Part shown: positions 1-41,068 of the stretch, in pieces
Layout of the letters: every line of letters starts with the position of its first letter
How positions within the stretch are numbered: the first letter of the stretch is position 1
Virus record (IMG/VR): IMGVR_UViG_3300037502_000516
Location: 1 to 41,068 of that record
Length of the DNA stretch: 41,068 nucleotides
Origin: a virus
Direction: 5' to 3' (one strand)
Notes under the pieces: generated by a model
What the model saw: the letters and a program-made list of their open reading frames with translations, nothing else
Told to the model about the DNA's origin: nothing
Database searches by the model: none
Translations under genes and position numbers: made by a program

Positions 1-299
1 TACAACTTGTCTTCCTAAGCCAGTGCCAATGGCTTGGTTAAACGCAGATTCGCCAGGCGTTACTTGAACCAGTGGGCGTCGCTCTGGCGCTTTTACAGGC
101 GCGCCCTCAAACATCAACGGCTCCATTGCGCCGGTTCGCTTGTTGACCTTAAACAGCCCTTGATCAGTCTCTTGTATCGTGAAGCCAGGATTTTCGCGCT
201 CAAACGCGGCTTTGTCCGCTGCCGTAGTGGCTTGCAAAGCGGCCGCTTCAGCGCGCTGCCGCTCGAAAGGCAACTTAGCTGCTGCAGTTGCAGCTTGTG
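1..299. repeat. Direct repeat shared with 39040-39338
   Basis: Bases 1-127 equal 39040-39166 exactly. The next about 170 bases are about 90% identical, after which the two genes diverge. It is coding in both copies, so it is a paralogous gene segment and not a terminal repeat of the genome. See also the partner at 39040-39338. Confidence 0.95.
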
Positions 300-852
300 A
301 CTCTGTGGCTGCGGTCTTGCGCCGGTCAAGCTCGTTCTTTACAAAGTCCATGACGGACATCGAGCCGTTTAGCACGTTCTCTACCACCGCCGGATCGTAG
401 GCTTCTGGGATGTCTTGCTCGGTACCGTAGCCACGTTGGATTGCTTGCTGACGCGCCATGCTGTAAGAGGGCTGGTCTTTGACACCAACAAACAGCCGCC
501 CCATTAGCTCAGCTTTTGTCTTGACAGCGTTTAGCCTAGCCACCTCTTCTTCACGCGCGGTCTTCTGGCGAGTGGCTTCTTGCTGGAGCACTTGACCGGC
601 TTGCTGGAAAAAGCCGCCCTTCTGTAGCCTACCGGCGACGTCGGCTGCGGGAGCGTCTGGCGCGACGCCCGACATGATGCTCTCAAGTTCTTGAGAGCGA
701 CGCTGCTCGCGCATGGCGTTTTGCATCTGCATCTCGCCCATGCGCTGCTGCTGGAGCGCGTTCTGGATCTGCGTGGCTTGCGCTTGCATCGCCAGCGGAT
801 CGGGCAGCTCAAGACCTTTGACTTGCAGCGCGAGTCCGGGTTGGATTGGCAT
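1..852 (-). CDS. DNA-ejection/internal virion protein, copy 1 (3' end cut off)
   Basis: The frame is open from an ATG at 852 to the window edge, giving 284 residues with no stop. A Shine-Dalgarno-like AAGGA lies upstream. Residues 1-185 are Gln/Ala/Glu-rich and probably helical. Residues about 186-284 are nearly identical to residues about 188-287 of the protein at 38485-39900, while the N-terminal part is unrelated to it, so the gene is a mosaic. If it matches its paralog, about 184 C-terminal residues lie outside the window. Gene order (it follows the ejection-type protein at 862-2301, as its paralog follows the one at 39916-40905) suggests a virion protein ejected with the DNA. That role is inferred from position and composition, not from a catalytic motif. 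Confidence 0.7.
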   Translation of the reverse strand, partial: MPIQPGLALQVKGLELPDPLAMQAQATQIQNALQQQRMGEMQMQNAMREQRRSQELESIMSGVAPDAPAADVAGRLQKGGFFQQAGQVLQQEATRQKTAREEEVARLNAVKTKAELMGRLFVGVKDQPSYSMARQQAIQRGYGTEQDIPEAYDPAVVENVLNGSMSVMDFVKNELDRRKTAATESQAATAAAKLPFERQRAEAAALQATTAADKAAFERENPGFTIQETDQGLFKVNKRTGAMEPLMFEGAPVKAPERRPLVQVTPGESAFNQAIGTGLGRQVV

Positions 853-861
853 GATGTGTCC

Positions 862-2301
862 TTAACCTATAGCCGGAGCGTAAACAGACGACCGGATCTG
901 GTTAGCCAGATTTTGACCGGCACTATACCGCGCAAATTGATTGAGCGCGTTGGTGATGGCGTTGGCCGAACCAATCCCACCGGCTGCTTGCGCCGCGCCG
1001 ATGTCGGTCGTCAAGTTGCCGGCTGTGGTGCCAAACGCCCCAGCCGCTGCACCTTGATTAGACGCCGCCGCTTGACCCAGCGTCATCAGGCCCGACAGCG
1101 GTTGCAGTCGGTTGGAGCGCTCTGTCTGGTAACGATTGAAAGCGTTGCCGTACTCTTGCGAGCCCATCTCTTGACCGTAGCGCTGCAAAGCCTTGCCGGT
1201 AGCGCCGGACAGTAGACCGCCTCTCGCGGCGCGACTGGCCTCGAGCGCCTTCATGCCTTCGCTCAACCGGAACGCATAGCCTGGGTCTTGCTGGAAGTCA
1301 GACATGCCAAACGGCCGCGCGAACTTGCCGTATTCAGACGCAGCGGTGTTGCCTGACAGCCCGAGCAAGTTGAGAAGCTGGTTCTGCGCCGTAATGCCCG
1401 CCGCACGGTAAGGCTCTTGCAGCGCCTTCTGCTCGTTAAAGATGTCACGCGCAAGCTGACGTGCCTCACGGGCCGACTGCGCTTGTATGTCTGCGGCTCG
1501 GTTGGCGGCTTGCGATCCGGTGACGGCGCTGAACAACGCGGAAATAGGCACGCCGTAGTCTTTGGCGAACTTGGCAAAATCGCTAAGGTTGAAGCCAGCG
1601 CCTGTGATGGCCGCAGCGTCCGCGCCGCTAATAACGGCGCCCGTTACGGGATCAAGGATGTCGCCCGCGCCGCCGTAGCCTGAGATAGTTCCTGCGCCAG
1701 CACCAGCACCTGTAGCCAGTGCGTTCGAGCCCGCGTCTGCCGCAAGCTGCGTCTCCAGCGCCGACGCGGCGTCAAACGCCGGGGTCAGAGCGTTTGCCCC
1801 CGCAGCAGTTGCAGCGGCAGGCGCAAGCGCGTTGGTGGCCGGCACGGCAAGACTCTCAGCCCCAAGCCCCGCAATTTCGGCGGCGGTCAGCGGTGTTGAC
1901 GCGCCCATCGTCGCCAACGGCGCAGTAGCGACGGGGAAAGCAGTTGCGCCAGGCAGCACCGCAGGCACGGCAAGGCTCTCCGCCCCTGCGGCCAGCGCTG
2001 CTGCGGCCTCCATGTTGCCGGCAGCCGCCAGCGCCTCAGCGCCTGACGCTGCAATCATTTCAGCCGCTGCGGCCTCAGAGACAGTAGCGCCCGCCGCGTC
2101 GGTAAAGCCAAGCCCTGGCGCGTAGTACATGCCAAGCGCCGCCGCTGCAACCTTCACGACGTCGGGGTGTACGCCCAGCGTGTTGGCGATCGGGTCAACG
2201 GTAGTGTCAACGACGTCACTTACCGCGCCAAGAAAATCTTTGCCAAGATCGACAAGACCACCGCCGACATCAGAGATAAAACTAAAGAAGCTGCCGAACA
2301 T
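862..2301 (-). CDS. DNA transfer / ejection protein, copy 1
   Basis: A 479-residue protein. ATG at 2301 is preceded by a good AGGAG. The N-terminus is hydrophobic and Gly-rich (GSFFSFISDVGGGLVDLG), followed by a long Ala/Gly/Thr-rich low-complexity stretch (about 55-235). The C-terminal half carries the conserved block DPGYAFRLSEGMKALE, then GLLSGATGKALQRYGQ and QEYGNAFNRYQ. That block is typical of podovirus proteins annotated as DNA transfer proteins, which sit inside the capsid and help DNA enter the cell. A paralog with the same block is at 39916-40905, and each is followed by a gene of the same second family. The assignment is by motif and context; it has no enzymatic motif. Confidence 0.75.
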   Translation of the reverse strand: MFGSFFSFISDVGGGLVDLGKDFLGAVSDVVDTTVDPIANTLGVHPDVVKVAAAALGMYYAPGLGFTDAAGATVSEAAAAEMIAASGAEALAAAGNMEAAAALAAGAESLAVPAVLPGATAFPVATAPLATMGASTPLTAAEIAGLGAESLAVPATNALAPAAATAAGANALTPAFDAASALETQLAADAGSNALATGAGAGAGTISGYGGAGDILDPVTGAVISGADAAAITGAGFNLSDFAKFAKDYGVPISALFSAVTGSQAANRAADIQAQSAREARQLARDIFNEQKALQEPYRAAGITAQNQLLNLLGLSGNTAASEYGKFARPFGMSDFQQDPGYAFRLSEGMKALEASRAARGGLLSGATGKALQRYGQEMGSQEYGNAFNRYQTERSNRLQPLSGLMTLGQAAASNQGAAAGAFGTTAGNLTTDIGAAQAAGGIGSANAITNALNQFARYSAGQNLANQIRSSVYAPAIG

Positions 2302-2310
2302 AATGTTCTC

Positions 2311-2646
2311 CTAGCTGATCTCTCGACCGCTAACTCGTAAGCTCATAGACGCGGCAAGACTGCCAAGCGTTGAAATGGAGTCGCCCAAGTTCAGGATGTG
2401 CCCTGCAATCTCAGGAAACGTGTACGCCTCGCTAGGCTGCAATGACTTGCTCTGCACGACCAAGTTGCTGCTCTGCGCAGTCTGCCCCGCTGGCACGATG
2501 TTAACGCTGATCGTCCGCGCCGCAGCGCTGTAGTTGACCACGGTGAACTTGTCGATGATCGTAGCAGTGGTGGGCGCAGTGTACTGTGTTGTCTGCACCT
2601 GCTCAACTGCTTTGGACTCGACCAGCGTCTTGGCGGTGATGGGCAT
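2311..2646 (-). CDS. Small conserved phage structural protein
   Basis: A 111-residue protein starting MPITAKTLVESKAVEQ. It is Ser/Thr/Ala/Val-rich with alternating hydrophobic residues, suggesting a small beta-sandwich (for example FTVVNYSAAARTISVNIVPAG). It lacks a signal peptide and membrane segments. It lies 9 bases before the ejection-protein gene and just after a 47-residue gene, so it is within the late structural operon. I know similar small proteins near tail-fibre genes but cannot name a function; a virion component or fibre accessory is most likely. Confidence 0.6.
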   Translation of the reverse strand: MPITAKTLVESKAVEQVQTTQYTAPTTATIIDKFTVVNYSAAARTISVNIVPAGQTAQSSNLVVQSKSLQPSEAYTFPEIAGHILNLGDSISTLGSLAASMSLRVSGREIS

Positions 2647-2647
2647 G

Positions 2648-2791
2648 TCAGTCCTCAGCGGGCAACGGTTGGTTGCCTTCGGCTAGCCACGCCAAATACA
2701 TGCGGTAGTCGCCGTTACCAAGGTCTACGGGAATCCATGCGCCGTCAGTTAACCGATAAATTACTTCTGGACGTTGGGTCAGTTGGTACAT
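2648..2791 (-). CDS. 47-residue tail-fibre-associated small protein
   Basis: A short frame from ATG at 2791 to TGA at 2648 encodes 47 residues starting MYQLTQRPEVIYRLTDG and containing DYRMYLAWLAEGNQPLPAE. The Y-x-x-Y-L-x-W-L-A-E-G-N-x-P signature is very common in tiny proteins encoded next to phage tail-fibre genes. It lies 2 bases from the fibre gene upstream and 1 base from the next gene downstream, which supports expression in the same operon. The biochemical role is unknown; a fibre assembly or accessory role is inferred from position. Confidence 0.7.
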   Translation of the reverse strand: MYQLTQRPEVIYRLTDGAWIPVDLGNGDYRMYLAWLAEGNQPLPAED

Positions 2792-2793
2792 GA

Positions 2794-4311
2794 CTATAGT
2801 TCCGCGTTAGCAAGCCAGTGGATAGAATACAAACCTCCTGCCGTAACCGCCGTACTTCCGGTGGCGATAAAACCAGAATCGCCAATGTTAGCTGTGGCCG
2901 CAGTAGGTGTTACGCCAGCAACGGTTTCCCAATTAGCAGACGCCGCATTAGGTGAGTACAGCGTCATTGTGGGGGCGCGGCGCTTAGTGACGGCAAACCG
3001 AACAGACGTTGAAAACGTTTGGTTTAACACTTGCCCTGTAGCCGCAGGCGCACCTAGCGTAGATGCTACGTTTTGCGCAGGTGCGGTTGCGTACGGGAAC
3101 GATTTTTCGTAGTACCGCTGGCACAACGCCAATTCCAAATGAAACGGACGATGCTCGAACGGCGTGGCTACGCTACCAACTTCAACTTGAACGCCGGCTA
3201 ACGCAAAAATATTGCCGATCGTACCTACAGCGTTGACCTGATCGATAGTAGATAAACCCCAATCCGTAGTCCAAACGCCTGGCGATCCAGTATGAAAGTT
3301 AGCGCCCGTACCAAGCGACCAGGCCAGCGTTAGCCCAGACCCACTTGTCCAGTCCCAATACACGCCAGTAGTGGGCAAACCGTCGATGACGGTAATGGTT
3401 TTGTATTCCCATGTGTTTGCGGCGTTGACCGCATACGTCGTCACATAGCTTTCGTCGGTGCTGGGCCAATTGCCATTGTACAGCGATAGGCAATACGTTC
3501 CGGTGACAGAGGACCGCACCCAAAATGAGATCGTAAACGTTTTATTAACCAGCGTGCGAGCTGCGTAGCCCTCTATGATGTGCGCCATCGAAAAACCATT
3601 GTTATTTGCAATTACAGCGTCTGCTGTTGTCACGGTTAAGCGTTGGCTGTAATACAAATTTGGCTCTGTTGCCGGAACATCTGTAGATTGAGTCACTGAA
3701 AACACTGCTGGCGTCGCTGCCCAATAGGTCCAGCGGTCTAACATTTTGGTGGAATTAAAAAACGTCGTTGTGCCAGTGCTAGTAGTTAGCGCGCTTGGTC
3801 CCCGCTGGTTAACAATCATCGACCCGTTGATAATCTTGTTGCGCAAACCTGCAAGCTGCCCGCCGTTGTACGACGTAGCAGACACGGTACCGCCGACAAC
3901 ATTTCCGGACAAATTGCCGCTTACGTCCCCAACTACGTTACCTGTTACCGTGCCCGTAATCGGGCCGCTAATAGAAACGCCGCTGATTGTGCCCCCCGTG
4001 ATTGCGACTGCGTTGGCGTTTTGCGTGGACATTGTGCCCGCAGCAGTCAACTGGTCGACCGTGTACTGCAAAACGCCTGTCGAGTTCTGAAGCACAAACT
4101 TGTACGCCGACCCTGCGGTTAGCCAGACGTTTGCTTCTCCGCGTGCGTCCAGAACAATCGGGTTTGTGTTGGCGGTCGTTTGCGCAGCGGTCGTGTACGT
4201 TACCGCCGGAAAAGTTGTCCCGGCGGCGTAGGTGTACAGCAGCCCATACGACAACGGGTCGCCATTAGCGTCCAAGAATTGCAGCTTTGGGGTCGGGGAA
4301 ATGGTTGCCAT
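2794..4311 (-). CDS. Tail fibre / receptor-binding protein
   Basis: A 505-residue protein. The N-terminal 100 residues (MATISPTPKLQFLDANGDPL...) look like a virion-attachment domain. Residues about 105-145 form a Gly-rich repeat (GTVTGNVVGDVSGNLSGNVVGG) of the kind found in fibre shafts. The C-terminal part has a carbohydrate-binding-like beta region and ends near VQVEVGSVATPFEHRPFHLELALCQRYYEKS (residues about 380-410), a motif repeatedly seen in phage tail fibres. It most likely binds the host surface. No hydrolase active site is recognisable. It follows the tail-closure genes, the usual place for fibres. Confidence 0.85.
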   Translation of the reverse strand: MATISPTPKLQFLDANGDPLSYGLLYTYAAGTTFPAVTYTTAAQTTANTNPIVLDARGEANVWLTAGSAYKFVLQNSTGVLQYTVDQLTAAGTMSTQNANAVAITGGTISGVSISGPITGTVTGNVVGDVSGNLSGNVVGGTVSATSYNGGQLAGLRNKIINGSMIVNQRGPSALTTSTGTTTFFNSTKMLDRWTYWAATPAVFSVTQSTDVPATEPNLYYSQRLTVTTADAVIANNNGFSMAHIIEGYAARTLVNKTFTISFWVRSSVTGTYCLSLYNGNWPSTDESYVTTYAVNAANTWEYKTITVIDGLPTTGVYWDWTSGSGLTLAWSLGTGANFHTGSPGVWTTDWGLSTIDQVNAVGTIGNIFALAGVQVEVGSVATPFEHRPFHLELALCQRYYEKSFPYATAPAQNVASTLGAPAATGQVLNQTFSTSVRFAVTKRRAPTMTLYSPNAASANWETVAGVTPTAATANIGDSGFIATGSTAVTAGGLYSIHWLANAEL

Positions 4312-4320
4312 GACAAACCT

Positions 4321-5217
4321 TTACGCGATGATTGTCGGACCGGACAGGTACGATACCGTCATAATGACCGACGGAACAGCCGGGCGGTCAGGGCCGGTTT
4401 TGGCTGCCTGCGCCTCGATGTATACCGATGAATTTTGCGACCACCACATCAGCTCCATGTAATCGGTGGCGGCCATGTCAATCACATAGTTTAACGCTGC
4501 AATTAGGTGTCCGTCTGACGAGCCGTGCTTAGAAGGTATTGTGTACCGGCTGTTGCTCTTTGGGACGTCTACGCCGTTCTTGCGAAACCACAGCTCGATG
4601 TCGTACTCAGTAGCCGATGTGTTGGCAAACTGGATGCTGAATTGAAAATTGTACACGCCAGGATTGTCAACAATCAGCTTGGAAATCAGCGTGCCCGTGA
4701 ACGTGCGGCTTGTCAGCAACTGCGCGTCGCTGACCGTGTACGTCCCGACGCCTCCTGACCCCGTGCCGTACGCGATGACATGCTGCCCGTTGGTGACGCC
4801 GGTGCCGGTCAGCACCATGCCCAGCGTAATGGTGCCCGACGCTACTGACGTCACGGTCAGTACGGTGCCGGATGCGCCAGCGCCGTCGTCGATTGTGCCG
4901 GTGAACACCGCCGCATCTGACGACACCCGCACGCCGCTGCTGTAGTCCGTCGTGTCGTAGCGAACCGGATAAACCACAGCAGACGAGCCGTCAAGCTGGT
5001 TTGTGTTGTCTTGAAACGCGCCGTAGATGGGTTGGCGCACGTGGGTCGTTTGTGCTGCGGGTCCTACCTGCAAGTCTTCCAGCGAGAACTGGTTTTGCCC
5101 CAAGCCCAACAACGTAAACGCATTGTTGAAGAAGCGGTACCACTCGCGCTGCATGACGTTATCCGGCCCTTCAATGACCGGAACACGCGCGGCAGGTATG
5201 CGCGTGATGTTAGGCAT
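4321..5217 (-). CDS. Structural protein, probable tail/fibre component
   Basis: A 298-residue protein. The N-terminus contains NVMQREWYRFFNNAFTLLG, a helical segment often seen at the start of phage adsorption-apparatus proteins. Residues about 110-165 are a Gly/Thr-rich insert (GTGVTNGQHVIAYGTGSGGVGTYTVS) that looks like a mobile beta module. The C-terminal 120 residues, with IELWFRKNGVDVPKS and YMELMWWSQNSSVYIEA, resemble a TNF/C1q-like jelly-roll common in phage fibres. Its start overlaps the end of the gp10-like gene by 8 bases. The exact position in the virion is unknown. Confidence 0.65.
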   Translation of the reverse strand: MPNITRIPAARVPVIEGPDNVMQREWYRFFNNAFTLLGLGQNQFSLEDLQVGPAAQTTHVRQPIYGAFQDNTNQLDGSSAVVYPVRYDTTDYSSGVRVSSDAAVFTGTIDDGAGASGTVLTVTSVASGTITLGMVLTGTGVTNGQHVIAYGTGSGGVGTYTVSDAQLLTSRTFTGTLISKLIVDNPGVYNFQFSIQFANTSATEYDIELWFRKNGVDVPKSNSRYTIPSKHGSSDGHLIAALNYVIDMAATDYMELMWWSQNSSVYIEAQAAKTGPDRPAVPSVIMTVSYLSGPTIIA

Positions 5218-6838
5218 TGGTGCCGCTCGCGATCAGCTCCGCGCCCATGATAGCGACGTTGCCAAACCCACCGCCGCTGACTTCATACACGCGGTCGCGC
5301 AGTTTCTGCGTCATACCAAGCCGACGCCAAATGACACGGCGGCCAGTCTGCCCAACAAAACCCATCGAACGCTGATGGAGGTTAGACCAGTTGTGCCCGC
5401 CATCATCGGACCACCGCAGACTTACGACCATGCTACTGGTTGAATTAGCCATGTTCGGTACGACTACAAACTGCGGATTGGCAAACTGATAGGCCGTACC
5501 GTTGCTCGCCAAAACCAACGGATTAGTCACCGCGTACTCAGTGCCATCTGATGCCAACACTGACCACGGCGGGCCTTGCACGCCGGGCGCTGACGGCTGG
5601 GCAATTTCAATGTTCGTTGTGCTGCCCGCCTCACAATCCAGTTGCAAGCTATGGTGCGCGGTACGCTTCAAATCGTTTTGCCCGGTCGGTAGCGCTCGCC
5701 AAGAGCGCAGCCAATTTTGGGGGCGGCTAAGCGGGAAGAACTCGCCGTAATAATCGAAGTTGTACTTGCCAATTCGATTGCTAAGATAGTCGCCAACGTA
5801 CACCGTCGTGCCAATGGTTGCCATTGCTGATGGCGAATGGCGCATCAATTGCCCGGTGGTGACGTCGGTGTATCCGCGCTGGTGCCACATGTTGGTGGCG
5901 GCGTCGTACACCCACGTCACGTTAGCCGTCGGGAACGTCAGCACGTAAAAGAAGTGGCCGTCTTGCTGGTAGGTGTACGCAACCGCGTCCGAGATCGTTG
6001 AGTACGTCTGAATAGCGTATTCGATGGCGTGCGTCGAGATGCGCTGCGGCTGGTAGCCGCGAGCGCGGTAGACCATACCGTAGCCACGCGCATCAGCCGC
6101 TAGCCAGAAGACGCTGTTGTCCATTTTAGCAACCGAGTATGGCGCAGCGCAGCCCGTCTCAAGAAACGCGCCTTGAATGGGGGCAAGCGGGTAGTCAGGC
6201 TGGCCGGCGTCGTACCAGACCTCGGTCGAGTTGTTGCCAAAGATCCAGATTTCTTTGTGGTCGACAATCAGCGACACTACATTGTCAGGCGAGGCCTCAG
6301 CGCTTGCAAACGACAGCGCGTCGATGTCGCTACCATCATAGAGCGCGGTCACCCAGACGCGAGCGCTGTTGGGTTCATTGAACACAAAGTAACCGTTGAC
6401 GTAGCCCACCGTGACGGCGCCCGGAAAGTCCAAATCTCCAATTTGCGCAAACACACCCGTGTCGATGTTGTAGATGTAGCCTTTGGGGTTGGTTGATATG
6501 AAAATTTGTTGGCCGTTGTCGACCATGCTGACCGGGCCTGTGCCGGCTACGTTGGTGCCAATCGTCCGAACCCGCGATCCCACCACATACGCAGGCGGTG
6601 GCGTGTATTCGATGAATGTCGACCCGATAACAGCGTACAACTTATCGCGCGCTACCCACATGCCGCGCACTCCGCCTGATGCGGCGCCGAATACATTCTC
6701 AATGCCCGGCACCCGCTGGAAGTACGCCGCCGTCTTGCCGCCGTCCGGTGTTGACTCGGGGTACAAGTTGATCAGCCGGTTGTCCGCAGCGTTGGTGCTG
6801 CGGGCAACGTAGGCGGCGCCGAGGATGGGCGATTTCAT
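5210..6838 (-). CDS. Packaged-DNA stabilisation protein, P22 gp10-like (tail hub)
   Basis: A 542-residue protein with an N-terminus typical of this family: LGAAYVARSTNAADNRLINLYPES followed by GGKTAAYFQRVPGIENV. The remainder is beta-rich with blade-like repeats such as IWIFGNNSTEVWYDAG and FWLAADARGYGMVYRARGYQ. In P22 (472 residues) the homologue closes the portal after packaging and forms the tail hub. This gene follows the gp4-like gene with the stop and start codons touching, the same order as in P22-like phages. The C-terminal 60 residues may be a lineage-specific extension. Confidence 0.85.
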   Translation of the reverse strand: MKSPILGAAYVARSTNAADNRLINLYPESTPDGGKTAAYFQRVPGIENVFGAASGGVRGMWVARDKLYAVIGSTFIEYTPPPAYVVGSRVRTIGTNVAGTGPVSMVDNGQQIFISTNPKGYIYNIDTGVFAQIGDLDFPGAVTVGYVNGYFVFNEPNSARVWVTALYDGSDIDALSFASAEASPDNVVSLIVDHKEIWIFGNNSTEVWYDAGQPDYPLAPIQGAFLETGCAAPYSVAKMDNSVFWLAADARGYGMVYRARGYQPQRISTHAIEYAIQTYSTISDAVAYTYQQDGHFFYVLTFPTANVTWVYDAATNMWHQRGYTDVTTGQLMRHSPSAMATIGTTVYVGDYLSNRIGKYNFDYYGEFFPLSRPQNWLRSWRALPTGQNDLKRTAHHSLQLDCEAGSTTNIEIAQPSAPGVQGPPWSVLASDGTEYAVTNPLVLASNGTAYQFANPQFVVVPNMANSTSSMVVSLRWSDDGGHNWSNLHQRSMGFVGQTGRRVIWRRLGMTQKLRDRVYEVSGGGFGNVAIMGAELIASGTNA

Positions 6839-7551
6839 CAGAAATTGCCGGCGTAGATGTTGTAGCGTTGACGGCTTCCGACGATCGTGTACGGAATCGA
6901 CATCAGATCGTCAGGATTGTTGATGCGCTTCAGGTTGCGCTTAGACGTCATTGCAATCCGCGAGACTTGCCGCGACGGCTCGACGCCAAACTCAGGCGCA
7001 AGCTCACAGGCCAAGTTGTAGCGGAACGCTCGCAGATAGCCTGGCGGAAAGGTCAGCATCGTAGCCAAGATGGCCGGCTGCGACAGCGTTTCTACCGACA
7101 CGAAATGGAATTCCAGCACCCGAGTAGGCACAGGGTAGATGTACATCTCAATGTTCGGGTAGGTCATGTTGACCCACATGACCTGCGGGTAGGTGCTGGT
7201 TACAGTCTTAAGCGCAATACCGTTGTACTGCTGTTGATTGATGAGCTTCAGACCGTACGAGACGCCGGTTGTCGGGTCTTTGAAGTAGGTCGCATCGTCA
7301 ACAAGAATAGGCCGGTTGCCAACGAAATCGCCGGTAGGCCCAAGCGTGCGACGGATTTCTGTGGCGGGCCAACTGAACACCTGATCTTGAGTCGAGAACA
7401 CCGACAATCGCTCAGTGTTCCACGACTCAATCATTTGGTTCATGGCCGACAGCGCGTCGGCGGCTGTCTCGGGAGACGGGTCTTCCCCCTCTGCTACAAC
7501 ACCTATCAGGCGCAGCGCGCCTGTGATGATGTCACCCGCTGATGTCGCCAT
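6838..7551 (-). CDS. Head completion / tail accessory factor, P22 gp4-like
   Basis: A 237-residue protein starting MATSAGDIITGALRLIGVVAEGEDPSPETAADAL, with IESWNTERLSVFS at about residues 42-54. This is the helical N-terminal signature of the P22 gp4-type adaptor that docks on the portal after DNA packaging. It lies immediately before the gp10-like gene with end and start overlapping. P22 gp4 is 166 residues, so this is a longer variant with additional beta segments (for example YPNIEMYIYPVP). The P22 protein has been linked to muralytic activity, which I cannot judge here. Confidence 0.8.
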   Translation of the reverse strand: MATSAGDIITGALRLIGVVAEGEDPSPETAADALSAMNQMIESWNTERLSVFSTQDQVFSWPATEIRRTLGPTGDFVGNRPILVDDATYFKDPTTGVSYGLKLINQQQYNGIALKTVTSTYPQVMWVNMTYPNIEMYIYPVPTRVLEFHFVSVETLSQPAILATMLTFPPGYLRAFRYNLACELAPEFGVEPSRQVSRIAMTSKRNLKRINNPDDLMSIPYTIVGSRQRYNIYAGNF

Positions 7552-7729
7552 CGACCGTCTCCTTACGACGACGACCTCGGCGCGCCAATTGATTGAGCTG
7601 CGCGCTGTCTACGGCCTCGTCTCCCAGAGTATACCGTGTCCAACCGTTTTGTTCATCATACTCCGCTTCCAAGTCCGAGATGGCAACCTTCTCGCCGTGG
7701 CGCGGGTGACGCAAATAGATGATGGGCAT
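7532..7729 (-). CDS. Small conserved phage head protein (65 aa)
   Basis: The open frame continues further upstream, but the start that fits is ATG at 7729, giving MPIIYLRHPRHGEKVAISDLEAEYDEQNGW. Short proteins beginning M-P-I-I-Y-x-R-H-P-x-H-G-x-K-V are frequent between coat and gp4 genes of P22-like phages. The C-terminus is basic (RRGRRRKE). It overlaps the start of the gp4-like gene by 20 bases, consistent with translational coupling. Function is unknown. The upstream extension would run through a hairpin at 7736-7753 and has no family resemblance. Confidence 0.7.
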   Translation of the reverse strand: MPIIYLRHPRHGEKVAISDLEAEYDEQNGWTRYTLGDEAVDSAQLNQLARRGRRRKETVDGDISG

Positions 7730-7756
7730 AAAAGTCGGGGGCCGAAGCCCCCGCCA
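7730..7756 (-). terminator. UUCG-loop hairpin, weak intrinsic terminator
   Basis: On the minus strand a 7-bp GC stem (7736-7742 paired with 7747-7753) closes a TTCG loop and is followed by GACTTTTATG. The U-run is short and interrupted, so it may attenuate rather than stop transcription between the small head protein genes and the tail-closure genes. Confidence 0.45.
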
Positions 7757-7758
7757 GG

Positions 7759-8118
7759 TTAGCCAGCAGCCATGATGACCCAATTGGTGCCGTCTTCGCA
7801 GACCAGCGTCGCCCACTTACCAGCGGTCGCGGCGAGGATCGCCGTGCCGAGGGTAGCTGAGTTCAGCGGCCTGACGTTCGTCGACGCCGAGATCACCGTA
7901 TAGGTTGCAGACAGGTTTTTGATAGTCACGGTCCGACCGATGTAAGCAGCCCCAGACGGCAACGTCACGGAGACGTTTGCCGCAGAGCCCTCGGCGACCA
8001 CGTAGTTCTCTTCATCGCCCAGCGTGAAACTGGCGGTCTTACTGACCGGAGCGTTGAGATAGAACGCCGTGAGCGCAGGGTCAGAGTACGCAACACCTAC
8101 AGGCTTGTTGTTAGCCAT
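7759..8118 (-). CDS. Small beta-rich virion protein, possible capsid decoration
   Basis: A 119-residue protein starting MANNKPVGVAYSDPALTAFYLN and ending ATAGKWATLVCEDGTNWVIMAA. The last motif is a common C-terminus of phage fibre and head-decoration beta domains. It is encoded two genes after the coat protein, together with the 135-residue beta-rich protein upstream, where decoration or head-fibre proteins usually lie. No enzymatic motif is visible. The alternative is a short fibre tip. Confidence 0.6.
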   Translation of the reverse strand: MANNKPVGVAYSDPALTAFYLNAPVSKTASFTLGDEENYVVAEGSAANVSVTLPSGAAYIGRTVTIKNLSATYTVISASTNVRPLNSATLGTAILAATAGKWATLVCEDGTNWVIMAAG

Positions 8119-8133
8119 TAGCGACTCCGGTTA

Positions 8134-8541
8134 TTACTTCAGGAACGCGGACCAAGCAGCATCACCAGTCTTGACCAGTCGGTAGGTATGCGCGCCAAAA
8201 CGCGGGACCGTAACCGAACCGTAGACGGTGATGCCAGACCCGGTGGTGATGGGAACAGTCGACGACGAGCCCGTGTTGTTATTGTTGGTGATCGTCAGTT
8301 CAAACGACGAGCCAACTTTAGCACTCGGGATTGCGGCGTCAAGCTGCGCTGCGGTCGCAAGCGTAACCGTCAGCGTTGCATCGCTAGCTTTCTGGCAAAC
8401 AACCAGACCGATCGCCATTTGAGCGCCGGTCAGAGTCGTGTCGCCAGTCAGCGTCGCGGGGATGGACTGTACGCCCATGACGGCTTCGTCGAGATTGCCG
8501 TCACCGACTTGATAGCCACCTGCACCATTAGGAAGAGCCAT
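8134..8541 (-). CDS. Coat-proximal beta-rich protein, possible decoration protein
   Basis: A 135-residue protein with MALPNGAGGYQVGDGNLDEAV at the N-terminus and a Thr/Ala-rich, beta-prone remainder (for example SSFELTITNNNNTGSSSTVPI). AAAGGA lies upstream of ATG 8541. It is the first gene after the coat protein, separated from it by a strong terminator, so its transcription may come from read-through or a separate promoter. A small capsid-surface or head-stabilising protein is the likeliest role. I do not recognise a named family. Confidence 0.6.
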   Translation of the reverse strand: MALPNGAGGYQVGDGNLDEAVMGVQSIPATLTGDTTLTGAQMAIGLVVCQKASDATLTVTLATAAQLDAAIPSAKVGSSFELTITNNNNTGSSSTVPITTGSGITVYGSVTVPRFGAHTYRLVKTGDAAWSAFLK

Positions 8542-8560
8542 GATTCAATCCTTTCAAATT

Positions 8561-8600
8561 AAATAGAAACGAGGCTAGTAGATCCCTACTAGCCTCGTAT
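8561..8600 (-). terminator. Strong intrinsic terminator after the coat gene
   Basis: A perfect 13-bp inverted repeat (8569-8581 and 8586-8598) with a 4-base loop is followed on the minus strand by TTTCTATTT. It directly follows the coat stop codon at 8607. A partial terminator here would keep coat transcripts abundant compared with the tail genes downstream. Confidence 0.85.
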
Positions 8601-8606
8601 TAGACG

Positions 8607-10570
8607 TTAGCCCCAGAGGCGGACGCCCATTTGCGGACGGATAACAGAGTAGCCGTACAATACATCGATGCGACAAGGCAGTCGATCGTTATTGATATCG
8701 TATTGACGAACAATACGCATCGAGATGCCGTTGTGAACCTGACGAGATGCCATATCCACGCCTTGCGGCATCAGCAGATCAGCGGTCGCAAACGTGATCG
8801 CATCTTTGTGATAGATCAGGTTTTGCGGGTACTGAGTGCTGGCGCTACCCAAGAAGGTCACCCCAGCGCTGGCTTGCGGGAACGCATCGATCGTCGCAAG
8901 CGCATGGCCAGAGGTGTACATCGCGGGGCTGACGCTGACCGAGTACGCGCCGCCAGTGGCGGTTGCGTCCGCAGTAGCAACGAACTGTTGCAGGCTGCCA
9001 GTCGACTCACGGGTCTGCGGGTTGACAGCGTAGACGTTAGCAACGGTGAACACGTCACCTTGCTTGATCGTCTGCGTGCCAGTGCCCGTGATCAAGATCG
9101 TGGTCGAGCCTTGAGCCGTCACAGCGCTGGTCACCGTGTGCGAACCCGTGCGGGTGCCGGTGGTGTGCTGCTTGATCGACTGCGACATGCTGATCTCTTC
9201 AAAGCCCAGCACACCCTCGCCCATCAGGCCATTCTTGAACTGACGGCTGATGGTGTTGGTGGGGTTGAACAGACCCTTCATGCCTTCGACGAGGCCAGCG
9301 TTCGCAGCCGGGTTGACGGTGGCATAGCGGGGAGCCATGACCGCAGCGGCTTCGTTTAGTTTCTGTTGGCCTTGCAGCAGCACCAGGCTGGTTCCGGGCG
9401 TGGTGCCAGGGGTACCGACCGACTGGTAGATGCTCTTGAAGCTGTTGGCAACGTCAGCGTCGATGCTGGAAGCAAGCTGACTGATACGAGGCTTCAACAC
9501 GCGCTCTGCGAAGTCATCGAGCTGCATGGTCAGCTCAGCGGTCGTGAAGTTCACGCCGATGTGCTTCTGGCTCGAAACAGTCAGAGTGGTGAACTGCTCG
9601 TTGTCGTCTTGAACTTGCAGCGCAGCGCCGTCGGTCACCAGTGCGCGGTCCGGCAGACGGATACGCAGCGTGGAGCCGATTTTTGCGCCTTGGACAGCAA
9701 AGCTGTCGTCGTACTGACGGTTAACCGTCCGGGTGATCACCAGGTTGTTCTCGAGGCCATGTGTTCGCCAAGGTTCGCTACGCCTTGACCGCCCTTTCGG
9801 GCTGCTGCATGTCACCATGCAGAGCAGACTATCTCTTCACCCTCTTGCGAGGGGCTGTGCGCTTCCAGCCGCTTGGCTGTACTCCCTTACGGGATAGTCG
9901 TTACACCTTCCGCTGATGAGGACAAACGCCGCCGTTTTTGTGCTTGCCCACTTGACAATTCATGCAGAGAACTTGGTATCCCGAAGGGAACTTGTTCTTG
10001 CACAGCCAGAGGTAGAACGCGGTGCCGCTACTGCGGTAAGCACCTGACTTACGTTCCACATTGCCGTTGTTGTCAATGTGATCAATCGACAAAAACATTC
10101 GCTCAGCTTCTCCGCAGCAGACGCATTTGTATCCGCCATACGCGGCAAACACTTCGTCTCTGCGCCGGTCTTGGTTACGCTTTGTCTTGGCTGCTTCAGC
10201 AGCACGGATTGCTGCTTCTTCTTCAGGACTTGCGTTTGCCAGTTTCCGGTTGCGCCATTCACGGGAGTGCTCTCGAGCTTTTTCTCGATTTGCTTCCCGC
10301 CAATCGCGCATTCGCTGGGCGAGCTTTTCTCGGTTGCGTTCCCGATAGCGAGCAGCAGCTTCGCGGTTTTGCTCGCGTTGCTTGGTTGCTGCGTCGATGT
10401 CGGGGCTTGTTTCATCTTTGGCTTGGCTCGGTGTTTTCATGTAATCATCTTACATGACGTCCACCGAATTCACACAGTTTTTCTACTAGGGTTTCCCCTA
10501 GAGGAGACCATTATTTAATCTCGAGTGCTTTCCGGGTGATCATGTCAATCGTAAGGATTGAGTTAGCCAT
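8607..10570 (-). CDS. Major coat protein, P22 gp5-like, interrupted by a group I intron
   Basis: Two exons. Exon 1 runs from ATG 10570 to about 10518 and reads MANSILTIDMITRKALEI before an in-frame TAA. Exon 2 runs from about 9756 to 8607 and starts LENNLVITRTVNRQYDDSF. Joined, they give about 400 residues with the unbroken N-terminus expected for P22-like coats (ALxxLENNLxxxxTVNRQYDD), against 430 in P22. The open frame that continues upstream of exon 2 to 9818 encodes MVTCSSPKGRSRR..., which is intron sequence and not protein. The C-terminal part includes IDVLYGYSVIRPQMGVRLW. Scaffold is encoded just upstream. The coat assembles the capsid with scaffold and portal. The splice sites are deduced from pairing and frame, not from RNA data. 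Confidence 0.85.
9757..10517 (-). ncRNA. Group I intron (IA2/td-like) in the coat gene
   Basis: About 761 nt. P1 pairs the exon end GAGAU with GUCUC in the intron and has a U-G pair at the splice site. P2 is CTAGGG-GAAA-CCCTAG (10487-10502). P3 is CTGTGTG paired with CGCACAG. P7 pairs GACTATC (9893-9899) with GATAGTC (9830-9836). Small GC hairpins fill P7.1/P7.2 (CAGCC/GGCTG), P8 is CCCTC-GCAA-GAGGG, P9 is a 7-bp stem with a GTGA loop, and P9.1 has a GAAA loop. The intron ends with G at 9757 (omega-G). Splicing gives codon ATC and frame continuity. The 3' part closely resembles my memory of the T4 td intron (…AGUCUGCUCUGCAUGGUGAC…). Confidence 0.9.
9901..10440 (-). CDS. HNH homing endonuclease encoded in the coat intron
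   Basis: A 179-residue protein. The N-terminal about 100 residues are highly charged helices with repeated NREK/REANREKAREH units, probably DNA-binding. The C-terminal HNH zinc-finger domain shows YKCVCCG (first CxxC), LSIDHIDNNGN (catalytic His region), VLCMNCQVGKHKNGG (second CxxC and final His/Asn). Enzymes of this kind cut intronless alleles and spread the intron. The TAA stop overlaps the ribozyme core just before the P7 strand, so coding and ribozyme sequences are fused. Translation from its own start would need the unspliced or excised RNA. Confidence 0.9.
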   Translation of the reverse strand: MKTPSQAKDETSPDIDAATKQREQNREAAARYRERNREKLAQRMRDWREANREKAREHSREWRNRKLANASPEEEAAIRAAEAAKTKRNQDRRRDEVFAAYGGYKCVCCGEAERMFLSIDHIDNNGNVERKSGAYRSSGTAFYLWLCKNKFPSGYQVLCMNCQVGKHKNGGVCPHQRKV

Positions 10571-10594
10571 GATCTATAAAACTCCTAATTTGGG

Positions 10595-11335
10595 TTAACG
10601 TCCATACTTCGCTTCCCACGCCTTGATCTGTCGTTGCCGCTCGGCTGCGATCCAGTCGCTCGTGCTCATTGCTTTGATGGAGCGCGGGTCTGTGGTGTCG
10701 TAAGCCGGTGCGCCAGAGGCGCGTGCTGCAACGGGTTCGATCGGCGCCGGAGCGCTAGATGGTTTTCTGGTGGGCGGACTGGCGGCCACTTTGGCCTCAA
10801 TCTTCCCGATCTCTTTGGCTTGCAAGAACGGCGATAGACGCGAGATACGATCAGCTTCTTTTGGATTGGACCCGAGATAGTACGCAATGTCGGGGCCGAT
10901 CTCTGACGCCTGAATTGTTTGAGCCATCACGGTCGAGATTTTGAGGCTTGGGTTGTAGGCGACTTGCTCGAAGTCGTCATACTTTTCCCGTGCCTGTTCT
11001 TCTTTCTCGTGGTACGACTCAACCAGTGCTGCTTGCTGGCGCTCCAGTTCCCGTTGCTGGAGAAGCTGTTCGGCTTTCTGCGCGGCCAGTGCATCGGCAT
11101 ACGCTTCGACCGACTCAAACTTATCCTGCGTCACAGGTTCTGCGGGCGCTGCGGGCGCCTTCGGACGCTCACGTTCCCAAGACCTACGCTCTCTTGCGAG
11201 ACGCTTGCCAATCAGCGCATCCACTTCTTCTTGAGTGAATGTTTTGACCGCCGGTGCTTCTACGGGTTCAGGTGCGGGCGTCGCTACCTGCTCCGGCGCG
11301 GGTGTTTCCGCTACTACTTCAGTGTTTTCTTCCAT
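10595..11335 (-). CDS. Capsid scaffolding protein
   Basis: A 246-residue acidic/charged protein. The N-terminus is Pro/Glu/Ala-rich (residues 1-30), then FTQEEVDALIGKRLARER (about 33-50), a motif typical of phage scaffolds. A long Gln/Glu helical region (AQKAEQLLQQRELERQQAAL) follows. The C-terminus is basic and Trp-containing (DWIAAERQRQIKAWEAKYG), as expected for the coat-binding helix-turn-helix. It directly precedes the coat gene. It would direct coat assembly into proheads and then leave; P22 gp8 is 303 residues. Confidence 0.85.
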   Translation of the reverse strand: MEENTEVVAETPAPEQVATPAPEPVEAPAVKTFTQEEVDALIGKRLARERRSWERERPKAPAAPAEPVTQDKFESVEAYADALAAQKAEQLLQQRELERQQAALVESYHEKEEQAREKYDDFEQVAYNPSLKISTVMAQTIQASEIGPDIAYYLGSNPKEADRISRLSPFLQAKEIGKIEAKVAASPPTRKPSSAPAPIEPVAARASGAPAYDTTDPRSIKAMSTSDWIAAERQRQIKAWEAKYGR

Positions 11336-11384
11336 GATTACTCTGGCGAGTGCCTGGTGGACCGCACCAGTACGGTTTGAAACA

Positions 11385-11696
11385 TTACGCAGCCCACGGC
11401 AGCGGTGGCGCTACCACGGGCGGATTCTTTTGGTTTTCGATCTGTTGCAAGACTGCCGCTTCAGTAGCGTCCTTGTCAACCCCATTCGCCCAGATCCAGC
11501 CGAGCACTTGCTCTTGGGTCAGGCTGGCGTAGGGGGTGAAGGACTCAGGATCAGGCGAGGGCAGCGAGCAGGTTGCATAGACGCTCGCTGAGTAGCCGTC
11601 CACGGTGTCCGAGCACTGCCAGTGGGCGACGATGCAAACGTCAGACAGATCGCCTTCTGATACTTTGCAGTCAAGACGGGAGATGTTCCAGTTCAT
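11385..11696 (-). CDS. Small conserved phage protein (DUF7936-like)
   Basis: A 103-residue protein, MNWNISRLDCKVSEGDLSDVCIVAHWQCSDTVDGYSASVYAT, with LTQEQVLGWIWANGVDKDATEAAVLQQIENQ and a C-terminal PPLPWA. This layout (WNIS.. / VVTAHW / YTDLTEEQVLGWV / PLPW) is common in phage proteins I remember as DUF7936, with no known activity. It lies between a fibre gene and the scaffold gene, 3 bases from the former, so it may be a fibre- or capsid-associated protein. Confidence 0.65.
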   Translation of the reverse strand: MNWNISRLDCKVSEGDLSDVCIVAHWQCSDTVDGYSASVYATCSLPSPDPESFTPYASLTQEQVLGWIWANGVDKDATEAAVLQQIENQKNPPVVAPPLPWAA

Positions 11697-11698
11697 GT

Positions 11699-12946
11699 TT
11701 ATTCCTCGGTAAATTCGTGAATTGCGTCAAGACCGAAGTGGTCGTTAATGAACCGAAGCATCTTTTCAACGTCAATTTTTAGCACTTTTCCTGTCGGGGT
11801 GTGTTTGGAACGGAAAATCCATTCATTTGTTTCTGAATCGTGCGGAGACAGCAGCGTTGCATTACCGGCTGCGTCCATGACGTTTGCTTCACCAGCGGCT
11901 GAGTAAAACGACACGCCGTTTGCAAGAGTGCCAACAGGAGCCGTGCCGTCAAAGATGTCAACTCGATTTGTTCCTGCCGTTGTCGCACGAGCCGCCGTGC
12001 CTCCAACTTGGACGCTGCCGCCAGACGATGTTTGAAAATCCCCACCGCTGGTGATACGGGCGCGTTCGGAAACACTGCTTACCCCATCAAAAACACCAAA
12101 GGCTAAAGCATTGGTAGATGCAGGAACAAATAAAGTTGCCGCACCTACCCCGCTTTGATTAAGTAATATCGCTGTTTCAGTTCCGTTAGCGGTATGAACT
12201 TCAAGTTTTTTTGATCCGCTTGTAGCTCCAACCAACAAATTCCCACTCGCATCCAGCGTCATCGCCTGGGTGAAAGTGATCGCGTTGCCTGCGGTGCCGG
12301 AGGGGGCGGTTTGCCATACATGAGCGCCAGATGATTGTTCGTAGCGGCTTGCAAAGCCCGTTGCGATGTATTTATTGCCCGTGCCGTCGTTGTAGTTGTT
12401 GGCGCTTACGTAGGCGTTGTTCAGGTAGCCCCAAAACGAAGCGTTTATTACCTGAGCAGCTTTTGCGCCACTGAGACCCCACGCACTAGGCGCCACCCCC
12501 AGACCGAGGTTGCCGGAGGTGTCGAGGGTCATGCGATCTATATCGCTTGTGGTAAAAACAATCGGTTTGTAAGAGCCTGTGCTTAAATAACCTGCAACAA
12601 ATTTCCAAGCAAGGCCAGAGTCAAAAACAAACAAACTGCTATCGTCAGCCGAAGTTGTAACAGCCAATCCATTGTTAAAAGCAGTACCAGATTGCTTAAT
12701 TTGAAGTTTGCCGTAACTGCTTGGGGTTGTACTGCCAATCCCAACATTACCCGCCGCAGTCACCACAAACGGGCTGCTGTCGGGGTTAGCTGCATCTTCC
12801 ACCAGAATGGAATCGCCAGTACCCGTCTGCGTGATCCTGAGTGCTGGAGTGGTGGCGTTCACCACCATGACATAGCTGTCGCCTGCTTGTGCGGCTTGGA
12901 TCTGCGGGACAACTGTGTTGAGAAGAAGAACCTCGTATGCGGCCAT
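11699..12946 (-). CDS. Fibre-like protein encoded in the head module
   Basis: A 415-residue beta-rich protein with repeated fibre motifs: AAGNVGIGSTTP, DTSGNLGLGVAPSAWG and DASGNLLVGATSGS, typical of shafts of phage fibres and of proteins carrying intramolecular chaperones. The C-terminus (SPHDSETNEWIFRSKHTPTGKVLKIDVEKMLRFINDHFG) looks like a short conserved alpha-beta domain, but I do not see a peptidase S74 Ser-Lys dyad. Its place between portal and scaffold suggests a head fibre or a second adsorption fibre. The minus-strand TATAAT at 12972-12977 upstream may be a promoter -10, with a poor -35. Confidence 0.65.
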   Translation of the reverse strand: MAAYEVLLLNTVVPQIQAAQAGDSYVMVVNATTPALRITQTGTGDSILVEDAANPDSSPFVVTAAGNVGIGSTTPSSYGKLQIKQSGTAFNNGLAVTTSADDSSLFVFDSGLAWKFVAGYLSTGSYKPIVFTTSDIDRMTLDTSGNLGLGVAPSAWGLSGAKAAQVINASFWGYLNNAYVSANNYNDGTGNKYIATGFASRYEQSSGAHVWQTAPSGTAGNAITFTQAMTLDASGNLLVGATSGSKKLEVHTANGTETAILLNQSGVGAATLFVPASTNALAFGVFDGVSSVSERARITSGGDFQTSSGGSVQVGGTAARATTAGTNRVDIFDGTAPVGTLANGVSFYSAAGEANVMDAAGNATLLSPHDSETNEWIFRSKHTPTGKVLKIDVEKMLRFINDHFGLDAIHEFTEE

Positions 12947-12983
12947 GATTTACCTCAAATTTTGTTGTGCAATTATACTACTG

Positions 12984-13289
12984 TTATGCCCAGACTCTTA
13001 CAGGAGCCACAGGCGACACAACCGCGCTTTGTAGAGACTCTGGGCAAGTCTTATCAGCACTCAGCCTGACGTTAACGTGCCACCCCGGTAACGGCGCCAT
13101 CTGCTCGTCGTCAGTCCCAGTAGGCTTGTAGATGACGCCGATGTAATCGACCGATGCGTCAACAGGGGCATACCCTTCTTCTACTTCTTGCAGAAGCCCA
13201 GCCGCGAGCAGTTGTTCGTATGCGACTTGCTCAGAACTAAACCTGAGATACAGGTCAGTCCACGGGGCTACAGGTTGTTCGTCGAGCAT
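12984..13289 (-). CDS. Hypothetical protein, head-fibre cluster
   Basis: A 101-residue protein, MLDEQPVAPWTDLYLRFSSEQVAYEQLLAAGLL, with DYIGVIYKPTGTDDEQM and GWHVNVRLSADKT. The composition suggests a small alpha/beta soluble protein without membrane segments. It lies 7 bases after the head spike gene and is followed by another fibre gene, so an accessory or chaperone role for the fibres is plausible. I do not recognise a family with certainty. Confidence 0.6.
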   Translation of the reverse strand: MLDEQPVAPWTDLYLRFSSEQVAYEQLLAAGLLQEVEEGYAPVDASVDYIGVIYKPTGTDDEQMAPLPGWHVNVRLSADKTCPESLQSAVVSPVAPVRVWA

Positions 13290-13296
13290 AGTGTCC

Positions 13297-15348
13297 TCAA
13301 CTCGTCAAACTTTGTAATTCAGCGTTGGTCAGACGACGGGGGGTGTAGGTGATGCGGCGGATGTAAATAGCATACTGTGTAGCAATACCTGTGTTAGAAG
13401 CGCCAAGCCGCGCAATATTAACTGTAGGTACACCAGTTATCACAGCAGTGCCTGCTGCTTGTGCGTCTGCGCTAAACGCCAACTCTAAAGCTGCATACGC
13501 TCCAGCAAATTTGTGCCTAAGCCCATCATTGGTTGAAACGGTTCCTGTTGTTGTCTCGGCAGTTGCCCCGCCGCTTAAACGAGAGGAAATTGAACCGGGA
13601 GCAGTTGGACTTACATTCCGAAAACCAAGTTGAATTAAATTATTGTTTGTCCCGTCGTCAAACCTAAACAACGGGCTGTTATTTCTTGCGTATGTTGTTT
13701 CCCACTGGAACTCCGCATACAACGTCCCCTCTGTCGCATTGTACCAAGGCGACAGCGTACCGATACTCGCAATATCAGCCGATCTGGTAGTGGCTGCGGT
13801 GGTGGTGGGGATGACGGAGGTGGCAAATGCGCCTTGTTCTAGCTGGGGAAGGCCGATGCGGAGGGTGAAATCGTAGCTATTGCCAATGGTCAGTCCAATT
13901 CTTAGTTGGGGCACTAAAAATGCAGTAGACGCATTATTAAGAGTCGCTGTGTTTGTGTATCTTGTTAGCGTCGTTGTAGGAACTATAGTTACATCAAATT
14001 GCGCAAGCCCAGCACCGCCTGCATCTCGCATTGACATCCGCAGTGTGTAACTATTTGCGTTTGCAACTGCCGCAACTTGTTTAATGTATATTGATTCTGT
14101 CCACGTTTGCCCATTTAACGCCGCAATTCCTGTTGTTGTATCAAAACTGACTATAATGTTGTTGCTGGTAGCAGTGCCGGACAGTTTCAAATCAATGTAA
14201 GTAATGCCATTTTCTGTTCCAATGGCAACAATTTCTTGCGTTAAACCGCTAGCAGAAACACTCCAATTCGTCGGAGCCGTCCCCGGCGTACCCGCAACCG
14301 CACCCACCATCGTGTTATTGCGGAGAGAATTCGTCCGCTGCTCCTCTATCAACAGCCCTTTCGCTGCAAGTGTAGTGGGGTCGTAGTCGAACCGAGGGCC
14401 GTACACCACTGCGGTGGTGGTGGGAGTGTAGTCCAGCGCGTTGGGGCCAACGGCGAACTGAGCGCCCCAGATGTAGATGCCACTGGTGCCGTCGCCGGTG
14501 TTTGAAATCCTAATAAAAACCGAATCAGATGCCGTGGAAGTTGGAATTACAATCGATACGCATCTATACCACCCATTTCCTACTGCCGTTATTGATGCGC
14601 TAGAAATGCTTGAGCCAACAGAGGAGACCGAACCTGTTGTTAAATTAAAATCAACCGTTCTGTTTCCTGTTGTGCCTGCAAAAGCTGACGAACCAACTCG
14701 TAATTGAACAATGTCAAACTCTGCTTTTTGGGCAAAAAACGAGACGGCATACGATGTTCCAGATGTAAATGAAATACTTTGACTAACTGCACCGTTTAAC
14801 CCTGAATTTCCAATTAGCTTGTCACCAGTTAAAGTTCCATCTGGCGCGGTAGCAGCATTGGCTGTAATGCTGGAGTTTGTCTTCGTCCAACTAGCATTAT
14901 CAAACGTCTGACTCTGCAAAAGCAAATTATGCGGGGCATATTCCAGTTGCCCTGTTGGGCTGTATCTGGTGGCGTTGGATGCTCGGCTGAAGGTGATAAG
15001 GCTAGAAAATGTTGTCTGGGTGAGCACCCCGAAGCCATTGTCTACAAGATAGTAGCCCGGCTGAACCCCCGGCACACCGCTTGATGGGATGGTGTAATCC
15101 AAGTACAGACTTGGTTCATACGGCGCTATGTAGTAGTCAACGCCGTTGCTTGACTTAACTAAAAACGAAACTGTGTAGGCTGTTCCAGAGCTATCTTGAA
15201 CGACTTGATAGACCAGATACGCTATGCCGCTGCTAGTCAACACAATCCACGGCGGCCCAGGATCAAAAGACGAAAGATCCGTTGCCAAAGTGGCGACGGG
15301 CCTAAGACCTAAGCTTAGGCCATTGCGGATGGGTATGCCAAAGCTCAT
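13297..15348 (-). CDS. Phage head spike/fibre protein with lectin-like domains
   Basis: A 683-residue protein. The N-terminal about 120 residues are probably the attachment domain. ITFSRASNATRYSPTGQLEYAPHNLLLQSQTFDNASW (starting about residue 120) is the motif of proteins annotated as phage head spike fibre domain proteins. Two carbohydrate-binding-like beta-sandwich units follow (about 150-310 and 350-515), and a LamG/concanavalin-like domain ends at TPRRLTNAELQSLTS. It likely binds sugars on the host or environment. It is encoded directly after a small partner gene and close to the portal, unlike the tail fibre at 2794-4311. Confidence 0.75.
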   Translation of the reverse strand: MSFGIPIRNGLSLGLRPVATLATDLSSFDPGPPWIVLTSSGIAYLVYQVVQDSSGTAYTVSFLVKSSNGVDYYIAPYEPSLYLDYTIPSSGVPGVQPGYYLVDNGFGVLTQTTFSSLITFSRASNATRYSPTGQLEYAPHNLLLQSQTFDNASWTKTNSSITANAATAPDGTLTGDKLIGNSGLNGAVSQSISFTSGTSYAVSFFAQKAEFDIVQLRVGSSAFAGTTGNRTVDFNLTTGSVSSVGSSISSASITAVGNGWYRCVSIVIPTSTASDSVFIRISNTGDGTSGIYIWGAQFAVGPNALDYTPTTTAVVYGPRFDYDPTTLAAKGLLIEEQRTNSLRNNTMVGAVAGTPGTAPTNWSVSASGLTQEIVAIGTENGITYIDLKLSGTATSNNIIVSFDTTTGIAALNGQTWTESIYIKQVAAVANANSYTLRMSMRDAGGAGLAQFDVTIVPTTTLTRYTNTATLNNASTAFLVPQLRIGLTIGNSYDFTLRIGLPQLEQGAFATSVIPTTTAATTRSADIASIGTLSPWYNATEGTLYAEFQWETTYARNNSPLFRFDDGTNNNLIQLGFRNVSPTAPGSISSRLSGGATAETTTGTVSTNDGLRHKFAGAYAALELAFSADAQAAGTAVITGVPTVNIARLGASNTGIATQYAIYIRRITYTPRRLTNAELQSLTS

Positions 15349-15647
15349 CGGATATTGATGGGTTTAGCGTAGAGGGTGCCAGCGCTGCCAATCTGGATTG
15401 CACTGACCCGCCACGGAGCGCCCGTACCTTGCGGCACGATAAACGGAATCGGCGTATTGGCAGGGATGGGTGTTGAGCTGGTAGTCGCAGTCACACCTTC
15501 GCCTATTACGACGTACGCAGCGGTTGTTGACCAAACCACCACGCCTTGCGGTCCTGCTGGCCAAGCGGTCGTCGACCCCGCTGTGCCCGTGTAAGACGCC
15601 GTATAGGCGGGGTAGTTGGCATCAGCAAGAGGATTTAGCAGTTCCAT
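15345..15647 (-). CDS. Small virion protein, head-fibre partner
   Basis: A 100-residue protein, MELLNPLADANYPAYTASYTGTAGSTTAWPAGPQGVVVWSTT, ending GTLYAKPINIR. It is beta-prone, with no membrane segment or catalytic motif. The stop overlaps the head spike start by 4 bases (ATGA), which implies translational coupling. Similar small proteins are encoded next to capsid fibres in P22-like environmental phages. Function is unknown, perhaps fibre anchoring to the capsid. Confidence 0.6.
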   Translation of the reverse strand: MELLNPLADANYPAYTASYTGTAGSTTAWPAGPQGVVVWSTTAAYVVIGEGVTATTSSTPIPANTPIPFIVPQGTGAPWRVSAIQIGSAGTLYAKPINIR

Positions 15648-15656
15648 AACGCGCCC

Positions 15657-16019
15657 TTACGCAAGGAATTTCAGTTTATAGAGCGTCGATAGATACTGCC
15701 CGACGATCTCATCAATGATGTTCTGGAGCGGCGTGTCGTCCTTCTCACACACCTTGTACCGCATCTCTTCGATGTCTGCAAGCGAGTCTTTGAGAAACTC
15801 AATGACGTCTGTCGTTTTTTTGGCTGACATTAGCGTGATTGGCCCGATCAGCCCGTGCCGGCCTTGATACGCTTCGGCAAACTTGTCGGCAAGTTCTACG
15901 ATGTTGTTGTAGAAATGGCGCAGCGCTTTGTGTTTGGCGTACGACCTTGTATTCAAATGTACGCTGTGCGTCACATCCCGCGCTAGGAACAAGGTGCCGA
16001 TAAAGTCTGCGCAGCTCAT
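15657..16019 (-). CDS. Helical protein, DUF5856-like (Dps/ferritin-shaped)
   Basis: A 120-residue, mostly helical protein: MSCADFIGTLFLARDVTHSVHLNTRSYAKHKALRHFYNNIVELADKFAEAYQG. The pattern of His/Asp/Glu on long helices resembles Dps/ferritin-like bundles, and phage proteins of this shape are known to me as DUF5856. Here H18, H21, H30 and H35 are candidate metal ligands, but no ferroxidase site can be claimed. The start overlaps the portal stop by 4 bases, so it is made with the portal. Role unknown. Confidence 0.65.
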   Translation of the reverse strand: MSCADFIGTLFLARDVTHSVHLNTRSYAKHKALRHFYNNIVELADKFAEAYQGRHGLIGPITLMSAKKTTDVIEFLKDSLADIEEMRYKVCEKDDTPLQNIIDEIVGQYLSTLYKLKFLA

Positions 16020-18127
16020 TGTGTCATACCCATTTGTTGAGCAACCACCATGTCGCCAGCCGTCATGACATCTTTCAGCGTCTGCATGACCACATCCTGC
16101 ACTTGATCAGGCGTCATGCCCGCTTGCACGGCTTGAATACGCTTGGTTTCCGCATTGTACTCGTCAATGCGCAGCTTCTGCGCTTCCATTGACTTGCCGA
16201 CGTTTTGGAGCATGTTGTACATCTGCTCCATCTGCTGTTGCATTGCTTGGATCTGCTGATTGGCCGCTTGCAGCGCAGGATCGTCGTCTTCTTGCAGCAG
16301 CTTGGGATCGATCATCTTCTTCAAGCGCTGCGCCATCTCTTGTGCGCCTGGCCAATCCATGTTCTTCACAAACAGATCGCCAGCCGCCGCCCACAGGTTT
16401 GGATTGCCTTGCAGAATCTGGCTCATTGCGTCCATCGACTCCTGACGCTTGGTCAAATAGCTCGGGCCTGTGGTGACCTTGACGTCGTACTTACCAACGC
16501 CAGGGTTGTAGATCTTCTCAATCACCACGCCTTGCTCGTTGACGACCTTTCGCACCGGTTCCGGCTGCGTGGGGTCAAGCCGCACCATTTTTGATTCGCC
16601 GTCCACCCCAACAACCCGTGCGATACGCTGCGTGTCGTAGATTTTGGGGATCAGATCGACCAGTTGCCGCCCGACGTGACGAATTGCCCGCGCCAGATTG
16701 TCGACGTAGTGGTACGTACCGACGTCACCCTCGCGCTGACGAGCCAAAATAGCCCTTCCAGACCGCTCATTTGACGTCATTCCGAGGCTTGCGTTGTACT
16801 GCCCAGTCGCCGCTTTGATGTCCTCAGAAGCGCCCATTTTGGCCTGAATCAGGCCAGTTTGGGCCATCGGAGGCTGCGCCCGCTGAGGCAACGGCAAAAT
16901 ATTGCCCGCTCCGTCGGTCACATCAGGGTTGACCTCAAGATAGGGGTAGTTCTGCGTGTTGGCAGTCTTCCACTTTTCTTCGTAACCCTCAAACTGACCG
17001 CCGTAGCCAATGAACGGTGCTTTCGGAGCCAGCGCCAGCATCTCAGCTTCTTGGCTTACCCAATAGTTGTACATCCGCTGGGCGTCTTTGGCATTTCTGA
17101 CCAATCCTGAGATTTCAAGTTGGCCTTCAATCGACCATTCGTTACCGATTACGCGGATGACAGGAATATACGCACCCGCCCACTCACGCTCTTCGATGAT
17201 CTCGTAGCCGTTGGTCTTGCACCATTTGATCGTTTTGCGCTGTAATTTGCGCTGACGAGTCGGTTTTAGACCCATTTGACGCATCATCTGGTCTTGCGGC
17301 GTGCCTTGGTAGGTCGTCGTGCCGTCAGGGTACAAATTAAGCGTTGCAGGCTTGTAATCGCAGTAAAAATACTCTGCAATCCGCACCGTCGTCTCTGACA
17401 GCCATTGCGACAGCGCTTGGTCGCCCACACCTTGCACCATGATCGAGCTGACCGGCATGGCGTTGGGGTACATCCGCTCGTAATCGGCTTTCAAAATGTC
17501 TTCGGTGATAAAGCACCACTCGGCATCCGCACCGCACGGGTCTTGGATCGTTGGATCCATGTAGACCGAGAAGCTGTTGCGAATTCGACCGATCTTGATG
17601 TCCTGATCAAAACTCGTCTCATCGCAATATTCGGTCAAAATCCGAATGTAGCCTTCGCCGTACGTCACTTGGTTGTCGCAGGCGGTGTCGTACGCCACAT
17701 CGGCGTCTGAGATGTACTCGATATGACGGATCATGCCGTCAAAGATCTCTGCGACTTCGATGTCCGCGTCGTCGTCTGCCGGGATGACGTTAGGCGACGG
17801 CCTGTTTTGACGTTGTTCGTTCGTCACTTGCCGCACGTGCTGCGGCAACTTGTTGATCGTCAGGCACGGGCGCGCGTTAATGGTCTGGCCTTGCACCGAC
17901 CCCCGCACGGACAGCACGTCCGCCGGCCACTGGTAGTGATTGTCAGGCGAACCCGCCATAAACCGCAGGTCGTCCAACTGGTCTTCGCGGGTGTCGCTAT
18001 ACGCCGCGACCGCCATCTTAAAGCGGCTGCGCATTTGCGACAGCTTGTGCGCCATGTCTTTTGTAGGCGCGCCGCCTACGTCAGACACCTCTGCCGCGCC
18101 GTCAATGCCTGTCGGATCGTAAGCCAT
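16016..18127 (-). CDS. Portal protein, P22-type
   Basis: A 703-residue protein, close to P22 gp1 (725). The N-terminus contains KRFKMAVAAYSDTRED-like and LPQHVRQVTNEQRQNRPSPNVIPADDDAD (about 92-120), then YGEGYIRILTEYCDETSFDQDI and SGRAILARQREGDVGTYHYVDNLARA (about 455-480), all typical of the P22 portal family. The C-terminus is Gln-rich and helical (ANQQIQAMQQQMEQMYNMLQN), matching the barrel/tail region. It forms the dodecameric ring at the packaging vertex, and works with the terminase encoded upstream and the gp4-like adaptor. Confidence 0.9.
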   Translation of the reverse strand: MAYDPTGIDGAAEVSDVGGAPTKDMAHKLSQMRSRFKMAVAAYSDTREDQLDDLRFMAGSPDNHYQWPADVLSVRGSVQGQTINARPCLTINKLPQHVRQVTNEQRQNRPSPNVIPADDDADIEVAEIFDGMIRHIEYISDADVAYDTACDNQVTYGEGYIRILTEYCDETSFDQDIKIGRIRNSFSVYMDPTIQDPCGADAEWCFITEDILKADYERMYPNAMPVSSIMVQGVGDQALSQWLSETTVRIAEYFYCDYKPATLNLYPDGTTTYQGTPQDQMMRQMGLKPTRQRKLQRKTIKWCKTNGYEIIEEREWAGAYIPVIRVIGNEWSIEGQLEISGLVRNAKDAQRMYNYWVSQEAEMLALAPKAPFIGYGGQFEGYEEKWKTANTQNYPYLEVNPDVTDGAGNILPLPQRAQPPMAQTGLIQAKMGASEDIKAATGQYNASLGMTSNERSGRAILARQREGDVGTYHYVDNLARAIRHVGRQLVDLIPKIYDTQRIARVVGVDGESKMVRLDPTQPEPVRKVVNEQGVVIEKIYNPGVGKYDVKVTTGPSYLTKRQESMDAMSQILQGNPNLWAAAGDLFVKNMDWPGAQEMAQRLKKMIDPKLLQEDDDPALQAANQQIQAMQQQMEQMYNMLQNVGKSMEAQKLRIDEYNAETKRIQAVQAGMTPDQVQDVVMQTLKDVMTAGDMVVAQQMGMTQ

Positions 18128-18261
18128 TATTTCTTCTTGGCGGCTTGCCGTTTGGTGTTGTACGCAATTGCGAGAGCCTGTTTTACAGGCTTTCCGGCCT
18201 TGACTTCAGCCGCTACGTTCTTACGAAACGCGGCTTTGCTGGGTGATTTGACGAGCGGCAT
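18127..18261 (-). CDS. 44-residue Lys-rich phage protein
   Basis: ATG at 18261 to TAA at 18127 encodes MPLVKSPSKAAFRKNVAAEV, then KAGKPVKQALAIAYNTKRQAAKKK. Tiny basic proteins of this exact type (MPLVKS...AFxKNVxAEVxAGKPxKQAxAIAY) are widespread in phages near portal genes. The stop codon shares a base with the portal start. The high Lys content suggests nucleic-acid or capsid-interior binding, but no function is known. Confidence 0.75.
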   Translation of the reverse strand: MPLVKSPSKAAFRKNVAAEVKAGKPVKQALAIAYNTKRQAAKKK

Positions 18262-18263
18262 AG

Positions 18264-18410
18264 TTATTTCTTCTTGGCTGTTTTAGCGCTCTCTTTGAAC
18301 GCCTTGGCGGTGGGTGCGCCCGGAGCGCCAGGTTTGCGCATCTTCTCGCCCGATCCGGCTTTGATGCGCTCACGTTTAGCATTAATATTGCTGTAAAGAC
18401 CTGGTTTCAT
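18264..18410 (-). CDS. 48-residue basic phage protein
   Basis: I place the start at ATG 18410 (MKPGLYSNINAKRERIKAG) because this is the conserved beginning of the family. A longer frame begins at 18455 but overlaps the preceding gene and adds an unrelated 15 residues. The protein continues EKMRKPGAPGAPTAKAFKES and ends in KTAKKK. It is the second of three small basic proteins between terminase and portal. Function unknown, perhaps packaged or DNA-associated. Confidence 0.7.
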   Translation of the reverse strand: MKPGLYSNINAKRERIKAGSGEKMRKPGAPGAPTAKAFKESAKTAKKK

Positions 18411-18411
18411 C

Positions 18412-18669
18412 TTAGCACTTCCATCGTTTGAGCGCCGCTTTGGCGCGTTCGCCATCTTTGGCTTTGGCGGCTACCCCAGACATTCTGGCGCAAAACGATG
18501 CCTTACGGCCCTTGTCTGTTTCTGTTTTGGGGTTGGGCGCAGGCGCTTTGAGATTGCTCCCTGTGGCTCGGTTGTATTTTTCACGCCCCTTAGCTGTCAG
18601 CCCAGCGCCTTGTTTGGTCGGCAGCTTTTCGCCGCGCCCGACCGACAGGCTGACAGACTTCTTGGTCAT
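18412..18669 (-). CDS. Basic phage protein, DUF6321-like (85 aa)
   Basis: An 85-residue protein, MTKKSVSLSVGRGEKLPTKQGAGLTAKGREKYNRATGSNLKAP, with ASFCARMSGV and AKAALKRWKC at the C-terminus. The GLTAKGRxxYNRATGxNLK / SFCARMxG / ALRKWxC pattern is a familiar phage family I associate with DUF6321. It overlaps the end of the large terminase gene by 4 bases. Its function is unknown; the conserved Cys residues (in SFCARM and the C-terminal WKC) are notable. Confidence 0.75.
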   Translation of the reverse strand: MTKKSVSLSVGRGEKLPTKQGAGLTAKGREKYNRATGSNLKAPAPNPKTETDKGRKASFCARMSGVAAKAKDGERAKAALKRWKC

Positions 18670-20192
18670 GCGCCCATCCAGCCGGTTGCGCCTGCGGTGC
18701 GGTCGCTGTAGTGGCGACGGGGCATAGTTGCTCGGGGTTCGCGGGAGGCGACAGGAAATGCGAACGTCACCGCAATCGCATCGGCGGCGTCAGGAGAAGC
18801 TAAACCCCTGGCTTTCATATCCTTCTTGCTCTCCAAGAAGATCGTACCGCTTGAGTCGGGTTTGGTCTTTGGCCCGGTCAGATCTGCCTTCAGTTGCCTG
18901 TCTGGCGCGATAGACGCGGTTCTTAGCCAGTCCCGCAGCGCACCCCACAGCTCGGCGCGCTTGTTACCCCACATTACTTGGTTCTTGGCTTTCCAGCCAA
19001 AGTTCACCCCACGCACCTTATACCGCTGTTCGACCAGCCGGTCAAGTATGCCGTACCCTAGCCCACCCTCGTCGATCACCGTCAGCGTCGGTTTGTATTC
19101 CTCGATCGCGTCGATGACGTGCCCCACGGTCGTCATCGTATCATCCCCCCGGTACCGCTTAATTGCGATGATGTCACGCCCTTGACGCACCGCGATGACC
19201 GTCGAGTCGCCGCCCGACCTGGCTGGGTCGATGCCGATCACGATTGGCGCTGTCTCGTCTTTGTGCTTGGGCCGAGCAAACGCCTGATCGACCAGCGCGG
19301 GTCCGATGAACTGATCGTCGCCTGCGCTTGGAAATTCCCCGTACACCTCGACCTTGGCCTGTATCGAGTCTTCGCCGTACTCCGCAATGATCTGCTCGTA
19401 CACCTGTTTGTCGGTGTCCTCGACGTCGCGGGCGTCGATGTTCTCGGTCGACCAAAAGTCGCGCTTCGAGTTGAAGCATTCGAAGAAGTAGCCTTGGTTG
19501 CGGCGCGGATTGGAAAAGGCAAACCAGAACCTGTGCGGCGTGTTTTCTGTAAAAAAGCCGGCGGCCACTTGCCAGATCGAGTCTGGAATACCTGACGCCT
19601 CATCAAAGATCAAACACACGCCGTCCAGGTTGTGCAGACCGGCGTAAGCGTCCGGATTCTCTTCCGACCACAGACGCCCCTCGATGGACCAAAAGCGCGT
19701 GCCTTTCTTCAAGTCCCGCTCGACGATCTCCGCCAGCCACTTAGCCGGCGCAACCTTGGTTGCGCTAATCTCAAACCAATGGCTGTTGATCATCATTGCC
19801 AGCCACTTGGTGATCTCTGACCAAGTGATACTACGGAGCTGGGCCTCACTGTTGGCCGACACAATTGTTGTCGAGCCAATGCGCGTGGAGAGCATCCACA
19901 GCACGAGCCATGACACTAGCGCAGACTTACCGATCCCCCGGCCTGATGCGACCGCCAACCGGAAGACGTTATAGTCGACCCGCCCGCCGTTGTCTTTGAT
20001 GTGTTGCGTAATCTTCCGCAGCACCTGACGCTGCCACTTGCGCGGGCCTTTGTAGTTGGCCAGTGGCGTGCCGTGTTGCCCCCACGGAAACGCAAAGTTT
20101 ACAAACGCTTCCGGGTCGTCTTTGATGCGCGGCTGCCAGAGCCGCGTCATCAAAAGCATTTCATCAGAGGCGTTGTAGATCGGCTGCTGCAA
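18666..20192 (-). CDS. Terminase large subunit (packaging ATPase/nuclease)
   Basis: A 508-residue protein. The ATPase domain has the Walker A motif ASGRGIGKSALVSW (about 85-97) and Walker B VCLIFDEASGIPD (about 190-202). The nuclease domain has GIDPARSGGDSTVIAVRQG (first Asp), LTVIDEGGLGYG (second acidic) and SPDAADAIAVTFAF (third Asp), the RNase H-like trio. It cuts concatemeric DNA and pumps it into proheads through the portal. It overlaps the small subunit gene by 29 bases. The length is normal for the family. Confidence 0.95.
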   Translation of the reverse strand: MQQPIYNASDEMLLMTRLWQPRIKDDPEAFVNFAFPWGQHGTPLANYKGPRKWQRQVLRKITQHIKDNGGRVDYNVFRLAVASGRGIGKSALVSWLVLWMLSTRIGSTTIVSANSEAQLRSITWSEITKWLAMMINSHWFEISATKVAPAKWLAEIVERDLKKGTRFWSIEGRLWSEENPDAYAGLHNLDGVCLIFDEASGIPDSIWQVAAGFFTENTPHRFWFAFSNPRRNQGYFFECFNSKRDFWSTENIDARDVEDTDKQVYEQIIAEYGEDSIQAKVEVYGEFPSAGDDQFIGPALVDQAFARPKHKDETAPIVIGIDPARSGGDSTVIAVRQGRDIIAIKRYRGDDTMTTVGHVIDAIEEYKPTLTVIDEGGLGYGILDRLVEQRYKVRGVNFGWKAKNQVMWGNKRAELWGALRDWLRTASIAPDRQLKADLTGPKTKPDSSGTIFLESKKDMKARGLASPDAADAIAVTFAFPVASREPRATMPRRHYSDRTAGATGWMGA

Positions 20193-20604
20193 GTGTTGGC
20201 TCCAGTCGCTCTGTTACCTGCACGTCAATGACGCGCTGCTCTGCTTTCTCAAGCGCCGATATTACGCTGATCTGCTGCGCTACGTCGATCTGCACCTGTT
20301 GCTTAGCGACCCAATCGTGGCGATGGCGCAGGATTTCTAGCGCCGCTTTGGTGTCGCCGGAAAGCGCAGCGTCCATCATTACAGCCGCAAGCGCCCCTTC
20401 TGCGTCAGCGCGCCCCTTCTGTTCTGCCATCTCGGCGATCGGGTCCATCTCGCACAGACGCCGATACTCGGTCGGCAACATGCCGGCTTTCAACGCCAGC
20501 GAGTCACCCTTTAGACCCAACTTGGCAGCCTCGTAGATGCGCTGCAAGCGCGCCTCAGTCGCTTCTAGTTTGCGCGCGGTAAGCGGCAAGGATTGGAAGG
20601 TCAT
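20164..20604 (-). CDS. Terminase small subunit
   Basis: A 146-residue protein. Residues 1-70 (ARLQRIYEAAKLGLKGDSLALKAGMLPTEYRRLCEMDP) form a helix-turn-helix of the type that recognises the packaging site. A helical oligomerisation region follows (AALEILRHRHDWVAKQQVQI). The gene begins the late operon and overlaps the large subunit. AAGGA-type sequence is weak before ATG 20604, and TGCAA/TTGCA repeats lie upstream at 20620-20635. The family assignment rests on the HTH and on position. Confidence 0.8.
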   Translation of the reverse strand: MTFQSLPLTARKLEATEARLQRIYEAAKLGLKGDSLALKAGMLPTEYRRLCEMDPIAEMAEQKGRADAEGALAAVMMDAALSGDTKAALEILRHRHDWVAKQQVQIDVAQQISVISALEKAEQRVIDVQVTERLEPTLAAADLQRL

Positions 20605-20735
20605 GGCCAGATGATGTGCTGCAAATAGTGTTGCAAGTAATTATAGCACTTTGCAAAAAAATTTGTGCGACCCCTCCGTTTTTGACCGGCCCGGTCGCCG
20701 GCCCTCACCGGGGGCTCTCGCCGCGCGACCCCGAT

Positions 20736-20780
20736 CCGCCAGCCCGCCAGCCCGCCAGCCCGCCAGCCCGCCAGCCCGCC
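20736..20780. repeat. 8-bp tandem repeat (CCGCCAGC, about 5.6 copies)
   Basis: The unit CCGCCAGC repeats without error from 20736 to 20780. There are no spacers, so this is not a CRISPR. It could bind a replication or packaging protein, or be a simple slippage-generated repeat. Confidence 0.9.
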
Positions 20781-21044
20781 TCGCTGGGTGGCGTGGGGTA
20801 GCACCCCGTCAACCGATAGCCCGTCTGCCATGTGGGCGTCGTGGGGTAGCGCCCCACTAGTCGACAAGCGCGCACACCTGGGCGCGTGGCCATGCAAACG
20901 TGGGCAATGTGGGGCAGCCCAAAAGCAAAGCGCTCATGCGGTTTGCGTGGGGTACCCCATGCCGCCCGGCTGTCGGCGCGGGGCTGCGGGCGCGGGGCTG
21001 TGGGGTAGTTGGGGTAGCTGGGGCACCCCCCTAAAAAAAGTCCC

Positions 21045-21050
21045 TATAAT
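21045..21050 (+). promoter_or_regulatory. Consensus -10 element (TATAAT)
   Basis: TATAAT matches the sigma-70 -10 consensus exactly. No good -35 lies 16-18 bases upstream (the sequence there is G/C-rich), so the promoter may need an activator. Its predicted start point falls in the LexA box just downstream, which would allow repression. Confidence 0.45.
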
Positions 21051-21056
21051 TTACAC

Positions 21057-21076
21057 TACTGTATATATATACAGTA
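21057..21076. promoter_or_regulatory. Perfect consensus LexA (SOS) box
   Basis: The 20-bp sequence TACTGTATATATATACAGTA is a perfect palindrome and identical to the E. coli LexA consensus TACTG(TA)5CAGTA. It sits 7 bases after a TATAAT and is the only such site I see. In host LexA-regulated systems this site represses until DNA damage. It probably controls the plus-strand operon and perhaps minus-strand transcription of the late genes. Confidence 0.85.
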
Positions 21077-21094
21077 TAAACACAAAACATTTTT

Positions 21095-21107
21095 TAGGTA
21101 TTACCTA
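21095..21107. promoter_or_regulatory. Short inverted repeat TAGGTA-T-TACCTA
   Basis: A 13-base dyad 19 bases right of the LexA box. It may be a second operator. Evidence is symmetry and position only. Confidence 0.35.
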
Positions 21108-21266
21108 GTGCCCCACATTACCCCGCCATAGGGGCGCGCCTACATCCCGCGCCGCCCCATTCGCCAACCCATTTTCGCCCCACTCCACCCTGCAACACGT
21201 TGCGTCGCGCCCCGCCACAAGTTTTGCGTGGGGTAGCAGAAAATGAAATAAACTTTAGATCACGGC

Positions 21267-21296
21267 TTGACAATGCAACAAAACGTGTTGCACAAT
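21267..21296 (+). promoter_or_regulatory. Promoter with internal operator for the accessory operon
   Basis: TTGACA (21267-21272) matches the -35 consensus. CACAAT (21291-21296) is a fair -10 at 18-base spacing. The spacer holds a perfect dyad, TGCAACA-N5-TGTTGCA (21274-21292), so a bound protein would block RNA polymerase. Related TGCAA...TTGCA sequences lie at 20620-20635 and 21191-21203. Transcription would start near 21303, giving a leader of about 40 bases before the first gene. Confidence 0.6.
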
Positions 21297-21344
21297 GCAC
21301 TCATGCGCTCGCGTGAGCGCGCCAACAACCCAGGAGCCGACACC

Positions 21345-21530
21345 ATGACCAAGCACCAAACCACTACCGTCAACACCGCGCTCGCGCGCCTACCCGCGCT
21401 CGGCGCCGACTATGCCGCGCGCGTGCTCTCCGCTTTGCACCGCTCCGCCATGCGCGCCGCGCAGCAACGCGAGATTGCCGCAATCGCCGCTGCGCACGGG
21501 CTGACCCGCTCGCCTAATTGGATTGTCTAA
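21345..21530 (+). CDS. Small hypothetical protein, first gene of accessory operon
   Basis: A 61-residue protein, MTKHQTTTVNTALARLPALGADYAARVLSALHRSAMRAAQQREIAA, ending SPNWIV. The start at 21345 is chosen because CAGGAG lies 9 bases upstream; the in-frame extension to 21267 would run through the promoter. It is Ala/Arg-rich and helical, soluble, with no known domain. The 15 bases GGAGCCGACACCATG at its start are repeated at the next gene. Function unknown. Confidence 0.6.
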   Translation: MTKHQTTTVNTALARLPALGADYAARVLSALHRSAMRAAQQREIAAIAAAHGLTRSPNWIV

Positions 21531-21579
21531 TCATCAACCGCGCGCCTACGGGCGCGCTCTCAACCCTGGAGCCGACACC

Positions 21580-22245
21580 ATGCCCTATCAAGTTCATCTA
21601 TCGCCCAAATCCGCTAACGCGAAAACCGGTCCGATTCCTGTGTCAACCACGACGCGCGCAACCTGTCCGACGTCCTGCGCAATGCGCGACGCGTGCTATG
21701 CGTCGTCCGGTCCGCTCGCGCTTCATTGGTCCGCAGTGTCATCGGGCGCGCGTGGGACCGATTGGCAAACTTTCGTCGACGCGATCGCGCAACTGCCCGC
21801 CGGCCAATTGTGGCGCCACAATCAGGCGGGTGATTTACCGGGCGATGGCGCGACGGTCGATCCGGTCGCGCTCGGCGAACTTGTCGCAGCTAATCGCGGG
21901 CGTCGCGGGTTCACTTATTCTCATTACCGCGATGGCGCGTCGTTGTCTTGGATCCGCCACGCCAATGAATGGGGTTTCACGGTCAACCTGTCCGCTAACG
22001 ATCTCGCCGACGCGGATATCCTCGCCGACGCCGACGCCGGTCCGGTAGTGTGCGTGCTACCGTCGACCACGACCGAAAACACTCGCACGCCCGCTGGGCG
22101 TCGCGTCGTCGTCTGCCCTGCTACTCAGCGCGGCGACGTTAGCTGCGCGACGTGTCAACTATGCGCCCGCCAGCGCGACGTGATCGTCGGTTTCCCGGCG
22201 CATGGTTCGCGTAAACGTGTGATCGACATCAAACTCGGAGCGTAA
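21580..22245 (+). CDS. Cys-rich protein of unknown function (DUF7227-like)
   Basis: A 221-residue protein starting MPYQVHLSPKSANAKTGPIP. C29, C33 and C39 lie in ATCPTSCAMRDACYASSGPLA. C179, C189, C192 and C195 lie in VCPATQRGDVSCATCQLC. Between them are LWRHNQAGDLPGDG, GFTYSHYRD and FTVNLSANDLADAD, which look like strands of a TIM barrel. I recall this as DUF7227 and note a similarity to phage Gp37/Gp68 (DUF5131) Fe-S proteins with a ...GCxxCYA motif. A metal-cluster protein is likely, but the reaction is unknown. Start chosen at ATG 21580, preceded by TGGAG; an in-frame extension to 21523 overlaps the previous gene. Confidence 0.7.
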   Translation: MPYQVHLSPKSANAKTGPIPVSTTTRATCPTSCAMRDACYASSGPLALHWSAVSSGARGTDWQTFVDAIAQLPAGQLWRHNQAGDLPGDGATVDPVALGELVAANRGRRGFTYSHYRDGASLSWIRHANEWGFTVNLSANDLADADILADADAGPVVCVLPSTTTENTRTPAGRRVVVCPATQRGDVSCATCQLCARQRDVIVGFPAHGSRKRVIDIKLGA

Positions 22246-22249
22246 AACT

Positions 22250-22621
22250 ATGCCGACCAAGCCTACCTTCAGCATGCGCGTCAAGGGTTCGGACAAAACC
22301 GTCGACGTGAAATACGATCGCTTGGCCTACATGCGCGGCGATCGCACCTATTTATTTGCGCTCCATCGCGAATTCGCGGGCGTCAATGCGCCGCGCGCCG
22401 CTCGCGAATGGATCGTATCCGATCCAGTATCGGGCTATCGCCTGCTTCGCGTTAATGCTCACTTTAAAGGCATGCCGATATCGTCGCGCTCGCTGACCCT
22501 CGCCGAAGCGCGCCAATGCGCGCTCGCCGATATCGACGCGCTCGTTGATCGCATAGGGATTGTGAATTTTGAAGCCGTTATCGATCGCGCGCACGCGAGC
22601 GCGCAAACCGTTGGAGCCTGA
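22250..22621 (+). CDS. Hypothetical protein of accessory operon (123 aa)
   Basis: MPTKPTFSMRVKGSDKTVDVKYDRLAYMRGDRTYLFALHREFAGVNAPRAAREWIVSD..., with LTLAEARQCALADIDALVDRIG toward the C-terminus. It is soluble and alpha/beta. CGGAG lies 10 bases before the ATG. It follows the Cys-rich gene by 4 bases and is followed by a 28-residue membrane peptide. I do not recognise a family; cotranscription suggests a shared function with the Cys-rich protein. Confidence 0.65.
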   Translation: MPTKPTFSMRVKGSDKTVDVKYDRLAYMRGDRTYLFALHREFAGVNAPRAAREWIVSDPVSGYRLLRVNAHFKGMPISSRSLTLAEARQCALADIDALVDRIGIVNFEAVIDRAHASAQTVGA

Positions 22622-22623
22622 CC

Positions 22624-22710
22624 ATGCCATCAAATCTCATCGAATGGACCATATTCATCGGCGCCGGTATCGCGCTAGGTTGCGCGCTCTTTTTTGGACT
22701 ATCCGCGTGA
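22624..22710 (+). CDS. 28-residue single-pass membrane peptide
   Basis: MPSNLIEWTIFIGAGIALGC... is a small protein whose body is one hydrophobic helix. ATG 22624 is preceded by TTGGAG at good distance, and it begins 2 bases after the previous stop. Tiny membrane peptides of phages can modulate lysis, exclusion or host membrane proteins; here nothing specifies which. Confidence 0.5.
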   Translation: MPSNLIEWTIFIGAGIALGCALFFGLSA

Positions 22711-22769
22711 CCGCTGCAATCCTTGTCGGTCTACTCGTCGCCGTGCTTGCGGTCGCCTTGCGACTCTAG
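22707..22769 (+). CDS. 20-residue hydrophobic peptide, GTG start
   Basis: GTG 22707 overlaps the previous stop (GTGA) and encodes a fully hydrophobic peptide, TAAILVGLLVAVLAVALRL. This is short and could be chance, but the overlap and the terminator following at 22787 favour a second membrane peptide of the operon. Confidence 0.35.
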   Translation: MTAAILVGLLVAVLAVALRL

Positions 22770-22786
22770 CACCCTCAAAAACAATC

Positions 22787-22811
22787 AGGGCGCCCGAAGG
22801 CGCCCTTTTTT
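22787..22811 (+). terminator. Terminator of the accessory operon, effective both ways
   Basis: An 8-bp stem (AGGGCGCC/GGCGCCCT, 22787-22794 and 22799-22806) with a CGAA loop is followed by a T-run on plus. On the minus strand it is followed by GATTGTTTTTGAG. It lies between convergent operons and its U-tract overlaps the end of the primase-helicase gene. Confidence 0.9.
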
Positions 22812-25131
22812 ATTTGACGGCGCGCAAGGCGCCACCGCCCGGCGGGCGCTCGCTCAACCTTCGCAATTCCGCCTTGCCTAGTTCGGCCAGATCCGGCGCG
22901 CAGTATAGGTGCCGCTTTGTCGGATGTTCGCGCGAGTGACACATTCCGCAATCGAGCCATCCGCCCTCGGCCAGCGCGTGGAATAACGCGCTCACGGGCA
23001 CCCTCGCGCCAGACGGCGCAAGGGCGCTCAGACGGCCGCAAAGTTCTTGCCAAGGGGCAGACACCACGCCCGAGGAAAATTCGCCTATACGCCCTCTAAT
23101 CAACTCTAGGAGGTAGGATTCGACAGGCGACATACCGGCTTCCGTCATCATCCGTTTGGCCTCGGTTACCATGGGCGTCGCGCCAGGTTCGAACGTCGAC
23201 ACGTCACGGGCGCGCAGCCACCCGGCCACCGCTTCGCGCCCGCCCGCCATATACCACGCCCATAGGGCCGACGATTCCGCCTCGGTCATACGGGGCGCCG
23301 ACGTCCAGATGACGAACCAACGCCGATCGTCACTAGGCAACGCGATCGGGATGCGCTCATTCGAGAATGCGATCACCAGCAAGCGGTTCGCGCTCATGTA
23401 GGGCGCCAAATATTTGCGATTGACGGGCAGCACCTCGGGTGGCGCGGCCAATAGCGGTTTCAATTGATTCTCAAGCGCGCGACGGTCTTTGGCCTCGGCC
23501 TGGCGCAATTCGTTGACCACCAGCACCTCAGACTCGAGCGCATAGCCCCAACTACTTGTAACCTCCTCGTTCCGCACCAGCGCCACGTTCCCCAAATCCT
23601 TGCCACCGATCGCGTACAGGAAAGGGGCGAAAAGCGAATCTTTACCGCAACCCGGCACGCCCGCGAACAAGATACCGTGGTTGACCTTGACGCGCGGATG
23701 CTGAACTTTAAAGGCTAGCACAGTTAGTAAGTGCTCACGTTCTTTCGCGTCAGGCACTAGGCGCTCGACGTGCGCAAGCCACGGCGACACGTCACCAGAT
23801 CGGCCCTCGGGGCGCGCGTCACGCCAGCGGTTTCCGAACGCAAGCCCGTCACGGGCGCAAACGATCGTCTCGCCCGCAGCGTAGGTCAGCCCCGCCAGCA
23901 CGCGAGCGCCCATCGCCTGCCGGTTTTCGTCAAAACTGATAGATGCCTCGACCCGGCGCTTCTTCGCGCCCGTGGCATGCACCGACCAGCACGTCACATG
24001 CCGGTAGAGCGCGTTGAAGGTCTGGCGCGTCAATTCGCGCCGTTCGATCAGGTCGAAGTAACAGTCCCCGTCCGCGACATAAGCGTACCGTTCAAACCAC
24101 TCGGCCCGCTCAAGCCGCCCGGCCTCGCGGCGCTCGACCTCGGCCACCACCGCCGCAGCGGCGTCGGGGTAATCCTCGGTCGGCGTCAGGCGCGACATGA
24201 CCTCGGACATGCGCTGCGTCAGAAGCTCGTCGCGCAGCCCAGGCGTATGCTTAGGGCCGCCCTGCTCTGCGACCCACGCGAGGAAGCGCGCGCTGTCCCA
24301 ATCGCCACAATGGCCGTGATAACAACAGTACGCGCGCGTGAGGCCCAGATAACGGCCTTCGGGGTTCCCGTCGCTGTGGTCCGCGCTGTTCGGGCAGACG
24401 ACCCCAGCCCAGCCCTCGGGGTTCGGGCGCGACAGCACAAGACCCTGCGCCGACAACCACGCGAGCACGTCATCGGCCCCGTCATCCGACAGGCGCACCG
24501 GCCGCACGCCCGCGCTGTCGTCCGGGCCTGGGTCGACCCCGAGAGCGGCGCAAAGGTCTGGCAGGCGGTAGACGCGCTCGGGGTGGAACTCGACCAAACG
24601 CGCTTGAAAGCCGCCCTTGTCCGGCTTCAGGTTGACCGAGCCCGGCAAGCGGAAATTGCGGACAGGATTGATCGCGCCAGGGTCGCTGTAACCGGCTTCC
24701 GCAATCGCGCGAATGGCGGCGCTGTACGCTGCCTTGGTCGGTTGGTCCTCAGGGTCAAAGGCGTAGCCCCACTGATACGATCCGGGCGACGTCTCCATGA
24801 TCCAGGTCGGCGGTACGGGCGACGCCTTGGGCGCCTTGCTGGGCTCGCCCACGTCGTCCAGCACCATCACCAGCACATAATCGACGTTCGCGGCGCTTGC
24901 AGATGGGCGGCCCTGCTCGAACCGATCGATAACGAACGATCCGGTGTTGCCATACCAGGCGCCCTCACGCACCCGTGACAGGTCCGGCAGCATGGCCGGC
25001 CATGACGCCTTGAGCGCGCCGTCGGCGTGGTACTGCAATTCGCCGTTTGCGTCCCTGCGTGGCTTCTGGCGCACGAAAAGCGCTGTCTCACCCTCGGGCG
25101 CCAGATTGATGATAAACTGCTCGAAATTCAT
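22810..25131 (-). CDS. Primase-helicase (RepB-like primase plus D5/SF3-type helicase)
   Basis: A 773-residue protein, last gene of the replication operon. The N-terminal primase-polymerase domain has YVLVMVLDDVGEPSKAP (about 85-100, catalytic Asp pair) and PTWIMETSPGSYQWGYAF (about 108-125), as in RepB/AEP-type phage primases. A Cys/His segment (VVCPNSADHSDGNPEGR, then RAYCCYHGHCGDW) may bind zinc. The C-terminal ATPase has Walker A GILFAGVPGCGKDSLFAPF (about 490-508) and Walker B-like EVLVVNELRQAEAKD. It should prime and unwind at the fork with the family A polymerase. Start: ATG 25131 with GGAGAAGGT just upstream. Confidence 0.85.
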   Translation of the reverse strand: MNFEQFIINLAPEGETALFVRQKPRRDANGELQYHADGALKASWPAMLPDLSRVREGAWYGNTGSFVIDRFEQGRPSASAANVDYVLVMVLDDVGEPSKAPKASPVPPTWIMETSPGSYQWGYAFDPEDQPTKAAYSAAIRAIAEAGYSDPGAINPVRNFRLPGSVNLKPDKGGFQARLVEFHPERVYRLPDLCAALGVDPGPDDSAGVRPVRLSDDGADDVLAWLSAQGLVLSRPNPEGWAGVVCPNSADHSDGNPEGRYLGLTRAYCCYHGHCGDWDSARFLAWVAEQGGPKHTPGLRDELLTQRMSEVMSRLTPTEDYPDAAAAVVAEVERREAGRLERAEWFERYAYVADGDCYFDLIERRELTRQTFNALYRHVTCWSVHATGAKKRRVEASISFDENRQAMGARVLAGLTYAAGETIVCARDGLAFGNRWRDARPEGRSGDVSPWLAHVERLVPDAKEREHLLTVLAFKVQHPRVKVNHGILFAGVPGCGKDSLFAPFLYAIGGKDLGNVALVRNEEVTSSWGYALESEVLVVNELRQAEAKDRRALENQLKPLLAAPPEVLPVNRKYLAPYMSANRLLVIAFSNERIPIALPSDDRRWFVIWTSAPRMTEAESSALWAWYMAGGREAVAGWLRARDVSTFEPGATPMVTEAKRMMTEAGMSPVESYLLELIRGRIGEFSSGVVSAPWQELCGRLSALAPSGARVPVSALFHALAEGGWLDCGMCHSREHPTKRHLYCAPDLAELGKAELRRLSERPPGGGALRAVK

Positions 25132-25148
25132 ACCTTCTCCCGTAGTTC

Positions 25149-25175
25149 ACGCCCGCCTGCCAGCGGGCGTTTTTA
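25149..25175 (+). terminator. Plus-oriented intrinsic terminator inside the minus operon
   Basis: An 8-bp stem (ACGCCCGC/GCGGGCGT, 25149-25156 and 25163-25170) with a CTGCCA loop and TTTTT (25170-25174) faces against the direction of the flanking genes. The T-run overlaps the polymerase stop codon. On the minus strand it is just a hairpin with no U-tract, so it would not stop the operon mRNA. It may block antisense transcription or stabilise the mRNA end. Confidence 0.7.
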
Positions 25176-27086
25176 TTTACTGTAGCGGGTCGTTACCTTG
25201 ACCTCTACAGCGAGCGGCAGACCGACCGCCCAGTCGGGTGGGGTCACCATAATACGCTCAAGCTCGGCTTTGGCCTTCTCAGGTTCAACCGTCTCGATCA
25301 CGATCTCATCGTGCACGTGCGCCACCACGCCGTCACACTGCCGTAGTGCGGCGCGTAGGATGTCATGGGCGCTTGCTTGCGTCACATTCTCGCAGGCGAG
25401 CCCGCCCCACAAGCGCGCACGCGGCCACTCGGTCGCATCAGCCGCCGGCTTCCATGACGCCTTGGCGTAGGTCAGATGCTCGCCCTCGAACTTGGCAAAC
25501 GGGTAGCAAAGCACACGCCCCGAGGGCAGCATGTACCAAAGGTGCTGTTTGTCGTAGACATACGTTATACGACCCGCTGTGAACTCATGGCCGGGGTGAC
25601 GCATCGCGCTCATGTACGCGCGCTCGAGGTCTTGCCAGAACATCACGGCCCACGGGTTCGCCCGGCGCCAGGCGTCGACGATCCGACGCGCTTGCGCCTC
25701 TTCAAACCGCACGCCATAGCCCCGACCCATCGCAGCGAACGCGCCGGTGCTACCGCCGAACCCGAGCGCCAACTCTTGCACCTTGCCGACCTGGCGCTGC
25801 TCGTCGGTGACGTCCAAATATTGGACGCCATAGGTCGCAGCGGCGTTGACCTTGTACGGGTCAAGGCGCTGGCGGAAGATGTCGAGCTTTGCCTCGCCTT
25901 GAGGTGATGCAGACAGCCACGGATTTACCCGGCCCTCGATCGCGCTCCAGTCAGCAACGACGAACGAGTGGTCAGCGACGAGTGCCGGGCGGAGCATTGA
26001 CTTCAGGGCGTCGGTGACCCGCTTTCCGAACCGAGGCACGACAGCGTGGCCTCGAACGAGGGCGTGTCGAAGTTCAGCGGGCTCCTTGGCGCTCTTCCGG
26101 GGGAAGTTGTGGACCTGCGCTCCATATGACGCAGCGCGGCCTGTCGCTGCGCCTCCAGCAAAAACAAATGCGCCTCGTACGCGCTGATCTTCGTCATCAG
26201 CCAACGACGCGAGGCGGCCAAACTTCGCAGTGCTCGACGCCCAGAGGTCGTCGGCGCATTGGATGACCTCGGCAACAGCGGGCGGTACCTCATCAGGGTT
26301 CTCCATCGCAAGCAGGTTCGCTCGCACGGTCTTGTCTATCGAATCTTTGTCTTTCGAGCGCGCCAACTTCCGCGCCTCTGGCCCAAGGCGCTCCAGCACC
26401 CAGGCGCGCATTTTAGGCGACCGCACGGACGTCACCGCGCCCTCGGTGAGCTCGACCACACGCGCTTCGATCTCGACCCGCTCAGCCTCGCTGTAGCGCA
26501 TGGCGGCGTGGCAAAGCTCGACGTCAACCTTTACGCCTCGGTCGTTGATGCGCTCGTTGACGTGGTAGTCGGCAAGCTCTTCGGGCGACAGCTCACGCAA
26601 GCTCTTACTGATCGCGCGCATGGCGCGCACGTCCTGCTTGCAATACTCGAACAGCGCGGCCAAGTCGTCGGCGGTGTGCTTGAACGGTGGCAGGCAGCAC
26701 TTCCTGACCAATGCTGCGCCCTTGTGGTCTTTCTTCATGCTGGCGCCCGCGAACCGACCGACGTCTTCAAGGCGGCCAGGCGCGCAGTTCGACCGCGCTT
26801 GCGCGGCGGTGCAGTAGAACTGTTCGAGCGCGGGCTCCGGCAGGTCAAGATCGGGGCAGAGGACGTACCAGAGAATAAGACGTTCGAATGCCGCATTGTG
26901 CGCGCGGATTTGGTGCGTCAGGATCTCACGCGGAAACGGCTGATCGGGCGTCCAGAGCTCGACCTCGCCGTCGTTGATCGCATAGGCCATGCAGAGCACC
27001 TGCGTCGACGGGTGGCGAGCGTAGTTGTACGGGCCGCGCGCGATCAGGTCACACTCGCTGCGGCTTTCGAAGTCAAGCCAGATCAC
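25173..27086 (-). CDS. DNA polymerase, family A, with 3'-5' exonuclease
   Basis: About 637 residues. Exonuclease motifs: IWLDFESRS (Exo I, near N-terminus), AHNAAFERLIL (Exo II, about 85-95) and YCKQDVRAM (Exo III, about 165-175). Polymerase motifs: VADWSAIEGRVNPWL (A), VQELALGFGGSTGAFAAMG (B region) and VVAHVHDEIVIE (C, with His-Asp-Glu). It is the replicative polymerase. I choose GTG 27086 because GGAG lies 8 bases upstream and GTGA overlaps the methyltransferase stop (27083); an alternative GTG at 27095 lacks a ribosome-binding site. Confidence 0.9.
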   Translation of the reverse strand: MIWLDFESRSECDLIARGPYNYARHPSTQVLCMAYAINDGEVELWTPDQPFPREILTHQIRAHNAAFERLILWYVLCPDLDLPEPALEQFYCTAAQARSNCAPGRLEDVGRFAGASMKKDHKGAALVRKCCLPPFKHTADDLAALFEYCKQDVRAMRAISKSLRELSPEELADYHVNERINDRGVKVDVELCHAAMRYSEAERVEIEARVVELTEGAVTSVRSPKMRAWVLERLGPEARKLARSKDKDSIDKTVRANLLAMENPDEVPPAVAEVIQCADDLWASSTAKFGRLASLADDEDQRVRGAFVFAGGAATGRAASYGAQVHNFPRKSAKEPAELRHALVRGHAVVPRFGKRVTDALKSMLRPALVADHSFVVADWSAIEGRVNPWLSASPQGEAKLDIFRQRLDPYKVNAAATYGVQYLDVTDEQRQVGKVQELALGFGGSTGAFAAMGRGYGVRFEEAQARRIVDAWRRANPWAVMFWQDLERAYMSAMRHPGHEFTAGRITYVYDKQHLWYMLPSGRVLCYPFAKFEGEHLTYAKASWKPAADATEWPRARLWGGLACENVTQASAHDILRAALRQCDGVVAHVHDEIVIETVEPEKAKAELERIMVTPPDWAVGLPLAVEVKVTTRYSK

Positions 27087-27985
27087 GGACGGCACTCCAT
27101 GAAGGCTTCTATGAACGCTTGGGCGACTTGCGGGACGATCGCGTTACCGTAGGCGCGCAAGCGTCCCACTCGGCTGGCAGCCCCATGAGCCAACGGGAAT
27201 GCGCCGGGTTCAACTGGCCGCCACTTTCCATCGCGGCAGTAGAGCCAGTCAGCATCTCGCCAGAAGCCGTTAGTCGCGCTGGCCCTGTTATCGCCGCAAA
27301 ATCTTGCAGCCTCTGTTGAATTTTCGACCCGTCCTGCCGGTACATTTGCAGCGCCGACACAGGATTGCCTATGCGATCGTTCTGAACTGATGGTGTCGGC
27401 CAACCCGTTAGCCACGCCATTCGGCCCAACAACGCATTGATCGGCACGTTGTCGCATTGCGCTCCGTCTTTCCAATCGCGCGTCGTTGGCGTCGGCCACC
27501 CAATACAATCGTTGTCGGATGTGCGGAGCGCCGACGCCCGCCGCGCACAGATCAGCCGTTGCGCTGGCGTAACCCGCTCCTTCCAAGTCAGCTTGTACAA
27601 GGTCGAGCCACTCAAGGCCATCTTTGCTTGCAACTTGCTCGCCAAAGACGATCGAAGGGCGGCGCTCGCGGATGAGTCGGAAGAAATCGGGCCAGAGGTG
27701 CCGTTCATCATCAAATCCGCTTCGTTTGCCCGCAGCGCTGAAGGGTTGGCAAGGGCAGGAGCCGGTCCAGACGGGCTTATCGTCGGGCCATCCTGCGAGG
27801 CGCAAGGCGTGACTCCAGACGCCGATGCCGGCGAAGAAATGACACTGCGCGAAATCTGCGAGGTCCGCAGAATCCACGAGCTGAATAGACCGCTCATCAA
27901 CTTCCCCTTTTGCGATATGACCCGCCGCAATCAGATTGCGCAGCCATTGCGCCGCATAAGGGTCAATCTCGTTGTAATAGACCAT
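27083..27985 (-). CDS. DNA cytosine-5 methyltransferase (Dcm-like)
   Basis: A 300-residue protein. Motif I FFAGIGVWSHALRLAGW (about 50-66), motif IV TGSCPCQPFSAAGKRSGF (about 88-105, catalytic Cys in PCQ), motif VI as FGEQVASKDG (Gln instead of the usual Asn of ENV), motif VIII IRQRLYWVA, and motif X YGNAIVPQVAQAFIEAF. The first 45 residues (YYNEIDPYAAQWLRNLIAAG) are typical of the phage branch. It probably protects phage DNA from host restriction. Middle region (about 170-260) is variable and overlaps a second open frame at 27109-27930. AAGG precedes ATG 27985. Confidence 0.85.
   Translation of the reverse strand: MVYYNEIDPYAAQWLRNLIAAGHIAKGEVDERSIQLVDSADLADFAQCHFFAGIGVWSHALRLAGWPDDKPVWTGSCPCQPFSAAGKRSGFDDERHLWPDFFRLIRERRPSIVFGEQVASKDGLEWLDLVQADLEGAGYASATADLCAAGVGAPHIRQRLYWVADANDARLERRSAMRQRADQCVVGPNGVANGLADTISSERSHRQSCVGAANVPAGRVENSTEAARFCGDNRASATNGFWRDADWLYCRDGKWRPVEPGAFPLAHGAASRVGRLRAYGNAIVPQVAQAFIEAFMECRP
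27109..27930 (-). CDS. Second protein overlapping the methyltransferase in another frame
   Basis: A 273-residue open frame on the same strand, shifted by one base and nested almost fully in the methyltransferase gene. It contains GWPTPTTRDWKDG and GWPTPSV, and ends LNPAHSRWLMGLPAEWDACAPTVTRSSRKSP. I have often seen proteins with W-P-T-P-x-x-R-D and SRWLMGxPPEWDACAP motifs encoded across methyltransferase genes in phage genomes, so this is probably more than a chance frame. Whether it is translated here is uncertain, since I see no strong ribosome-binding site and the Ser/Ala-rich N-terminus may be spurious. Confidence 0.4.
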   Translation of the reverse strand: MRRVISQKGKLMSGLFSSWILRTSQISRSVISSPASASGVTPCASQDGPTISPSGPAPALANPSALRANEADLMMNGTSGPISSDSSASAALRSSLASKLQAKMALSGSTLYKLTWKERVTPAQRLICARRASALRTSDNDCIGWPTPTTRDWKDGAQCDNVPINALLGRMAWLTGWPTPSVQNDRIGNPVSALQMYRQDGSKIQQRLQDFAAITGPARLTASGEMLTGSTAAMESGGQLNPAHSRWLMGLPAEWDACAPTVTRSSRKSPKRS

Positions 27986-27996
27986 TTGACTTTACC

Positions 27997-28116
27997 TTAG
28001 TGTATTGGATGCCCGTCTTTCCGGGCTGTCCGCAGGCTCACGGAGCTGGAGGAGACACTGCGCCCTCCGCGCCTGCTGCCGGTGTTGTCCGTCACCTCCG
28101 GCTGGACGTCGGACAT
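27997..28116 (-). CDS. 39-residue peptide between ssDNA-binding candidate and methyltransferase
   Basis: ATG at 28116 overlaps the previous stop as TGATG, giving translational coupling. The product is MSDVQPEVTDNTGSRRGGRS followed by a Ser-rich stretch and a basic C-terminus, ending 11 bases before the methyltransferase. It may be a real small gene or a coupling leader. No family is recognised. Confidence 0.4.
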   Translation of the reverse strand: MSDVQPEVTDNTGSRRGGRSVSSSSVSLRTARKDGHPIH

Positions 28117-28754
28117 CAGGCGGCGCGGCGACGACGGCGGGGCTGCTCTTCTGCCGCAGCAGCAGGTGCTTCTTCCGCTGCCTCTTCACCATCCATCGAC
28201 ACCCACTCGACGATCTCAAAGACCGGCGTATAGATGCGTCCATACGATTTATGCTGATAGTGATCCTTGCCCAGCGTCACGATCGGCACGGGGCGCTCGG
28301 GATCCTTCTCCACCTGCGCCGCGATCGCCACCGCCAACTGTTGCACGGCGCGCTTGCCGCCGACTGACGTGGTGGTGTAGCGGCACTCAAGGCCCGCGTC
28401 TTCGCCAGTCAGGCACTTCAACATAAGCCCCACCTGCTGCTCCCAGCCCTTCTTCGCGCTTGGGGGCGCGGCGTCAAGCTCAGGCAACGGTTGGGTCACA
28501 GACGACATCTTTTCGGCCAGCACCTCACCGTCGCCCCACGCGATGAAGCCGTGGACAAACGAGAAGGGATTGACCGCCCAGCGGGCGTCGTCTTCAGCCT
28601 CGGTCTGATCTGCACCATAGACCCAATGACCCGTTTTGTCCATTTTGATGATGGCCGACGACATGGGCGCTACGGTTTCCAGCGTGCGCAGGCTGGTGGC
28701 GAGCGTTTGAACAGCGGGAAGACCTGCTTGAGCGAACTTTACGAGATTGGACAT
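28116..28754 (-). CDS. Replication protein, candidate ssDNA-binding protein
   Basis: A 212-residue protein. MSNLVKFAQAGLPAVQTLATSLRTLETVAPMSSAIIKMDKTGHWVYG, then WAVNPFSFVHGFIAWGDGEVLAEKM and VQQLAVAIAAQVEKDP. The C-terminus is acidic then basic (EEAAEEAPAAAAEEQPRRRRRAA). It sits immediately after the DUF2800 nuclease gene, the slot held by DUF2815 SSB-like proteins in other phages. I did not recognise DUF2815 motifs, so the assignment rests on context and on the acidic tail. AAGGAAAAG precedes ATG. Confidence 0.5.
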   Translation of the reverse strand: MSNLVKFAQAGLPAVQTLATSLRTLETVAPMSSAIIKMDKTGHWVYGADQTEAEDDARWAVNPFSFVHGFIAWGDGEVLAEKMSSVTQPLPELDAAPPSAKKGWEQQVGLMLKCLTGEDAGLECRYTTTSVGGKRAVQQLAVAIAAQVEKDPERPVPIVTLGKDHYQHKSYGRIYTPVFEIVEWVSMDGEEAAEEAPAAAAEEQPRRRRRAA

Positions 28755-28763
28755 GACTTTTCC

Positions 28764-29837
28764 TTAGACAAGTTTAGAGAGGGCCGCAGTGAGCTGCTGC
28801 CCGATTAGCACCTTCGCTGGCCGGGGATCGCTCTCCGGTGCGATGGTGTCGCCAGAACTGACAGAAACCGTCAGCCCCTCGGGCAGCTTGAGCTTGTGCG
28901 TCTTCAGCACCTTCTCAACCTGCGCGGGAGACTTCAGGTCCATCAGTTCAGACTCCGCGACGCCAAGGGCAACAATTGCCTCCTTGGCCTCTTGTTCTTT
29001 AGCCCATGATCGCTGGGCGCGCTTCGGTACAAGTTTATACCCCGGCACCTGGCCGCCTTTCTCAAGGACCGCAAGCGCCGCCTTACGCGCGGCGTCGATG
29101 ACCGCCTCGACCCGCTCAGCGTCTTGCAGGATAGCAGCAATCGCCTGTATCGGCAGCGCGTCGAGTTGTGTCTTAACTAGACGGTCGCGTGCGCCGTTCA
29201 TCGCCGGGCAGATGATCTTCGCTGGGCACCACTTGCAGTGCTCGCCCGCGTGGGGCGCGGTGTCGCGCTCGGCAGCGGCAAGGGCCATGCGCAGCTCATG
29301 CTCGAACTCACGCAGACGCGCCTTGTCCGTCACCCAGCGCCGCACGACCGGCGGCTGCACGATGATGAGCTCAACGAACGTCCGGTCACGGAATGCCCAA
29401 TGGTCGCACGACAGCGCGGCAGCGGCGTAGAAGAGCAACTGATAGTTCTCTTCCGCCGTCACTTGGTGCCCGTCGCCGGTCTTCCAATCGAGCACGTACG
29501 CGGTGTCCTTGTCGAGCACGCCAATCATGTCGACAGTGCCGAACACGTCGGGATTCCACAGGTAGTGGACGCGCTTCTCAAGATCGAAGAGCGCCTCGCC
29601 GTGCGGGTCGACTTCGTTGTCGAACAGATCCAGCGCGGCCAGCACCTTCTCGTCGTCGATGTTGCGCGAGTCGATCTTGTCTTCCAACACCGCTTGCAGC
29701 AGCTCGTGCCGGCGTGTGCCTTCGCGCATGTCATCGTTTTCTTCTTGCGCGGGCATTTGCTGCGCCAGTTTGACGCTGGCCGGGCATTTGATGACGCGCT
29801 CGGCGGACGACCCGCCTACGATTTTAGAGTGGCTCAT
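28764..29837 (-). CDS. DUF2800 Cas4-like PD-(D/E)XK exonuclease
   Basis: A 357-residue protein. N-terminal SHSKIVGGSSAERVIKCPASVKL (Cys of a possible Fe-S cluster), then GTVDMIGVLDKDTAYVLDWKTG (about 120-141) with the D...D-x-K nuclease core, and CKWCPAKIICPA (about 200-211), giving the Cys cluster expected for Cas4-like nucleases. It probably resects ends during replication or recombination. Its ATG overlaps the previous stop. It precedes the candidate SSB, as DUF2800 does in many phages. Confidence 0.85.
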   Translation of the reverse strand: MSHSKIVGGSSAERVIKCPASVKLAQQMPAQEENDDMREGTRRHELLQAVLEDKIDSRNIDDEKVLAALDLFDNEVDPHGEALFDLEKRVHYLWNPDVFGTVDMIGVLDKDTAYVLDWKTGDGHQVTAEENYQLLFYAAAALSCDHWAFRDRTFVELIIVQPPVVRRWVTDKARLREFEHELRMALAAAERDTAPHAGEHCKWCPAKIICPAMNGARDRLVKTQLDALPIQAIAAILQDAERVEAVIDAARKAALAVLEKGGQVPGYKLVPKRAQRSWAKEQEAKEAIVALGVAESELMDLKSPAQVEKVLKTHKLKLPEGLTVSVSSGDTIAPESDPRPAKVLIGQQLTAALSKLV

Positions 29838-30064
29838 GGCTGCCCCACGCTAACACGACCGCCAACACCGCGCGACCACAAAAAATCGATGCTCTCAACA
29901 GCGCCCAGCGCCAGCAAATCCGCCGCCGTGTACAACGTCATGTTGTGGCGCGGGTAGCCGGGGCCAACGAAGATATCTTTGTTGCGGTAGTGCGGCACGT
30001 AGGTGATCCCGCGCAACACGTACACCGTTTGCTGGTGCGTCTGCACCTGTCTGTTCTGGTCCAT
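29834..30064 (-). CDS. Small early protein, first gene of replication operon
   Basis: MDQNRQVQTHQQTVYVLRGITYVPHYRNKDIFVGPGYPRHNMTLYTAADLLALGAV..., 76 residues from ATG 30064. A GTG at 30073, six bases after AGGAG, is an equally good start and adds three residues. An in-frame extension to 30118 begins inside the palindromic operator and is less likely. Soluble, no known family. It is coupled to the Cas4-like gene by ATGA. Confidence 0.55.
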   Translation of the reverse strand: MDQNRQVQTHQQTVYVLRGITYVPHYRNKDIFVGPGYPRHNMTLYTAADLLALGAVESIDFLWSRGVGGRVSVGQP

Positions 30065-30088
30065 CACGTTCACTTCAATCTCCTGTAG

Positions 30089-30118
30089 TTGACTAACGGA
30101 AATTGCATGGTATACCAT
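30089..30118. promoter_or_regulatory. Divergent control site with palindrome ATGGTATACCAT
   Basis: TTGACT (30089-30094) followed 16 bases later by TATACC forms a plus promoter whose -10 lies in the perfect 12-bp palindrome ATGGTATACCAT (30107-30118). On the minus strand TTGCAA at 30131-30136, 15 bases away, can use the same TATACC. One protein bound here could switch both early operons. A second -10 candidate, TATAAA, is at 30139-30144. Confidence 0.5.
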
Positions 30119-30448
30119 TGCTTTGAAGTTTGCAACGGTATAAACTTTAAAGCATGCGGGAGATCAAAAATTTTAGAGCGCGACATAGAGAGATACCTGG
30201 TGCGCCGGGTCAAGGAGATCGGCGGCGTGGCCTACAAGTTTGTCTCGCCCTCGAACCGTGGCGTGGCGGACAGGCTGGTGGTGCTGCCGCAAGGCGTGGT
30301 GTGGTTCGTTGAGGTGAAGAAAGAAGGCGGGCGCTTGTCGACCTTGCAGAACATCTTCGCCGCCGAGATGGTGAGGCTGCAACAAAACATTTCAATCGTC
30401 TGGTCCAAGGAGGACGTCGACGATCTTATCAAGGAGATGCAATCGTGA
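30107..30448 (+). CDS. VRR-NUC domain nuclease
   Basis: The domain starts at ERDIERYLVRRVKEIGGVAYKFVSPSNRGVADRLVV and continues VVWFVEVKKEGGRLSTLQ, the VRR-NUC core with E, D (GVADR) and E-V-K. The conventional ATG start at 30107 sits in the promoter palindrome and has no clear ribosome-binding site; 21 extra residues there look unlike the family. ATT at 30170, 7 bases after GGGAG, would begin exactly before the domain and is a plausible rare start. Such small nucleases accompany SNF2 helicases in phage replication modules. Confidence 0.75.
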   Translation: MVYHCFEVCNGINFKACGRSKILERDIERYLVRRVKEIGGVAYKFVSPSNRGVADRLVVLPQGVVWFVEVKKEGGRLSTLQNIFAAEMVRLQQNISIVWSKEDVDDLIKEMQS

Positions 30449-30579
30449 GCTACGAAGAGCAGCGAGCAATTTTGATTCAGTACCTGCAAGTGATGATCGC
30501 ACGATGCGACTGGCACGGCGTCGCGGACGTGGCGATGGACCTGCGCGAGATGGAAGCCGAACAGCGTGGTGCGAAATGA
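30445..30579 (+). CDS. Small hypothetical protein (44 aa), GTG start
   Basis: GTG 30445 overlaps the VRR-NUC stop (GTGA) and encodes MSYEEQRAILIQYLQVMIARCDWHGVADVAMDLREMEAEQ... AAGGAG lies upstream at good spacing. Helical and soluble. The stop overlaps the next gene's ATG. Part of a tightly coupled string of small early genes. Function unknown. Confidence 0.65.
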   Translation: MSYEEQRAILIQYLQVMIARCDWHGVADVAMDLREMEAEQRGAK

Positions 30580-30887
30580 ACCGCGACGACATCATCCGCA
30601 CGGCGCGGGCGGCTGGCTTTGTCGATGGCGTTGTAGACATTATGGGATTTGATGGCTTTGCTAACTTCGCCGCTCTTGTTGCCGCAGCCGAGCGTGAGCG
30701 CATGGAGATCGACAGCATCCACACCTGCCACGCTGAGTGCCAGCGTCCTGCGTGTGTTGCGGTGCGTGAAGCGGTCAAAGCCGAGCTTGACCGGTGCGTG
30801 CTGATACTGGAGCGCCTGCACGAGCGATCTGGTGGGCAGTACAACTATTACTTGCACGCAGCCAAAGTGCTGAAGGGGGAGGCATGA
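30576..30887 (+). CDS. Hypothetical early protein (103 aa)
   Basis: MNRDDIIRTARAAGFVDGVVDIMGFDG, then ALVAAAERERMEIDSIHTCHAECQRPACVAVREAVKAELDRC. Such MNRDDIIRMAREAG-type starts are frequent in small phage proteins of this class. Start at ATG 30576 (overlapping the previous TGA); a longer in-frame extension to 30504 overlaps the previous gene. Four Cys/His (HTCHAECQRPAC) could bind metal. Function unknown. Confidence 0.65.
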   Translation: MNRDDIIRTARAAGFVDGVVDIMGFDGFANFAALVAAAERERMEIDSIHTCHAECQRPACVAVREAVKAELDRCVLILERLHERSGGQYNYYLHAAKVLKGEA

Positions 30888-31015
30888 CCGAAGCCTTCTT
30901 CATAGGCTACGCAGTCGGAATCATCACCGGCTATGTGATCTGGGCACCGGAGACGCGGTTTAAACAAAACTTCGTTGACGGTTTGACACTGCGGTTTTTG
31001 TGGAGGCGGAGATGA
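30884..31015 (+). CDS. Small membrane protein (43 aa)
   Basis: MTEAFFIGYAVGIITGYVIW is a single hydrophobic segment, followed by a basic C-terminus (LRFLWRRR). GGGGGAGG lies just before ATG 30884. Its start overlaps the previous stop and its stop overlaps the next ATG. Likely inner-membrane peptide of unknown role. Confidence 0.6.
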   Translation: MTEAFFIGYAVGIITGYVIWAPETRFKQNFVDGLTLRFLWRRR

Positions 31016-31605
31016 GCATCGAAGCAATGAAACAGGCGCTGGAGGCGTTGGATGCTGGTGATTGGTACATCGGGCAAAAAAATCCGTTTGTGTGCCCAAG
31101 CGATGATGACGGAGAACATGAAAACCAAGTGAAAGCATTCATCACCGCCCTCCGCGCTGCCATTGAGCAGGCTGAAAAACAAGAAGGATGGACGCTGCGA
31201 GAAGTTCTATTTGAGAACGGAGAACCTATAGCGCATCGCGATGCTCCGTACGACCAGACCTCACTCGAACTGTGCAAAGAATGCGGCTGGAAGGCTGTTA
31301 TCCCCGGTGATGGTTGTCTGGTCTGTGCTAGGCAGAAGGCGAAGCCGGTGGCTTGGATGTACGACTTTCTGTCAGACGACCGAGACGAGGTGATCCGAGA
31401 CTGGGTTACGCAATCTCAGGATGACATTAAACGAGAGAACGGTTTCAACGTGCGACCGCTCTACACCGCACCGCGCCAATGGGTCGAACTGACGGACGAC
31501 GAAGCGCGTGCGCTGGTTAATCGAGCGACGTTCGGCGATAGAACAAACTGGCAGGCGTTGGTTTACATGGTCGATGCGAAGCTGAAAGAAAAAAATGCGG
31601 CTTAG
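31012..31605 (+). CDS. Hypothetical phage protein with zinc-like Cys motif (197 aa)
   Basis: MSIEAMKQALEALDAGDWYIGQ, a common opening of phage proteins that track helper domains (EALEALRAAIEQAEKQE). C-terminal half has SLELCKECGWKAVIPGDGCLVCARQKAKPVAWMYDFLSDD, so two CxxC pairs could bind zinc, then the widespread VAWMYDF...VRPLYTAP fold. GGCGGAG precedes ATG 31012. Modular and often varied among phages. Function unknown. Confidence 0.65.
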   Translation: MSIEAMKQALEALDAGDWYIGQKNPFVCPSDDDGEHENQVKAFITALRAAIEQAEKQEGWTLREVLFENGEPIAHRDAPYDQTSLELCKECGWKAVIPGDGCLVCARQKAKPVAWMYDFLSDDRDEVIRDWVTQSQDDIKRENGFNVRPLYTAPRQWVELTDDEARALVNRATFGDRTNWQALVYMVDAKLKEKNAA

Positions 31606-32884
31606 ACCCTACCAAGACGAGGCCGCAGACTTCTTGTTCGCCAACGACCGCGCGATGATCCTAGCGTGGGTCGGCGCAGGCAAGACAGCGACCGCGCTCA
31701 CGGCTATGAAGGCGATGCTGGACGAGCGGCACGCCAAGCGCTTTCTTGTGCTCGCGCCGCTGCGGGTCGCGCAGTCGGTCTGGCCGACAGAAGCCGCGCT
31801 CTGGGCGCCAGGTCTTGAGATTGCAGTGGCCGTCGGCTCGCCCGCGCAACGGGCGCGAGCGCTCGCGTCCAGCGCGCCAGTGGTTGTCACCAACTACGAC
31901 AATCTGCTGTGGCTCGCGGAACAGAAGCTCGACTTCGATGCGGTCGTGTTTGATGAGCTGACGCGGCTCAAGAACCCGTCAGGCAAACGGTTCAAGGCGC
32001 TGCACAAGGTCATCGAGCCCATGCAGATCCGGTGGGGGCTGACCGGCAGCTTTACGTCCAACGGTCTTGAGGACGTGTTCGGCCAGTGCAAGATCGTCGA
32101 TCAGACCATGCTTGGCCGCAGCAAGGGCGCCTTTTTGCAGCAATACTTCCACTGCATTAATCGCGACTTTGGCGATTACGTGCCGCTACCAGGCGCGCTC
32201 GAGGCGGTCATGCAGCGTATCCGCCCGTGGACGTACGTGCTCGAGTCGCATGAGTACCGCGACACCCTACCGCCGCTGCACACGCTACCGATCAAGCTCC
32301 AGATGCCTATGGAGCCCTACAAGACGTTGAAGCGCGAGATGGCGCTCATCTACCCCAACGCCGAGGTCATCGCCGCCAACGCCGCTGCGGTGACGTCCAA
32401 GCTCCAACAGATGAGCGCTGGGTTTGTCTATGACACGAACAGACAAACCGTCTGGCTGTCAGACCACAAGCTCGATGCGGTCGCAGACTTGCACGCCGAG
32501 AACCAGCGTGCGCCTATGCTCGTCTGGTATCAGTTCAAGGCGGAGCTTGCCGGGCTACAGGCGCGCTTTCCGCGCTTGCAGACGCTGGTCAACGACGACT
32601 CGATTGCGCGGTGGAACGCGGGGCAGATCGAGATGCTGGCGGTCCACCCTGCGTCTGCCGGGCATGGGCTCAACCTGCAAGGGCAATCGCGCATGGTGTG
32701 GATGTCGCTCCCGTGGTCGCTGGAGCTCTACGAGCAGGCGGTCGGTCGGCTGCACCGAGGCGGTCAGCGCCATGACGTGCTGAACTATGTGCTCACGACC
32801 GAGGGCACGGTGGATGAAACGATCTGGAAGGCTTTACATGAGAAACGAGAGGTATCTGATATGGCATTGGAGGCGCTCAAATGA
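31595..32884 (+). CDS. SNF2-type DEAD-like helicase
   Basis: A 429-residue protein. RLRPYQDEAADFLF (motif Q), AWVGAGKTATALTA (Walker A, about 26-39), VVFDELTRLKNPSGKR (Walker B, Asp-Glu), LTGSFTSN (motif III), LAVHPASAGHGLNLQGQSR and QAVGRLHRGGQRHDV (motifs V and VI with arginine finger). The shortened length fits phage SNF2-like translocases that accompany VRR-NUC. It overlaps the upstream gene by 11 bases. It probably remodels or unwinds DNA during replication or recombination. Confidence 0.9.
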   Translation: MRLRPYQDEAADFLFANDRAMILAWVGAGKTATALTAMKAMLDERHAKRFLVLAPLRVAQSVWPTEAALWAPGLEIAVAVGSPAQRARALASSAPVVVTNYDNLLWLAEQKLDFDAVVFDELTRLKNPSGKRFKALHKVIEPMQIRWGLTGSFTSNGLEDVFGQCKIVDQTMLGRSKGAFLQQYFHCINRDFGDYVPLPGALEAVMQRIRPWTYVLESHEYRDTLPPLHTLPIKLQMPMEPYKTLKREMALIYPNAEVIAANAAAVTSKLQQMSAGFVYDTNRQTVWLSDHKLDAVADLHAENQRAPMLVWYQFKAELAGLQARFPRLQTLVNDDSIARWNAGQIEMLAVHPASAGHGLNLQGQSRMVWMSLPWSLELYEQAVGRLHRGGQRHDVLNYVLTTEGTVDETIWKALHEKREVSDMALEALK

Positions 32885-33039
32885 GCCGATGGAACGAGAA
32901 ACTAAAGGCCGCTCGGGCCGAGGCGCGCATACGGCAGCGGGAGTTCAACGCCGCCCAACGCGCGCTCAACCGGGTGCTTGCGGAGATTGCAAAACTGGAG
33001 AAGCGAATTGAACTGGCGCGAACTACAACGAAAGCTTAA
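32881..33039 (+). CDS. 52-residue coiled-coil protein
   Basis: MSRWNEKLKAARAEARIRQR followed by EFNAAQRALNRVLAEIAKLEK forms one long charged helix. ATG overlaps the helicase stop (ATGA). No family recognised. The next gene starts inside its 3' end. Confidence 0.6.
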   Translation: MSRWNEKLKAARAEARIRQREFNAAQRALNRVLAEIAKLEKRIELARTTTKA

Positions 33040-33199
33040 TCAACTGACGGAGAGTGAACTATGGGAACTGATCGAAGCGGAACTGGCAGGCAAGAAGCGC
33101 GTGTCACTGATCGAGAGAATGCATATGCGGGCAGCAGCATTACGCACTACCCGGGAGCGGCTGGATCTTTTGAAGCGTGCGACGTGCTCTACGCCGTAG
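33008..33199 (+). CDS. Small helical protein (63 aa), TTG start
   Basis: TTG 33008, 7 bases after GGAG, gives LNWRELQRKLNQLTESELWELIEAELAGKKRVSLIERMHMRAAALR... Proteins beginning MNWRxLQRKLN with WELLEAE are common in phages of this type. It overlaps the previous gene by 32 bases in another frame. An in-frame upstream extension to 32978 adds unlike residues. Function unknown. Confidence 0.6.
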   Translation: MNWRELQRKLNQLTESELWELIEAELAGKKRVSLIERMHMRAAALRTTRERLDLLKRATCSTP

Positions 33200-33327
33200 G
33201 CGTGGCGACCGACGTCACAAAGACGTGGCGCCGTCACGGCTGGGTGCCGCCGTCGGAGCTGCCCGAGTACCATGCCAAGTGGGCCAAGGCCAAAGAACTA
33301 ACCCGCATTTCAGAGGTAGGACGATGA
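33184..33327 (+). CDS. Small hypothetical protein with WRRHGWVPPSE motif
   Basis: GTG 33184 gives VLYAVGVATDVTKTWRRHGWVPPSELPEYHAKWAKAKE, resembling short phage HTH-like proteins with RRHGWxPPSE. An open frame extends up to 33061, but most of it overlaps the preceding gene in another frame. The start is uncertain. It is coupled to the next gene by ATGA. Confidence 0.5.
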   Translation: MLYAVGVATDVTKTWRRHGWVPPSELPEYHAKWAKAKELTRISEVGR

Positions 33328-33500
33328 TTGATTACAGCGAAGGCTATCTGAACTTAAAGCGCATGGTGGAAGAGCTATGGCGCGCCACAAACGAACACGA
33401 CTTCATGCGTGCTCGTGAGCTATGTTCAGACATCACGGTCGAGGCGCGGATGCTCCGCAATCAACTGGTAATTCAAGATGACGCTCACCGAGAAAGTTGA
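33324..33500 (+). CDS. Small hypothetical protein (58 aa)
   Basis: MIDYSEGYLNLKRMVEELWRATNEHDFMRARELCSDITVEARMLRNQLVIQD. ATG 33324 overlaps the previous stop, and AGGTAGG lies just upstream. Helical; this YxxLKxxVxxLxxAxxxxDFxxAxxLAxDLxxEARML pattern is common in phages. Function unknown. Confidence 0.65.
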   Translation: MIDYSEGYLNLKRMVEELWRATNEHDFMRARELCSDITVEARMLRNQLVIQDDAHRES

Positions 33501-33750
33501 GCGTTATCTACGCACGCACAAAGCGCCTGTCACCATCCAGGCGCTTGCTGAGCGGTTTATGATGTCCCCAAGTGGAGTACGCAATGCCCTCTTCAGACTT
33601 GAGAAAATCAACGTCGCCCAATACGTCACCGTCAGCGGGCAACAGCTCTGGTCCATCGTCCGACACCCGCCCGCAGTGGCCGTTTCCGACACACCTGATC
33701 CGCCCAAGCGGCCCACTTCCTACCCCCACGCTCGAGGATATGATGACTGA
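33478..33750 (+). CDS. Winged helix-turn-helix DNA-binding protein
   Basis: A 90-residue protein. MTLTEKVERYLRTHKAPVTIQALAERFMMSPSGVRNALFRLEK (residues 1-43) is a winged helix with recognition helix PSGVRNALFRL, followed by a beta wing VAQYVTVSGQQLWSIV. The C-terminus is Pro-rich. It overlaps the previous gene by 23 bases. It is the only clear small transcriptional-regulator-like protein in the window and so the best local candidate to bind the palindromes at 30107 or 21274, which is inference. Confidence 0.65.
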   Translation: MTLTEKVERYLRTHKAPVTIQALAERFMMSPSGVRNALFRLEKINVAQYVTVSGQQLWSIVRHPPAVAVSDTPDPPKRPTSYPHARGYDD

Positions 33751-33765
33751 ACTTGGAGAAGCAAA

Positions 33766-34086
33766 ATGGTAGACATGGTGAATCACCCTCCGCACTACAC
33801 ACGCGGCGGCGTTGAGTGTATTGACGCGCTCGCGTCAGCGACCGCAGGGCTGGAAGGGCTTGATGCGGTCTGTACCGCCAACGCCATCAAATACCTGTGG
33901 CGCTGGAAACAGAAGAATGGCGTTGAGGACTTGCGGAAGGCTCAGTGGTACATCAACAAGCTCATCGAGACATCTGTAGTGCCGCAGCCCGACCTTCTTC
34001 GACGCGGCGTGCCCAGCCCCGACCAAACGTGGGCCAAGTGGGTAGCGTCTGAAGATAGACAAGACGATTGTCTTGGAACTTGTTGA
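33766..34086 (+). CDS. DUF3310 protein with C-terminus running into the endolysin antisense
   Basis: MVDMVNHPPHYTRGGVECID, then CTANAIKYLWRWKQKNGVEDLRKAQWYINKLIE, the DUF3310 core (phage nucleotide-kinase-like family). AAGGAG-like GGAG is well spaced. DUF3310 proteins often end soon after the YINKLI motif, but here the frame continues 42 residues (VVPQPDLLRRG...DDCLGTC) into the antisense of the endolysin gene, overlapping it by 125 bases. A recent junction between modules is possible. Confidence 0.8.
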   Translation: MVDMVNHPPHYTRGGVECIDALASATAGLEGLDAVCTANAIKYLWRWKQKNGVEDLRKAQWYINKLIETSVVPQPDLLRRGVPSPDQTWAKWVASEDRQDDCLGTC

Positions 34087-34474
34087 TGACGTCCGCCGCC
34101 GGCATGGCAGCGACGGCCTTCAGCGTCATGGGGCCGATCGCGCCGTCCGGCGTCACGCCGACCACTTCTTGCAGGAGCTTGGCCGCGCGGCCTGGGCCTG
34201 AATTGATGGCGGTATCGAAGACCACGTAATCAACACCCGCCGGCAGATCGTCGGCGCGCACCTTGTCCCAATAGCGCTCTTTGTAGAGCGGCGCCACGTC
34301 GCTGGGCTGGAGATCGCGCATGTCCTGCTCGGTCACCGGATGCCCGCACCACTTCTCCCACGTCGCCTTGGTGCAGCCAAGGTTAGTGATGCCCCCTGGG
34401 TCGTCCTTGTGGTGAACGAAACCCCCTTCGTGATGCAGCACTGCCGCCAGCGCCGCGTTCCAGTTCTCTTTCAT
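33962..34474 (-). CDS. Endolysin, glycoside hydrolase 108 family
   Basis: A 170-residue protein. N-terminal catalytic domain with VLHHEGGFVHHKDDPGGITNLGCTKATW, in which Glu of HEGG is the expected catalytic acid. C-terminal peptidoglycan-binding region with AINSGPGRAAKLLQEVVGVTPDGAIGPMTLKAV (PG_binding_3). N-acetylmuramidase that cuts the cell wall for lysis. No signal peptide, so it depends on the holin encoded just before it in the operon, which it overlaps by 4 bases. Confidence 0.9.
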   Translation of the reverse strand: MKENWNAALAAVLHHEGGFVHHKDDPGGITNLGCTKATWEKWCGHPVTEQDMRDLQPSDVAPLYKERYWDKVRADDLPAGVDYVVFDTAINSGPGRAAKLLQEVVGVTPDGAIGPMTLKAVAAMPAADVINKFQDNRLVYLQTLPTWPTFGRGWARRVEEGRAAALQMSR

Positions 34475-34956
34475 TTCTTGCTCTCAATCGTATCTTGCTT
34501 GGCCTTGCTGCCCGCGCTGCTTCCAAAGAAGAAGTTCAAGATCGTCGCCACCACGGTCGCCAAGATGAAGCCCAGCACCGTGTCGGCAAAGCGCACGTTG
34601 TCGGTCGGAATCTTTACCATCGTGATAAGAAAGATGTACCCGGCTGCGACGATGGACCAGAAGGTCGCCAGCACGTAAACGAACGACTTACTGATGCCGT
34701 TACCGTTGATGAGCGCCGCGATCTGCATCGCGCGGGCGTCTGCCGTGTTCTTGTTCGCCTGCTCGACCATGAACTCTTCATGCTGCATCGCGCGTTCGCG
34801 CAGGCGCGTGATGTCCTCGGCGTTCATGTCGGGCTTGAGTTCAACACCCGTCTTTTCTTGAACGTAATCAAGCCCCTTGTCCACGACCGCTTGCGCGACC
34901 TTGGGCAGGTTGTTCTGGATAAGAGTAGAGACGATACCTGCAATGATCGGGGCCAT
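34471..34956 (-). CDS. Holin, 3-TM family (GTA-type)
   Basis: A 161-residue protein. N-terminal MAPIIAGIVSTLIQNNLPKVAQAVVDKGLDYVQEKTG, an acidic helical linker, then two membrane segments: KSFVYVLATFWSIVAAGYIFLITMV (about 97-121) and DTVLGFILATVVATILNFFFGSSAG (about 129-153), and a Lys-rich tail. This matches the holin family PF11351. It would permeabilise the inner membrane and release the endolysin. Confidence 0.85.
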   Translation of the reverse strand: MAPIIAGIVSTLIQNNLPKVAQAVVDKGLDYVQEKTGVELKPDMNAEDITRLRERAMQHEEFMVEQANKNTADARAMQIAALINGNGISKSFVYVLATFWSIVAAGYIFLITMVKIPTDNVRFADTVLGFILATVVATILNFFFGSSAGSKAKQDTIESKK

Positions 34957-35030
34957 CAGCGCGCTACCTCCGCAAGGGCTATCATCAAGACAGCGATGAG
35001 TAAGACGATGATGCCAAAGATGTAGTTCAT
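34956..35030 (-). CDS. 24-residue membrane peptide of lysis cassette
   Basis: MNYIFGIIVLLIAVLMIALA then EVAR. It is one transmembrane helix. ATG 35030 overlaps the previous stop and TGATG joins it to the holin, so the coupling is tight. It may be an antiholin or pinholin-like helper. Confidence 0.55.
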   Translation of the reverse strand: MNYIFGIIVLLIAVLMIALAEVAR

Positions 35031-35536
35031 TTGGGCCACCTGTCGACGATGAACATGACGATGTGGAACAGAATGATCGCGCCTAGGCCCACCACGACGG
35101 CAACGAGCGCCGCGTCGGAGGTGTTCTTGATGAACTTCTTGCGTCGCCTGATTTGTTCGTAGACCATCTTCTCGCGCTGCTCTTTGATGCGCCGGCGCAT
35201 CTGTACAAACTCGACGTAGCCGTCGCGGCCAAGGTGCTGTAACGGCCCGTAGTGGAACCAGTGGTACAGCGTCTTTTCCATCTCCTTGATCTTGACCTGG
35301 GCGGCGTAGGCGTCAAACGCCTCGACGGTGGCTGATTTGGAAAAGGTGAGTTTTTTGAACAGCGGGGGCTTGGTGTTCTGCTGCCCGTTCATCCACTCTT
35401 GCAGGTCGCTGACGGCGCCGGCCCACTTGCCAAGCTGACCGAACACATCCTCGGCCTCGCGCCCCAGCTCCACCGCCTTCTTCAGTCCGTTGAAAACGGC
35501 AGTCGCAGTCGCCAACAGACTGATCGGGTCTAGCAT
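35027..35536 (-). CDS. Membrane-anchored protein of lysis region (169 aa)
   Basis: MLDPISLLATATAVFNGLKKAVELGREAEDVFGQLGKWAGAV, a long charged helical region (VQMRRRIKEQREKMVYEQIRRRKKFIKN), and one C-terminal membrane segment (ALVAVVVGLGAIILFHIVMFIV). Similar proteins in phages lie between internal virion proteins and holins. A spanin-like role, or a membrane-anchoring factor for the virion, is possible. The N-terminus is not a signal peptide, and there is no lipobox. Confidence 0.65.
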   Translation of the reverse strand: MLDPISLLATATAVFNGLKKAVELGREAEDVFGQLGKWAGAVSDLQEWMNGQQNTKPPLFKKLTFSKSATVEAFDAYAAQVKIKEMEKTLYHWFHYGPLQHLGRDGYVEFVQMRRRIKEQREKMVYEQIRRRKKFIKNTSDAALVAVVVGLGAIILFHIVMFIVDRWPK

Positions 35537-35537
35537 C

Positions 35538-35702
35538 TCACACCTTTAACACAAGCCCCAACAACAGCAGGATAATCGCGCCTGCCCCGCCGATCAAGAT
35601 ATGCTCTAGCCGCTTGATGCGCAGGATCGTCTCAGTCCATCGTTCCGCGCACACCGCTTCATGCGTGTTCAAGCGAGCCTCCACTTCGTTTGCTGATGCC
35701 AT
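35538..35702 (-). CDS. 54-residue tail-anchored membrane protein
   Basis: MASANEVEARLNTHEAVCAERWTETILRIKRLEHILIGGAGAIILLLLGLVLKV. A soluble helix and one C-terminal membrane segment, as in XhlA/antiholin-type small proteins. ATG 35702, TGA 35538, just before the next gene (1 base). Probably a lysis-timing or membrane accessory protein. Confidence 0.65.
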   Translation of the reverse strand: MASANEVEARLNTHEAVCAERWTETILRIKRLEHILIGGAGAIILLLLGLVLKV

Positions 35703-35704
35703 CG

Positions 35705-38485
35705 TTACCTCGCAAGGGCATTTTCAGATTCTTGTTCAAATGTAAACATGTTTCTTGTCGTTTCCGCTGCTTGCGCGCCTACGGCAGTCGTAGCGCGGCC
35801 CGCACGGTCGGTAAAGGCTTTTCGAGCGGTCGCGCGCTGGCGTGCCTTTTCGATTGCGTCGATAGCCGCATCGGGATCTCGATACATAAACTCGGTCAAC
35901 TGTGCAGCAACACGCTTGTTGACGCGGCCTTCCAGCCCCGCCCAAACCGATCGCGCAGTTGTAGCCGCTGTGTCGAAGTAGGGTGGCGGCTTAAAACCTG
36001 TCTCTTCTGCGGCTTCAGTCGCAACCTTGCCTGGTTTGGGCGCGGGCGCCTTGGTACCGATATCCGCCAACGCGCTAGTTTTTTGCGCCCGTGCAATGTC
36101 ACGAGCAACCGTAGCCAACGAATCAAACTCAGTCGGCGACAATTTTGGCACAAAATCTTTTATTGTATTTTCCACATCAGCAAACGACGGCACACCTTTG
36201 AACTCCGTCTGAACTTTTCGGAGTTGTATGGCTTGCTCAGTCAGATCCACCAAGTCTTGATAGACGCCTTTGCCGCCAAGCGCCTGCATGGCGGATGCTT
36301 TGTTGTCCGACAAGAATTTCAGCGCGTCCTGCGGGCGTCCATCGCTGATCTGACGCAACACGCGATCAGACGTCTCACGCGCTAACGCACTCTTTGCGCC
36401 GTCATCCATGCGCTGTAGAGCAGCACGCATACGCGACGGCTCTTTCAACAAATTGGTTACAACATCTTGCGCCGTCTCGCCGCCAAACTGCGTTCTAAGC
36501 GCCGCCAAGTTGTCAAACCCTTTGGCAAGATTGGCGGCTTGCTGTTGCACTTGTTCAAGACGATTGCGGATGCTCAGCCCGCCTTGCTCAAGGGTGTCAA
36601 GTTGACGCTCGTTGGTCTGTAAAAATCTGGCTACAGCGTCAGGCTTAACGCGCTGCGTTACTGGATCAACAACGGCCTGTCTAAACATATCTTCGACGCC
36701 CACTGCCATAGCCGCGCGGGCTTGTGGGTCGTTGCCAAATGTCGTGACGAACTGCCGCGCGTTAGTTTCATCGGCCAAAAATTTACCGACAGCATCCTTG
36801 GGCATCAGCCGCGTCTCATTAAATGCCGACGGCTGCAACAGCCGCGCCGTCTCGCCGCTCTTAAAACGAGGCACAAATTGCGTGCGGTACGTTTCTAGCG
36901 CAGAGGAATACAGACGCTTGGCGTCATCGGACAACGTGGTGCTAGATCCAATCGCATTATCGATGGCGCTATGAAGCTCCATCAAGTTACGCGCTTCTGA
37001 TGCCGACAGAGACGACGTACCCCGCGCCGCATCGGTAACCTCTTGGTTGATGACCTTGCGAATAGCGTCAAGGTTCTCAAGTGTTGATGTAGCCGGACCT
37101 TCAGGAGCAGCGGGCGTAGTCATCATGCGCGATGAGATCCGACCAGCTCCAACTGGCTGAGCCTCCGGCATTTTCGGGGCCAACTTCAACAGCGCGCGTA
37201 CGATCGGCGGCGCAGTGCTAGGATCCCAAGCCGTCAATGGCTTACCAAGAATGTTCTCGGCGCTGGCGACAACATTGCTAACGTCGATCGGCGTATCGCC
37301 CGCTGCCTTAAATGCGGCGTCATACGCAGGCGCAACTACTTTTTGCCGAGTTTCAGTCTTCAAAGCTTGTGCCCGAGCAGATAACTCTTCACCTGGCACG
37401 AGCGGCCCGGTCTTTTTCAAGCCACCGGTCAACTGCTCGGCCAGCTTGTTAAGTTGAGTTTGCTCTGCGGCTAACCGCTGCTGTAGCGAACTGCGTACTG
37501 CGTTTAGCTCAGCAGTAGCCTCTGGCGTGACTGCCGCGCCTTGCTTGGCAAACTCAGCTTCAATAGACGCCAATTCGTTTTTCAACGCAACGACGCGAGC
37601 TTTGTTGGCCTCGAATACTCTTTGCTCTTCCACCGGCAATTCTTGAAGCCGCCGCTCCATCGCTGCAAGCGCCGGCGTCTCGACGCCGCCCTCAACCGCG
37701 CGTTCGGCCAAAGTCGGCTTAAAGCCCGGCGTAGTCTTCATGCCGCGTGTTGCTCGCAGCGCGTTTGCTAATTCCTCACCGCCAGCTTTAACAAGCGCGT
37801 TGGCTGCCCCGATCGCCGGGTTAATAAACCGATCTGCAACCGTGCGGCCAGCGCCTAACGCCAGTTGAGTTGCGGGAGACAGTACAGACCCAAGCACAGC
37901 GCCAGCCAAAGTGTCTTCTGGATTGACGATCGCTGCTGCCGTACCGCCGCCAATTGCGCCGCCGCCAACACGCGCCAACAAATTTTGCACGCCCGTTAGC
38001 GCACCGGGATTAAAACCAGATGAACTAATGGCAGGAGCGTAGGGCGCTAGGCCGGGGACACGCGCAGCAATTGCACCGATAGCGCGCGGTACGGGCAATC
38101 CTGCGCCAATTTCAGCGGCTATTTGACCGCCCTTGTACGCTGTCGACCCTGGGTCAACGCCCATGGTACGCGCAAGATAGGCGTCCATGTCTTCGCGGTT
38201 GGGTGCGGTTACCGCTCCTAATGCTCGCGCGGCTTGCGGCAATCCGATTGTGGCGGCCACAGACCCAAGACCGCGCGCCACGCCACCTCGGATGTTGCGC
38301 TCTGTTTCAGCAAGCTCTTGCCGGGTTTGCTCGGGGATAAATGGAATCGCTGTAGCGACGCCAACGCCGGCAACTTTACTCTCGCCTAATTTGGATGCGT
38401 ATGACGATAGCTCGCCATCAGATAGCGACCGATCTGACTCAATGTCATACGTTTTGCCGCCAACTTCTAGCGTGTATTTAGGCAT
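35705..38485 (-). CDS. Large internal virion / DNA-ejection protein (926 aa)
   Basis: N-terminus MPKYTLEVGGKTYDIESDRSLSDGELSSYASKL, a short motif common in large internal virion proteins. Residues about 70-230 are Ala/Gly-rich and amphipathic (GIGQAARALGA... and QLALGAGRTVADRF). Residues about 280-350 form a long coiled coil (RVVALKNELASIEAEFAKQ..., LQQRLAAEQTQLNKLAEQL). The rest is helical. I see no lysozyme or transglycosylase active site. By analogy to the largest ejection protein of podoviruses it would form a trans-envelope conduit. Start abuts the previous gene stop. Confidence 0.75.
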   Translation of the reverse strand: MPKYTLEVGGKTYDIESDRSLSDGELSSYASKLGESKVAGVGVATAIPFIPEQTRQELAETERNIRGGVARGLGSVAATIGLPQAARALGAVTAPNREDMDAYLARTMGVDPGSTAYKGGQIAAEIGAGLPVPRAIGAIAARVPGLAPYAPAISSSGFNPGALTGVQNLLARVGGGAIGGGTAAAIVNPEDTLAGAVLGSVLSPATQLALGAGRTVADRFINPAIGAANALVKAGGEELANALRATRGMKTTPGFKPTLAERAVEGGVETPALAAMERRLQELPVEEQRVFEANKARVVALKNELASIEAEFAKQGAAVTPEATAELNAVRSSLQQRLAAEQTQLNKLAEQLTGGLKKTGPLVPGEELSARAQALKTETRQKVVAPAYDAAFKAAGDTPIDVSNVVASAENILGKPLTAWDPSTAPPIVRALLKLAPKMPEAQPVGAGRISSRMMTTPAAPEGPATSTLENLDAIRKVINQEVTDAARGTSSLSASEARNLMELHSAIDNAIGSSTTLSDDAKRLYSSALETYRTQFVPRFKSGETARLLQPSAFNETRLMPKDAVGKFLADETNARQFVTTFGNDPQARAAMAVGVEDMFRQAVVDPVTQRVKPDAVARFLQTNERQLDTLEQGGLSIRNRLEQVQQQAANLAKGFDNLAALRTQFGGETAQDVVTNLLKEPSRMRAALQRMDDGAKSALARETSDRVLRQISDGRPQDALKFLSDNKASAMQALGGKGVYQDLVDLTEQAIQLRKVQTEFKGVPSFADVENTIKDFVPKLSPTEFDSLATVARDIARAQKTSALADIGTKAPAPKPGKVATEAAEETGFKPPPYFDTAATTARSVWAGLEGRVNKRVAAQLTEFMYRDPDAAIDAIEKARQRATARKAFTDRAGRATTAVGAQAAETTRNMFTFEQESENALAR

Positions 38486-39900
38486 TACGGCCTCTCAGTT
38501 ACGAATACGCCAGGCGCAATCTCCCGCCGTCCGCCGTCTTCTGCGGCAGCCGCTGTGCCGCGACGCACCCCTGACTTGCCAGACGACTGAAACATCGGCG
38601 GCACTTCAAAACTTCTGCCTTGGTACTGTCGTTTAACTTGCTCGTTATTTTCAACTATCTTTGTGCCAAGTTTTGCTGCTTCTTCAGCGGTTAGATACGC
38701 GCGCCGAGCAAACTCCGCCAAAGTTTTTGGGTCATTTGCAATGTCAGCCGCTTTTGCTTTGACCAAAAAGTCCAAGTCTTTGTTAGTAAACCCGTTGCCC
38801 GTACCAAGATTTGACGCTTTGATTGCGTCAATCACAGCTTGTTTCAAGTCAGCTATAAGAGTTTCGGTAGCCGCAATCTGTTCCGATGGGCCTTTGCCCG
38901 TCACATTAAGCGCGCGCGCCAATTGCAGCTTAAATTCGGACGCCGGGCCAACAAATGCTTTATTTTGGTCAATCGCAGTCAACACACTGTTTGCACGGTT
39001 TGCAATAGACGGAGCTGTTTGTGCCGCTTCTAGGTCTTTTACAACTTGTCTTCCTAAGCCAGTGCCAATGGCTTGGTTAAACGCAGATTCGCCAGGCGTT
39101 ACTTGAACCAGTGGGCGTCGCTCTGGCGCTTTTACAGGCGCGCCCTCAAACATCAACGGCTCCATTTCGCCGGTCCGCTTGTTAACCTTAAACAGCCCTT
39201 GGTCAGTCTCTTGTATGGTGAAGCCAGGGTTCGCGCGTTCAAACGCAGCTTTGTCCGCTGCCGTAGTGGCTTGCAAAGCGGCTGCTTCCGCGCGCTGCCG
39301 TTCGAAAGGCAACTTAGCTGCTGCGGTCGCAGCTTGCGATGCTGCTGCTTCTCCTTTTACCCGCGCGGCTTCGGTTTCGGTGCGGATTTTATCCAACTCA
39401 AGCAGCCGCTTTGACATGCCGGGCGTGGTTTCAATAAACCGATCCACCGCTTTTTTACGATCCTCTGGACCCATCAGCATAATTTCTGCTGCTGTTGAGC
39501 CCATGTCTAAGCCGCGCGACTTCAGCAGCCGAAACGCCTCAGAAAAATTTTCTAGTGACGGGTCTTTGCGAACAAACATCAGCCCTTCTGCAAGGTCTTG
39601 CAGCTTGTCTGCTTGACGTTTCTCTTGCGTTTCGATTTCCGCTCGCTGAGCCGTCAACGCCTGTAGCCCCGGCGCGCCGAATGCTGCCGCCTCAGAAAAA
39701 GACATCGGCGCTCCCGACGACAGTCGCGACCGCAGCGCGTTTTCCTGCTCTTGCGCACGCATCAACTGTTGCGCTTGCAGTTGGCGTAGCGCGTTTGCCT
39801 CTTGTGCCGCCTGTAGCTGACTGACCTGCGTCATCATGTTTAGCGGGGATGCGAACTCAGGGGCTTTGAATCCCATTGCGACTAACGGTTGAGTAGCCAT
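38485..39900 (-). CDS. DNA-ejection/internal virion protein, copy 2
   Basis: A 471-residue helical, Gln/Ala-rich protein. N-terminal FASPLNMMTQVSQLQAAQEANALRQLQAQQLMRAQEQ, then QAATAAAKLPFERQRAEAAALQATTAADKAAFERANPGF and VTPGESAFNQAIGTGLGRQVVKDL. The middle (about 188-287) is almost the same as in the truncated gene at 1-852, with 127 identical bases; the N-terminal region differs. Function assigned from context between two ejection-type proteins. The C-terminus is polar (GTAAAAEDGGRREIAPGVFVTERP). Confidence 0.75.
   Translation of the reverse strand: MATQPLVAMGFKAPEFASPLNMMTQVSQLQAAQEANALRQLQAQQLMRAQEQENALRSRLSSGAPMSFSEAAAFGAPGLQALTAQRAEIETQEKRQADKLQDLAEGLMFVRKDPSLENFSEAFRLLKSRGLDMGSTAAEIMLMGPEDRKKAVDRFIETTPGMSKRLLELDKIRTETEAARVKGEAAASQAATAAAKLPFERQRAEAAALQATTAADKAAFERANPGFTIQETDQGLFKVNKRTGEMEPLMFEGAPVKAPERRPLVQVTPGESAFNQAIGTGLGRQVVKDLEAAQTAPSIANRANSVLTAIDQNKAFVGPASEFKLQLARALNVTGKGPSEQIAATETLIADLKQAVIDAIKASNLGTGNGFTNKDLDFLVKAKAADIANDPKTLAEFARRAYLTAEEAAKLGTKIVENNEQVKRQYQGRSFEVPPMFQSSGKSGVRRGTAAAAEDGGRREIAPGVFVTERP
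39040..39338. repeat. Partner of the direct repeat at 1-299
   Basis: Same segment within ejection protein copy 2. The exact-identity part is 39040-39166. Confidence 0.95.
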
Positions 39901-39915
39901 TGCGTCACCTTGTGC

Positions 39916-40905
39916 TTAGAGCATACCTTGGCCGTAGCGGCCTGCGTAGTCATACATTGTTGCCGGACGGTTGGCAAGCATGTTCAGCATGCGGTCTTGC
40001 ATGTACAGATTGGTGCCAGAGCCAATTGCGCCCGACAGCGCGTTCGCCATGCCCATCGTGCCGGAGGCTTGTGCCGCTCCGATCTGTCCAGCGGCGTTTG
40101 CTTGGGCAGCGCCAAGATTTCCCATCTGACCCGCGATGTTTGATGCAAGCCCTTGGCCGGCTTGTGCGGTCTGCATCAGCGGCAACATACGCGCGGTGCG
40201 CTCACCAGCAAACTGACCGTACTCCATAGCGCCAAGCCCTTGACGCCGGGCTAGTTCGTTTGCAAACCGACCGTATTCGGTGTTACCAAGCGCCGCGCGG
40301 CGCGACAGATCATCAGCAAACTGACTGTACTCTTGCCCTGCCAACGCCGCTCTTGCAGCGCGGTCTGCTTGGAACCGCGCAAAAGCGTTTTGGTATTCTT
40401 GTGACGCGAGCCCTTGGCCGTATCGCTGAAGCGCTTTGCCGGTGCCGCCCGACAACAGATTGCCGCGTGCCGCTGCGCTTTGCTCAAGCGCCTTCATGCC
40501 TTCGGCCAAACGGAATGCGTAGCCAGGGTCCGCTTCAAAATTAAACTGTTCAGACGCCAACTGACCCGGCGTGACGCCGGTGTATTGCATCCGCGAAATC
40601 TCTGCTGGTGACAGCCCCGCAGTAGGTTGGTACTGCTGAGCGGCTAGCTCAGCGGCTGACAACCCGGCGGAAGGGCGATAAGTTTGCGGGTTGCGCAGCT
40701 CTTGCAAGAGCATGTTTTGCGCTTCGATCCCAGCTTCTCGAAACGGTGCTTGCGTCTCAAGTTGGCGCTCAAACATGCGCTCTTGCGCTTCCATGCCTTC
40801 ACGGGCCGCAGCGGCTTGAGTGCTGGCTGCACTGCGCGACGCACTAGCGCCAAGCAAACCGCTGGCAATCGAGCCCCCGGCAATTGCGGTTATTGGATCA
40901 GGCAT
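39916..40905 (-). CDS. DNA transfer / ejection protein, copy 2
   Basis: A 329-residue protein from ATG 40905 (MPDPITAIAGGSIASGLLGAS...), preceded by AGGAG. It shares with the gene at 862-2301 the block DPGYAFRLAEGMKALE, GNLLSGGTGKALQRYGQ and QEYQNAFARFQ. It lacks the long Ala-rich N-terminus and instead has internal repeats: three units of about 17 residues (EYSQFADDLSRR, EYGRFANELARR, EYGQFAGERTAR) after the block, and short GLSxAELxxQQY-type repeats before it. It should be a capsid-internal protein ejected with the genome. Confidence 0.75.
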   Translation of the reverse strand: MPDPITAIAGGSIASGLLGASASRSAASTQAAAAREGMEAQERMFERQLETQAPFREAGIEAQNMLLQELRNPQTYRPSAGLSAAELAAQQYQPTAGLSPAEISRMQYTGVTPGQLASEQFNFEADPGYAFRLAEGMKALEQSAAARGNLLSGGTGKALQRYGQGLASQEYQNAFARFQADRAARAALAGQEYSQFADDLSRRAALGNTEYGRFANELARRQGLGAMEYGQFAGERTARMLPLMQTAQAGQGLASNIAGQMGNLGAAQANAAGQIGAAQASGTMGMANALSGAIGSGTNLYMQDRMLNMLANRPATMYDYAGRYGQGML

Positions 40906-41068
40906 TTGGGAACTCCTGGCGGTACGCCTCAAAAGTTTCGCCGTAAAGCGACAAGATGTCTCGCGCAGCGGTCATAGCAACGTCAGCCCCGTGGCAAATA
41001 CGGACAACTTCCAGCACAACGTCATAGTAGCCTGCTCGCCATACAAACGACCGCTCATCAGCCTTGCG
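40898..41068 (-). CDS. C-terminal end of an unidentified protein (start outside the window)
   Basis: The last 56 residues before TGA at 40898 read RKADERSFVWRAGYYDVVLE, then VVRICHGADVAMTAARDILSLYGETFEAYRQEFPNA. The frame is open to the window edge. It looks helical and soluble. The stop overlaps the start region of the next gene by 8 bases. Position before copy 2 of the ejection pair suggests a virion or assembly protein. No family is recognised. Confidence 0.5.
   Translation of the reverse strand, partial: RKADERSFVWRAGYYDVVLEVVRICHGADVAMTAARDILSLYGETFEAYRQEFPNA

Follow-up and report, generated by a model that had tools for sequence, protein, structure and literature searches.

The window analysed here is the complete 41,068-bp IMG/VR record of a freshwater podovirus, which, besides a family A DNA polymerase, encodes a portal, a coat and further head proteins of P22-like type. 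The coat gene is split by an intron that itself carries an endonuclease gene:

10595..11335, minus strand: head scaffolding protein gene, upstream of coat (phrog_8865, E=2e-29)
10518..10570, minus strand: coat exon 1, 53 nt, MANSILTIDMITRKALE plus AT of codon 18, assigned from the sequence and from intronless relatives, where an identical N-terminus is contiguous with coat
9757..10517, minus strand: predicted group IA2 intron, 761 nt, from RF00028 and covariation (U10518 ends exon 1, omega-G = 9757)
9901..10440, minus strand: predicted HNH homing endonuclease ORF, 179 aa, in the P6 loop (phrog_2255 E=5e-6, phrog_4234 E=1e-5)
8607..9756, minus strand: coat exon 2, LENNLVITR... to the stop codon (PF11651 P22_CoatProtein, phrog_283)
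8607..9818, minus strand: mechanically called 403-aa ORF starting in P9 (ATG 9818) and running into exon 2, likely a mis-annotated coat start

A split coat gene

The coat ATG at 10570, preceded by a Shine-Dalgarno sequence (AGGAG, 10586-10582), opens MANSILTIDMITRKALEI, which runs into a TAA at 10513-10511, and the normal continuation of the protein, LENNLVITRTVNRQYDD, begins at 9755, 0.76 kb away as a preliminary description of this DNA had stated. When 10517..9757 (761 nt) is removed, GAGAT meets CCTCGAG and the frame reads A-L-E-I-L-E-N-N again. The junction bases given in that description, 10518 and 9756, are correct, exon 1 being 10570..10518 and exon 2 starting at 9756; the splice, however, does not follow codon 18 but lies inside it (phase 2, GAG AT/C CTC GAG, with the slash marking the junction). 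The spliced protein has 400 aa and fits PF11651 over its full length (138.4 bits, profile positions 1-423 of 423), as compared to 126.9 bits and positions 20-423 for exon 2 alone; likewise, phrog_283 scores 251.1 bits with the spliced protein and 234.9 bits with exon 2 alone. Splicing would thus yield the expected coat N-terminus in the expected frame. In intronless relatives the exons are joined exactly as predicted for the spliced coat, and the N-terminus encoded by exon 1 is contiguous with the rest of the protein.

Class and structure of the ribozyme

An Rfam search of the window at the gathering threshold gave no match. RF00028 aligned to 9979-9805 with 27.7 bits (E=8e-5), below its gathering score of 50 bits because the 540-nt ORF splits the core, whereas six ORF-less copies at the same coat site pass this cut-off with 64-79.5 bits, and the covariance search proposed in the preliminary description thereby supports a group I intron. 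All elements listed there (P1, P2, P3, P7, P8, P9 and omega-G) are present, and P4, P5, P6, P7.1, P7.2, P9.1 and P9.2 can be placed as well. P10 is weak, with about one pair. All elements are on the minus strand:

10504..10522: P1, exon GAGAU 10522-10518 with internal guide sequence (IGS) GUCUC 10508-10504, U.G at the splice site
10486..10501: P2, CUAGGG/CCCUAG, compensatory changes in 7/7 pairs
10471..10477: P3, CUGUGUG, with 3' strand CGCACAG 9861-9855, 100% paired, 4/7 pairs compensatory
10428..10467: P4, 10467-10462/10433-10428, enclosing P5, 99.7% paired
10438..10456: P5 hairpin, CAUGUA 10456-10451 / UACAUG 10443-10438, of a class found only with HNH genes
9827..9899: P7 to P8 region including the 3' strand of P3
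9899-9895/9831-9827: P7, GACUA/UAGUC, 100% paired
9894-9891/9886-9883: P7.1, compensatory changes
9879-9875/9870-9866: P7.2, 100% paired, compensatory changes
9853-9849/9844-9840: P8, 100% paired, compensatory changes
9767..9822: P9 (9822-9816/9811-9805), P9.1 (9802-9799/9794-9791) and P9.2 (9789-9783/9773-9767), compensatory changes in all three

The 66 proposed pairs were evaluated over 52 distinct cores, six of which lack the 3' part and were entered as gaps. They are 95.7% paired in a count in which P7.1 was misplaced, as compared to 32-42% for control structures slid by 1-3 columns, and 34 of the 66 show compensatory changes; in a recount with the correct placement P7.1 covaries fully. 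P1, the loop of which holds the in-frame stop, is 96.8% paired in the alignment of distinct cores. GAG occupies -5..-3 in all 48 HNH-bearing introns compared but in only 26 of 79 intronless coat genes, as the pairing of P1 requires. Each of 70 distinct introns has U before the 5' splice site and G as its last base, and in 58 of them the first in-frame stop begins at intron nt 5.

P7.1 and P7.2 are linked by GUA in the window intron, the arrangement that defines subgroup IA2 (PMC3428280), so that the subgroup suggested earlier agrees with both sequence and covariation. The 3' core had DNA-level matches in 528 phage records, some of them DNA polymerase introns with an HNH gene. The element in the coat gene is very probably a self-splicing group IA2 intron, and it is probably functional.

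Distribution of the intron and four states of one site

Scanning for the exon 1 pattern identified 84 contigs with an intron at the identical coat site and in the identical phase, most of which carry an HNH ORF; at least 80 IMG/VR contigs other than that of the window have such an intron. ORF-less introns are clear at six loci (L170, L180, L181, L201, L204 and L233); the five that are fully covered measure 248-258 nt and have a short P6a hairpin at the position of the ORF. The ribozymes of an HNH-bearing intron (L115) and an ORF-less one (L170) are near-identical, and as they differ in the P5-to-P6 segment this segment marks the HNH cassette. Variant 3' intron ends were observed in L114 (contig 3300047463_000059) and L111, ACGATG/C and ATAATG/C instead of CATGG/C, with the splice phase kept.

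A genome scan for hosts returned one contig from a cultured strain, the remainder being largely MAG contigs of Proteobacteria, and the site was empty in 12 of the 12 contigs with a readable coat junction. The coat gene on a 769-kb contig of Rhizorhabdus histidinilytica UM2 (L251), a possible prophage, is 78% identical and has an empty site; this strain could supply a host for experiments.

Altogether, the coat gene occurs in four states at one site: empty, with an ORF-less intron, with an intron plus HNH gene, and with a free-standing HNH gene that lies between the scaffold gene and the ATG of an intact, intronless coat gene. The 35 loci of the last kind were gathered by similarity to the HNH gene of the window; in an independent scan, 6 of 101 intronless coat genes with enough upstream sequence have a free-standing HNH gene. 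The states are scattered over the coat phylogeny, with 39 or more changes between them on a tree of 150 genes, indicating frequent gain and loss. An ORF-less intron with an adjacent homing endonuclease gene was not found among the sampled loci. The HNH ORF within the intron, the ORF-less introns, the free-standing copies and the recoded sites described below all go beyond the preliminary description.

The HNH gene and its hairpin

The HNH assignment is based on the PHROG matches and on zinc-ribbon/DHxxNxG motifs, and C-x-CC, DH, N-x-G and C-x-x-C are invariant in 25 aligned copies. Searches of the protein against Pfam, PDB sequences and folds gave nothing significant, the top fold matches including HNH nucleases. 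The start codon lies within the 3' arm of P5 and the stop codon in J6/7, the first ~8 codons being P5/P4/P6 sequence and the last codons and the stop P6/J6-7 sequence, so that the terminal residues (MKTPSQ and KV) are the ribozyme core read as protein. In the alignment both core-encoded ends occur only in intron copies and are lacking in free-standing ones, and the conservation of the protein at its ends (10440-10400 and 9911-9901) reflects RNA constraint on the ribozyme core. Free-standing forms are nested among intron-borne ones in the HNH tree, with four changes, of which supported branches force only one; the tree gives no direction of exchange because the outgroup branch is too long for rooting.

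A hairpin with the loop ATGAT and variable but paired arms (10456-10438 in the window) lies just upstream of the HNH gene at 25 of 35 free-standing loci, e.g. L131 and L118, and forms P5 at 73 of 115 intron loci with an HNH gene (counted without deduplication), as compared to 0 of 78 empty loci and 0 of 5 ORF-less introns. By this distribution the hairpin travels with the HNH gene; a role in translation control is a guess. We also considered whether a sequence resembling the homing site lies beside the HNH gene, as has been reported for I-TevII, and discarded the candidate: the hairpin loop ATGATTAC is similar to exon 1 at -26, yet within the gene this site does not stand out clearly as its best match.

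Synonymous changes centred on the insertion site

Closely related coat genes in different states were compared around the splice site. The coat bodies of L116 (free-standing HNH) and L197/L210 (intron) are 0.1-0.2% different, with 6-7 synonymous differences within about -10..+15 of the splice site, and L020 (empty) and L097 (intron) are 0.7% different, with four changes at -9..-3. Between L034/L054 (empty) and L118/L056 (free-standing) there are 11 changes in -20..+9 and nearly none in the flanks, and the stretch from the HNH gene to -21 is unchanged except for the codon before the ATG.

When free-standing and empty states were compared over the whole coat gene, the most state-associated bases were -8, -6, +6 and -18. 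In phylogenetically independent pairs the Leu codon -2 (base -8) changes from CTN to TTR in the free state in 8.8:0 of 9 pairs, all nine going the same way (p=0.004 by sign test); for the Glu codon +2 (base +6) the change from GAG to GAA is found in 6.8:0 of 9, the best of 32 other tested codons reaching 3.5:0.3 in the same test. Read most simply, the free-standing enzyme would target the very site of the intron, with its own phage carrying an altered version of that site.

Proposed mechanism and alternatives

What we observe directly is the anatomy and conservation of the intron, the existence of four states, how these are scattered in the coat tree, and synonymous changes focused on the insertion site; splicing, DNA cleavage and self-protection are what we infer from these observations. 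The ribozyme would fold co-transcriptionally, guanosine would attack after U10518, and exon 1 would then attack after omega-G 9757, giving a joined mRNA for a P22-type coat protein of 400 aa. Capsid supply may then depend on intron function, as the preliminary description proposed. In homing, the HNH enzyme, whose gene occupies the P6 loop, would cut coat genes that lack the intron, at the insertion site or close to it, and the intron would be copied in when the cut is repaired. The free-standing HNH enzyme would most likely target the same site, its own phage being shielded by the synonymous changes. We consider such shared-site homing of the intron-borne and free-standing HNH genes likely; site-focused synonymous changes are a prediction of shared-site homing combined with self-protection.

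Two other accounts concern the coat gene itself. Its start might lie within the intron, the upstream 18-codon ORF being unrelated, since the 403-aa ORF is open and scores as a P22 coat protein. However, its 20 extra residues fall outside both coat profiles, just 35 of 65 HNH-bearing introns offer a start in frame with and joined to exon 2, and intronless relatives continue directly from the exon 1 N-terminus into coat; with the profile limits and the start count against it, we rejected this start, which is extremely improbable. Alternatively, the gene could be broken, i.e. a degenerate insertion, a pseudogene or an assembly chimera, as the contig is metagenomic and the case for splicing is built on sequence comparison. 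A broken gene is hardly compatible with an identical junction in 84 contigs, with a ribozyme that covaries and with exon 2 and the HNH frame being intact across many lineages, and we noticed no further coat gene in the window; we regard it as very improbable. Taken together, the Rfam match, the covariation, the identical position of the intron across dozens of phages and the relatives with an empty site bear out the earlier proposal that a group I intron splits the coat gene.

The homing part of the mechanism meets stronger competition. Splicing could be real while the HNH protein is no longer active in homing, the scatter of states being due to ordinary recombination and loss; recombination is frequent among phage genes, and the activity of the HNH protein is predicted from sequence. 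Yet the Cys/His/Asp motif is invariant in the 25 aligned copies, and the state-linked changes are found only at the insertion site with neighbouring sequence unchanged, which makes an inactive enzyme unlikely. A more serious objection is that the synonymous changes of free-standing alleles could be passengers of co-conversion and not protection, as the HNH gene sits ~50 nt upstream, so that donor flank must be co-inherited, and the tracts end just past the site. Against this stand the comparison of L034/L054 with L118/L056, where the changes begin only at -20 after an unchanged stretch from the HNH gene, and the change of the same two codons in independent lineages. Co-conversion of donor flank could explain part of the pattern, but as an explanation instead of protection it is rather doubtful. 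We retain shared-site homing with self-protection as the preferred reading.

How endonuclease genes and introns join is an old question, earlier argued from single phage pairs. More tentatively, one HNH gene may move repeatedly between the P6 loop and the spacer upstream of the coat gene, bringing the ATGAT hairpin with it, with each free-standing phage being protected by synonymous recoding at the splice-site codons; in the same joint reading, which as a whole we consider possible but somewhat short of an even chance, the hairpin would serve as a leader when the gene is free-standing and as P5 of the ribozyme when it is intronic. If this were true, the locus would preserve a natural record of how mobile introns are built and dismantled. 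The four states at one site among close relatives make the assembly of mobile elements testable, and near-identical coat genes in different states are ready pairs for cleavage, homing and splicing tests. Coat genes with this intron belong to a common freshwater group, and genes of this group will likely be called with a false start in the intron or with a missing N-terminus.

Other capsid introns and known systems

To our knowledge, introns in phage capsid genes have rarely been reported. We observed a second one in an unrelated podovirus (L005, MW202512.1, ~27.0-27.8 kb of the record; locus 1474-2260), where a short N-terminal ORF (MAVTSFATGDALAVKLWSKK...) is separated from a Phage_capsid_3-type coat, annotated without its N-terminus, by a group I intron that matches RF00028 with 47.5 bits (E=3e-9) and encodes an HNH protein 40% identical to ours. 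A third coat gene, a distant one of P22 type (L004, MW202674.1, locus 2249-2467), is annotated in two pieces; near residue 100 it has an insertion with group I-like P7 letters (CGACUAAG...GAUAGUC), for which Rfam gave no match at E<=0.01.

The preliminary statement that few such introns are known agrees with the literature found, which comprises mycobacteriophage LittleE, where splicing was detected by RT-PCR, and, as cited in the same paper, lactococcal phage Tuc2009 (PMC3706429). LittleE resembles the coat intron in interrupting the major capsid gene, in having an in-frame stop closely behind the 5' splice site, an exon that ends in U and an intron that ends in G, and in encoding a putative homing endonuclease (PMC3706429). 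Its splicing occurs in vivo, whereas that of the coat intron is predicted from sequence. The LittleE element is an 819-bp insertion of uncertain type, most likely group I, in one phage, and its ORF is LAGLIDADG-like and on the opposite strand (PMC3706429); the coat intron, in contrast, is of type IA2, carries an HNH gene on the sense strand, occurs in dozens of phages in a P22-type coat gene and has ORF-less and free-standing forms. We found no earlier report of the coat intron, or of four such states in one gene, in the open-access literature.

Collaborative homing was reportedly described by Bonocora and Shub in 2009 for phages PhiI/W31 and by Zeng in 2009 for cyanophage psbA. Free-standing endonucleases that target intron insertion sites are known from T7-like phages and cyanophages, where the endonuclease is combined with an ORF-less intron in DNA polymerase or psbA genes (PMC3984707, PMC10448857). 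At the coat locus, in contrast, one HNH family is found both inside the intron and beside an intact capsid gene, in a set of four states, with recoding centred on the insertion site and putative cleavage of the target.

Introns of the I-PfoP3I type, found in the T7-like DNA polymerase gene of Pf-WMP3, share the P7.1-GUA-P7.2 arrangement of IA2 and an HNH ORF that overlaps core helices (PMC3428280), and the 3' core of the coat intron is similar to such introns at the DNA level; the coat intron differs in its host gene and HNH subfamily, its ORF reaching from the P5 3' arm to J6/7. Intron endonucleases can also serve as weapons between coinfecting phages, as for PhiPA3 gp210, an HNH enzyme encoded by a group I intron within an essential phage gene, where cutting the empty gene of a rival gives a competitive edge (PMC11620839). 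There the host gene is the RNA polymerase gene of a jumbo phage and the activity is proven, whereas here it is a capsid gene and the activity is predicted. As a kind, the intron described here is already known; its value is the natural allelic series around it.

Follow-up and report, generated by a model that had tools for sequence, protein, structure and literature searches.

A palindrome identical to the LexA consensus, in a phage that otherwise looks lytic, raises the question of whether the SOS repressor of the host takes part in controlling such a phage. The window, by which we mean the whole stretch of 41,068 nucleotides analysed here, is an entire IMG/VR virus record and is the genome of a P22-like podophage. 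Its leftward genes code for TerL, the portal, the major head protein, and head closure, tail and ejection proteins; the remaining genes code mostly for a primase, a DNA polymerase, an exonuclease, a methyltransferase, a helicase and an endolysin. The ORFs scanned included no integrase and no repressor of the CI-like or S24 type, although very diverged ones could escape such a scan. This bears out an earlier note, made from the sequence, which saw neither an integrase nor a CI-like repressor, and supports the lytic look that it gave the phage. The same note had suggested that lysogeny genes might lie in a missing gap. The window, however, contains no N bases and has the gene order of a 38.6-kb relative (G001) round the circle, except for the fast-changing ejection and tail genes, so that hidden lysogeny genes are unsupported. 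The ends of the window each carry a gene of the DNA-ejection family phrog_598 (862-2301 and 39916-40932), and the two would adjoin if the genome were circular. The window has no tRNA that could serve as a host clue, and a DNA search of annotated phages with the box region gave no match.

The palindrome lies in a 740-bp divergent gap between a leftward TerS-like gene and small rightward genes. At the place matching the TerS-like gene, the annotated genome DSL-LC05 has an annotated terminase small subunit. The features of the region are:

20164-20604, minus strand: TerS-like gene, first of the leftward structural operon; it precedes TerL, and homologues occupy the same place in relatives
20640-20648, minus strand: TGCTATAAT, an extended -10 and likely TerS-proximal promoter independent of the box; also in the box-less relative L005
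20783-21238, no strand: repeat array with 7 TGGGGTA copies (12 in the whole window)
21000-21016, plus strand: phage-specific repeat pair GTGGGGTAGTTGGGGTA, left of the box
21045-21050, plus strand: TATAAT, by reading a possible -10 of a rightward promoter with its start inside the box
21057-21076, no strand: LexA-type operator (SOS box), a perfect 20-bp palindrome; exact match, kept in TerL-selected relatives
21073-21078, minus strand: TATACT, which overlaps the edge of the box and by reading could be the -10 of a promoter directed leftward, towards TerS
21109-21124, minus strand: TGCCCCACATTACCCC, inverted counterpart of the left repeat pair, right of the box
21267-21296, plus strand: promoter-like TTGACA-18-CACAAT before the small rightward ORF (sigma-70 scan)
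21345-21530, plus strand: 61-aa ORF, first rightward gene
21580-22245, plus strand: DUF7227 protein, after the 61-aa ORF

The 61-aa ORF is present at 7 of the 34 loci with a box and at 12 of the 119 without one, and its link to the box is weak.

Positions 21057-21076 read exactly TACTGTATATATATACAGTA, which has the CTGT-N8-ACAG core of a LexA box in the preferred TACTGT...ACAGTA form and confirms the perfect consensus box described before; the TATAAT mentioned with it was also found, six bases ahead of the box. When all 41,068 bases were scanned, this was the sole match at three mismatches or fewer, and none of 100 shuffled sequences had such a match. To follow its conservation in related phages, as had been proposed, relatives were gathered via TerL only, so that the sample is unbiased towards the box. 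The 188 loci with enough upstream sequence formed 106 clusters, grouped by similarity of the TerL-upstream region. CTGT-N8-ACAG occurs in 20 of the 106 clusters (about 80% are without a box), a count of limited weight, since half-sites rich in GC or in A score equal or higher in these upstream regions. The valid test for selection is the six-base half-site with a permutation control: TACTGT-N8-ACAGTA was found in 15 clusters, whereas any other permutation of the six half-site letters (n = 119) was found in at most one. The shuffles and this permutation control, together with the lack of any copy in IMG/VR of a scrambled palindrome of the same composition, rule out a chance origin of the box, as the earlier note had judged from the length of the match.

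Most of the sites lie about 740-1150 bp upstream of TerL. A box-centred alignment showed high information in TACTGTAT and TACAGTA and lower information in the centre, where variants such as ATATCCGT, ATAGGCGT and ATAGAATT occur; outside the boxes information was low (mean 0.29 bits). The search for this alignment demanded the eight core letters and left the outer TA/TA and the adjoining AT/T free, and these were also conserved. Thus, half-sites persist while the flanks and centre of the box drift among relatives. Judged by this pattern of conservation, the box is a selected site with LexA-type specificity.

The box is not found in all close relatives. L005, with a TerL 99% identical to that of the window and a near-identical TerS, has no box, and its gap repeats are of the GGGTCA type. 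This suggests that the gap acts as a control unit that can be exchanged, with the box an optional part, and it argues against a TerS-binding role of the box. The closest annotated genomes, DSL-LC05 and isolate ctNMl277, also have no CTGT-N8-ACAG site. Four other box-less loci (L021, L026, L064 and L067) share a different conserved palindrome, TATGTTATAACRTA, upstream of TerS, perhaps the site of another regulator. Both ends of contig IMGVR_UViG_3300043449_001264 (L004 and L137) fall in the box region in non-identical versions, so strain variation in the gap seems to break assemblies.

In IMG/VR, the exact 20-mer occurs in 79 stretches on 78 contigs. In 51 of these contigs it lies upstream of the TerS of this phage group (36-100% identical), and because many of them are near-identical strains the 51 are not independent cases. 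At five loci (L089, L093, L094, L139 and L142) the exact box lies upstream of a TerS only 36-48% identical, and the fetched stretches have no TerL match; the box-TerS neighbourhood may reach past the TerL lineage of the window. On several of the remaining contigs the box adjoins an S24/umuD-like peptidase, UmuC or SRAP gene. These are classical SOS genes.

TerL relatives in genome assemblies came mostly from Burkholderiales or other beta-proteobacterial metagenome bins, with some from Methylococcaceae and a few from implausible bins. The likely host order, guessed from these bins, is the Burkholderiales. We collected 34 lexA genes, 5 from Burkholderiales-type bins and 29 from the family of one such bin, and upstream of 33 of them lies a site that agrees with the core at 7 or all 8 of its bases, usually in the form CTG[GT]-N8-ACAG. 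The LexA motif of most beta- and gamma-proteobacteria is CTGT-N8-ACAG (PMC3323433), and the sites upstream of these lexA genes agree with it. A host LexA motif of a different type had been named as a possible refutation; the likely order has the matching type. The exact 20-mer did not occur in any of 60 genomes from the likely host family, which suggests that the phage site is nearer to consensus and stronger than typical host sites. A DNA search of 399 Burkholderiales genomes found phage fragments in assemblies and no convincing prophage, and the same genomes held no clear CRISPR-spacer match to the phage. In one 4.2-Mb single-contig Burkholderiales genome (G226 contig 1, L245-L248), scattered and out-of-order pieces of this phage type look like an assembly artefact or degraded insertions.

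Repeats of 7-8 bp are concentrated around the box (20700-21240) and in the TerS-upstream regions of G001, G002, G004, G007 and G009; they resemble an origin or an operator array with quickly changing specificity. Where a relative has a clear array, it occupies the place matching that of the window and is built from a repeat sequence particular to that relative: ATGGGTCA-type in G002 and G004, GTGGGCA in G007 and ATTGCCA-type in G009. Pairs of repeats about one helical turn apart point in opposite directions to the left and to the right of the box, as with GGGGTAGTGTGGGGTA / TACCCCAACTACCCC in L004 and CGGGGCGAACGGGGCGGT / ACCGCCCCGTTCGCCCCG in L062. In 11 of 13 representatives, 23-37 bp separate the box from the inner edge of the repeat pair on its TerS-distal side; on the TerS side the spacing is looser. 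Complementarity of the flanks exceeded that of shuffled sequences (p up to 0.05) in 9 of the 13; for the window itself p was about 0.13. A candidate reader of the gap repeats is a winged-helix protein of 90 aa (33478-33750), which shows 30-40% identity among relatives, whereas its neighbouring genes are mostly far more similar. This protein could not be tied to the repeat type, since G001 has the repeats of the window and yet a protein only 40% identical. Similar TGC(A/T)...GTGTTGCA repeats were also seen at 20617-20635, adjoining the TerS start, and at 21274-21292, inside the promoter-like site of the rightward ORF; possibly they are a shared operator of both gene blocks.

The sigma-70 scan called only the site at 21267-21296, about 190 bp to the right of the box. 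It did not call the TATAAT at 21045-21050, and no canonical -35 was found for a promoter at the box. The TATACT at 21073-21078 has a counterpart in only some relatives.

We interpret the palindrome as a predicted operator of the host LexA, in a promoter or control region, that hinders transcription from the centre of the gap until LexA is cleaved under the action of RecA, and we put the probability of this reading at about 0.68. In an undamaged host, a LexA dimer would occupy the palindrome and hinder transcripts that begin near the middle of the divergent gap; the site would become free when RecA drives the cleavage of LexA. The box may overlap one or two activator-dependent promoters, with the gap repeats serving as activator sites upstream of the -35 region and the box covering -10/+1. 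Part of the lytic programme would thereby depend on DNA damage in the host. Support comes from the exact consensus at a single site in the window, from its recurrence in 15 of 106 clusters with half-sites kept and centre and flanks free, from the copies beside SOS genes outside the phage group, from the matching sites upstream of 33 of the 34 lexA genes, and from the inverted repeat pairs that flank the box. The reading is weakened by the box-less clusters and L005, by the distance of the promoter-like sites and the lack of a canonical -35, by a host guessed from bins, and by the absence of the exact 20-mer from the 60 genomes of the likely family. Of the SOS control of a lytic-looking phage that the earlier note had proposed, the selected LexA-type site, its retention in relatives and the motif type of the likely host stand, and the hidden lysogeny genes find no support. 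Phages without visible lysogeny genes thus probably let the damage alarm of the host control part of their gene expression.

An unlikely alternative is that a regulator encoded by the phage itself, for instance the winged-helix protein at 33478-33750, has the palindrome as its operator, its motif happening to coincide with that of LexA. The phage and some of its relatives do encode this small, fast-diverging protein, and the phage box is nearer to consensus than the host sites are. Every feature of the independently known LexA consensus is matched, however, with the tolerated changes falling at its free positions, and in G001 and G004, both of which carry the box, the winged-helix protein has diverged (30-40% identity) while the box stays constant. 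It is more doubtful still that the box acts in packaging, as a pac site to which TerS binds, or in structure, for example at the tip of a cruciform or hairpin within an origin-like repeat array. The inverted repeats around the box can fold, and the box keeps its place upstream of TerS down to a TerS identity of 36-48%; a pac site, however, should be present wherever TerS is the same, and L005 lacks the box, which disfavours this role. An RNA or cruciform hairpin as the selected object is likewise disfavoured, since the letters of the arms are conserved rather than pairing alone, central changes break the pairing and the fold z-score is only -2.1. An Rfam search found nothing.

We give little credence to a decoy function, in which the many replicated phage copies would draw LexA away and so induce the repair genes of the host, with phage transcription unaffected. 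A site near consensus strength, at one copy per genome in most genomes checked, would suit a decoy, but neither its fixed place in the control gap nor its regular arrangement with the flanking repeats would be needed. That the box is a relic or a chance sequence with no present function is hardly credible: its presence is patchy among close relatives, yet both half-sites are kept beside flanks that cannot be aligned, and the permuted letters reached at most one cluster.

The box is best read as a known kind of site in an unexpected place. The open-licence literature searched described no large, apparently non-integrating group of freshwater podophages with a LexA operator conserved in its terminase-side control region. 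About two thirds of the IMG/VR contigs that contain the perfect 20-bp consensus come from the group of the window. That an operator of consensus strength is retained across wide divergence, in phages with no visible lysogeny genes, suggests a response of lytic-looking freshwater phages to DNA damage in their hosts, in which case UV or antibiotic stress could shift the timing of their lysis. More tentatively, and with the odds against it, host LexA may be the main brake on early or late transcription from the terminase-side control region throughout a broad freshwater clade of apparently non-integrating P22-like podophages, opposing a phage activator on the flanking repeats and released by host DNA damage.

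The phages known to use LexA are mainly temperate, among them GIL01, 186, Gifsy and CTXphi (PMC3121763, PMC6182141). In the betatectivirus GIL01, promoters P1 and P3 are under host LexA, and P3, a late promoter, has LexA boxes within it and the activator gp6 centred at -43.5 (PMC6182141); the arrangement proposed here for the box and its repeats is the same. The window resembles GIL01 in having a LexA box in a phage control region and, among the ORFs scanned, no dedicated phage repressor or integrase. In GIL01 the activator site lies just upstream, near -35, beside the LexA boxes, whereas an activator for the window is only suggested by the repeats. GIL01 is also a temperate Bacillus tectivirus with Bacillus-type LexA boxes and the helpers gp7 and gp6 (PMC6182141), whereas the window is a tailed P22-like podophage with a single box, a presumed proteobacterial host, and tailed-phage TerL, portal and head genes in place of those of a tectivirus. 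LexA-controlled antirepressor operons are known in the Gifsy prophages, with coliphage 186 cited alongside (PMC3121763). There too a host LexA box in a phage genome couples phage genes to SOS, but these are integrating prophages with a separate repressor (PMC3121763), neither counterpart of which was found in the window, and the box of the window lies beside the terminase genes. Of the annotated genomes, the closest are DSL-LC05 (OR003940) and ctNMl277 (MW202483), with TerL 68-69% identical, P22-like structural genes and the same divergent layout; DSL-LC05 is predicted to be virulent. Phages thought virulent use other host master regulators, CtrA and Spo0A (PMC9437464). In phages of Alphaproteobacteria, many of them thought virulent, CtrA sites are conserved in promoter regions, as the LexA site is here, and have been discussed as "lytic deferment" (PMC9437464). 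CtrA is a cell-cycle regulator with several sites and experimentally shown binding (PMC9437464), whereas the window has one predicted site for LexA, a very well understood repressor with which lytic deferment could become testable.
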